Below, piece after piece: positions 1 through 30,998 of a stretch of DNA of 30,998 nucleotides (position 1 is its first letter; each line of letters begins with the position of its first letter). The position numbers and the translations under genes were made by a program. The stretch is from a virus, in IMG/VR virus record IMGVR_UViG_3300021091_000269, positions 1 to 30,998 of that record. The stretch is one strand, 5' to 3'. The notes beneath the pieces were generated by a model. That model did not search any database. It was not told the origin of the DNA and saw nothing but the letters and a program-made list of their open reading frames with translations.

Positions 1-615
1 TGGATTTGTGGTTCCTATGCCGACATTAGTACCTTCAATACTCAACCCACTATTAGTTCCACCATTATAATTGTATCTTAATCTAACATTAGTGCTTCCG
101 AAATCAATGCCCGCAGTATCTAAATTTGCAAGTGTACTTACACCATCTGCAATAACTATATTTTTATCATCTATACTTAACGTTGTTGAATTAATAGTTG
201 TTGTAGAACCATTAACTGTTAGGTTGCCCGCAACTGTTAAATTGCCTGAAGTATCCCAAGATGGGCCGCCTGTAGATAATTTTATAGGAGTTACTGTGAG
301 ATCTGCAGGAGTTCCAACATCAACAATATTGCCATATGATATAATAAAACAACTTGTATTGACTAGAGGTGCAACTGCAAAAATAATAGTATTATAGTTT
401 ATTCTAAACCCAGTATTTCCTGTTGAGTCTGGTTTTTGTATGACACCACCGAGAGATACTAGAAGATGCCCACTAGAAACTGGATAAAAATTCGATGTTA
501 CTCCACCAGTTGTTCTAGTCAAATTAAATGTAGTTAAAGATCCATTAAACTGAGACTCTATTGAGTTCAGAATAATGACTTCTCCAGGAGTAGGGCTGCG
601 ACCAATATATGACAT
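1..615 (-). CDS. Tail fibre-like protein, N-terminal 205 residues (cut by left edge)
   Basis: An open frame of 205 codons starts at ATG 615 (MSYIGRSPTPGEV) and runs off the window, so the C-terminus is missing. The N-terminal ~95 residues look like a small beta domain (FNGSLTTFNLTR, then LVSLGGVIQKPDSTG). After this come a GPSWDTSGNLTVAGNLTVNG segment and short beta repeats ending in NVGIGTTNP, a pattern common in cyanophage and enterophage fibres that carry C-terminal self-trimerising domains. It is inferred to be a distal fibre or adhesin that contacts the host. It follows the small genes at 655-1404 and has an AATAAATA late-type box at 647-654. Function in detail is unknown. Confidence 0.8.
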   Translation of the reverse strand, partial: MSYIGRSPTPGEVIILNSIESQFNGSLTTFNLTRTTGGVTSNFYPVSSGHLLVSLGGVIQKPDSTGNTGFRINYNTIIFAVAPLVNTSCFIISYGNIVDVGTPADLTVTPIKLSTGGPSWDTSGNLTVAGNLTVNGSTTTINSTTLSIDDKNIVIADGVSTLANLDTAGIDFGSTNVRLRYNYNGGTNSGLSIEGTNVGIGTTNP

Positions 616-646
616 GAGTTTTTAACTATAATAAGTATTTTTAAAA

Positions 647-654
647 TATTTATT
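647..654 (-). promoter_or_regulatory. T4-like late promoter -10 (AATAAATA)
   Basis: AATAAATA on the minus strand, 32 nt before the ATG at 615. It overlaps the last codons of the upstream small gene. T4-type late promoters consist only of a TATAAATA-like -10 box read by gp55 with gp33 and the clamp. The motif is common in AT-rich DNA, so the support is the spacing shared with other boxes in this window. Confidence 0.45.
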
Positions 655-843
655 TTATTTGTACCATCTGAATAGATCCAGCACTCCTCCTAACAGGACC
701 TCGACTCCAGAAATAAAATTAATTTTTGTATCAAATCGTAAATCATCAGTTAGTAACGATACAGTCCCAGTATTAGTGGTTCCTGTTGGTATTGCAATTG
801 GTTCTTTTATAGTTTTTATTAATTGAGCTTTAGTTTGAATCAT
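655..843 (-). CDS. Small protein of unknown function in the fibre module
   Basis: 62 residues, MIQTKAQLIKTIKEP..., ending in LGGVLDLFRWYK. No family recognised. It begins with a short amphipathic, lysine-rich helix and continues with predicted beta strands (GTVSLLTDDLRFDTKINFI). The start codon is 11 nt after the stop of the 109-residue gene upstream, and the gene ends just inside the promoter of the partial fibre gene, so it belongs to the fibre operon. A small fibre-tip or fibre-assembly protein is possible, but this is inference from position only. Confidence 0.6.
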   Translation of the reverse strand: MIQTKAQLIKTIKEPIAIPTGTTNTGTVSLLTDDLRFDTKINFISGVEVLLGGVLDLFRWYK

Positions 844-854
844 GTTTAATCACA

Positions 855-1184
855 TCAAGTTTGCTCTAATACACTCACAATAGCATCTATGCTTGATGCA
901 ATATCTGAGGATATTTGGATTTTATCTCCAGTTTGCAAAATAATTTTATTACCTGCATTAAATTCAAATGCAGATCCGTTTGGGATTGGAATATTGCGAA
1001 TTAAATATACATCATCATTTGCTCCAGATTTATTAATGATGACGTTACCATTAACCTGGTCTCCAGTTATATTGGCAAGATTGCAACCAATGACTACCGC
1101 AGTTGTTGAAGCGGGGACTGTGTATACATCAGTTGTTGATGTGCCAATTGAAGTTTTTGTATAACTTTTAAATACATTTGCCAT
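855..1184 (-). CDS. Small beta-rich virion-type protein
   Basis: 109 residues starting at MANVFKSYTKTSIG (ATG 1184). An upstream in-frame TTG would add six residues, but the ATG is preferred because it overlaps the end of the preceding gene (stop at 1189) in the usual phage manner. The composition is Ser/Thr/Asn/Ile-rich with alternating beta strands (TTAVVIGCNLANITG, NGNVIINKSG, KIILQTGDKIQISS), the kind of single jelly-roll or beta-sandwich module found in marine phage tail fibres and baseplate decorations. It has one Cys and no enzyme motif. Role as a structural or receptor-binding accessory is inferred. Confidence 0.7.
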   Translation of the reverse strand: MANVFKSYTKTSIGTSTTDVYTVPASTTAVVIGCNLANITGDQVNGNVIINKSGANDDVYLIRNIPIPNGSAFEFNAGNKIILQTGDKIQISSDIASSIDAIVSVLEQT

Positions 1185-1188
1185 TATT

Positions 1189-1395
1189 TCAACCCAACGC
1201 AATTGCTAACGCGAGTGCATCGTCTAAAGATCTCTGTTGCAAATCTATGATAGTGTCTCCTACTGCTCCTGTTCCTTGTCTTAGGTAAAGTTTCCCGTCA
1301 GCAGTATTGATTGCTAACTCTCTAAGAGCAAGATTTGAAGTTGTTGGTGCTTGACCAGTTACAGAGCTCGACTTAAGTTTAATTGTTGTTGCCAT
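1189..1395 (-). CDS. Stand-alone fibre N-terminal-type module
   Basis: 68 residues from ATG 1395 (MATTIKLKSSSVTG), preceded by GGAGA 12 nt upstream; an in-frame TTG at 1404 would add three residues. The motif KLKSSSVTGQAP..LALRELAINTADGKLYLRQG is the signature of the N-terminal segment of many phage fibres and tropism determinants (the RELAINTADGKLY part precedes a fibre shaft). Here it stands alone and is followed by a short Ala/Leu-rich helix (DDALALAIALG). It is the first gene after a terminator and a TATAAATA box, so it opens a new late transcription unit. Likely a fibre-associated structural protein. Confidence 0.7.
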   Translation of the reverse strand: MATTIKLKSSSVTGQAPTTSNLALRELAINTADGKLYLRQGTGAVGDTIIDLQQRSLDDALALAIALG

Positions 1396-1432
1396 TGATC
1401 TCAATTCTCCAAACTAGGTATATACCTACAAA

Positions 1433-1458
1433 AAAGGAGGGATATATATCCCTCCTTT
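1433..1458 (-). terminator. Intrinsic terminator (26-nt perfect palindrome)
   Basis: A perfect inverted repeat with arms AAAGGAGGGATAT and ATATCCCTCCTTT, giving a 9-10 bp stem. On the minus strand it is followed by a T run (1435-1430 overall), as in a Rho-independent terminator. It ends transcripts coming from the 1526-aa fibre gene and the 72-residue gene at 1477-1695. It abuts the late -10 box at 1458-1465. Confidence 0.8.
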
Positions 1459-1465
1459 ATTTATA
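1458..1465 (-). promoter_or_regulatory. T4-like late promoter -10 (TATAAATA) abutting terminator
   Basis: Perfect TATAAATA on the minus strand. It lies 63 nt before the ATG at 1395 and directly at the 5' foot of the terminator hairpin at 1433-1458. A transcript starting ~6-7 nt downstream would begin inside the left arm of the hairpin and so could not form the full stem. Confidence 0.6.
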
Positions 1466-1476
1466 TAGAAGAAGTA

Positions 1477-1695
1477 TCAGACTTCTCCTCTTTCCTCTTT
1501 AATTTTTGCAACTTCATCAAGAATTTCTTCTTCTGAAGGTTTTACTAAAGTTTCTCCTTCTGCATAAACAATTTGTTCATACCAGGTTGGATCCGTTTCT
1601 GGATCTGAAGAAGGAAAGCTGCCCTGAGGAAGAACACCGTTATGAATTCTTAATAGGGCTGCTGATACGTATGCATATCCATATCTAACTGACAT
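1477..1695 (-). CDS. Small acidic protein of the fibre module
   Basis: 72 residues, MSVRYGYAYVSAALL..., with a strong SD (AGGAGG) 7 nt before the ATG. The N-terminal half contains RIHNGVLPQGSFPSSDPETDPTW, and the C-terminal half is an acidic helix (SEEEILDEVAKIKEERGEV). It follows the 1526-aa fibre-like gene by 11 nt. Small acidic proteins encoded directly after a fibre gene are often fibre-assembly chaperones (compare T4 gp38 or gp57A type helpers), but no family match is claimed. Terminator at 1433-1458 lies just downstream. Confidence 0.7.
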   Translation of the reverse strand: MSVRYGYAYVSAALLRIHNGVLPQGSFPSSDPETDPTWYEQIVYAEGETLVKPSEEEILDEVAKIKEERGEV

Positions 1696-1706
1696 AATTT
1701 ACCTCC

Positions 1707-4700
1707 TTATACTTCTGCAGTTACAATCATACCATGAGCAGCGTGCTCATTGATTAGTGATAGTCCACTTTGTTTATAGACATAATAAATTCTGTGTAGA
1801 CCAGCACCAAGAGTTCTTGACCAGCTAGTACTTACAGTCTGGTTGTCGCCTTGTGTTTCTCCATAGAAAGCATCAACTGGGACGAAAATTCCAGAACCAG
1901 ATGAAGTTTCACCAGAGAGTCCAGAACCGGCACCATCAACGGTAACACCAACGTCAACGGAATCTAAACCAATTGTCTGATAACAAATAACTTGAGCTGT
2001 GCCAGCACCGCCGGCTACAGGGTTATTGTAAATATCACTGAATGATGTAATAGAAGAATCATCTGCGGTTAGGACTTCAATTCTTGCTTTTGCACCATAT
2101 GTTGGAGGTGAACCCCATGGATACCACTGGTAGGTATTCCAAGAACTTGCAAACATGAATCTTTGTGAAGATCTATATGTGTTATAGAAGTTTGCAATTC
2201 CAATAGTTGGAACATCAGCTTCAGCAAGGTTATTAGCAAGTCTTCCACCCAATTTAACCGAACAAGTACCTGCTGTAGCACCAGTCTTGACAAGACCAAT
2301 ATATCTCTTGGAAGCATCAATTCCACCAACTGAACCTTTGGTTACAATACCTTGTACCTTCGCTCTGGTTGGAGGGGTGTGAAAGTCTGACCATGCAGTA
2401 TACTCAACTTTTAGGTCTGGAGTTGTAACACTGCCAGCATTATAGAGGTATACATCAAATACTGTGTTAGCAGTAAGAGCTGTTCCGCCAGCTTGACCAT
2501 CTGAAGTAAAGTAGAACTGTTTGCTGTTTTCTGGAACTGGAACAATCGTCCAAATATTATTCTGATAGTCATATAGAGAAATTTCATTTCCTCTGAATGG
2601 GTGTAAGTACCAAGATGTTGCGGCACTGACATCAACAGTTGGATATAGGAAACCAGTTCCTGCACCAGGAGCATTCAGTGACATTCTGATATTTGTTAGA
2701 CCCTTGATACTAGATGCAGTTTTACTTGACAGTGCATATGGTGTAATTGCAATACTTTCCGAAGTACCAAGTGCTGCTTCTGCAGATGTTGATAGTCTTA
2801 CGAGACCAGCGGCATCAGTCGTCGCCGCTTTAAGATCAGATGTAACACCAGAAATAGCAAGTTTAGTTGAAACAACTAGAGTTGAAATAGTTGCGGTATC
2901 TTGAACAGTCAAACTAGTTGTTGTAAACGAGTTTGCAAGTCCTTGGAGTTGAGTTAAGAACGATTGCTGTAACTGAGAAATGTTGCTTGTGAGTGACTGG
3001 TTAACCTGTGCAATACTATTAGTGATAGAGTTGAATGTGTTTGAATAGTCAATCAAACGAGTCTGTGAAGAAGTTCTTACAGCAGGTACGTTTAAAGTTA
3101 CAGTCTCATATCCACCAGCATCCTGAATGTTGTTACCAATATAGAACTCACCAGAACTGTTAGTACCAGTAGATGCGTTTAGGCCACCGTTGAGATCAAG
3201 AGTTTGAGAGACAAACTGCTCTTGTCTCGAAAGAACAACTTGGTGGAACTGTGGTAGAGCGGTTGAATAGTTACCAGAACCATAGCCTATGTATTCCCAA
3301 GTGTGAGAAGATGCGCGAATGATTGATGGTCTGTGTAGTTTGACGTTAACATCGTTAACGTCAATTCTTCTATCACTTCCACGAACGTCTTTACCATGAG
3401 TATTCTGAGTGGCATTTGACTGATATGGGGTTGAAGTTGAAACTGCAGTCGTGGTGCCGTTATACTGAAGACCTAACTGAGTGATGATCTTGTCGCACGT
3501 TTCTCTGGTTAGAGAAGTAAACTGTAAATCATTTCCAGTTGGAGCTGAAATAAATAGGTTCTTCTTAAAAGTATTGTTGTTTGCAGCAACGTTAAGAATT
3601 TTAACCTTTGATATTGAAGATCCTGGGTTCCAGTTTGGTTGATCTTCATCAATAGTTGGATATAGATAGTTGATGTTTTGAGTAACCCCATCAGGAATTA
3701 TATTAACGCCCTCATAGAGATAAATTGCGCCTGGAGCGACAGTAGATTCCGTTGTATTCCTAACTGAACCAAGTAAACAAGTTAGATAGTAAATACCATC
3801 CTGCTCCCCGAAGATATAATCCTGTTCCGTATCAACACTTAAAATATAAAATACATCATTTACCGAACCAGTGTTTGGACGAAGAATAAATCTTCTCTCT
3901 GGTGGTTTGCAGTTTAGATTTTTTGGAAGAGTATATTCTATTCTCCAAAGAAGTTCAGAGTTTGCAATAGAAGTTCTAGTATCAGCAACTCTTTCTAGGC
4001 CAACGTTGGTTGTGCCAGCTGTGAAGTAGTACTGATAGGTTTTCTTGGTTGCAACCTCAATTCTAGTATGGAATACACCCAAAATACCAGAAGTAGTTGG
4101 AGTTGGCTGTTTTGTAATTACGAAAGCTGTATTATTCCCGGCGCTAGAAAAAGTAAGTGCAGGACCATTAATAGTTCTTGCAAGTTTAAAGTTGTTTCCA
4201 GACTTACCAACAACAAAATATGGAGTAATTGAATTTAATTGTCCTAAGTTATCTGTTGGGGTTGGATATGTTGATACGGTACTGATTAAAACTTCATCGT
4301 TATTGTTAATGGTGTGTGCAGAACCAACCGAGAATGTGCCATCAGTTGCATACCCGCTTGAATTTACTACAGTATTAGAACCAGTTGTAGGAGCAGTAGT
4401 CAACTTGAGGTATAGATAACCATACTTTTTACCAAGATTTGGACCAGTAGTATGAGTTCCAATGATATCAAAACCATAGCCGAGTCTTTCGAGATTATTG
4501 GCATCATTGTAACTTGGGTCTACTGTCGATGAAGTTGTTCTGATCAGATCTGTGTAAGTTGTTCCACTAAGAGTAAAGAGAAGAGTCTCATTAGTCTTTT
4601 TGGTTAAGAGATATTGACTGGTTGTACCGAATGCAAGATATCTTTTATTTACGCCCTGTTCAATAAGTGTGAGTTCTTGAATTTCATCTTCATTGATTTG

Positions 4701-6287
4701 CCCACCAATATAAAGAATTTTAAAATCATTTTGGAGATTTGTTGAAAGTGATCCAGCACTTGCATAAGGTGCAGCTGCAGCATTTGCTTCTGCAAATAGA
4801 GTTCTTTCTACGTTAGGGAAATCAATCTGAACTGTACTTGTACGGAGAGCTGGATCAATACCTCTAGGTGGAATTATAGCAGTAATCTTGCCGTTTGAAT
4901 TTTGAGGATATGCAATCTGTTGGAAACCTCTAGTTTTCAACGAAACATTACCGAAGTTGGAGTTTGAGTTGGTGATTGACATGTCCCCACCGCTGTCGCA
5001 AATGAAGTGGTCGGAGTAACCAACTGCGAACACCGAAACAATCTGCATAAATGAAGATTCAGATGCCTTGATATGATAATTTCTCCAAGAATCCTTGTAG
5101 TTGTCAAATACTGTTCTTGGGTTGTTGTTGATGAATGCTCTCGCATCTTTTTGGAGAGAAATACCAGTGAACTGTGCAACAACCATGGATTTGAATCCAG
5201 TTGAATCAGCACCAGAAGCGTGCATACCACACATACCCCATACGGAACGGAGTGAGCAGTTAAAAACATATGGAGATGCAGAGTCAACTGTATCAACGGT
5301 ATTTGCGTCAGTAAAGTTACCGACAATTCTATTTTCCTCAATTCGACGACGAAGTTCTTGAATTGAGTTGCCAGATGCAGGAATGTTGCCATCTAGTTGG
5401 TCAATTTTTCTGTAATACGCATTTAGGTCATCAACAGTTGCAAACTTGAAACAAACTAATCTGTGGTGCGAAAAATTTGCGCTTGAATGAAGATTATTCT
5501 GTGTTGAATATGGTTGTCCTTCTGCATCTTTAATTGTAAGTTGCCAGATATAGCAACCACCAGTTAGACGGAAAATTGCAGCCTCTGAGCCGGATCCTTC
5601 TGGATCTGGAACATACTTAGGACGAATAACAGTCTTTCTGAGGTCCATACCAACGATGGAAGTACCTCTAGGAACAATTAGACCACCATTTGATGCGTTA
5701 AACTTATAGTAATCAGTTGGTGCGAGTGAGTTCTGGGCAATTAAACTGCTGTAGTCTCCACTCCATTCTGGACTTGCACCTTGGAAAAGACCAGGACGGT
5801 TGTCAACAGTGTACTGACCTGGATAAACAACAATTGTAAAATATTCAAATCTATCAGCACCCAATTCTCCAGCAGCTTCACCTACCCCTTGAACATATGA
5901 TCTTCTAGCAGCTTCAATAAGAGCACGTTCAATGGTTTTAAATGGTCTAGTTAAATTTTCACCATTGTTACCTATTGTGTCGTCCCCTTTACTGTCGTTA
6001 CAATTAACGTAAAGTGTCTTTCCTGTTGCACTAGAAGAAGAACTATCTGTAACTGGTAGATATGTTGGAATTAGTGGAGTACCTAGAGTAAGTTCTCCAT
6101 TAGGACCAATTTTAAATCTCTCAACGCCGCCTGTTGAGATAGCAATTGTATTTGCTGCGGGACTGTAAATACCCGTATCTGTGTCGGTATCAAAGCTGAT
6201 TGCAGGAGCGGCTGGAGAATTGTTTTGATCAAACTTGATCTCCACTCCAGGAGCAATACCGCCAGATGTAACTCTCGTTAGAGCCAT
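1707..6287 (-). CDS. Large tail-fibre/baseplate-fibre structural protein (1526 aa)
   Basis: 1526 residues from ATG 6287 with SD GGAGA. The N-terminus (MALTRVTSGGIAPGV, then AISFDTDTDTGIYSPAAN) is a fibre-type attachment module. A long Gly/Asn/Ser-rich beta region follows, including LYVNCNDSKGDDTIG and LTRPFKTIERALIEAARRSY, a lead-in to a right-handed beta-helix often seen in cyanophage structural proteins. Around residues 1090-1140 there is a short coiled coil (ITNSIAQVNQSLTSNISQLQ). Around 1143-1195 is a fibre repeat of the lambda Stf / P2 H type (TTDAAGLVRLSTSAEAALGT). The C-terminal ~300 residues are beta-rich and end in HAAHGMIVTAEV. Probable virion fibre or side-fibre; the exact T4 counterpart is not clear. 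Driven by the TATAAATA box at 6326. Confidence 0.85.
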   Translation of the reverse strand: MALTRVTSGGIAPGVEIKFDQNNSPAAPAISFDTDTDTGIYSPAANTIAISTGGVERFKIGPNGELTLGTPLIPTYLPVTDSSSSSATGKTLYVNCNDSKGDDTIGNNGENLTRPFKTIERALIEAARRSYVQGVGEAAGELGADRFEYFTIVVYPGQYTVDNRPGLFQGASPEWSGDYSSLIAQNSLAPTDYYKFNASNGGLIVPRGTSIVGMDLRKTVIRPKYVPDPEGSGSEAAIFRLTGGCYIWQLTIKDAEGQPYSTQNNLHSSANFSHHRLVCFKFATVDDLNAYYRKIDQLDGNIPASGNSIQELRRRIEENRIVGNFTDANTVDTVDSASPYVFNCSLRSVWGMCGMHASGADSTGFKSMVVAQFTGISLQKDARAFINNNPRTVFDNYKDSWRNYHIKASESSFMQIVSVFAVGYSDHFICDSGGDMSITNSNSNFGNVSLKTRGFQQIAYPQNSNGKITAIIPPRGIDPALRTSTVQIDFPNVERTLFAEANAAAAPYASAGSLSTNLQNDFKILYIGGQINEDEIQELTLIEQGVNKRYLAFGTTSQYLLTKKTNETLLFTLSGTTYTDLIRTTSSTVDPSYNDANNLERLGYGFDIIGTHTTGPNLGKKYGYLYLKLTTAPTTGSNTVVNSSGYATDGTFSVGSAHTINNNDEVLISTVSTYPTPTDNLGQLNSITPYFVVGKSGNNFKLARTINGPALTFSSAGNNTAFVITKQPTPTTSGILGVFHTRIEVATKKTYQYYFTAGTTNVGLERVADTRTSIANSELLWRIEYTLPKNLNCKPPERRFILRPNTGSVNDVFYILSVDTEQDYIFGEQDGIYYLTCLLGSVRNTTESTVAPGAIYLYEGVNIIPDGVTQNINYLYPTIDEDQPNWNPGSSISKVKILNVAANNNTFKKNLFISAPTGNDLQFTSLTRETCDKIITQLGLQYNGTTTAVSTSTPYQSNATQNTHGKDVRGSDRRIDVNDVNVKLHRPSIIRASSHTWEYIGYGSGNYSTALPQFHQVVLSRQEQFVSQTLDLNGGLNASTGTNSSGEFYIGNNIQDAGGYETVTLNVPAVRTSSQTRLIDYSNTFNSITNSIAQVNQSLTSNISQLQQSFLTQLQGLANSFTTTSLTVQDTATISTLVVSTKLAISGVTSDLKAATTDAAGLVRLSTSAEAALGTSESIAITPYALSSKTASSIKGLTNIRMSLNAPGAGTGFLYPTVDVSAATSWYLHPFRGNEISLYDYQNNIWTIVPVPENSKQFYFTSDGQAGGTALTANTVFDVYLYNAGSVTTPDLKVEYTAWSDFHTPPTRAKVQGIVTKGSVGGIDASKRYIGLVKTGATAGTCSVKLGGRLANNLAEADVPTIGIANFYNTYRSSQRFMFASSWNTYQWYPWGSPPTYGAKARIEVLTADDSSITSFSDIYNNPVAGGAGTAQVICYQTIGLDSVDVGVTVDGAGSGLSGETSSGSGIFVPVDAFYGETQGDNQTVSTSWSRTLGAGLHRIYYVYKQSGLSLINEHAAHGMIVTAEV

Positions 6288-6325
6288 AAATTTGTCTCCG
6301 ATGAATGATGGAATACATCTGAACT

Positions 6326-6333
6326 TATTTATA
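6326..6333 (-). promoter_or_regulatory. T4-like late promoter -10 (TATAAATA)
   Basis: Perfect TATAAATA on the minus strand in the 109-nt gap between the 89-residue gene ending at 6397 and the fibre gene starting at 6287. It is 39 nt before the ATG. There is no convincing -35, as expected for a late promoter. Confidence 0.65.
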
Positions 6334-6396
6334 GGCGTCTAAAAATTTGCATTCAAAAATTGAACTAAAAAAATAAAAATATTCCGCTATTTTTTG

Positions 6397-6666
6397 TCAG
6401 TCTTGCGGTAAATCTTCAGGATTTTCCAATTCTAACTCAAACATCAGAGGATGTGCTTGCTCATCAATCAGATAAAAAGATGACCTGTATAGATCTTCTG
6501 GTTCAAAAGTACGTTGTTTATCTGCGGCTTCCAAATATGCAATATCATATATTACTTCTTCATCTAAATCATCAAAAGTGAAGGGTATTTCATTGATAAA
6601 GTACATTTTTACAATCTGAGAACCATTGTTATACCAACAATAAGCATGAGATATTCTGTACTTCAT
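6397..6666 (-). CDS. Small acidic protein, unknown function
   Basis: 89 residues from ATG 6666 (MKYRISHAYCWYNNGS), chosen because AGGA lies 6 nt upstream. A GTG at 6687 would add seven residues but has poorer context. The N-terminal half is basic and aromatic; the C-terminal half is strongly acidic (DDLDEEVIYDIAYLEAAD, ELELENPEDLPQD). No membrane segment and no recognised family. It lies just downstream of the tRNA-Leu and probably shares its transcript. Confidence 0.65.
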   Translation of the reverse strand: MKYRISHAYCWYNNGSQIVKMYFINEIPFTFDDLDEEVIYDIAYLEAADKQRTFEPEDLYRSSFYLIDEQAHPLMFELELENPEDLPQD

Positions 6667-6700
6667 GGAAATCCTGGCCAGATTCACTATTTAATACATA

Positions 6701-6784
6701 TAGGGCGAGGGAGACTTGAACTCCCACGGGCATAAGCCCAACAGATTTTAAGTCTGGTGTGTCTACCGATTTCACCACCGCCCC
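6701..6784 (-). tRNA. tRNA-Leu (anticodon UAA)
   Basis: A class II tRNA cloverleaf is readable on the minus strand. The acceptor starts GGGGCGG and pairs with UCGCCCU (G-U pairs at the two ends). The D-arm has AAATCGGTAGAC. The anticodon stem CAGA/TCTG closes a CTTAAAA loop, giving UAA. The variable arm is GGGCTTATGCCC, and the T-arm is GGGAG TTCAAGT CTCCC. Discriminator is A and CCA is not encoded. It would read UUA codons, which are abundant in these AT-rich genes. A sigma70-type promoter lies upstream at 6887-6915. Confidence 0.93.
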
Positions 6785-6886
6785 AAAAAACTCGAAAAGG
6801 CCACGGACCAATTTTTGGCCGGGAATTTTTTTCGGAGATTTTGGTAAACAGAATTCAATTTTCGCCTAGAGAAGACTGAAGTCTAA

Positions 6887-6915
6887 ATTTTAGTACGAGT
6901 TCCGCATTTTGTCAA
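6887..6915 (-). promoter_or_regulatory. Sigma70-type promoter for tRNA-Leu
   Basis: On the minus strand: -35 TTGACA (6915-6910), 17-nt spacer, -10 TAAAAT (6892-6887; 5 of 6 consensus). The stop codon TGA of the 63-residue gene upstream is contained in the TTGACA. Transcription would start near 6880, about 95 nt before the tRNA. The leader includes a possible hairpin around 6806-6826 (GGCCAA...TTGGTCC). Confidence 0.65.
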
Positions 6916-7103
6916 TAAACATACTCAATCATCTCTTCTGTAAGATCTTCATGAGAATTTATAAACTCACACATATTTGTAAATTCTTCTGACGTATTAT
7001 TCTCTACAGAAAGCACTTCTCCATTATCACTATACATGGTTATAACTCTACTTAAAATATTTACTTCAACTTTTCGCAATTTAGAAATTGGATTGATAAG
7101 CAT
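6912..7103 (-). CDS. Small protein, unknown function
   Basis: 63 residues from ATG 7103 (MLINPISKLRKVEVN), with GGGAGAG about 10 nt upstream. An in-frame ATG at 7130 would add nine residues but has a weaker SD. Predicted beta strands (VNILSRVITMYSDNGEVLSV) are followed by an acidic helix (SEEFTNMCEFINSHEDLTEEM). No family recognised. It lies after the gp5-like gene's region boundary and before the tRNA; its stop codon forms part of the tRNA promoter's -35 box. Confidence 0.6.
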   Translation of the reverse strand: MLINPISKLRKVEVNILSRVITMYSDNGEVLSVENNTSEEFTNMCEFINSHEDLTEEMIEYVY

Positions 7104-7165
7104 GATAGAAGACTCTCCCTGATTTCTCATCTATCTTACCATGGATTTCAGAATGCGTCAAGTCA

Positions 7166-9577
7166 TTAGTTGATAGAGACTATTGGTGCAGTGATTTTAA
7201 GAATTGCTGCAGAAGATTCAAAAAGAACTCCTACGGCAGTATCAAAAAATAATCCTGTTGTATCTTTAAATGCAGCTGCGGCAATAGAATCAAAATACGC
7301 TCCTTGTTTTGTAAATGCTGTGACACCAAGAGTATTTTCTTGATCAATGCCAAATTTATTCTCTGTCCATGCACCAAGACCAATTTGATTATGAGATCCT
7401 CCCCACCATTCATTCTCAAGTCCAGTTTGAAATACGTTTGACAACCCTAAACCAGTTTCAAAATTGGTTCCAATTCTTGCATAAAGATTGTTTCCTGCAA
7501 CCAATTTAAGTTTATTCAATCCAACAAAATTATTTTGAAACAATGTAGTCACATTATGAGATCCCAAACAGAAATGATTTTGTTCTGTAGTCCATGAAGT
7601 TATAATAGGAGAAAAAATTTCATATTGACCAGAGCATGAGACACCTAACTTAGATGCAACTAATGCAAAACCATTGTTAGCTTCAAGTCTAGAATCATTT
7701 TTAAAATAGGTAGTATGTTCACCAGCATATGAAAGTTTACTTTCTCTATTTACTGACATGTTATACATTCCAAGAACCTCAACATGCATATCTCTTCCAA
7801 CTTTGAGATGGTAATCTCCATCAATTACCATTTTATAGTTGCCATGAACAATAATTTCTTCATCTTTAATAGTAACCTCCGTCTTTTTAGATGAATTGGT
7901 AATTCTAACATCTCCATTATCATACACATGAATGCCAGATTTACTAGGTCCATGTTCAATTACTAGTCTAGAATTATATGGAGTATCATCCATCATCACC
8001 ATTGTACCAGTTTCTGAAAAAGTTCCGATTATTTTAGAGTACTCTGGATTAATTCTTCCTGGTATACCAGAGATATCAATATCATATCCTCCAATTCCGC
8101 CACATCCTCCAAGATTGGCCAGGTCGCACATAGAAAATGTAAGATCAAATGGATCTCTAGTATCTTTGTTGCATCCAATTCCAAGAAGTCCAAAAATAAA
8201 ATCTAAAATACTAGTAATATTTAGCTGCGATAAATCAGTGAGGGAGGAAAGACTTCCAAGAGCAGAAAATGATTCTATAATTGTATTTACTGTATCAAAA
8301 ATTTGAGTTCCGAGTTCTACTAATTCAAATATAGTTCCAAACACTGCATCAACTACACACTCAATAGCATCTAAAATACCATTCACAAAATCCATGATTG
8401 CAGATTCAATCTGACTCATTAATGCATCGATTAAAGATTCGTCTAATGTGCATAAAATTTGTTTAATAACGAATAATATTATATCTGTCAAAAGTTTACC
8501 GAACATTGGAATTGGAGAAATAGCTGCTATACCAATTGCATTTAATATCTGTGTAATTTGACCAGTTATAAAAGCTTTCATTTGGTTAACTACCCACCAA
8601 AGAGAATCTTCAATAAATTCTAATACTGTATCAATAGTGGTTTTTATATCTACAAAACTTTGAATGAAGGATCCCGTTGTAAATCCTTCCTTAGATTTTC
8701 CAGATTTTCCGCCTTGATATTCTCCCTTGTCAATTAATTTTACAGAGGTTCCTTTCTTGTGTTTTTTGGGAGTAGTACCATCTTGACCACGTTTTGCTAA
8801 GACAAATGTTTTGGAATTTTTATTATTATATCCTATCTTTTCTCCATCAACATTTAAGATACCGATACTTGGAAATCCATTAGTACTTTTTACTGGAATT
8901 GCCTGTTCCTCAGAATCTAGATCAACTGTTAACGAAGTTTCTCCTGGTTTAATAGTATTCAGTTGCTTCATTGTTAACGAAAGATGATTTAATGCATAAC
9001 TAATATTAGATGTGAGTGTTTTATCACCAGCATTTTTAGCATCAGCAATTGGTACTTCTTTAACAACACCAGATGGATTTGCTGCAGAGTGTGGCGAAGA
9101 TGCAGCAGCTGCAGACATTGATGCTTTTCCTGCAAGTGAAGCTTCACTAGCTCCACTATCACTAACATCAGATTTATCTTTTTGGACTGTATTTTCAAAT
9201 GATCCTGGATAATCCCATCTATTTTGCGATTCTGGATCCACTACATCTTTAATTTTACTAAGTAACGACCCTATAACAATCGGCTGTTGACAATCTGGAT
9301 AGTCAAGAAAAAATCCTACAACAAAGCTACCAGGTTTTAATTGGTTTGGAGCACTACCAACACCATTGGCACCAGCAGAATCCGTTGGTGCCATTACTAA
9401 TGCCCAAGGCAAATCTGATGGTTTTTCTTTTGGTCTATGATAACCAAGAATATTTACTTTGACTCTACCAAGTTTTGCATCTTTGTCATCCGAGTTCAAT
9501 ACAGTTCCCATCCACCATCGGAAGTCATCATTACCAATGAAACTAGTGGTTGGTAGTGTAGGATTAGTAGATGCCAT
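7166..9577 (-). CDS. gp5: gp5-like baseplate spike/needle protein without a lysozyme domain
   Basis: 803 residues. The N-terminal ~20-120 is a gp5/VgrG OB-fold type: WWMGTVLNSDDKDAKLGRVK, the AL.MAP..SAG...G loop, and FFLDYPDCQQPIVIGSL. A low-complexity linker (~130-180) and a beta module (~195-290) follow, with GILNVDGEKIGYNNKNSKTF. Residues ~300-470 are unusually hydrophobic and helical. The C-terminal ~500-803 contains the needle-like repeats (HVYDNGDVRITNSSKKTEVT, DGDYHLKVGRDMHVEVLG), matching the gp5/VgrG beta-helix. T4 gp5 carries a lysozyme between OB-fold and needle; no E...D/T lysozyme signature is seen here. It should form the trimeric central spike on the gp27 hub. Its ATG comes 2 nt after the CP12-like gene's stop. 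Confidence 0.85.
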   Translation of the reverse strand: MASTNPTLPTTSFIGNDDFRWWMGTVLNSDDKDAKLGRVKVNILGYHRPKEKPSDLPWALVMAPTDSAGANGVGSAPNQLKPGSFVVGFFLDYPDCQQPIVIGSLLSKIKDVVDPESQNRWDYPGSFENTVQKDKSDVSDSGASEASLAGKASMSAAAASSPHSAANPSGVVKEVPIADAKNAGDKTLTSNISYALNHLSLTMKQLNTIKPGETSLTVDLDSEEQAIPVKSTNGFPSIGILNVDGEKIGYNNKNSKTFVLAKRGQDGTTPKKHKKGTSVKLIDKGEYQGGKSGKSKEGFTTGSFIQSFVDIKTTIDTVLEFIEDSLWWVVNQMKAFITGQITQILNAIGIAAISPIPMFGKLLTDIILFVIKQILCTLDESLIDALMSQIESAIMDFVNGILDAIECVVDAVFGTIFELVELGTQIFDTVNTIIESFSALGSLSSLTDLSQLNITSILDFIFGLLGIGCNKDTRDPFDLTFSMCDLANLGGCGGIGGYDIDISGIPGRINPEYSKIIGTFSETGTMVMMDDTPYNSRLVIEHGPSKSGIHVYDNGDVRITNSSKKTEVTIKDEEIIVHGNYKMVIDGDYHLKVGRDMHVEVLGMYNMSVNRESKLSYAGEHTTYFKNDSRLEANNGFALVASKLGVSCSGQYEIFSPIITSWTTEQNHFCLGSHNVTTLFQNNFVGLNKLKLVAGNNLYARIGTNFETGLGLSNVFQTGLENEWWGGSHNQIGLGAWTENKFGIDQENTLGVTAFTKQGAYFDSIAAAAFKDTTGLFFDTAVGVLFESSAAILKITAPIVSIN

Positions 9578-9579
9578 AA

Positions 9580-9792
9580 TTAATCATCGTAAATTTTACA
9601 TTCTAATGCACTTGGATTATCATCACAATACAATTCTAGAGGAGTTGGATCATGGTTATCTTCTGGGTGTCTGGCATGATATCTTTCTAATGCCTCCAGT
9701 TCCTCCTCTACATGACGCCTGGATTGAGAGGAAGTCAAAGGATCATCTAAAATTTTTTTATCTTTCTCAATATGATCATCTATTGTTGACAT
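9580..9792 (-). CDS. CP12-like small regulatory protein
   Basis: 70 residues with a good SD (GAGGAG). The C-terminus has PLELYCDDNPSALECKIYDD, which matches the CP12 C-terminal loop: two Cys (C56, C65) separated by eight residues, followed by the conserved hydrophobic-Y-acidic-acidic end. Before it is a helix EEELEALERYH at the position of the CP12 VEEL core. There is no N-terminal Cys pair, which is also the case in many cyanobacterial and phage CP12 variants. CP12 binds GAPDH and phosphoribulokinase and inhibits the Calvin cycle; phage versions are known auxiliary metabolic genes. Here it sits between the gp27-like and gp5-like hub genes, with very tight spacing. A diverged structural role is possible. 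Confidence 0.78.
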   Translation of the reverse strand: MSTIDDHIEKDKKILDDPLTSSQSRRHVEEELEALERYHARHPEDNHDPTPLELYCDDNPSALECKIYDD

Positions 9793-9801
9793 GAGTTCTC
9801 C

Positions 9802-11142
9802 TCAATTTTTGCCCTCTAACATAACTTGACCGCCAGTAGTTACAGGTTGATCTGCTACTGGTTGACCACCGAAAGAATCTCTGGTTAAGGTTACGGTAGT
9901 TCTAAGTTCTGATCTATTTATGATGGTATGTTTAATTGTATTAACCATATATCTACCACTAATTCTAGCATCTTCTACAACTTTTTCTTTACTTTTTTGT
10001 TCTGGAGATGGTATCGAAACATAAATCATGTTCCCACATCTGTTTTCAAGATCTCCTGGAATATTTATTTCCATATGATTATACTCTAGAAAATAATACC
10101 TAAAGAAAACTTTCTCAAAATTTAAATTTGCTGGATCAATATTATTTGTCGATTCAGTATTTTGATCTTCTTTCCATCCCCAGGTATTAATTGTAGTTGG
10201 TCTGTATATAAATCTGCTGCCTCGTTTTAACAAATCTACATTACCTTGTACTGTAGTTTTAAATGGTTTTACTTTTTCGGCATGACTACTATTTTCCCAA
10301 AATTCATCTGCATTTTTTCTGAATACTCTATAGGATCGATTATTAATATCAACATAGATACACTCATGAGCAAAAGCACCTCGTCTTAAATCATCATACA
10401 TATCAAAGACTTTTGGAGATGAGTAATTCATAATTCTATATTTTTCATCTGCAGCCCCTGTTCCACCACTGGACTGATTACCTTGAAAGAAAGTATAATT
10501 TGTTTTGTCATTTGGATATTGTTTTTGGTCTAAAAGTCTATCAACCGAATTGTAATTAAACCCATCAAAAGTTTCGTAAAATAAGTATCCAATTGAATTT
10601 TCTTTGTACTCCGGCACAGATCTTCTTGATAACCAAATGATAGTATCAAAGGGTCTCCAATTTGGTATGTACATATTAAAAGGATATACACTAACATCTG
10701 GAGTGGATATTTTTTTAGTTGTAAAATTACTTTGTTGTAAGATTTCTTTTACAAGCTCTTCTGATTTTTTTCCATCAACTCTCTCACATATTCTAAAATT
10801 TTCATTTCGCAATCCTTCTAGAGAAACACAACTTAATACATAAGACTGATTTTTTTCTTGCATTGTACGACCATCAATCTTATAGATAAAATATTTTAAA
10901 TCGTATAATATTTTATTGCTTTTTATAATAATTTGTATCTGTTCTTCTCCCATGAGTGGAAGTTTATTAATTAAGTTTTTTTCAATGTCTTGAATTAAAA
11001 TAGTGCACTGCAAAGATGCGCTATGAATACTTTCATATAAAGTAATTTCCTTAACAAGTAGTTTGATATCTATTTTTTCTTCAAAGTGAGGATACAACCA
11101 AACTTCTTTGAGAGAAAAATCTCCAGGAAAATCTCCAGCCAT
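9802..11142 (-). CDS. gp27: Baseplate hub protein, gp27-like
   Basis: 446 residues; T4 gp27 is 391. The order (after tape-measure genes, before gp5-like) and the sequence type fit a hub protein: an N-terminal beta domain (YESIHSASLQCTILIQD), then a second tube-like domain with SYVLSCVSLEGLRNENFRIC, YIPNWRPFDTIIWLSRRSVP and a C-terminal RYMVNTIKHTIINRSELRTT. The WRPFDTI..L element is common in gp27/gp44/VgrG hub folds. It should form the trimeric cup that joins the gp5 spike to the tail tube. Its ATG overlaps the stop of the upstream gene by one base (TAATG). Assignment is by fold-type reasoning, not close sequence identity. Confidence 0.78.
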   Translation of the reverse strand: MAGDFPGDFSLKEVWLYPHFEEKIDIKLLVKEITLYESIHSASLQCTILIQDIEKNLINKLPLMGEEQIQIIIKSNKILYDLKYFIYKIDGRTMQEKNQSYVLSCVSLEGLRNENFRICERVDGKKSEELVKEILQQSNFTTKKISTPDVSVYPFNMYIPNWRPFDTIIWLSRRSVPEYKENSIGYLFYETFDGFNYNSVDRLLDQKQYPNDKTNYTFFQGNQSSGGTGAADEKYRIMNYSSPKVFDMYDDLRRGAFAHECIYVDINNRSYRVFRKNADEFWENSSHAEKVKPFKTTVQGNVDLLKRGSRFIYRPTTINTWGWKEDQNTESTNNIDPANLNFEKVFFRYYFLEYNHMEINIPGDLENRCGNMIYVSIPSPEQKSKEKVVEDARISGRYMVNTIKHTIINRSELRTTVTLTRDSFGGQPVADQPVTTGGQVMLEGKN

Positions 11143-14100
11143 TATAGTTTATTTAACACATCTGTTGTTGTTATAAAAGTATTTATTGGTAATGGAGTAA
11201 TAGTTAAAGCACCAAAATTAGTTGATCCTTGTTGTATAATTGTAGTGTTTGAAATCTTGGATGTAATTGAACTCATTTTTTTATCCAAAGTAAAGTTGGA
11301 GCTCATACTTGGTAGAGCAGAAGATGGTGGTGGAGCAGAAGGAGTGGTCGGAGCAGACCCAGACCCTCCCCCACCTGTCATTCCAAGATTTGCCATTAAA
11401 TATTTTAATTGTTCTATACTTGCCCCCGATCCCATGAATCCTGGATCAACCTTTTCTTCTTTTTTATCATCTGATGCCGGAGAATCTGTCTGTGATGAAG
11501 AATTTGAAGCGGGCCCACTACTTTGATCACCAAGATCATCAACCTTTCCAGCACCTTTACCAAGTAAATTTATGAGCATTTTTGAAGGTTTAATTTCTTG
11601 ATATTGTTTCCAAAAATCTTTATCTGCTTTAGTTCCAGCAGCTCCCCCAACATCAATACCTATACAACCAGCAGTTCCATTGTTTCCAATATCATTATGA
11701 AACATTAAACCACTTCTGCTACCCAATGAACCACTAGAGTTACCAATATAAACAGACCAATCTCCTAATCCTGCCATAATATGTCCATGATAATCAGCAC
11801 CAACTAAAGAATATGTACCATCTGGATGGGGAGACATTTTTGTATGGAAACGATCTTTTTGTGAGACATTACGCTTACTTGATATTCCTGATCTTGCCTT
11901 ATAAGATTTTCCTACCTTGGCACCACCTTGATACATTGAAAGTGTTCCTGTCCATCCAGAACCATCACCATCAACTTTTATCATTCCTCCTCCCGCCAGG
12001 GATTGAAGTATCATAGACATTTTCTTTTTACGATCAGTTATAGCTTCTTCATTGGGAATAAAATTAAAATCTTTCATGGATGGTTGAACCATACCACTTT
12101 TAGGATTATATTCTCCTCCACCACTCATGAACAGTGGAATGATGCCACCAGCAGATGCTAATTTAACTCCACTGAAGGAAGGAACTTTTGCAATTCCTTT
12201 ACCAGAATAATTAAAATCCCATCCAAAATAATTATCACCACGTTTTCTTTGAATCTGACCTCTTCTTGCACGCTTTGAATATCCAGTAAAATCTGTTCTA
12301 CCTTGAACAAATTCTGCCGCTTTTGCTTGAAGACCAGAATTTGTAATTGCTTTTGCAGCAGATGCAACATGATTTTCAGATGCGCCAACTGCAGCTGCTG
12401 CCGATTTAATGTCACTAATATTCAACCACTGTGGATTTGGGTTTCCATCACCCCTAGTTGGTCCATTTGGATATCTCCATGTTGGTTCGTACTGCCATGT
12501 ACTGATGAGAAGATCTTTTATAGTTTTTCCACCATAAGCTCCAGAAGCTAGTCTATTATAGATTGATTGAGCAACGTCTGCTTGACCCTGAGGATCTCCA
12601 TCTTCTCTGGAAGCAACTGCAGCAAGAGTCCAGAAATCTGCACTCTTACCCTGAGGTATTGGACCAGTAGGTACTGGAGCTGGTTTGTCTCCATTAGAGG
12701 CATCATCTTTTTCTGACTTATCCTTCTGGTCATCTTCATCCGAATCTTCGGCCGAATCACTTGGGTATTCATCTCCCGCTTGAAATTCTGCAGCAGATGC
12801 AGGGCCCATCAATAAATTTGCACCTTTACCTAACCCACTTGCAAATGTATCCTTAGTAAATCCAAATATTCTGATGAATGGATTAAACATTTGTAATGCT
12901 ATTGGACCCATAAGAGCACCAACAGAACCCATGGATTTTAATACCCCAAGAGTTCCACCAATAACGGCAGAAGCTACTGTTTTATACGGCATTAATATTG
13001 TTGAAGCAAGTTTATTAACAGGAATAACTACTTCTTCCCCGTGTAATGTAACCTTATATCCAGAATCTGGTCCAGATGCAATACCACCAGTGTTCAACTG
13101 AGGCATAGACTTTTGAATTGTCTTGCCAAGAGGTGCAATTACTCCATCATATAACCAACCAGCTAACCAATCTCCCAACAAACCTCCGGCAAGACCACCG
13201 AGAACAGTTCCAGCACCAGGAATAATACTACCTAAAGCACCAACAACAAATGTGCCAAGAGTAGCACCAATCGCCTTTACTACTGCCTTATCAATAGGAT
13301 CTCCCAAGAACATATTGATTGGAATTGCTAATAGAGTACCAACTACAGGAACTCTTTTAACAAAACCAGCTAAAGGCCTAACAACTGTTTTAATTATAGT
13401 TTTTGCAATCGGTTTAATAAATTTGGTTATACCTTTACCAAATACTTTTAAGAATATTCTTTGAACAGCTCCCTGTATTCCTTTCTTGAACAAACTTGCA
13501 GCAGTTGGGAATATTTTTTTTACTGCATCTCCAGCTTTACTAAGATTTTTTCCACTAAGAGCTTTAAATAAATCTTTAAAATTTCCTATATTTTTGTAAG
13601 CCCACTTCAAATCACCAAGTAGTTTCAGTGGGTTTAGAATTCTTCTGAATAGAAAAATTCCAAATAACATCTCAAAGAATCCAAAGATTCTTTCAAGAAT
13701 ACTTCCACCGCCAAATAGTTTTGTGAAACCACCAAGTGTTGCATTCACTGCAGTTCCAACGAAGAATGAGAATACTTTGAATACTCCCATCAAACCCTTA
13801 ACCATTAACAAAACAGCTTCTTTATTTTCTGGTTTTGAAATCCAATCTAAAATTCCATATGTAAGTATGGCTTTGAGAATACTAAACAAACCAAATCCAA
13901 CCTTCTCTGCTGCTTTCTTTCCTACTTTATTAAGAAATTTAGATCCAAATCGACCACCAGAAGATTCCATAGATTGTTCTTCTGATTTTTTGCTTTCTCT
14001 TTCTTTTACTTTTTTTTGAGTTTCTGCATACTTTGACTCAAGTCTAACTCTTTCAGAACGCATCTGAAATAAATTATTAACCAACTTGGTTAATAATTCT

Positions 14101-14351
14101 AATTTCAAACCAAGTTTATCGTTCTGTTGTTTAACTAGTGCCGATTCTTTTTTAATTCTATCTCGTTCTAATTTATCTCTTTTAACTAATGCAGATTGAG
14201 GTTTGATTGGGGGTTTTTTAGTTCCTTTTTTGGTCGCCGAAGCATATCCCATACCCATGGATTTTTTAAATGCTTTCTTTCTCTCCTCTGAGGTTAAATA
14301 CTTTCCAGTGGTTGGATCAATACCAGTGTTAAGAATTGAATTTAAATCCAT
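11142..14351 (-). CDS. Tape-measure-like tail protein with SleB-like and L,D-transpeptidase-like domains
   Basis: 1069 residues. The N-terminus is basic with a coiled coil (~50-120). At ~165-480 are long hydrophobic, Gly-rich helices beginning at LDWISKPENKEAV (FVVGALGSIIPGAGTVLGGL), typical of tape-measure proteins. An acidic linker follows. A domain at ~568-740 resembles cell-wall hydrolase SleB (AAVASREDGDPQGQADVAQS, YNRLASGAYGGKTI, NYFGWDFN). A second domain at ~790-930 contains MFHNDIG..GTAGCIGIDVGG, like the His...Gly-Cys motif of YkuD or DUF5675 proteins. At ~970-990 is the GFMGSGAS..QLKYLMANLGM motif shared with the next protein. It lies 5 nt after its paralogue. Inferred: tail-length or hub protein delivered into the envelope to cut peptidoglycan. 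Confidence 0.75.
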   Translation of the reverse strand: MDLNSILNTGIDPTTGKYLTSEERKKAFKKSMGMGYASATKKGTKKPPIKPQSALVKRDKLERDRIKKESALVKQQNDKLGLKLELLTKLVNNLFQMRSERVRLESKYAETQKKVKERESKKSEEQSMESSGGRFGSKFLNKVGKKAAEKVGFGLFSILKAILTYGILDWISKPENKEAVLLMVKGLMGVFKVFSFFVGTAVNATLGGFTKLFGGGSILERIFGFFEMLFGIFLFRRILNPLKLLGDLKWAYKNIGNFKDLFKALSGKNLSKAGDAVKKIFPTAASLFKKGIQGAVQRIFLKVFGKGITKFIKPIAKTIIKTVVRPLAGFVKRVPVVGTLLAIPINMFLGDPIDKAVVKAIGATLGTFVVGALGSIIPGAGTVLGGLAGGLLGDWLAGWLYDGVIAPLGKTIQKSMPQLNTGGIASGPDSGYKVTLHGEEVVIPVNKLASTILMPYKTVASAVIGGTLGVLKSMGSVGALMGPIALQMFNPFIRIFGFTKDTFASGLGKGANLLMGPASAAEFQAGDEYPSDSAEDSDEDDQKDKSEKDDASNGDKPAPVPTGPIPQGKSADFWTLAAVASREDGDPQGQADVAQSIYNRLASGAYGGKTIKDLLISTWQYEPTWRYPNGPTRGDGNPNPQWLNISDIKSAAAAVGASENHVASAAKAITNSGLQAKAAEFVQGRTDFTGYSKRARRGQIQRKRGDNYFGWDFNYSGKGIAKVPSFSGVKLASAGGIIPLFMSGGGEYNPKSGMVQPSMKDFNFIPNEEAITDRKKKMSMILQSLAGGGMIKVDGDGSGWTGTLSMYQGGAKVGKSYKARSGISSKRNVSQKDRFHTKMSPHPDGTYSLVGADYHGHIMAGLGDWSVYIGNSSGSLGSRSGLMFHNDIGNNGTAGCIGIDVGGAAGTKADKDFWKQYQEIKPSKMLINLLGKGAGKVDDLGDQSSGPASNSSSQTDSPASDDKKEEKVDPGFMGSGASIEQLKYLMANLGMTGGGGSGSAPTTPSAPPPSSALPSMSSNFTLDKKMSSITSKISNTTIIQQGSTNFGALTITPLPINTFITTTDVLNKL
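11180..11187 (-). promoter_or_regulatory. Possible late promoter -10 (AATAAATA) for the hub genes
   Basis: AATAAATA on the minus strand inside the last codons of the 1069-aa gene, 38 nt before the gp27-like ATG. The spacing is the same as at the other late boxes here, but the motif could be chance in coding AT-rich sequence. Confidence 0.35.
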
Positions 14352-14356
14352 GGATA

Positions 14357-17300
14357 TTAGAAGTTAAAGGGATATGTTGCCCATTTTCCATCTTTGGGAA
14401 GAGTTCTGCCCAGATTTCCCGATTCTATCATTGACGTTGCACTAGAAATATCTTTATTTTCTGATGCAATAACTTGGACACCACCTGGTTTTCCAGCACC
14501 AGCAAAAGACTGCGCTACAATATTTTTAGTTTGAACATCACTAAGTTGTTGCCCACTACTACTCATGCCAAGATTTGCCATCAAGTATTTTAATTGAGCC
14601 TCACTTGCTCCAGAACCCATGAATCCAGAAGATGCAGCGCCCCCCGATGAAGAAGTATCTCCCCCAGCTGCGGCACCAGTAGAGCCCGCAGCCTCACTAC
14701 CAGCACCAGTATCTCCAACATCGCCGCCGCCAGGACCACTAGCAAATCCTAGGTGTAAATGAGTTGGGTGTCCGCCGATGGCACCACCTTTACTTCCCTC
14801 ACCAGCAAACCAAGATCCCCATGGATCATGAATAATTTGAGTTAGTTTTAATTCATTTCTCTTTTGATATAAAGCTTCTGCCAGCTGTTTAGTTCTTCCC
14901 AACCAATCACCAGATCTCCAGTCAGTAACATCTAATGCAAGTTTTTTGTAATGCAAACTTCCATTACTATGTCCCCCTACTCTTTGATTTCCAGAAGGAT
15001 CAAAGGATCTACCAGCAAAGTTTGGGTGTTCTTTTACAGTGAACCCCTTTGATATAAGTTGTTTGCCAACATTAATTACAGCCGGGAGACCTCCAGTACT
15101 TGGGTTTTGACCACTTCCTTTAGTCACTGTTGGTTCGGCGGCAGTATTATGAACTGGTCCACCTGATGCATATGGTAATGCATATCCACCAGATTTAGCC
15201 TCACGTATTCTTCTACCAATCAATCCACCATTACTTCTGGTAGCAGGAGTGTCATATGGGATTATGAATGCACTGTTCAGTGATCCACCATTAGCTTTTC
15301 TAAATCCAACCCACTCAGTTCCATGTCCAATAAAGGCAGTTGACATTCCACCATCTAGAGAAACTGGATATCCAGACTGTGGTCCAGAAATCCAACCACC
15401 TTTAGCTTTAGTTGGTGGTGAAGATTCAAAAGGTATAGTTGGTCCAAATCTATTGTCTGTAGGTTTTTCCCAAGCATCTGAAGTTGCTCCTGTTTTACTT
15501 CTACCTTGCCCATCGGTGCCTTTAGACTTTAAGGTAGCCCCCATCTCATAGCTAAAATATCCAACTGGAGTTTGATCCATTCCAGGTAAAATTTTTACTT
15601 GTCCAGTCTTTAAATCTCTTACTAAAGGTCCGCCAAGACCAGTTAACATTTGTTTATCACCAGAAGATGTAATATCTGTTAATGGATCTCCTGGTTTTTG
15701 CCACATGAATACATCCCCAGATGAATTATACCAATACTTTCGGTTTCCGCCATCTACTGGCATCAATCCTGTTCCTGGTGAATATTCTTTTGTATTTCCT
15801 CCACCTCTAGTATTACCAACTATTCTTTCTGTTCCTTTTACTCCCTTAAGAGTTCCATCTTCTCTCATCCCATCAACAGATTTTATACTCTCGATTGCAG
15901 TGTTTGTAGACCCGCCGGTTGCACCTCCACCTTGAGCTCCAGATTTAGCAGGTGGATCTGCTGGCGGAGAGTCCCCGGCGGGGCCCCCTGCAGCAGGTTT
16001 CTTTTCCTCTTTCTTTTTCTTTTTTTCTTTCTCTTTTTCTTTCCTTTTCTCTGGACTTTTGCCTAATACCATACTTGCAAGAGAAGGTGGTAAGTCAAAT
16101 TTAGAAATTATATTTTGAAGAATTGGTTTAATAAATGGTCCAATTCCAGGAATTTTTCCAACAGTATTCATTATCAAAGCAATCATTGCGGCACCCACTA
16201 ACTTAAATGGCATGGTTAGTAAGTTCATAAACATTTTTATGGTTTTTCCAATGTAATTACCTACACCAGAAATTTTAGATAGACCGTCTAAAGGTTCTAC
16301 CTTAACTCCATCTTTACTAACAACTCCACCTTCTTTTAGTTGTGGAGTTTCATCACCACTCTTATCCCCGCCGCCGAACATATTTTTAATAGCACCTATC
16401 GGATTTAATACAGCGCCAGCAACACCTTTAATAAAGTTTGTAGTTTTTTGCAGTGGATTTTCTTGTTTTTGTGGTTGAGGAGCATCTGTACTAGAATTTT
16501 CTGTAACCGTTTCTTTTTTTTCTTCTCCTATACCAAAGAAACCTTTGATGGCATTGCCAATTAAATCAGCTGCACCACTCACCAATCCAAACGTTAGAAA
16601 ATCTATAACAGATTTAATGACATTGGTTGCCATATCTGCAATTGATTTTGGTATATCAAACAAATCTTTTATAAACCCAAGAGGATTTGTCAACCACTTG
16701 AGTGAAAATATATTAACTATTGCTTCTATTAATTCGCCAAATACTTTAAAACCTCCCGTCACAAGTTCTTTAACAATATTAAATATTGGACCAAGAAGAA
16801 ATTTGCCAAGGAATCCTAACAGTTTTCCAACATTCATAAAAAACTGTATTGTATTCTGTATGGCTTTACTATTTTCTGGTTTTGAAATCCATTCTAAAAT
16901 TTTATACTTAATAAAAGCAGAAACTAAATTTGTAATAAAATCAAAGATACCCGTAAATGCTTTTTTACCGCCTTCTATAATTGGATTTTTATCAGACTTT
17001 TCTTTGGAGGTTTCTTGCCCAGATTGTTCTGAGGATCTTGCATCTTTCTCAGAACTTCTAGCAAAATTTAAAATTTGATCTTCAAGTTTTTTTCTATTTT
17101 CTTCTTCTATTTCTATTAATTTTTTAAATGCACCAATCAATACATCAAACTTACTAAGTATATCGGAACCGCCAGACTTTACTATTGCAGATGACTTTCT
17201 AGATACAAGTGCTCCGCCGCCAGTTGGCACTATAGCTCCTCCCCCTCCGCCGGCAGTTGACCCCTTTACAGCAGATGCAAACCCTTCTACGACACTGACA

Positions 17301-17500
17301 TTAACTGGTTGTACTGTCTGATCTTCTTTATTTCTACCACCAAAGGCTGTTCCAGCGACCCCTCGGATTCCTCTTCCAATAGTAGAACCAATTCCATCAC
17401 GTACTGCAGCGCCAGTGACACCACGAACTGCAGCGCCAGCGAGACCACGAGCTCCGGCGCCCAGCGCAGCTCTACCAAATAAAGCACCAATTCCTAGCAT
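14357..17500 (-). CDS. Tape-measure-like tail protein with peptidase M15-like domain
   Basis: 1047 residues. Ala/Gly/Arg-rich start (MLGIGALFGRAALGAGARGL), coiled coil at ~112-150, then hydrophobic helices at ~190-480 beginning with LEWISKPENSKAI, paralogous to the 1069-aa neighbour. A Lys/Glu-rich run lies near 490 and Gly-rich linkers follow. Residues ~800-925 contain GSLHYKKLALDVTDW, matching the SxHxxGxAxD zinc motif of M15 peptidases with the middle Gly replaced by Lys, plus HPTHLHLGF at ~910. This suggests a metal-dependent peptidoglycan peptidase. The GFMGSGAS..QLKYLMANLGM motif recurs at ~958-978. The gene begins one nt after the frameshifted chaperone frame ends, the place where tape-measure genes normally lie. 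Counterpart of T4 gp29 by position. Confidence 0.78.
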   Translation of the reverse strand: MLGIGALFGRAALGAGARGLAGAAVRGVTGAAVRDGIGSTIGRGIRGVAGTAFGGRNKEDQTVQPVNVSVVEGFASAVKGSTAGGGGGAIVPTGGGALVSRKSSAIVKSGGSDILSKFDVLIGAFKKLIEIEEENRKKLEDQILNFARSSEKDARSSEQSGQETSKEKSDKNPIIEGGKKAFTGIFDFITNLVSAFIKYKILEWISKPENSKAIQNTIQFFMNVGKLLGFLGKFLLGPIFNIVKELVTGGFKVFGELIEAIVNIFSLKWLTNPLGFIKDLFDIPKSIADMATNVIKSVIDFLTFGLVSGAADLIGNAIKGFFGIGEEKKETVTENSSTDAPQPQKQENPLQKTTNFIKGVAGAVLNPIGAIKNMFGGGDKSGDETPQLKEGGVVSKDGVKVEPLDGLSKISGVGNYIGKTIKMFMNLLTMPFKLVGAAMIALIMNTVGKIPGIGPFIKPILQNIISKFDLPPSLASMVLGKSPEKRKEKEKEKKKKKEEKKPAAGGPAGDSPPADPPAKSGAQGGGATGGSTNTAIESIKSVDGMREDGTLKGVKGTERIVGNTRGGGNTKEYSPGTGLMPVDGGNRKYWYNSSGDVFMWQKPGDPLTDITSSGDKQMLTGLGGPLVRDLKTGQVKILPGMDQTPVGYFSYEMGATLKSKGTDGQGRSKTGATSDAWEKPTDNRFGPTIPFESSPPTKAKGGWISGPQSGYPVSLDGGMSTAFIGHGTEWVGFRKANGGSLNSAFIIPYDTPATRSNGGLIGRRIREAKSGGYALPYASGGPVHNTAAEPTVTKGSGQNPSTGGLPAVINVGKQLISKGFTVKEHPNFAGRSFDPSGNQRVGGHSNGSLHYKKLALDVTDWRSGDWLGRTKQLAEALYQKRNELKLTQIIHDPWGSWFAGEGSKGGAIGGHPTHLHLGFASGPGGGDVGDTGAGSEAAGSTGAAAGGDTSSSGGAASSGFMGSGASEAQLKYLMANLGMSSSGQQLSDVQTKNIVAQSFAGAGKPGGVQVIASENKDISSATSMIESGNLGRTLPKDGKWATYPFNF

Positions 17501-17501
17501 T

Positions 17502-18397
17502 TTAACCGCTCATCCTTTGTTTTTGTCTGTCGTTTTCTTCTTTAATGTAGTCAATTAACATTTGAATATAAACTTCTCTTTCCCAAGGAATCATATTATC
17601 AAGTTCGGTTAGACTATATTTATGATGTTGCATGAGAGTAAAGTTAACTGCATAAAAATTTTCTATATTCTCATGAGATAGTGCTATGCGAAAAAAGATG
17701 CGAGTCCCTCAATTACAATCTCACTCTCAACTCCAGTATTGGGATTTTTAATAGTAACTTTATGAGTAAGTTTTGGCATAGTTTCAAAGAATTTTTGCAC
17801 ACTAATAAATTGTTGCGAGCTCATGCCCTCAAGAAATTCCTTAACTTCTTTTTTAGAAAAATTACTTGTCTCATATACATCTTCACCTTCTACAATTTGA
17901 GAGATACATGATCCAGCAATATCAAACACATCATCAACATCTGGGTTAGATGAAATATTGTTCTTAACAAATAGATCCATACTTGGATATTTCATCACAA
18001 TAGAAATACCAGATCCCATATCAATAATGTTCTCATGACCTTCTTGTTTATTTACTTTGATATCATCAATATCTATTTTTATTGGAACTGTAGTTTCGCC
18101 ATCATCTGGACACGTTGCTGTAAGTTCAATTTGTTCTCCAACAGACTTGCCACGAATATTAAGAAATATATATTCAATGTCAAATAATGCTAATTCATCA
18201 ACTTTAATTTTTGTAGTTTGAATACAATTTTTTAGAATTGTTTTAACTGCTTCGGTCATTTGTTTTTCATCCTCAGATTCCATAGCAAGAAGAAGAATTT
18301 TTTCTTCTTTAACTAGAAACGGACGATACTTAATTTTTTGTCCAGTAGATGGAAGTTCCAACTCATATGTTGGCGTAACAAGTTTTGGTAAAGGCAT
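17502..18397 (-). CDS. -1 frameshift product: gp26/51-like chaperone with C-terminal extension (298 aa)
   Basis: Reading as for the zero-frame gene up to TTT TTC, then slipping back one base at 17690-17696, continues for 62 residues (RIALSHENIENFYAVNF..., SLTELDNMIPWEREVYIQML, IDYIKEENDRQKQ) to a TAA at 17504-17502. The result is 236 + 62 = 298 residues. The extension is open, has normal phage codon use, and ends with an amphipathic, charged helix like the T part of lambda GT chaperones. No ATG with an SD precedes most of it; the only in-frame ATG (17633) would give just 43 residues. Position directly before the tape-measure-like gene is as in G/GT systems. Strongly supported by sequence, but not shown experimentally here. 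Confidence 0.75.
17684..18397 (-). CDS. gp26: Baseplate hub assembly / tail chaperone protein, gp26/gp51-like
   Basis: 237 residues, MPLPKLVTPTYELELPSTGQ, then IKYRPFLVKEEKILLLAMES. This N-terminal signature is that of the T4 baseplate protein family (gp26 type), which acts in hub assembly. A central acidic beta region with two Cys (TCPDDGETTVPIKIDIDD) may bind metal or simply be structural. The C-terminus includes KKEVKEFLEGMSSQQFISVQ and EIVIEGLASFFA. The gene starts 42 nt after the gp54-like gene, with a late box at 18434. Near its end lies a slippery heptamer, so this may be the short partner of a G/GT-like pair. Confidence 0.8.
   Translation of the reverse strand: MPLPKLVTPTYELELPSTGQKIKYRPFLVKEEKILLLAMESEDEKQMTEAVKTILKNCIQTTKIKVDELALFDIEYIFLNIRGKSVGEQIELTATCPDDGETTVPIKIDIDDIKVNKQEGHENIIDMGSGISIVMKYPSMDLFVKNNISSNPDVDDVFDIAGSCISQIVEGEDVYETSNFSKKEVKEFLEGMSSQQFISVQKFFETMPKLTHKVTIKNPNTGVESEIVIEGLASFFA
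17690..17710 (-). promoter_or_regulatory. Programmed -1 frameshift signal
   Basis: On the minus strand: SD-like GAGGGA (17710-17705), 8 nt, then T TTT TTC (17696-17690) in zero frame, then GCA TAG. The heptamer fits X XXY YYZ with full re-pairing of both tRNAs apart from the TTC wobble position. The upstream SD-like element at this distance is like that of E. coli dnaX. No strong stem-loop was seen just downstream. Confidence 0.75.
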
Positions 18398-18433
18398 AAC
18401 AACTCCTTATAATATAGAATAATTATCTGTGAT

Positions 18434-18441
18434 TATTTATT
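18434..18441 (-). promoter_or_regulatory. T4-like late promoter -10 (AATAAATA)
   Basis: AATAAATA on the minus strand at the end of the gp54-like gene, 37 nt before the ATG of the gp26/51-like gene. It would start the hub and tape-measure transcript. Confidence 0.55.
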
Positions 18442-19276
18442 AATGATTTACAGCATCTCGAACACCGTTAAAGACACTATTGAATCCAGTCAAAGCACTT
18501 GTGGTAAAAGATTCATATTCGAATGAAACTGATAATTTATTCAGAGAAGATGCACCAGAATTCAGCGGGACTGAAGCTATATTTGAAGGAAAAGCTTTAA
18601 ATAATCTAGTTGAATGGACTGGCACTGCTTTATAAAAGTTAGAAAATTCATCTTGTGGATTATCGACTCCATCTATAGCAGGATCCTTTAAAATATCTGG
18701 TATAATATCTTTTTTTCTAAATGCATTTACTTTTTTTGTATAATTTTTACGGCTGCTTGGTGGTTTTTCATATTTAATAATTATAATATCAATTGCATAA
18801 TCATCTCTATATCGTGTTCTCATTCTATGAGAAAGTGAATTTCCATTTCCCACAGGAGGCCCACTGTTAATTGCATATCCATGCATGTAAGCAGTCCAAA
18901 TATCAAATAGCTTTTTGATTGTGGAATCTGCATCCATTATAAATGAAAAATTAGTTTCACTTAAAACAGAACCATACACATATTTTAACTGAGGTGTATT
19001 ATTAATTCTATACTCACCAGTTGACATTTGAATACCAGGAATTGTACATTCATCTGTGTACAATCTCATCATCCGTAAAACATTAACATCAGTAGTTGAG
19101 TAAGATGTTATTAAAGCTCGATATAAAGATGAGAGAGGATTTATTTCAAATATAACATCATAAAAGTTATTTAGACTAAACCCATGTTTTTGTACTGCAG
19201 ATTTAAAATCTGCAAAATTTGTCATTTCCAGATTTTCAGGATTAAATGTTATCTTTAATAGTTCTTCTATTGTCAT
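18440..19276 (-). CDS. gp54: Tail-tube-fold baseplate protein, gp54-like
   Basis: 278 residues; T4 gp54 is 320. The middle resembles the tail-tube fold: FYDVIFEINP, MRLYTDECTIPGIQMSTGEY, QLKYVYGSVLSETNFSFIMD, then DSTIKKLFDIWTAYMHGYAI. The C-terminal KLSVSFEYESFTTSALTGFN is a typical closing strand of tube proteins. Such proteins (gp54, gp48) sit between baseplate hub and tail tube and start tube polymerisation. It overlaps the gp2-like gene by 4 nt (ATGA) and precedes the gp26/51-like gene. It could instead be a gp19 relative, but it is too long and its baseplate gene context favours gp54. Confidence 0.68.
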   Translation of the reverse strand: MTIEELLKITFNPENLEMTNFADFKSAVQKHGFSLNNFYDVIFEINPLSSLYRALITSYSTTDVNVLRMMRLYTDECTIPGIQMSTGEYRINNTPQLKYVYGSVLSETNFSFIMDADSTIKKLFDIWTAYMHGYAINSGPPVGNGNSLSHRMRTRYRDDYAIDIIIIKYEKPPSSRKNYTKKVNAFRKKDIIPDILKDPAIDGVDNPQDEFSNFYKAVPVHSTRLFKAFPSNIASVPLNSGASSLNKLSVSFEYESFTTSALTGFNSVFNGVRDAVNH

Positions 19277-19824
19277 TGATTAGTTTCTCCCCAAACTGCT
19301 GATTTACTATATTGTTGGTACATACCCTTTCTCCTAGAAACAAAATTCTCAGTCGGAAGAAATATAGCTGCTTTATAATCTGATCTATTTATTTTAAACA
19401 ATGGTGTTTCTAATCCTGCAAGAACATAATAATGGTAACATTGTTTTGGAAATTTTGCTCGTCCATTTTCCAGTCCAAGAACTACATTCATTCTTGATCT
19501 GTGATTTAGATAGTGTAAATTAGCACCATAAAATTTTTTACCACCGTCTAAAACATAAACTAGCGGAAATTCATCATAATATTTTAATTTAGATGCATAG
19601 GTTGCCTTATATTCAAACATATACAATTCGCCGCCAGATGGAACCATCGTATCCTCTAGTGATCCCATAGTTTTATATACATCATGAGTAGTTGCAAGAG
19701 CCCGCACGGTATCTCTATACCAAGAATATGATCTTGGTTCTGTGCCTGCTAATTGACTGATCTCTTGAAAGATAGTTAGGTTACTATTCTTGGTAATTGA
19801 ATCTCCACCGCGCAGTTGATTCAT
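19273..19824 (-). CDS. gp2: gp2-like DNA end protector / head completion protein
   Basis: 183 residues; shorter than T4 gp2 (274). Recognisable element: GELYMFEYKATYASKLKYYD, then FPLVYVLDGGKKFYGANLHY, a pattern (hydrophobic - YYD.FPLV - F.G.NLHYL) seen in marine T4-like proteins annotated as DNA end protector. It overlaps gp4 by 4 nt (ATGA) and the gp54-like gene by 4 nt. In T4 gene 2 is adjacent to gene 4, which supports the call. The known role of gp2 is to cap the packaged DNA ends and protect them from host RecBCD after injection. Without a search this remains a moderate assignment. Confidence 0.6.
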   Translation of the reverse strand: MNQLRGGDSITKNSNLTIFQEISQLAGTEPRSYSWYRDTVRALATTHDVYKTMGSLEDTMVPSGGELYMFEYKATYASKLKYYDEFPLVYVLDGGKKFYGANLHYLNHRSRMNVVLGLENGRAKFPKQCYHYYVLAGLETPLFKINRSDYKAAIFLPTENFVSRRKGMYQQYSKSAVWGETNQ

Positions 19825-20258
19825 ACCTTTAGTTCGTCCTCTGTAATTATTCTAAATTGCATTCTATTATCGTCACAAAACTCTCTAGCTGCTTCCCACT
19901 TAGCTTGATTTTTTACATACTCAGTCACTTCATAAATGTATGATTTAGTCATCCTTTGTTGTTTCTTTGGTTCTCTTGTTTGTTTTTTTGGTTTTACTTC
20001 AACTAAATATTTTTGTATATTGTCATTTATATCTTTAACTTTAATATAAAAGTCAACAAAATATCTATGAACTTTACCATCCAACGGAGATCTATATGGA
20101 ATAGCAATTTCCTCAGATCCCCACTCCAAAATATTTTGATTTAAATCACAATATTTCATAAATTTTAATTCCCAAGAAGATCTATAAATAATATTACGGT
20201 AATCTCCACGATACTTGGATGCATTTAGAGGAATAAATTTTCCTTGCAAAGTATTCAT
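19821..20258 (-). CDS. gp4: Head completion protein gp4 (TnsA/PD-(D/E)XK-like fold)
   Basis: 145 residues, close to T4 gp4 (150). The sequence has YRSSWELKFMKYCD with E30, YFVDFYIK with D69, and YLVEVKPKKQTREP with E87 and K89: the E...D...E-x-K layout of TnsA-type endonucleases. The C-terminus has WEAAREFCDDNRMQFRIITE, as in these proteins. gp4 acts after packaging, before tail joining. It is the first gene of the minus-strand unit that continues to gp2- and gp54-like genes; its start is 31 nt from the divergent gp48-like gene, and a CATAAATA box at 20285-20292 lies 27 nt upstream. Confidence 0.85.
   Translation of the reverse strand: MNTLQGKFIPLNASKYRGDYRNIIYRSSWELKFMKYCDLNQNILEWGSEEIAIPYRSPLDGKVHRYFVDFYIKVKDINDNIQKYLVEVKPKKQTREPKKQQRMTKSYIYEVTEYVKNQAKWEAAREFCDDNRMQFRIITEDELKV
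20183..20190 (+). promoter_or_regulatory. Possible plus-strand late promoter -10 (TATAAATA)
   Basis: Perfect TATAAATA on the plus strand, inside the 5' part of gp4 and 100 nt before the gp48-like ATG. It is the nearest late-type box for the plus-strand gp48-gp53 pair. The long leader makes it less certain than the other boxes. Confidence 0.4.
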
Positions 20259-20284
20259 TTATATTTTTTAAACACTCTAGGAAA

Positions 20285-20292
20285 TATTTATG
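20285..20292 (-). promoter_or_regulatory. T4-like late promoter -10 (CATAAATA) for gp4 unit
   Basis: CATAAATA on the minus strand, 27 nt before the gp4 ATG. It covers the start codon of the divergent gp48-like gene (ATG at 20290-20292), so the two units share this DNA. Confidence 0.5.
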
Positions 20293-21210
20293 CCTACGGC
20301 TTCAAAAAGTTATTCAACATCAAGTGGCGCAACAAATATATCCGAAAGATCCCCTAGTGGATTACACTGGCCAAATAACCTAGTAGATGCCTTTGATTAT
20401 TTACATATAGAAATCAAAGAATTTGTTAAATCAAGTGATGTTTTATATACTCCTGGCGGCGGCTTAGGAACGGCCGCACCATATAACTTTACTGATATTC
20501 AATCAAGAGGAAAATCAAACACAATTGCACATGTACTACTACCAGTGCCAGATAACTTACAATATACAGATCAACCAACATGGAACGAAGACGACGTTGG
20601 AGTTATTGGCAAAATGCTTCCAGCAATGGCAAAGGGATTGTTAGACGGAGATGCTGGAGGGGCCAGCAGTGCAGTACAGCAGGCTGCTGGTGCCGGTCAG
20701 ATTAGCGCAATCGTTGCTGCATTGGGTGATAAAGCAAATGTTGTTACTCAAAATCTAGCAGGAAAAATTGCTAATCCATATAAAGAACAAGTATTTAAGG
20801 GAATTGGCATGAGACAATTTGACCTCTCATGGAAACTTGTACCAAGAAGTAAATCAGAACAAGATACAATTAAAAAGATAATTAAAACAATTAGACAATA
20901 TGCTCTCCCTAATTTATCGGGCGGCGAGGGCGGTTCTGGTATAGATGCCATAGACACTGCAAGTGATAGGTGGTTAACTGTACCAAAAACATTTACACTT
21001 AGGTTTAAATTTAAAGGAACTGATATTACTTCTCTGCCAAAAATAAAACCATGTGTATGTAAAAACGTTCAGGTCTCATATACACCAGATAATGTATGGG
21101 CTACTCATCTAGATAAAGAAAATAGACCGGCACCAGTTGCTTATAACTTAACATTAAGTTTTGGAGAAACTGAAATTATTACTGGTACAGATGTAGAGAA
21201 GGGGTTCTAA
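20290..21210 (+). CDS. gp48: Baseplate tail-tube cap protein, gp48-like
   Basis: 306 residues on the plus strand; T4 gp48 is 364. It has a Ser-rich start, then SGLHWPNNLVDAFDYLHIEI, a Gly/Ala-rich helix region (~110-160), the element QVFKGIGMRQFDLSWKLVPR typical of tube-fold proteins, and a C-terminal VQVSYTPDNVWATHLDKENR followed by PVAYNLTLSFGETEIITGTD. These last elements are shared by gp48/gp54 baseplate-tube junction proteins. SD AGGA is ~9 nt upstream. It is immediately followed by gp53 (1-nt gap). gp48 versus gp54 cannot be separated with certainty; the gp53 linkage and the tube-type protein at 18440 suggest gp48 here. Confidence 0.72.
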   Translation: MPTASKSYSTSSGATNISERSPSGLHWPNNLVDAFDYLHIEIKEFVKSSDVLYTPGGGLGTAAPYNFTDIQSRGKSNTIAHVLLPVPDNLQYTDQPTWNEDDVGVIGKMLPAMAKGLLDGDAGGASSAVQQAAGAGQISAIVAALGDKANVVTQNLAGKIANPYKEQVFKGIGMRQFDLSWKLVPRSKSEQDTIKKIIKTIRQYALPNLSGGEGGSGIDAIDTASDRWLTVPKTFTLRFKFKGTDITSLPKIKPCVCKNVQVSYTPDNVWATHLDKENRPAPVAYNLTLSFGETEIITGTDVEKGF

Positions 21211-21211
21211 A

Positions 21212-22147
21212 ATGTACTTTGATTCCATTCCAAATTTTCTTTACCCAGACTTTAAAGTTGCCGGAAAGTATAAACTGTCTAAAAATATTTTTAGAAGAGT
21301 AAGAGCTAGAGACAGTTTTAATGCAATATATGCATCATCTATTCCATACACAATTCAACCTGGAGAAACTGCAGATAGTATTGCATATGATCAATATGGA
21401 GATTCGGAATGGTTCTGGACGATATTAATTCTTAATAACATCACTGATTTAAATCAAATGTGGCCGATGGCACAAGATGAATTAGACAGATATATTCAAT
21501 TAAAATATGGAGATTACGAAAATAAACCAAGACATTGGGAGACCACAGAAATTAAAAATTCATCTGGAGATACTGTCATTGAACCAGGCGTGATTGTAGA
21601 AATGTTTCAAGATACCCCCGAACAAAATCTTACTAACTATAAACCAAAAATTCTTAAAGATAATCTTAGATATGTTTCTAAATTTTCTGCAAGAGGATCA
21701 AACACAATTGAATTAGGAAGTGCAGAAAATCTTTTGGTGGGGGATTTATTAAATATACAATTTGATACAAAAATTGTAAACATTGAGGTTATTAATAACA
21801 AACCCATAATAACTATTTCTAGAAATCTAGAATATAATATATTTCCAAATTATGCTATTAAATTTACACGATATGAAAATTGGTCCATGAAATACATTTA
21901 TAATATAGAAAAAAATAATAACAATCAAATAATTTCAATGGTAGAAAAATTAGCAACTGCTGACAAACTTCGAGAAGTAACTAATAGAGACTATGAATAT
22001 GAATTAAATGAATTAAAAAGAGAAATTAAACTACCAAAGTCAAAATATCTTAGTACATTAGAAAAAGAATTGATCACTCTTCTTGCATATGATACGCCAT
22101 ATAAAATTACTCAAGAAGGATATAGGATTTCCGAAACATCGTCATAA
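21212..22147 (+). CDS. gp53: Baseplate wedge protein gp53 (LysM-like segment)
   Basis: 311 residues; T4 gp53 is 196, so this version is longer. The N-terminus is MYFDSIPNFLYPDF, typical of gp53. Residues ~45-100 form a LysM-like element: YTIQPGETADSIAYDQYGDS, then EWFWTILILNNITDLNQMWP. The C-terminal two-thirds are Asn/Lys/Ile-rich with beta strands and an ending of charged helices. gp53 locks neighbouring baseplate wedges together around the hub. It ends one nt before the palindromic terminator shared with convergent gp32. Known family and context agree. Confidence 0.88.
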   Translation: MYFDSIPNFLYPDFKVAGKYKLSKNIFRRVRARDSFNAIYASSIPYTIQPGETADSIAYDQYGDSEWFWTILILNNITDLNQMWPMAQDELDRYIQLKYGDYENKPRHWETTEIKNSSGDTVIEPGVIVEMFQDTPEQNLTNYKPKILKDNLRYVSKFSARGSNTIELGSAENLLVGDLLNIQFDTKIVNIEVINNKPIITISRNLEYNIFPNYAIKFTRYENWSMKYIYNIEKNNNNQIISMVEKLATADKLREVTNRDYEYELNELKREIKLPKSKYLSTLEKELITLLAYDTPYKITQEGYRISETSS

Positions 22148-22148
22148 A

Positions 22149-22172
22149 AAAGGGGGTCTTAAGACCCCCTTT
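22149..22172. terminator. Bidirectional terminator between gp53 and gp32
   Basis: A 24-nt perfect palindrome (AAAGGGGGTCTT / AAGACCCCCTTT) between the two convergent genes. On the minus strand it is followed by T6 in total; on the plus strand by TTT. It is expected to stop both the gp48-gp53 and gp32 transcripts. Confidence 0.85.
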
Positions 22173-22178
22173 AACGTA

Positions 22179-23093
22179 TCAATCTTCGTCAAACTCAGCA
22201 AGTTTAGCAAAGAAACTTAAAGTATCTGATTCATCCTCAGAAGATATCCGAGGTGTTACCTCTTCGCGTACTTTAGATGCTGATGAAGTTGTACGAGGAA
22301 TTTCAACCTCAAAATCTTCATCTTCTTCAGTCTCCATATCCACTCTCTGTTGAGGACGACCTTTGAGAACAAGACTCATACGTTTTTCAAGTTCTTCATA
22401 GGTTTTAAAATTAGAAGCATCAGTGAATGCACTCAATGAATGTTCTTTTTTATAGATCACTTCCAGATCATCATCATCAAAATTACCAAGAGTTCCAGAA
22501 CTTGCAAACTCAGACTTATCATAGTTCCAGTAACCATCTTTCTTCATGATCTTCAGTTTAAAGTCTGCACCTTGCCAGAGATCAAAAGGATTTACTGGAG
22601 ATTCATCTTCAAATTCAGGTTGCATTGCACCCATGATTTTATCAAAAATCTTTTTACCAAATTTGAACAGGAATACCTTACCTTCATTCTGAGGATTTAC
22701 TGGATCCTTTACAACATAGATGTTAGAGTAATAAGAGAGTTTGCGTTTTTGTTTACGAGCAATCTCTTTGTCTTTATCGGAACCCGAATTCCACAATTCG
22801 CGGTTCATATCTCCAACGGGATCAGACTTACCAAGTGTAGTAAGACTGTTTTCAATATACCATCCACCTGGTCCTTGGAAAGCGTGACTAAACACTTTTA
22901 CCCAAGGAATATCCTCTCCTTCTGGAGCAGGAAGAAAACGAATCACTGCATAACCATTACCAGACTTATCCAATTCTGGTTTCCAGAAACGATCATCACC
23001 ACTACTAGACTCAGTAGAACTAATCTTTTCAAGTTCCCTGGTCAGTTTCTCAAACGCAGAATTAGAATTTTTCTTAAGAGCAGCAAAAGACAT
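22179..23093 (-). CDS. gp32: Single-stranded DNA-binding protein gp32
   Basis: 304 residues, same size as T4 gp32 (301). The N-terminal basic segment (SFAALKKNSNSAFEKLTREL) is the cooperativity domain. The OB-fold core includes AVIRFLPAPEGEDIPWVKVF, HAFQGPGGWYIENSLTTLGK, RKQKRKLSYYSNIYVVKDP, and EGKVFLFKFGKKIFDKI. The C-terminal ~70 residues are acidic and end in AKLAEFDED, the partner-interaction tail. There is no Cys anywhere, so the T4 zinc site (H and three Cys) is missing. It binds ssDNA during replication, recombination and repair with gp59. It has its own sigma70 promoter. Confidence 0.95.
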   Translation of the reverse strand: MSFAALKKNSNSAFEKLTRELEKISSTESSSGDDRFWKPELDKSGNGYAVIRFLPAPEGEDIPWVKVFSHAFQGPGGWYIENSLTTLGKSDPVGDMNRELWNSGSDKDKEIARKQKRKLSYYSNIYVVKDPVNPQNEGKVFLFKFGKKIFDKIMGAMQPEFEDESPVNPFDLWQGADFKLKIMKKDGYWNYDKSEFASSGTLGNFDDDDLEVIYKKEHSLSAFTDASNFKTYEELEKRMSLVLKGRPQQRVDMETEEDEDFEVEIPRTTSSASKVREEVTPRISSEDESDTLSFFAKLAEFDED

Positions 23094-23149
23094 GTGTATT
23101 TCTCCGTATTGTGTACGTATTTGGCCTTTGTGGTTTTGACCACCTAGTT

Positions 23150-23178
23150 ATCATACCACACCGAGGGGAGCCTGTCAA
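23150..23178 (-). promoter_or_regulatory. Sigma70-type promoter of gp32
   Basis: On the minus strand: TTGACA (23178-23173), 17-nt spacer, TATGAT (23155-23150). This is a -35 of 6/6 and a -10 of 5/6 match. The DUF1825 stop codon TGA (23177-23175) is inside the -35. The start site would be near 23143, leaving a ~50-nt leader before gp32, which may carry translational control as in T4. Confidence 0.78.
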
Positions 23179-23510
23179 GGCTCTTCCGTGACAAATTCCT
23201 TGAGGTGCTTCAGGTCACGTTTCATACGTTCGTATACCTGAAACACATCATGTTCGCCATCTCTGGCAACTAGGTGAAGGTGATCCTGTAACATTTTAAT
23301 GTATTCTTTTGCATCATCATGATCAGAATATCTTGCTCTGAAATAGATGACATGCTGAATATCTAAAAGTCTTTCCATTAAAAAGAAGTAAACTTCTCTA
23401 CCCTCTTTAGTTCTAAATTTACCAGAACTGAAAAGATCATTTAGATCTTCTTGAATACGCATTAATTCTGCAGCTTCGGAACGAACTATGTCGTGATCAA
23501 AGAACTGCAT
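23175..23510 (-). CDS. DUF1825 family protein
   Basis: 111 residues, MQFFDHDIVRSEAAELMRIQ, the N-terminal signature of DUF1825 (usually M-x-F-F-D-S-x-I-V-x-x-E). The rest is all-helical: FRTKEGREVYFFLMERLLDI, then YSDHDDAKEYIKMLQDHLHL. The family occurs in cyanobacteria and cyanophages and has no settled function. It overlaps gp59 by 25 nt and is next to gp32, suggesting a role in replication or in modulating a host protein, which is inference only. Confidence 0.85.
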   Translation of the reverse strand: MQFFDHDIVRSEAAELMRIQEDLNDLFSSGKFRTKEGREVYFFLMERLLDIQHVIYFRARYSDHDDAKEYIKMLQDHLHLVARDGEHDVFQVYERMKRDLKHLKEFVTEEP

Positions 23511-24088
23511 ACCTTGTCATAAAGAATCTTTTTATATTTAGGTACATCTATTGAAAGAAATGGTTCGTACTTTACTACCTTTCTTTTTAAATCTGGCCAG
23601 ACCACTGGTTCTTTAATTTGTTTGTCGAACACTGGAACAAAATTAAGAACTTTATTTAGAATGACCAAGGATTCTAAACTTAATTGACCAGAAAAATGTT
23701 GTTTAAGTAACAATGGATGCCCACCATCTGAATAAAATATCTTATCAAAGTTTGGTTCTATGTTAACAAGTTCCTCGATCTCATTTGAGAATTTGAAACT
23801 CAAACTATGAAGTTTATTTTTCCATTCAGAATAAATTTTAGAATTATGTAATGAAATATTTCCTATCCAGAATTTATCATCATGTATAAAGTGAGAAACA
23901 AAAAATTCTATAATAGTATTCTTGTCATACTTCAATGCAAGTTTTTTAAAGAAATACTTATCATTTCGTTTTTCAAAAGACGCAAGACTAGCCCTTGACT
24001 TCCCGTTGAATAAAAAGAAGTTATATGTATCTTTTGAAAAATGAAGTTTTAATGAAAGATAAATTTTATAAACTTCAAAACCATTCAT
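23486..24088 (-). CDS. gp59: Helicase loader gp59
   Basis: 200 residues; T4 gp59 is 217. Shared features include YKIYLSLKLHFSKDTYNFF at the N-terminus, EKRNDKYFFKKLALKYDK, FWIGNISLHNSKIYSEWK, and LSLESLVILNKVLNFVPVFD in the second domain, plus a C-terminal K.YKKILYDKVCSS. gp59 binds forked DNA and gp32 and loads the gp41 helicase. It starts one nt after gp33 and precedes DUF1825 and gp32, its binding partner. Confidence 0.88.
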   Translation of the reverse strand: MNGFEVYKIYLSLKLHFSKDTYNFFLFNGKSRASLASFEKRNDKYFFKKLALKYDKNTIIEFFVSHFIHDDKFWIGNISLHNSKIYSEWKNKLHSLSFKFSNEIEELVNIEPNFDKIFYSDGGHPLLLKQHFSGQLSLESLVILNKVLNFVPVFDKQIKEPVVWPDLKRKVVKYEPFLSIDVPKYKKILYDKVCSSLITT

Positions 24089-24089
24089 A

Positions 24090-24359
24090 TCAAAGTGGTA
24101 ATCTAGCGCGAGATGTTTTCTTCATGAAAGATAATCTTTGTGCTTCATACTTAATTTTTTCTTTTAATGTTTTTGATAAAAGTTTTGGTACAGTTTCAAT
24201 TTCAATTTCATGTTCATCACAGTAAGTTAATACAGCTTCAATATAATTGAGTTGTCCATTACTGTCCTTTACAATTTTTTCAATTTCCAACGAGAATTTA
24301 GTTGGAGTCATAAACTTGTCATTTAAAACCTCATTCAATGCCTCCTGACTTTTACTCAT
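24090..24359 (-). CDS. gp33: Late-transcription co-activator gp33
   Basis: 89 residues from ATG 24359; the frame is open further upstream but that part overlaps the nuclease gene in another frame. The core QLNYIEAVLTYCDEHEIEIE and VPKLLSKTLKEKIKYEAQRL corresponds to T4 gp33 (MSYLEATTAFLEENSI, IPSGIIEKIQSEA). gp33 binds the RNA polymerase beta flap and connects the gp55-polymerase to the sliding clamp at TATAAATA promoters, which are present in this window. The start overlaps the nuclease stop by 8 nt and the gene ends 1 nt before gp59. T4 gp33 is 112 residues. Confidence 0.85.
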   Translation of the reverse strand: MSKSQEALNEVLNDKFMTPTKFSLEIEKIVKDSNGQLNYIEAVLTYCDEHEIEIETVPKLLSKTLKEKIKYEAQRLSFMKKTSRARLPL

Positions 24360-25029
24360 TAGATTGTTTCCATTCTTGTATATACTGACTAAGTTTTCTA
24401 ATGTATTTTGATTTGTCATATTCTTCATAGACTTTACATTCTCCGTTTTCACATGACATAATGATAACTAATTTTTTTGTTATAAGACCAGTAAGTTCAT
24501 ATAACATACAAGCATAACCAACTGCTTGAACAAAATAATCTTCAATCCATTCTTTAGGTTTTGGTTCTTTGGAAGTTTTAAAGTCAATGATTGACAATTC
24601 AGGTATTCCAGATTCTCCAGTGTATTCAGCAATGCAATCTACTGTGCCTGCAATACCTAACTTAAGACTATAGAGTGGTGTCTCTAAGGCATGAATGTTG
24701 TTGATTCTATCTAAATCTGCTCTTGCAAATTTAAAAAGGAATTGAGATAATGGTTGCACTTCTGGAAGAGATTTATTTTTTAAATAATATTCTACCAAAG
24801 TGTGCATATCAGTTCCACGACTTGAAGCTTTTTGTGAGATTTTATTTGCTTTATCATGTCCAACACGATTACGCCATTCTACTATACTTTGACGTTTTTG
24901 AAAACTAGTAACGGTTGTTATTGAAACTAGTTTTATATCCTCTTTTCCAGGAACTTCATAGTATCGTTTACCATCTACTTCAACTCGTTTGAGTTTAGAA
25001 GGCAACTCTATATTAACATGATTAAACAT
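24352..25029 (-). CDS. RecB/MGME1-like PD-(D/E)XK exonuclease
   Basis: 225 residues. Motifs in order: SITTVTSF near 36-43; RGTDMHTLVEYYL (H76), the RGT.xH helix of RecB/MGME1 nucleases; AGTVDCIAEY (D131); IIDFKTSKEP (D149, K151); and YFVQAVGYACM (Q168). Together these form a complete catalytic set for a metal-dependent single-strand DNA exonuclease. Cyanophages commonly encode such an enzyme near gp33 and phoH; the role would be DNA processing or recombination. Its ATG overlaps the phoH stop by one base (TAATG). Confidence 0.88.
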   Translation of the reverse strand: MFNHVNIELPSKLKRVEVDGKRYYEVPGKEDIKLVSITTVTSFQKRQSIVEWRNRVGHDKANKISQKASSRGTDMHTLVEYYLKNKSLPEVQPLSQFLFKFARADLDRINNIHALETPLYSLKLGIAGTVDCIAEYTGESGIPELSIIDFKTSKEPKPKEWIEDYFVQAVGYACMLYELTGLITKKLVIIMSCENGECKVYEEYDKSKYIRKLSQYIQEWKQSNE

Positions 25030-25787
25030 TAGAACCCCAGACTAATCTTACTAATTAAGTAACTACGAATAAGACCAGATCGTACAATATCTTCAATGCC
25101 AAATTCTACCATACCAAATTCTTCCATAGTTTGAAGAATACTCATGAAATTTAGAACGCCATTTTTTTCATTTGTTCTTTGAAGATCTGTTTGATTAACA
25201 TCACCACAGAACATAATTTTACAATCTTCACCAACCCGAGTAATAATAGAATCTAATTCATGAAAATTTAGATTCTGACATTCATCTACAATAACAATTG
25301 ATTTGTCTAATGTAGTGCCACGAATAAATGATGTTGACCAAAAACTAATAGTTCCTTGTGATTTTAGATTACCATAAAGTGACTCAAAGGAGGCATCATC
25401 GGGCATCTCAAACATATACTTCACCATATTTTTATATGGGATTTGATACAGAGAGGACTTGTCTTCATGATCTCCTGGAAGAAAACCAATTTCTCTAGTT
25501 GCAACTAGGGAACGGACAAGATATACTTTTTCGTAAATAGAGTTTTCTTTAAGAATTTCTTGAAGAGCAAGATATAAGGCAACAAAAGTTTTTCCCGTAC
25601 CAGCTGCTCCATAAAGGAATAAATTTTTATTATTATTCCAGTGTTCAAAAATTTTTTCTTGAGATGGAGTTAGTGGTTCTATTTTTACAAGATGATCACC
25701 ATTGATTGGTTTTTTTCTTTTAAGTTGTCTAGATTTTAGATTCGCAAATGCTCCATCTTTGGTCACATTTTTTGCAGCTCTTGCCAT
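25029..25787 (-). CDS. phoH: PhoH-like P-loop ATPase
   Basis: 252 residues. Walker A GAAGTGKT (60-67) follows LTPSQEKIFEHW; Walker B is IVIVDECQNL (~165), with an SMELDSIITRVG-like step after it, and FCGDVNQTDL as the sensor motif. This is the PhoH family arrangement (the phage short form, no KH or PIN domain). PhoH is widespread in marine phages; its function in infection is not settled, with RNA metabolism or phosphate-stress links proposed. It is followed immediately by the MGME1-like nuclease. Confidence 0.95.
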   Translation of the reverse strand: MARAAKNVTKDGAFANLKSRQLKRKKPINGDHLVKIEPLTPSQEKIFEHWNNNKNLFLYGAAGTGKTFVALYLALQEILKENSIYEKVYLVRSLVATREIGFLPGDHEDKSSLYQIPYKNMVKYMFEMPDDASFESLYGNLKSQGTISFWSTSFIRGTTLDKSIVIVDECQNLNFHELDSIITRVGEDCKIMFCGDVNQTDLQRTNEKNGVLNFMSILQTMEEFGMVEFGIEDIVRSGLIRSYLISKISLGF

Positions 25788-25792
25788 AGTTG

Positions 25793-26029
25793 TTAAGGGT
25801 CAATAGTAGAACCGTGATGGTTTTGTTTAATGGTATTGAGTTTTTCACGAACAGGAGATGGAACTTTATTTCTCCAATCTCCAACTTCACTTACTGCACT
25901 CGCAACACCAGCGGACCAGTCTTTATCCCAATCGGGATTATCTTTTCTCCACTGGTCATACTCTGCCATTGACATGTAGAGCTCTTGTTTGTCGCCAGTA
26001 GTTTTATTAATTACAGGATATGTGGGCAT
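25793..26029 (-). CDS. Conserved cyanophage-type small protein (MPTYPV family)
   Basis: 78 residues with strong SD AAGGAGG. MPTYPVINKTTGDKQELYMS, then EYDQWRKDNPDWDKDWSAGV. The beginning looks like the start of an FmdB-type zinc ribbon (MPTYEY...), but there are no Cys, so a zinc role is unlikely. Similar small proteins beside phoH are typical for marine T4-like phages, as far as I can recall; function unknown. Five nt before phoH. Confidence 0.8.
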   Translation of the reverse strand: MPTYPVINKTTGDKQELYMSMAEYDQWRKDNPDWDKDWSAGVASAVSEVGDWRNKVPSPVREKLNTIKQNHHGSTIDP

Positions 26030-26045
26030 TATTCCTCCTTTTTAT

Positions 26046-26555
26046 TTAGACCCAATCAGGTTTGCGTTGCGGCATACGAAGATAATTAGATGCAACCCAA
26101 GGTTTGGATGCGATATACATTTTGTAAGCAGTAAAAGTGTCAATGCTTGTGTTAAGTTTAAATTCATTTGGCATTGCACGAACGAACGAAGTTACTTTTG
26201 TAATTTTACCTTTGGGGAAAAGATAATATGCTGCAAGAAGAGTATTATAACACGAATGTGTTTTATTGTAACGTACCGCATATTCATCACACAGATTCAT
26301 TCCGTGTTTGATTAACCAGTATGCATTATGTATAGATTCTGCAGCCCACCGAGTACATGGATGATTTCGAAATGCACCTTTCTTAGTTGCATAAGGAGTA
26401 CCATCTAATTTTGGCAAAGGTCCATAGTTGTGATACCACGTAGATGATACGATGGATAACATCTGGCAACATTCAAGTGGCATTTTTACAATGTGTTTGT
26501 CTGGCAAAACAACTGCAGATTCTGCGGGGAACTCATTAGTAACAAATATATTCAT
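26046..26555 (-). CDS. Phage protein of the DKH-VKM type (possible Pyr_excise-like)
   Basis: 169 residues. N-terminal MNIFVTNEFPAESAVVLPDK is followed by KHIVKMPLECCQMLS, and later NHPCTRWAAESIHNAYWLI. This D-K-H-[IV]-V-K-M plus N-H-P-C-x-x-W arrangement is shared by a group of phage proteins with similarity to the pyrimidine-dimer glycosylase/excise family. A DNA-repair role is possible, but T4 DenV catalytic residues were not traced, so only the family pattern is claimed. A 45-nt gap before it contains an inverted repeat (26563-26576). Six Cys residues are noteworthy for its size. Confidence 0.7.
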   Translation of the reverse strand: MNIFVTNEFPAESAVVLPDKHIVKMPLECCQMLSIVSSTWYHNYGPLPKLDGTPYATKKGAFRNHPCTRWAAESIHNAYWLIKHGMNLCDEYAVRYNKTHSCYNTLLAAYYLFPKGKITKVTSFVRAMPNEFKLNTSIDTFTAYKMYIASKPWVASNYLRMPQRKPDWV

Positions 26556-26562
26556 AGACAGG

Positions 26563-26576
26563 AGTGTTCTAACACT
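26563..26576. repeat. Small inverted repeat before the DKH-VKM gene
   Basis: AGTGTT CT AACACT, 6-bp arms, 8 nt upstream of the ATG at 26555; next to it is the palindrome CACTAGTG (26573-26580). The spacing to the start codon would allow an operator or a translational hairpin, but there is no further support. Confidence 0.35.
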
Positions 26577-26600
26577 AGTGCCAGTTTACTTCAAACTCCT

Positions 26601-27233
26601 TTACCAGTCAAGGGCTTCTGCAACAGTAGGAAACTGTGTCTTAAATACTGATCTGCATTCTTCTGCGATTAACATATGTTCCTTTTGTGTTCCATGTGCA
26701 GATCGCAAATTGATATAATGTATCCATGAACGACAGGAACCCGTCATATAGATGCGTGTAGGGGTCGCCAGAGGGAGTACAAATCTCGCACACTCCTTTG
26801 CCACCCCTTGCGATAGAAGGTAACTGTAGACATCCTGGGCGTCTCTGAAGAGGTCTTGAATCATCTTACTCATAACGAATACCTGTTCCTCTTCAAGATC
26901 ATCAATAGAGTTCTGACGATTCTTTGTATCCTGACGACGAAGTTCTGGAATCGGAATATCACCTAACAAAGATGAGTCTGCATATCGTTGAGAAAACTCT
27001 TGGAATGTAAATGACCTATGGCGCAGGATTTGAGCTGCGATACCACGAGTCGTTTCAATTTCAAGAGTCATAGTAGACTGCTCAAAAACAGACCAATGAT
27101 TGTGCTTAATACAATAACGTAACAGACCTGCATAGTTTTCAGAATCCTGATTCGCTGGATTAGAAACTCTCGCAATATAAGCCATTGTTTGTTCTGCATC
27201 TGGAGTCACCGATATCAATTTGACACAATTCAT
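26601..27233 (-). CDS. thyX: Flavin-dependent thymidylate synthase ThyX
   Basis: 210 residues, normal for the family. The ThyX motif RHRSFTFQEFSQRY is at 71-84 (canonical RHRxxSxxxxSxR with Thr in place of the first Ser), preceded by HWSVFEQ (46-52). The C-terminal RSWIHYINLRSAHGTQKEH has the R-x-x-x...H helix that binds dUMP. The enzyme makes dTMP from dUMP with methylene-tetrahydrofolate, FAD and NADPH, feeding phage DNA synthesis. The gene follows the 83-residue unknown gene by 9 nt. Confidence 0.95.
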   Translation of the reverse strand: MNCVKLISVTPDAEQTMAYIARVSNPANQDSENYAGLLRYCIKHNHWSVFEQSTMTLEIETTRGIAAQILRHRSFTFQEFSQRYADSSLLGDIPIPELRRQDTKNRQNSIDDLEEEQVFVMSKMIQDLFRDAQDVYSYLLSQGVAKECARFVLPLATPTRIYMTGSCRSWIHYINLRSAHGTQKEHMLIAEECRSVFKTQFPTVAEALDW

Positions 27234-27242
27234 AAAATACCC

Positions 27243-27494
27243 TCAATTTTTCTTTTTATCTTTTGTCTTATTTGACCAAATTTTTGGATTAACCCGCCCT
27301 TCAGTTTGCTTGAATTTGATAAGTCCTTCTCTATATCTATCCCAATAGTAATCAAAAATTTCCACTTGTTTATTTGAGATTACTATATCATAGCAATATA
27401 CTTCGTCATCCATATACTTTACAATATATGCGTTATAAGGAAGAGTCCTATCTTCTGCTAGTACTGGATCACAGTTATGATGAAGAATCATCAT
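27243..27494 (-). CDS. Small protein, unknown function
   Basis: 83 residues. Start at ATG 27494, which overlaps the preceding gene's TAA (TAATG); a longer in-frame version would run into that gene. The core LPYNAYIVKYMDDEVYCYDI and KQVEIFDYYWDRYREGLIKF looks like a small alpha/beta fold rich in Tyr and Asp, followed by a Lys-rich tail. Similar small genes occur beside thyX in cyanophages, though I cannot name a family. Confidence 0.7.
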   Translation of the reverse strand: MMILHHNCDPVLAEDRTLPYNAYIVKYMDDEVYCYDIVISNKQVEIFDYYWDRYREGLIKFKQTEGRVNPKIWSNKTKDKKKN

Positions 27495-27949
27495 TAGCTG
27501 CGGCCGCCCCAATTAATTTCAGGGTATGCTTCCTCTACACAAGCACGTGTAACTTTATATCGTTTTCCAAGAGTTTTATCCTTTGTCATACACACAACTT
27601 GTGATTCATCTTCATGAAGTCCTTCAAGAAGTTGAATAAACATATTCTCTCTTTGAGTCTGTTTAAGTCCATCATTGCCACCTTTCACAAAGTTGAAAAG
27701 TTTTTTATACTCTAGAAACAAAAGAGTATGTGAAGTTCCTTCTGGAACATTGTTAGGAGTGTATGGAACTTCTCCATCTGGAATCATACTAATCACACTC
27801 TCGTCAAAATTCCAAATTAAAATTGCCTGAAGGGCAGGACTTTTGAATTTATGAAGTAGTGCAATTTTTTCTTTTTTAGTTTTTGCATTAGATACCTTCT
27901 GGAGCACTTCAGAGATAAGCATCTTTTCAACTGGTAAATTTGTAGTCAT
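27494..27949 (-). CDS. Conserved phage protein, DUF6433-like
   Basis: 151 residues. Pattern: ISEVLQKVSNAKTKKEKIAL, then SPALQAILIWNFDESVISMI, PDGEVPYTPNNVPEG, and TLLFLEYKKLFNFVKGG. This layout (helical start, LP.GE.PY.PN segment, then a helical second half) fits the phage DUF6433 group as I recall it; function unknown. It starts directly after RNase H (1-nt gap) and ends overlapping the next gene by one base. The RNase H neighbourhood suggests replication or nucleotide metabolism, by inference only. Confidence 0.75.
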   Translation of the reverse strand: MTTNLPVEKMLISEVLQKVSNAKTKKEKIALLHKFKSPALQAILIWNFDESVISMIPDGEVPYTPNNVPEGTSHTLLFLEYKKLFNFVKGGNDGLKQTQRENMFIQLLEGLHEDESQVVCMTKDKTLGKRYKVTRACVEEAYPEINWGGRS

Positions 27950-28828
27950 TTAAAAATCCTCTATTTCATTCAGTAGTGATGTAAGTTTATTTGTAAGAAA
28001 ATAATTAATTGGTATTTTCTTTTTTACAGTACTATTTAACAGCTCAAATTCTTCCAGAATTTTTTGTTCTAGATCTTGAGGAATACAACTCAAATCAATA
28101 AGACTTTTATTGCGTAGGTAGTTCTTTAGTTGAGTATCATTGCAAAAAGATTCTGGTTCTTGTGAAATCCATTTCACAAGATTTTTTTTGCTAATTGGTT
28201 TTTGACGCTTTTCAGAAATAAATGTATCATCATCAGATAAAAAGTTTGGAATACCATCACTTCTATCTCCTTTAATAATATGTTCAATCAAGTATTCCTT
28301 TGGACTTTGAAACTTAACAAATTTTTTAAGAATTGGATTGTACTGTTTTACACAAGGATATTTACTCAATTGAATAAAATCCTTGTCTCCAGAAAGTATT
28401 AATACTTTCTCTAATAGTTGTCCATTTTTTTGAAGTTTGATATTATTAATAGATATATGCTTAGATAAAATACTGATGATGTCATCAGCCTCTGCGCCAT
28501 AAATTTCCATTACAATATATGGAAAATTATTTCTAAGTTCATCTCTAATTTTGTTTAAAACTTCAAAAATTTTACTCCAATTATGATTAGATTTTTCACG
28601 ATCTTTTTTACGATTCTGTTTATAGAAAGGGAACTTTTCTTTTCTCCAATAAAACTTAGAATCATAACAAAGAACTAGTTGACCATATTCTTCAGAAAAC
28701 ATTTTTTTGTAATGTTTAATAGAGTTAAGAACCATGTGTCTAACTAGATTTTCATCAAGACCTTCACTCACTTTGATTTGCATCATCAAATTGCTGATCA
28801 TGCATTGATTCATATCAACAAGTATCAT
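27950..28828 (-). CDS. rnh: Ribonuclease H / 5'-3' exonuclease (T4 rnh-like, FEN family)
   Basis: 292 residues; T4 RNase H is 305. Acidic metal-binding residues appear in the FEN order: D5 (MILVDMNQ), D56 (LVLCYDSKFYWR), E113/D115/D116 (GAEADDIISI), D148/D150 (LSGDKDFIQL) and D188/D191 (KGDRSDGIPN), the last at the start of the H3TH region. The basic segment WRKEKFPFYKQNRKK corresponds to the helical arch. It removes RNA primers and short flaps from lagging-strand fragments and interacts with gp32. Confidence 0.92.
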   Translation of the reverse strand: MILVDMNQCMISNLMMQIKVSEGLDENLVRHMVLNSIKHYKKMFSEEYGQLVLCYDSKFYWRKEKFPFYKQNRKKDREKSNHNWSKIFEVLNKIRDELRNNFPYIVMEIYGAEADDIISILSKHISINNIKLQKNGQLLEKVLILSGDKDFIQLSKYPCVKQYNPILKKFVKFQSPKEYLIEHIIKGDRSDGIPNFLSDDDTFISEKRQKPISKKNLVKWISQEPESFCNDTQLKNYLRNKSLIDLSCIPQDLEQKILEEFELLNSTVKKKIPINYFLTNKLTSLLNEIEDF

Positions 28829-28831
28829 AAA

Positions 28832-29065
28832 TTAATCCTCTTCGTTGTCGTCCTCTTCCTCGATAATTCTTAATGATAGTAATTCTTCGTCAATAATATG
28901 CCCAGCATCATCAAACATTTCTGGATGATATGTTAATTTTGATGAAAAATAATTATCAGCATATTCATGAGCAAACCAACCAATAACAATTCCAATTACG
29001 AAACTTCCAAGACAGAATAAAAAACTAAAAAATAAAATGGAAACTACTGATGATAATTCTGTCAT
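28832..29065 (-). CDS. Small membrane protein, single N-terminal helix
   Basis: 77 residues with SD GGAG. One hydrophobic segment (~7-30, SILFFSFLFCLGSFVIGIVI) is followed by GWFAHEYADNYFSSKL and an acidic C-terminal tail (IIEEEDDNEED). Likely an inner-membrane protein with a cytoplasmic tail. No holin-like charge pattern is strong enough to call. It lies between RNase H (3 nt) and the 57-residue gene upstream. Confidence 0.75.
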   Translation of the reverse strand: MTELSSVVSILFFSFLFCLGSFVIGIVIGWFAHEYADNYFSSKLTYHPEMFDDAGHIIDEELLSLRIIEEEDDNEED

Positions 29066-29083
29066 GCTCTTTCTCCAAGTATA

Positions 29084-29257
29084 CTAGTTTTCCTTAGATA
29101 CTAATATCTCCACTGTAAATCGTGATTTTAAAAATGAAAAGATACGAAAAAACTGGAAGATATATGTTTTGTTTTCTGGTGGTAAACTTTCAGAACTACC
29201 TCCATTTAGCATTGCTTTTACATTAGTATTTAGATACTTGGATGGTATTTCAGTCAT
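29084..29257 (-). CDS. 57-residue protein, unknown function
   Basis: ATG 29257 overlaps the upstream TGA (ATGA), the tight coupling typical of real phage genes. The protein begins MTEIPSKYLNTNVKAMLNGG and has FQFFRIFSFLKSRFTVEILV near the end, stopping at a TAG at 29084. The second half is hydrophobic-basic and could be membrane-associated or a beta-hairpin. Short length keeps it below common gene-finding cut-offs, but it fills an otherwise empty 188-nt gap. Confidence 0.68.
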   Translation of the reverse strand: MTEIPSKYLNTNVKAMLNGGSSESLPPENKTYIFQFFRIFSFLKSRFTVEILVSKEN

Positions 29258-29964
29258 TTAATTACTTTTAATAAAATAAAATTTGATGAAATAATTTTTG
29301 GAAAAGTTTTGAGTTTGTTTGGAAGTAATACAAAATTATTTTCTAAATTGTATTGGTTAGATTGTATCAACAGATCTAAAGATTCTATAGGTTTTTTCAG
29401 TTTTTTTGTGCCTCCAATTGTTTCATTGTAATTAATGATTCTAGATCCTTTGCATGACAAATTTTTTCCAATAAAAACTGTTACCTCATTAACTTTTGTA
29501 TTGTAGAATACAAGATACTTGGATCCTACGATATCAACTTTTGGATGAGAGACGTATTTCTTCCCCTCTATCATAACAGAAGATTCTAAAATATTCAAGC
29601 CATGTACCAGTTTCTCTGGTGAGTGTGGTTTGATTTTACGAACAACTTTTTTAGTTTCCTTGTATATAACTGCATCATCAATAATATCTGATAACATCTG
29701 TTTAAATTCTCTTAGTTCTGGTTTTCTAAAACTAGAATATGCTTCTTTTAAAACTGGATCTTCTCCAGACAATGCTCCTTCAACTTCTAGAAGTTGAAGT
29801 TGCAAATTAGAAATACCTTCTAATAAAAAATTATTAATGGTTTTTCTATCGACATTTTCGGATTGAAGATACTTTAAAAAACTTGCTCTAGGTTTTTTTC
29901 TTGTTAAAGTATATTCGTCAACGAGAGTTTCTACGAAGTAGCAAATCTCATTTATTTTTTTCAT
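29254..29964 (-). CDS. Uncharacterised phage protein
   Basis: 236 residues. Helical N-terminal half (FVETLVDEYTLTRKKPRASF, then SNLQLQLLEVEGALSGEDPV) and a beta-rich C-terminal half (KLVHGLNILESSVMIEGKKY, VDIVGSKYLVFYNTKVNEVT). The layout suggests a DNA- or RNA-associated phage protein of the replication region, but no catalytic motif was found. It overlaps the glutaredoxin gene by 4 nt (ATGA) and the 57-residue gene by 4 nt, so it is part of the same translationally coupled chain. Confidence 0.75.
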   Translation of the reverse strand: MKKINEICYFVETLVDEYTLTRKKPRASFLKYLQSENVDRKTINNFLLEGISNLQLQLLEVEGALSGEDPVLKEAYSSFRKPELREFKQMLSDIIDDAVIYKETKKVVRKIKPHSPEKLVHGLNILESSVMIEGKKYVSHPKVDIVGSKYLVFYNTKVNEVTVFIGKNLSCKGSRIINYNETIGGTKKLKKPIESLDLLIQSNQYNLENNFVLLPNKLKTFPKIISSNFILLKVIK

Positions 29965-30197
29965 ATCAAATTGTTCTCCTTTAGATATTTAATAGTATCA
30001 GTGCATCCGCCGATACACTGATCATTTACTACGACCTGTGGAAAAGTAGAATTTTTTCCAAACTCAGAATAAAATTCTTCTCTTGTAAATTCGTTATCTA
30101 ATGAATATACAACAAAATCTAGTTTAATTAATTCAAAAATTTTTTTTATCTTTAAGCAATATGGACAATTATCCTTAGAATAAATTGTAAATTTCAT
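29961..30197 (-). CDS. grx: Glutaredoxin
   Basis: 78 residues. MKFTIYSKDNCPYCLKIKKI carries the C-P-Y-C active site (C11, C14). FPQVVVND follows at the cis-Pro position, and GGCTDTIKYLKE replaces the usual GG-x-D-D element. The full thioredoxin-fold length is present. It would reduce ribonucleotide reductase or other disulfides. It overlaps the SpeD gene by 23 nt in a different frame; no alternative downstream start fits because the active site is at residue 11. Confidence 0.92.
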   Translation of the reverse strand: MKFTIYSKDNCPYCLKIKKIFELIKLDFVVYSLDNEFTREEFYSEFGKNSTFPQVVVNDQCIGGCTDTIKYLKENNLI

Positions 30198-30534
30198 CTC
30201 TCAATTCAAGTGATCTATCTATTGTGTTTGCAATAAAATCTTGTGCATGTAATTTTCTACCCAAATAAATTGCACCTTTTCTTGGACTTGGTTTTCCACA
30301 AGTAAAAACATCACACACTGCAGTTTGTTTTTCTGGCCATGTATGAATACTTATGTGAGATTCTGCGAGCAGTGTAACTGCAGTTACCCCCTGTGGATCA
30401 AATTTATGACTAACTGTTTTTAAAAATGTTGCTCCCATATAGTTAGTGGCTTCCCAAAGAATTTTTCTGATATAATCTTCATCATCTAACAAAGAAGATT
30501 GACACCCGTACAGGGTACAAACAATATGTTTCAT
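30175..30534 (-). CDS. speD: S-adenosylmethionine decarboxylase (SpeD)
   Basis: 119 residues, the short bacterial/archaeal class. The self-cleavage site E58-S59-H60 occurs in LAESHISIHTWPE; Ser59 becomes the pyruvoyl group. H64 and C79 (DVFTCGKPSP) are at the expected catalytic positions. The enzyme makes decarboxylated AdoMet for spermidine synthesis. SpeD is a known cyanophage auxiliary gene. No speE is in the window. A CTAAATA box (30558-30564) lies 24 nt upstream. Confidence 0.95.
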   Translation of the reverse strand: MKHIVCTLYGCQSSLLDDEDYIRKILWEATNYMGATFLKTVSHKFDPQGVTAVTLLAESHISIHTWPEKQTAVCDVFTCGKPSPRKGAIYLGRKLHAQDFIANTIDRSLELRDEIYNLF

Positions 30535-30557
30535 TTACTACGCAGTAAAATTTTTAT

Positions 30558-30564
30558 TATTTAG
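30558..30564 (-). promoter_or_regulatory. Possible late-type -10 box before speD (CTAAATA)
   Basis: CTAAATA on the minus strand, overlapping the stop codon of the 74-residue gene and 24 nt before the speD ATG. It differs from TATAAATA at the 5' side, so it is weak evidence. Confidence 0.3.
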
Positions 30565-30785
30565 TTTGTTTCAAGTTTGCGGACTTGAAATAAATTACTT
30601 TTATAATACTTGCGTTTTTGTTTTATCAATTTTTTTAATGCATTGAATTTTTTTGTTTCAAAATCACGTTCCTGTTTGGTTTTCAATGGAGCTACTGATT
30701 CTGACGAAGTAAAATCTGAAACTGGTTCATCTAAGACTTCTACTGATTCCACGTCAATAATTTCATCTTCCATTATTTTTATCAT
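30561..30785 (-). CDS. Small charged protein, unknown function
   Basis: 74 residues from ATG 30785 (MIKIMEDEIIDVESVEVLDE); ATG at 30773 is an alternative and a TTG at 30809 would extend it further. There is no clear SD, so the start is uncertain. The N-terminal half is acidic; the C-terminal half is strongly basic (KKFNALKKLIKQKRKYYKSN), which suggests nucleic-acid or partner binding. It overlaps the 45-residue gene upstream by 23 nt with this start (11 nt with the shorter one). Confidence 0.6.
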   Translation of the reverse strand: MIKIMEDEIIDVESVEVLDEPVSDFTSSESVAPLKTKQERDFETKKFNALKKLIKQKRKYYKSNLFQVRKLETN

Positions 30786-30900
30786 GCAGTTGAGTATATA
30801 TTCTACCAAATTTATTTGCAGGACGCAAGTGCCTGTAAAGTTGGGGCCAAGTGTCTCTAATGATTTCCGCCAACTTGTAAGGTGTATCTGAACTGATCAT
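30763..30900 (-). CDS. 45-residue protein, unknown function
   Basis: Starts at ATG 30900 (MISSDTPYKLAEIIRDTWPQ) directly after the T run of the terminator hairpin. A longer in-frame version (ATG 30972) would cross the terminator and the end of the Cys-rich gene, so it is unlikely. The sequence is helical and basic (LYRHLRPANKFGRIYTQLHD). No SD of normal strength (GGAA ~12 nt upstream). No family recognised. Confidence 0.5.
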   Translation of the reverse strand: MISSDTPYKLAEIIRDTWPQLYRHLRPANKFGRIYTQLHDKNNGR

Positions 30901-30907
30901 AAAAAAA

Positions 30908-30924
30908 GGAGTTCCGAGAACTCC
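30908..30924 (-). terminator. Intrinsic terminator
   Basis: Stem GGAGTTC / GAACTCC with a 3-nt loop, followed on the minus strand by T7 (30907-30901). It ends the transcript of the Cys-rich gene at the right edge. Confidence 0.8.
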
Positions 30925-30925
30925 A

Positions 30926-30998
30926 TTATTTATTTTTAGGTCGGAAGGGGCAGTCAGGACATCCTGCCCCACAGCATCCCTTAGAGTGCGTTGCCACG
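30926..30998 (-). CDS. Cys-rich small protein, C-terminal 23 residues (cut by right edge)
   Basis: The open frame enters at the window edge and reads VATHSKGCCGAGCPDCPFRP plus KNK and a stop (TAA at 30928-30926). The CCGxGCxxCPF pattern is like that of small proteins annotated DUF5522, found in cyanobacteria, phages and eukaryotes. The four Cys may bind zinc or an iron-sulphur centre, by inference. The start lies beyond the window. It is followed by a terminator, with a late box overlapping its stop region. Confidence 0.65.
   Translation of the reverse strand, partial: VATHSKGCCGAGCPDCPFRPKNK
30927..30934 (-). promoter_or_regulatory. T4-like late promoter -10 (AATAAATA) abutting terminator
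   Basis: AATAAATA on the minus strand, covering the last codons of the Cys-rich gene, 27 nt before ATG 30900. It lies just upstream of the terminator hairpin at 30908-30924, so initiation would fall inside the hairpin's first arm. Confidence 0.5.

Follow-up and report, generated by a model that had tools for sequence, protein, structure and literature searches.

Background

Tail assembly chaperone genes read by -1 frameshifting, lambda G/GT among them, were reportedly described by Xu, Hendrix and Duda in 2004, and the 2022 work of Vladimirov and colleagues reportedly found frameshifting to be conserved across several groups of T4-like phages, with T4 itself using genes 26 and 51. A frameshifted chaperone is not new for T4-like phages, one having been reported in 2022 (Vladimirov, Gautam and Davidson, Virology 566:9-15, as cited in PMC12846349 and PMC10274946). 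The citing papers describe polyT -1 frameshift signals in the TAC-N genes of T4-like phages (PMC12846349) and, for some T4-like phages, separate short and long genes (PMC10274946). The gp51 of cyanophages has been described as having about 20% of the usual length, with the first approximately 200 residues absent, in a study whose available text contains no mention of a frameshift (Sullivan et al. 2010, PMC3037559).

The present work analyzes a site of this type in an uncultivated virus, using a stretch of 30,998 nucleotides which is referred to throughout as the window. To what was already described it adds a survey of loci, statistics on the stimulatory elements, and a correction of the cyanophage "gp51" annotation. 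The sequence evidence presented below leads us to assign a probability of roughly 0.94 to the reading that programmed -1 frameshifting occurs at this site and produces a short (TAC-N) and a long (TAC-NC) tail assembly chaperone.

Organization of the locus

The source virus is T4-like, with a host group that is probably cyanobacterial, and all of the features described here lie on the minus strand. The gp26-type gene (18397-17684), which is assigned by PF12322 and phrog_150 and encodes the putative 237-aa TAC-N, has a 3' end that reads ATT GAG GGA CTC GCA TCT TTT TTC GCA TAG. Read directly from these letters, an SD-like GAGGGA (17710-17705) is followed after a spacer of 8 nt by the slippery heptamer T TTT TTC (17696-17690), which would place TTT in the P site and TTC in the A site, and a single sense codon, GCA, separates the heptamer from the 0-frame stop TAG (17686-17684). 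The -1 frame becomes open merely 12 nt upstream of the slip site; after the slip it would run from CGC (17690) through GGT (17505), an extension of 62 codons that specifies a gp51-type TAC-C domain as judged from phrog_634, from codon-position differences and from alignment with T4 gp51, and it ends at TAA (17504-17502), 1 nt from the ATG of the next gene (17500). The long product would thus comprise 236 + 62 = 298 aa. The initial annotation had described this same succession of motif, spacer, heptamer, sense codon and stop, and a base-level reading of the minus strand bears out every number in it; the 62-codon length of the -1 frame, its end 1 nt before the next ATG, and the product sizes of 237 and 298 aa likewise agree with the coordinates.

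The short form has the C-terminal peptide NPNTGVESEIVIEGLASFFA, and the protein ends in ...EIVIEGLASFFA. The junction peptides predicted for the long form are NPNTGVESEIVIEGLASFFR and IALSHENIENFYAVNFTLMQHHK, and the predicted tryptic junction is ...EIVIEGLASFFR, with a junction peptide ending in ...ASFFR; one junction peptide is thereby supplied that can be searched for in existing infected-cell proteomes. Of the approximately 60 A/T-type X XXY YYZ heptamers that lie in frame in the window (20 ORFs, 8,410 codons), no other is followed by a -1 frame that passes the stop of its own gene; the open length here is 62 codons, compared to 26 for the runner-up.

The next gene (14357-17500) encodes 1047 aa and had been called tape-measure-like in the initial annotation, a description that goes by its position and size and that no family model echoes: family-model and PHROG searches gave no match to a tape measure model, the best family is phrog_1200 'endolysin', and no similarity was found to the 'putative tail tape measure' of pelagiphage HTVC008M. 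This gene and a second one (11142-14351, also on the minus strand) are tandem giant genes whose products are distant paralogues (E=9e-15) that share a WISKPEN region and a GFMGSGAS..QLKYLMANLGM tail, and their best family matches are to 'endolysin' and unknown PHROGs.

Domain identity and predicted fold

The short ORF is identified as PF12322 T4_baseplate with E=3e-74, over the curated cut-off, and matches phrog_150 with E=1.5e-80, while the 62-aa peptide of the -1 frame matches the gp51-type phrog_634 with E=6.6e-27. NCBIfam holds no model for gp26-type or gp51-type proteins, and a PDB sequence search with both profiles returned nothing meaningful. Within T4 itself, gp26 (208 aa) matches the short domain only, gp51 (249 aa) consists of the short domain followed by the C-terminal domain, the two proteins are distant paralogues (E=2e-6), and residues 209-244 of gp51 align with the -1 peptide of the window. 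Because gp26 holds the short domain alone and gp51 holds both domains, T4 appears to encode the short and long forms separately. The residues described as absent from cyanophage gp51 would come from gp26 by way of the frameshift.

AlphaFold2 models the short form with a pLDDT of 88 and the -1 domain as three helices with a pLDDT of 85. A second-look alignment of the short form against the PDB gave 3fgx and the HK97 tail assembly chaperone 2ob9 at Z 7.8, followed by 5ir0 at Z 5.0 and then a gap to 2.8; the match to 2ob9 covers 84 residues with an rmsd of 4.0 at a Z under 8. The predicted likeness to the HK97 chaperone fold is moderate, and it is treated as supportive only because Foldseek alone gave an E of about 1, which is not significant.

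Conservation of the site among relatives

The survey comprised 366 loci from viral contigs and named phages, 360 of them usable, from which 174 representatives with less than 90% identity were drawn. Alignment across these relatives, as the initial annotation had proposed, shows both the heptamer and the -1 reading frame to be essentially invariant: TTTTTTN stands at the end of the gp26 gene in 356 of the 360 usable loci, and all 347 TTTTTTN loci with enough DNA encode the gp51-type domain in -1. The heptamer is mostly TTTTTTC, then TTTTTTT and TTTTTTA, with TTTTTTG occurring once. The site is found in cyanophages, the cultured S-PM2, Syn9 and P-HM2 among them, in pelagiphage HTVC008M, Pseudomonas pf16 and Vibrio Schizotequatrovirus, and also in Aeromonas AS-zj, Rhizobium RL38J1 and Stenotrophomonas Mendera.

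All six T's are invariant in 174/174 representatives, and exactly one sense codon separates the heptamer from the 0-frame stop in 155 of them. The codon preceding the slip can be AGT, GAT, TCT, AAT, GCT, ACT or CGT (seven codons for six residues), always with T as its third base (n=174), and the A-site codon can be TTC, TTT, TTA or TTG, with Leu replacing Phe in 21/174 while the T's stay intact. Since the flanking codon and the A-site residue vary while the T's do not, it is the nucleotides, rather than the residues, which are conserved. Elsewhere, Phe-Phe pairs are written as T TTT TTY in 19 of 382 cases (5%).

Two candidate exceptions were looked at more closely. In one locus (L262) the gene stops prematurely at 162 aa, which is likely an error because it is otherwise 99% identical. 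The other is the Stenotrophomonas phage IME-SM1 (L087), in which the heptamer run near position 3229 is one base short compared to 14 near-identical records, so that gp26 runs on in an incorrect and longer frame; its relative Mendera has the base (GAT TTT TTC GGC TGA), and the missing base is probably a sequencing error.

Five Ackermannviridae-type relatives, namely Vibrio K445, PhaxI, Dickeya PP35, Vibrio SUMAE and Serratia phiMAM1 (L091 and L368-L371), keep the gp51-type frame in -1 and have no X XXY YYZ heptamer at the end of the gp26 gene, the site there being NTT TTC, where N is A, C or G. Vibrio K445 and Dickeya PP35 have TAATG at the gp26 stop; given these sites, single-codon slippage and reinitiation are both possible in this group.

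Candidate stimulatory elements

Pairing with the 3' end of 16S rRNA in the region approximately 9-18 nt upstream of the slip site has a mean energy of -6.3 kcal/mol across the 174 representatives, compared to -1.9 kcal/mol in the gene body and a mean of -5.2 kcal/mol after synonymous recoding, and 0 of 40 simulations reach the observed value. These energies indicate that the SD-like element is selected beyond the expectation from synonymous recoding.

Directly 3' of the site, windows of 50 nt are more structured than their shuffles (mean z about -1.9). Compared to recodings that keep the -1 protein, the mean z there is -2.16, against approximately -0.3 elsewhere, and p<=0.05 is reached in 53% of cases directly 3' of the site as opposed to 9-20% elsewhere. 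In the window itself the predicted fold contains a candidate stem with the 5' arm CATGAGA (17675-17669) and the 3' arm TCTCATG (17637-17631), which is weak (p about 0.15), and relatives with 80% identity to the window (L005, L006, L008) have a strong stem at the same place; it is possible that the stem acts in the window as well. RNAalifold found no common downstream fold in the largest clade with ungapped 60-nt alignments (114 loci, 69 distinct sequences), for which reason the downstream structures are regarded as lineage-specific, and double changes were almost absent in the other clades. An Rfam scan of the window returned one tRNA and nothing else; a tRNA-Leu (TAA) gene lies at 6700-6785 on the minus strand.

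A broader interpretation for the T4-like marine phages, which we offer tentatively and rate at somewhat below even odds, is that the slippery heptamer has stayed fixed and each lineage has reinvented, within the overlapping -1 coding sequence, the stem-loop that tunes it, in which case turnover of unrelated RNA structures would keep the chaperone ratio; an Ackermannviridae-like branch may have lost the heptamer and may slip on NTT TTC.

Coding status of the -1 frame and competing explanations

Over 150 nt the -1 frame has 0 stops in 172/172 loci, each other frame having about 5 or more, and the third codon position of the -1 frame takes 51-58% of the differences between sequences, a pattern which indicates that this frame is under protein-level constraint. 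One alternative is that the -1 domain is a separate small gene, gp51, translated without any frameshift, either from its own internal ATG or by termination and reinitiation where gp26 ends, and a small 'gp51' is in fact annotated there in most cyanophage records. The annotated starts of this gene disagree widely between relatives, however, giving products of about 30 to 60 aa, and in some records the stretch counts as intergenic. An ATG does lie near the stop in some lineages (for example TTTTTTC TAATGG in S-CRM01), and reinitiation could contribute in the 10 of the 174 representatives in which an ATG close to where the -1 domain begins is accompanied by an SD-like sequence; against this, 117/174, the window included, have no ATG, GTG or TTG before the conserved domain, and in the window the -1 frame reaches its first ATG approximately 20 residues inside the domain, with no SD-like sequence found upstream of that ATG. 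A separate gene would, moreover, leave the invariance of the T's under changing amino acids unexplained, and we consider it highly improbable as an account of the site.

The run of T's itself suggests two other explanations, both of which are less probable still. Six T's could slip during transcription, so that stuttering of the polymerase would yield a mixed pool of mRNAs, but in 137 of the 174 representatives the third base of the A-site codon is C, which keeps the run short at 6 T, and the selected SD-like element and downstream RNA structure implicate the ribosome; this possibility is accordingly given very little weight. Least probable, to the point of being negligible, is an error of sequencing or assembly in what is truly one continuous ORF, or a decaying virus copy: homopolymer errors are real, as IME-SM1 illustrates at this same site, but the T TTT TT run and the -1 relation recur in cultured phages as well as across hundreds of separate assemblies, and the survey refutes it.

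Proposed mechanism and comparison with known systems

Under programmed -1 frameshifting, one start codon would give rise to two tail assembly chaperones. The majority of ribosomes would terminate at TAG and release the 237-aa TAC-N, of the T4 gp26 type, while a fraction would pause with TTT in the P site and TTC in the A site, aided by base pairing between 16S rRNA and the SD-like GAGGG that lies about 10 nt upstream; in many relatives a downstream stem-loop would help as well. Both tRNAs would then re-pair on TTT TTT and reading would continue in the -1 frame, generating the 298-aa TAC-NC with its helical, gp51-type C-terminal domain. By analogy with lambda G/GT, both forms may coat or recruit the tape measure protein and the tail tube subunits, and both would be absent from the finished tail. 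The sequences themselves show the signal and how well it is conserved, that the -1 frame is coding, that starts are lacking, and how the gene relates to T4 gp26 and gp51; intracellular slippage, the rate at which it happens, and a function of the products as chaperones are what we infer from these features.

These results indicate that the small 'gp51' annotated in hundreds of cyanophage genomes is no gene of its own but the end of gp26 reached by frameshifting, and that genes 26 and 51 of T4 correspond, in split form, to a single frameshifted gene. T4 carries two diverged genes on opposite strands, whereas the window carries a single frameshifted gene.

The proposal in the initial annotation that this gene is the myovirus counterpart of lambda G/GT gains support from the heptamer, the constraint on the -1 frame, the scarcity of starts, the selection on the SD-like element and the T4 gp26/gp51 relation. 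The likeness to G/GT lies in a slippery heptamer near the 3' end of the gene, in a short and a long form, and in the place before a long, putative tail gene; lambda is a siphovirus, however, its heptamer differs from T TTT TTC, and the likeness rests on features other than sequence. The dnaX gene likewise has an SD-like element approximately 10 nt upstream of its slippery heptamer and a stem-loop 3' of it, as many relatives of the window do, but its heptamer is A AAA AAG, the stem in the window is weak, and the -1 product of the window is longer than the 0-frame product instead of shorter. There is also a close likeness in kind to the T4-like TACs of Vladimirov, Gautam and Davidson (2022), which belong to the same gene family and have the same proposed output of a short and a long chaperone; the window locus differs in coming from an uncultivated relative, and the SD-like and stem-loop statistics come from the present analysis.
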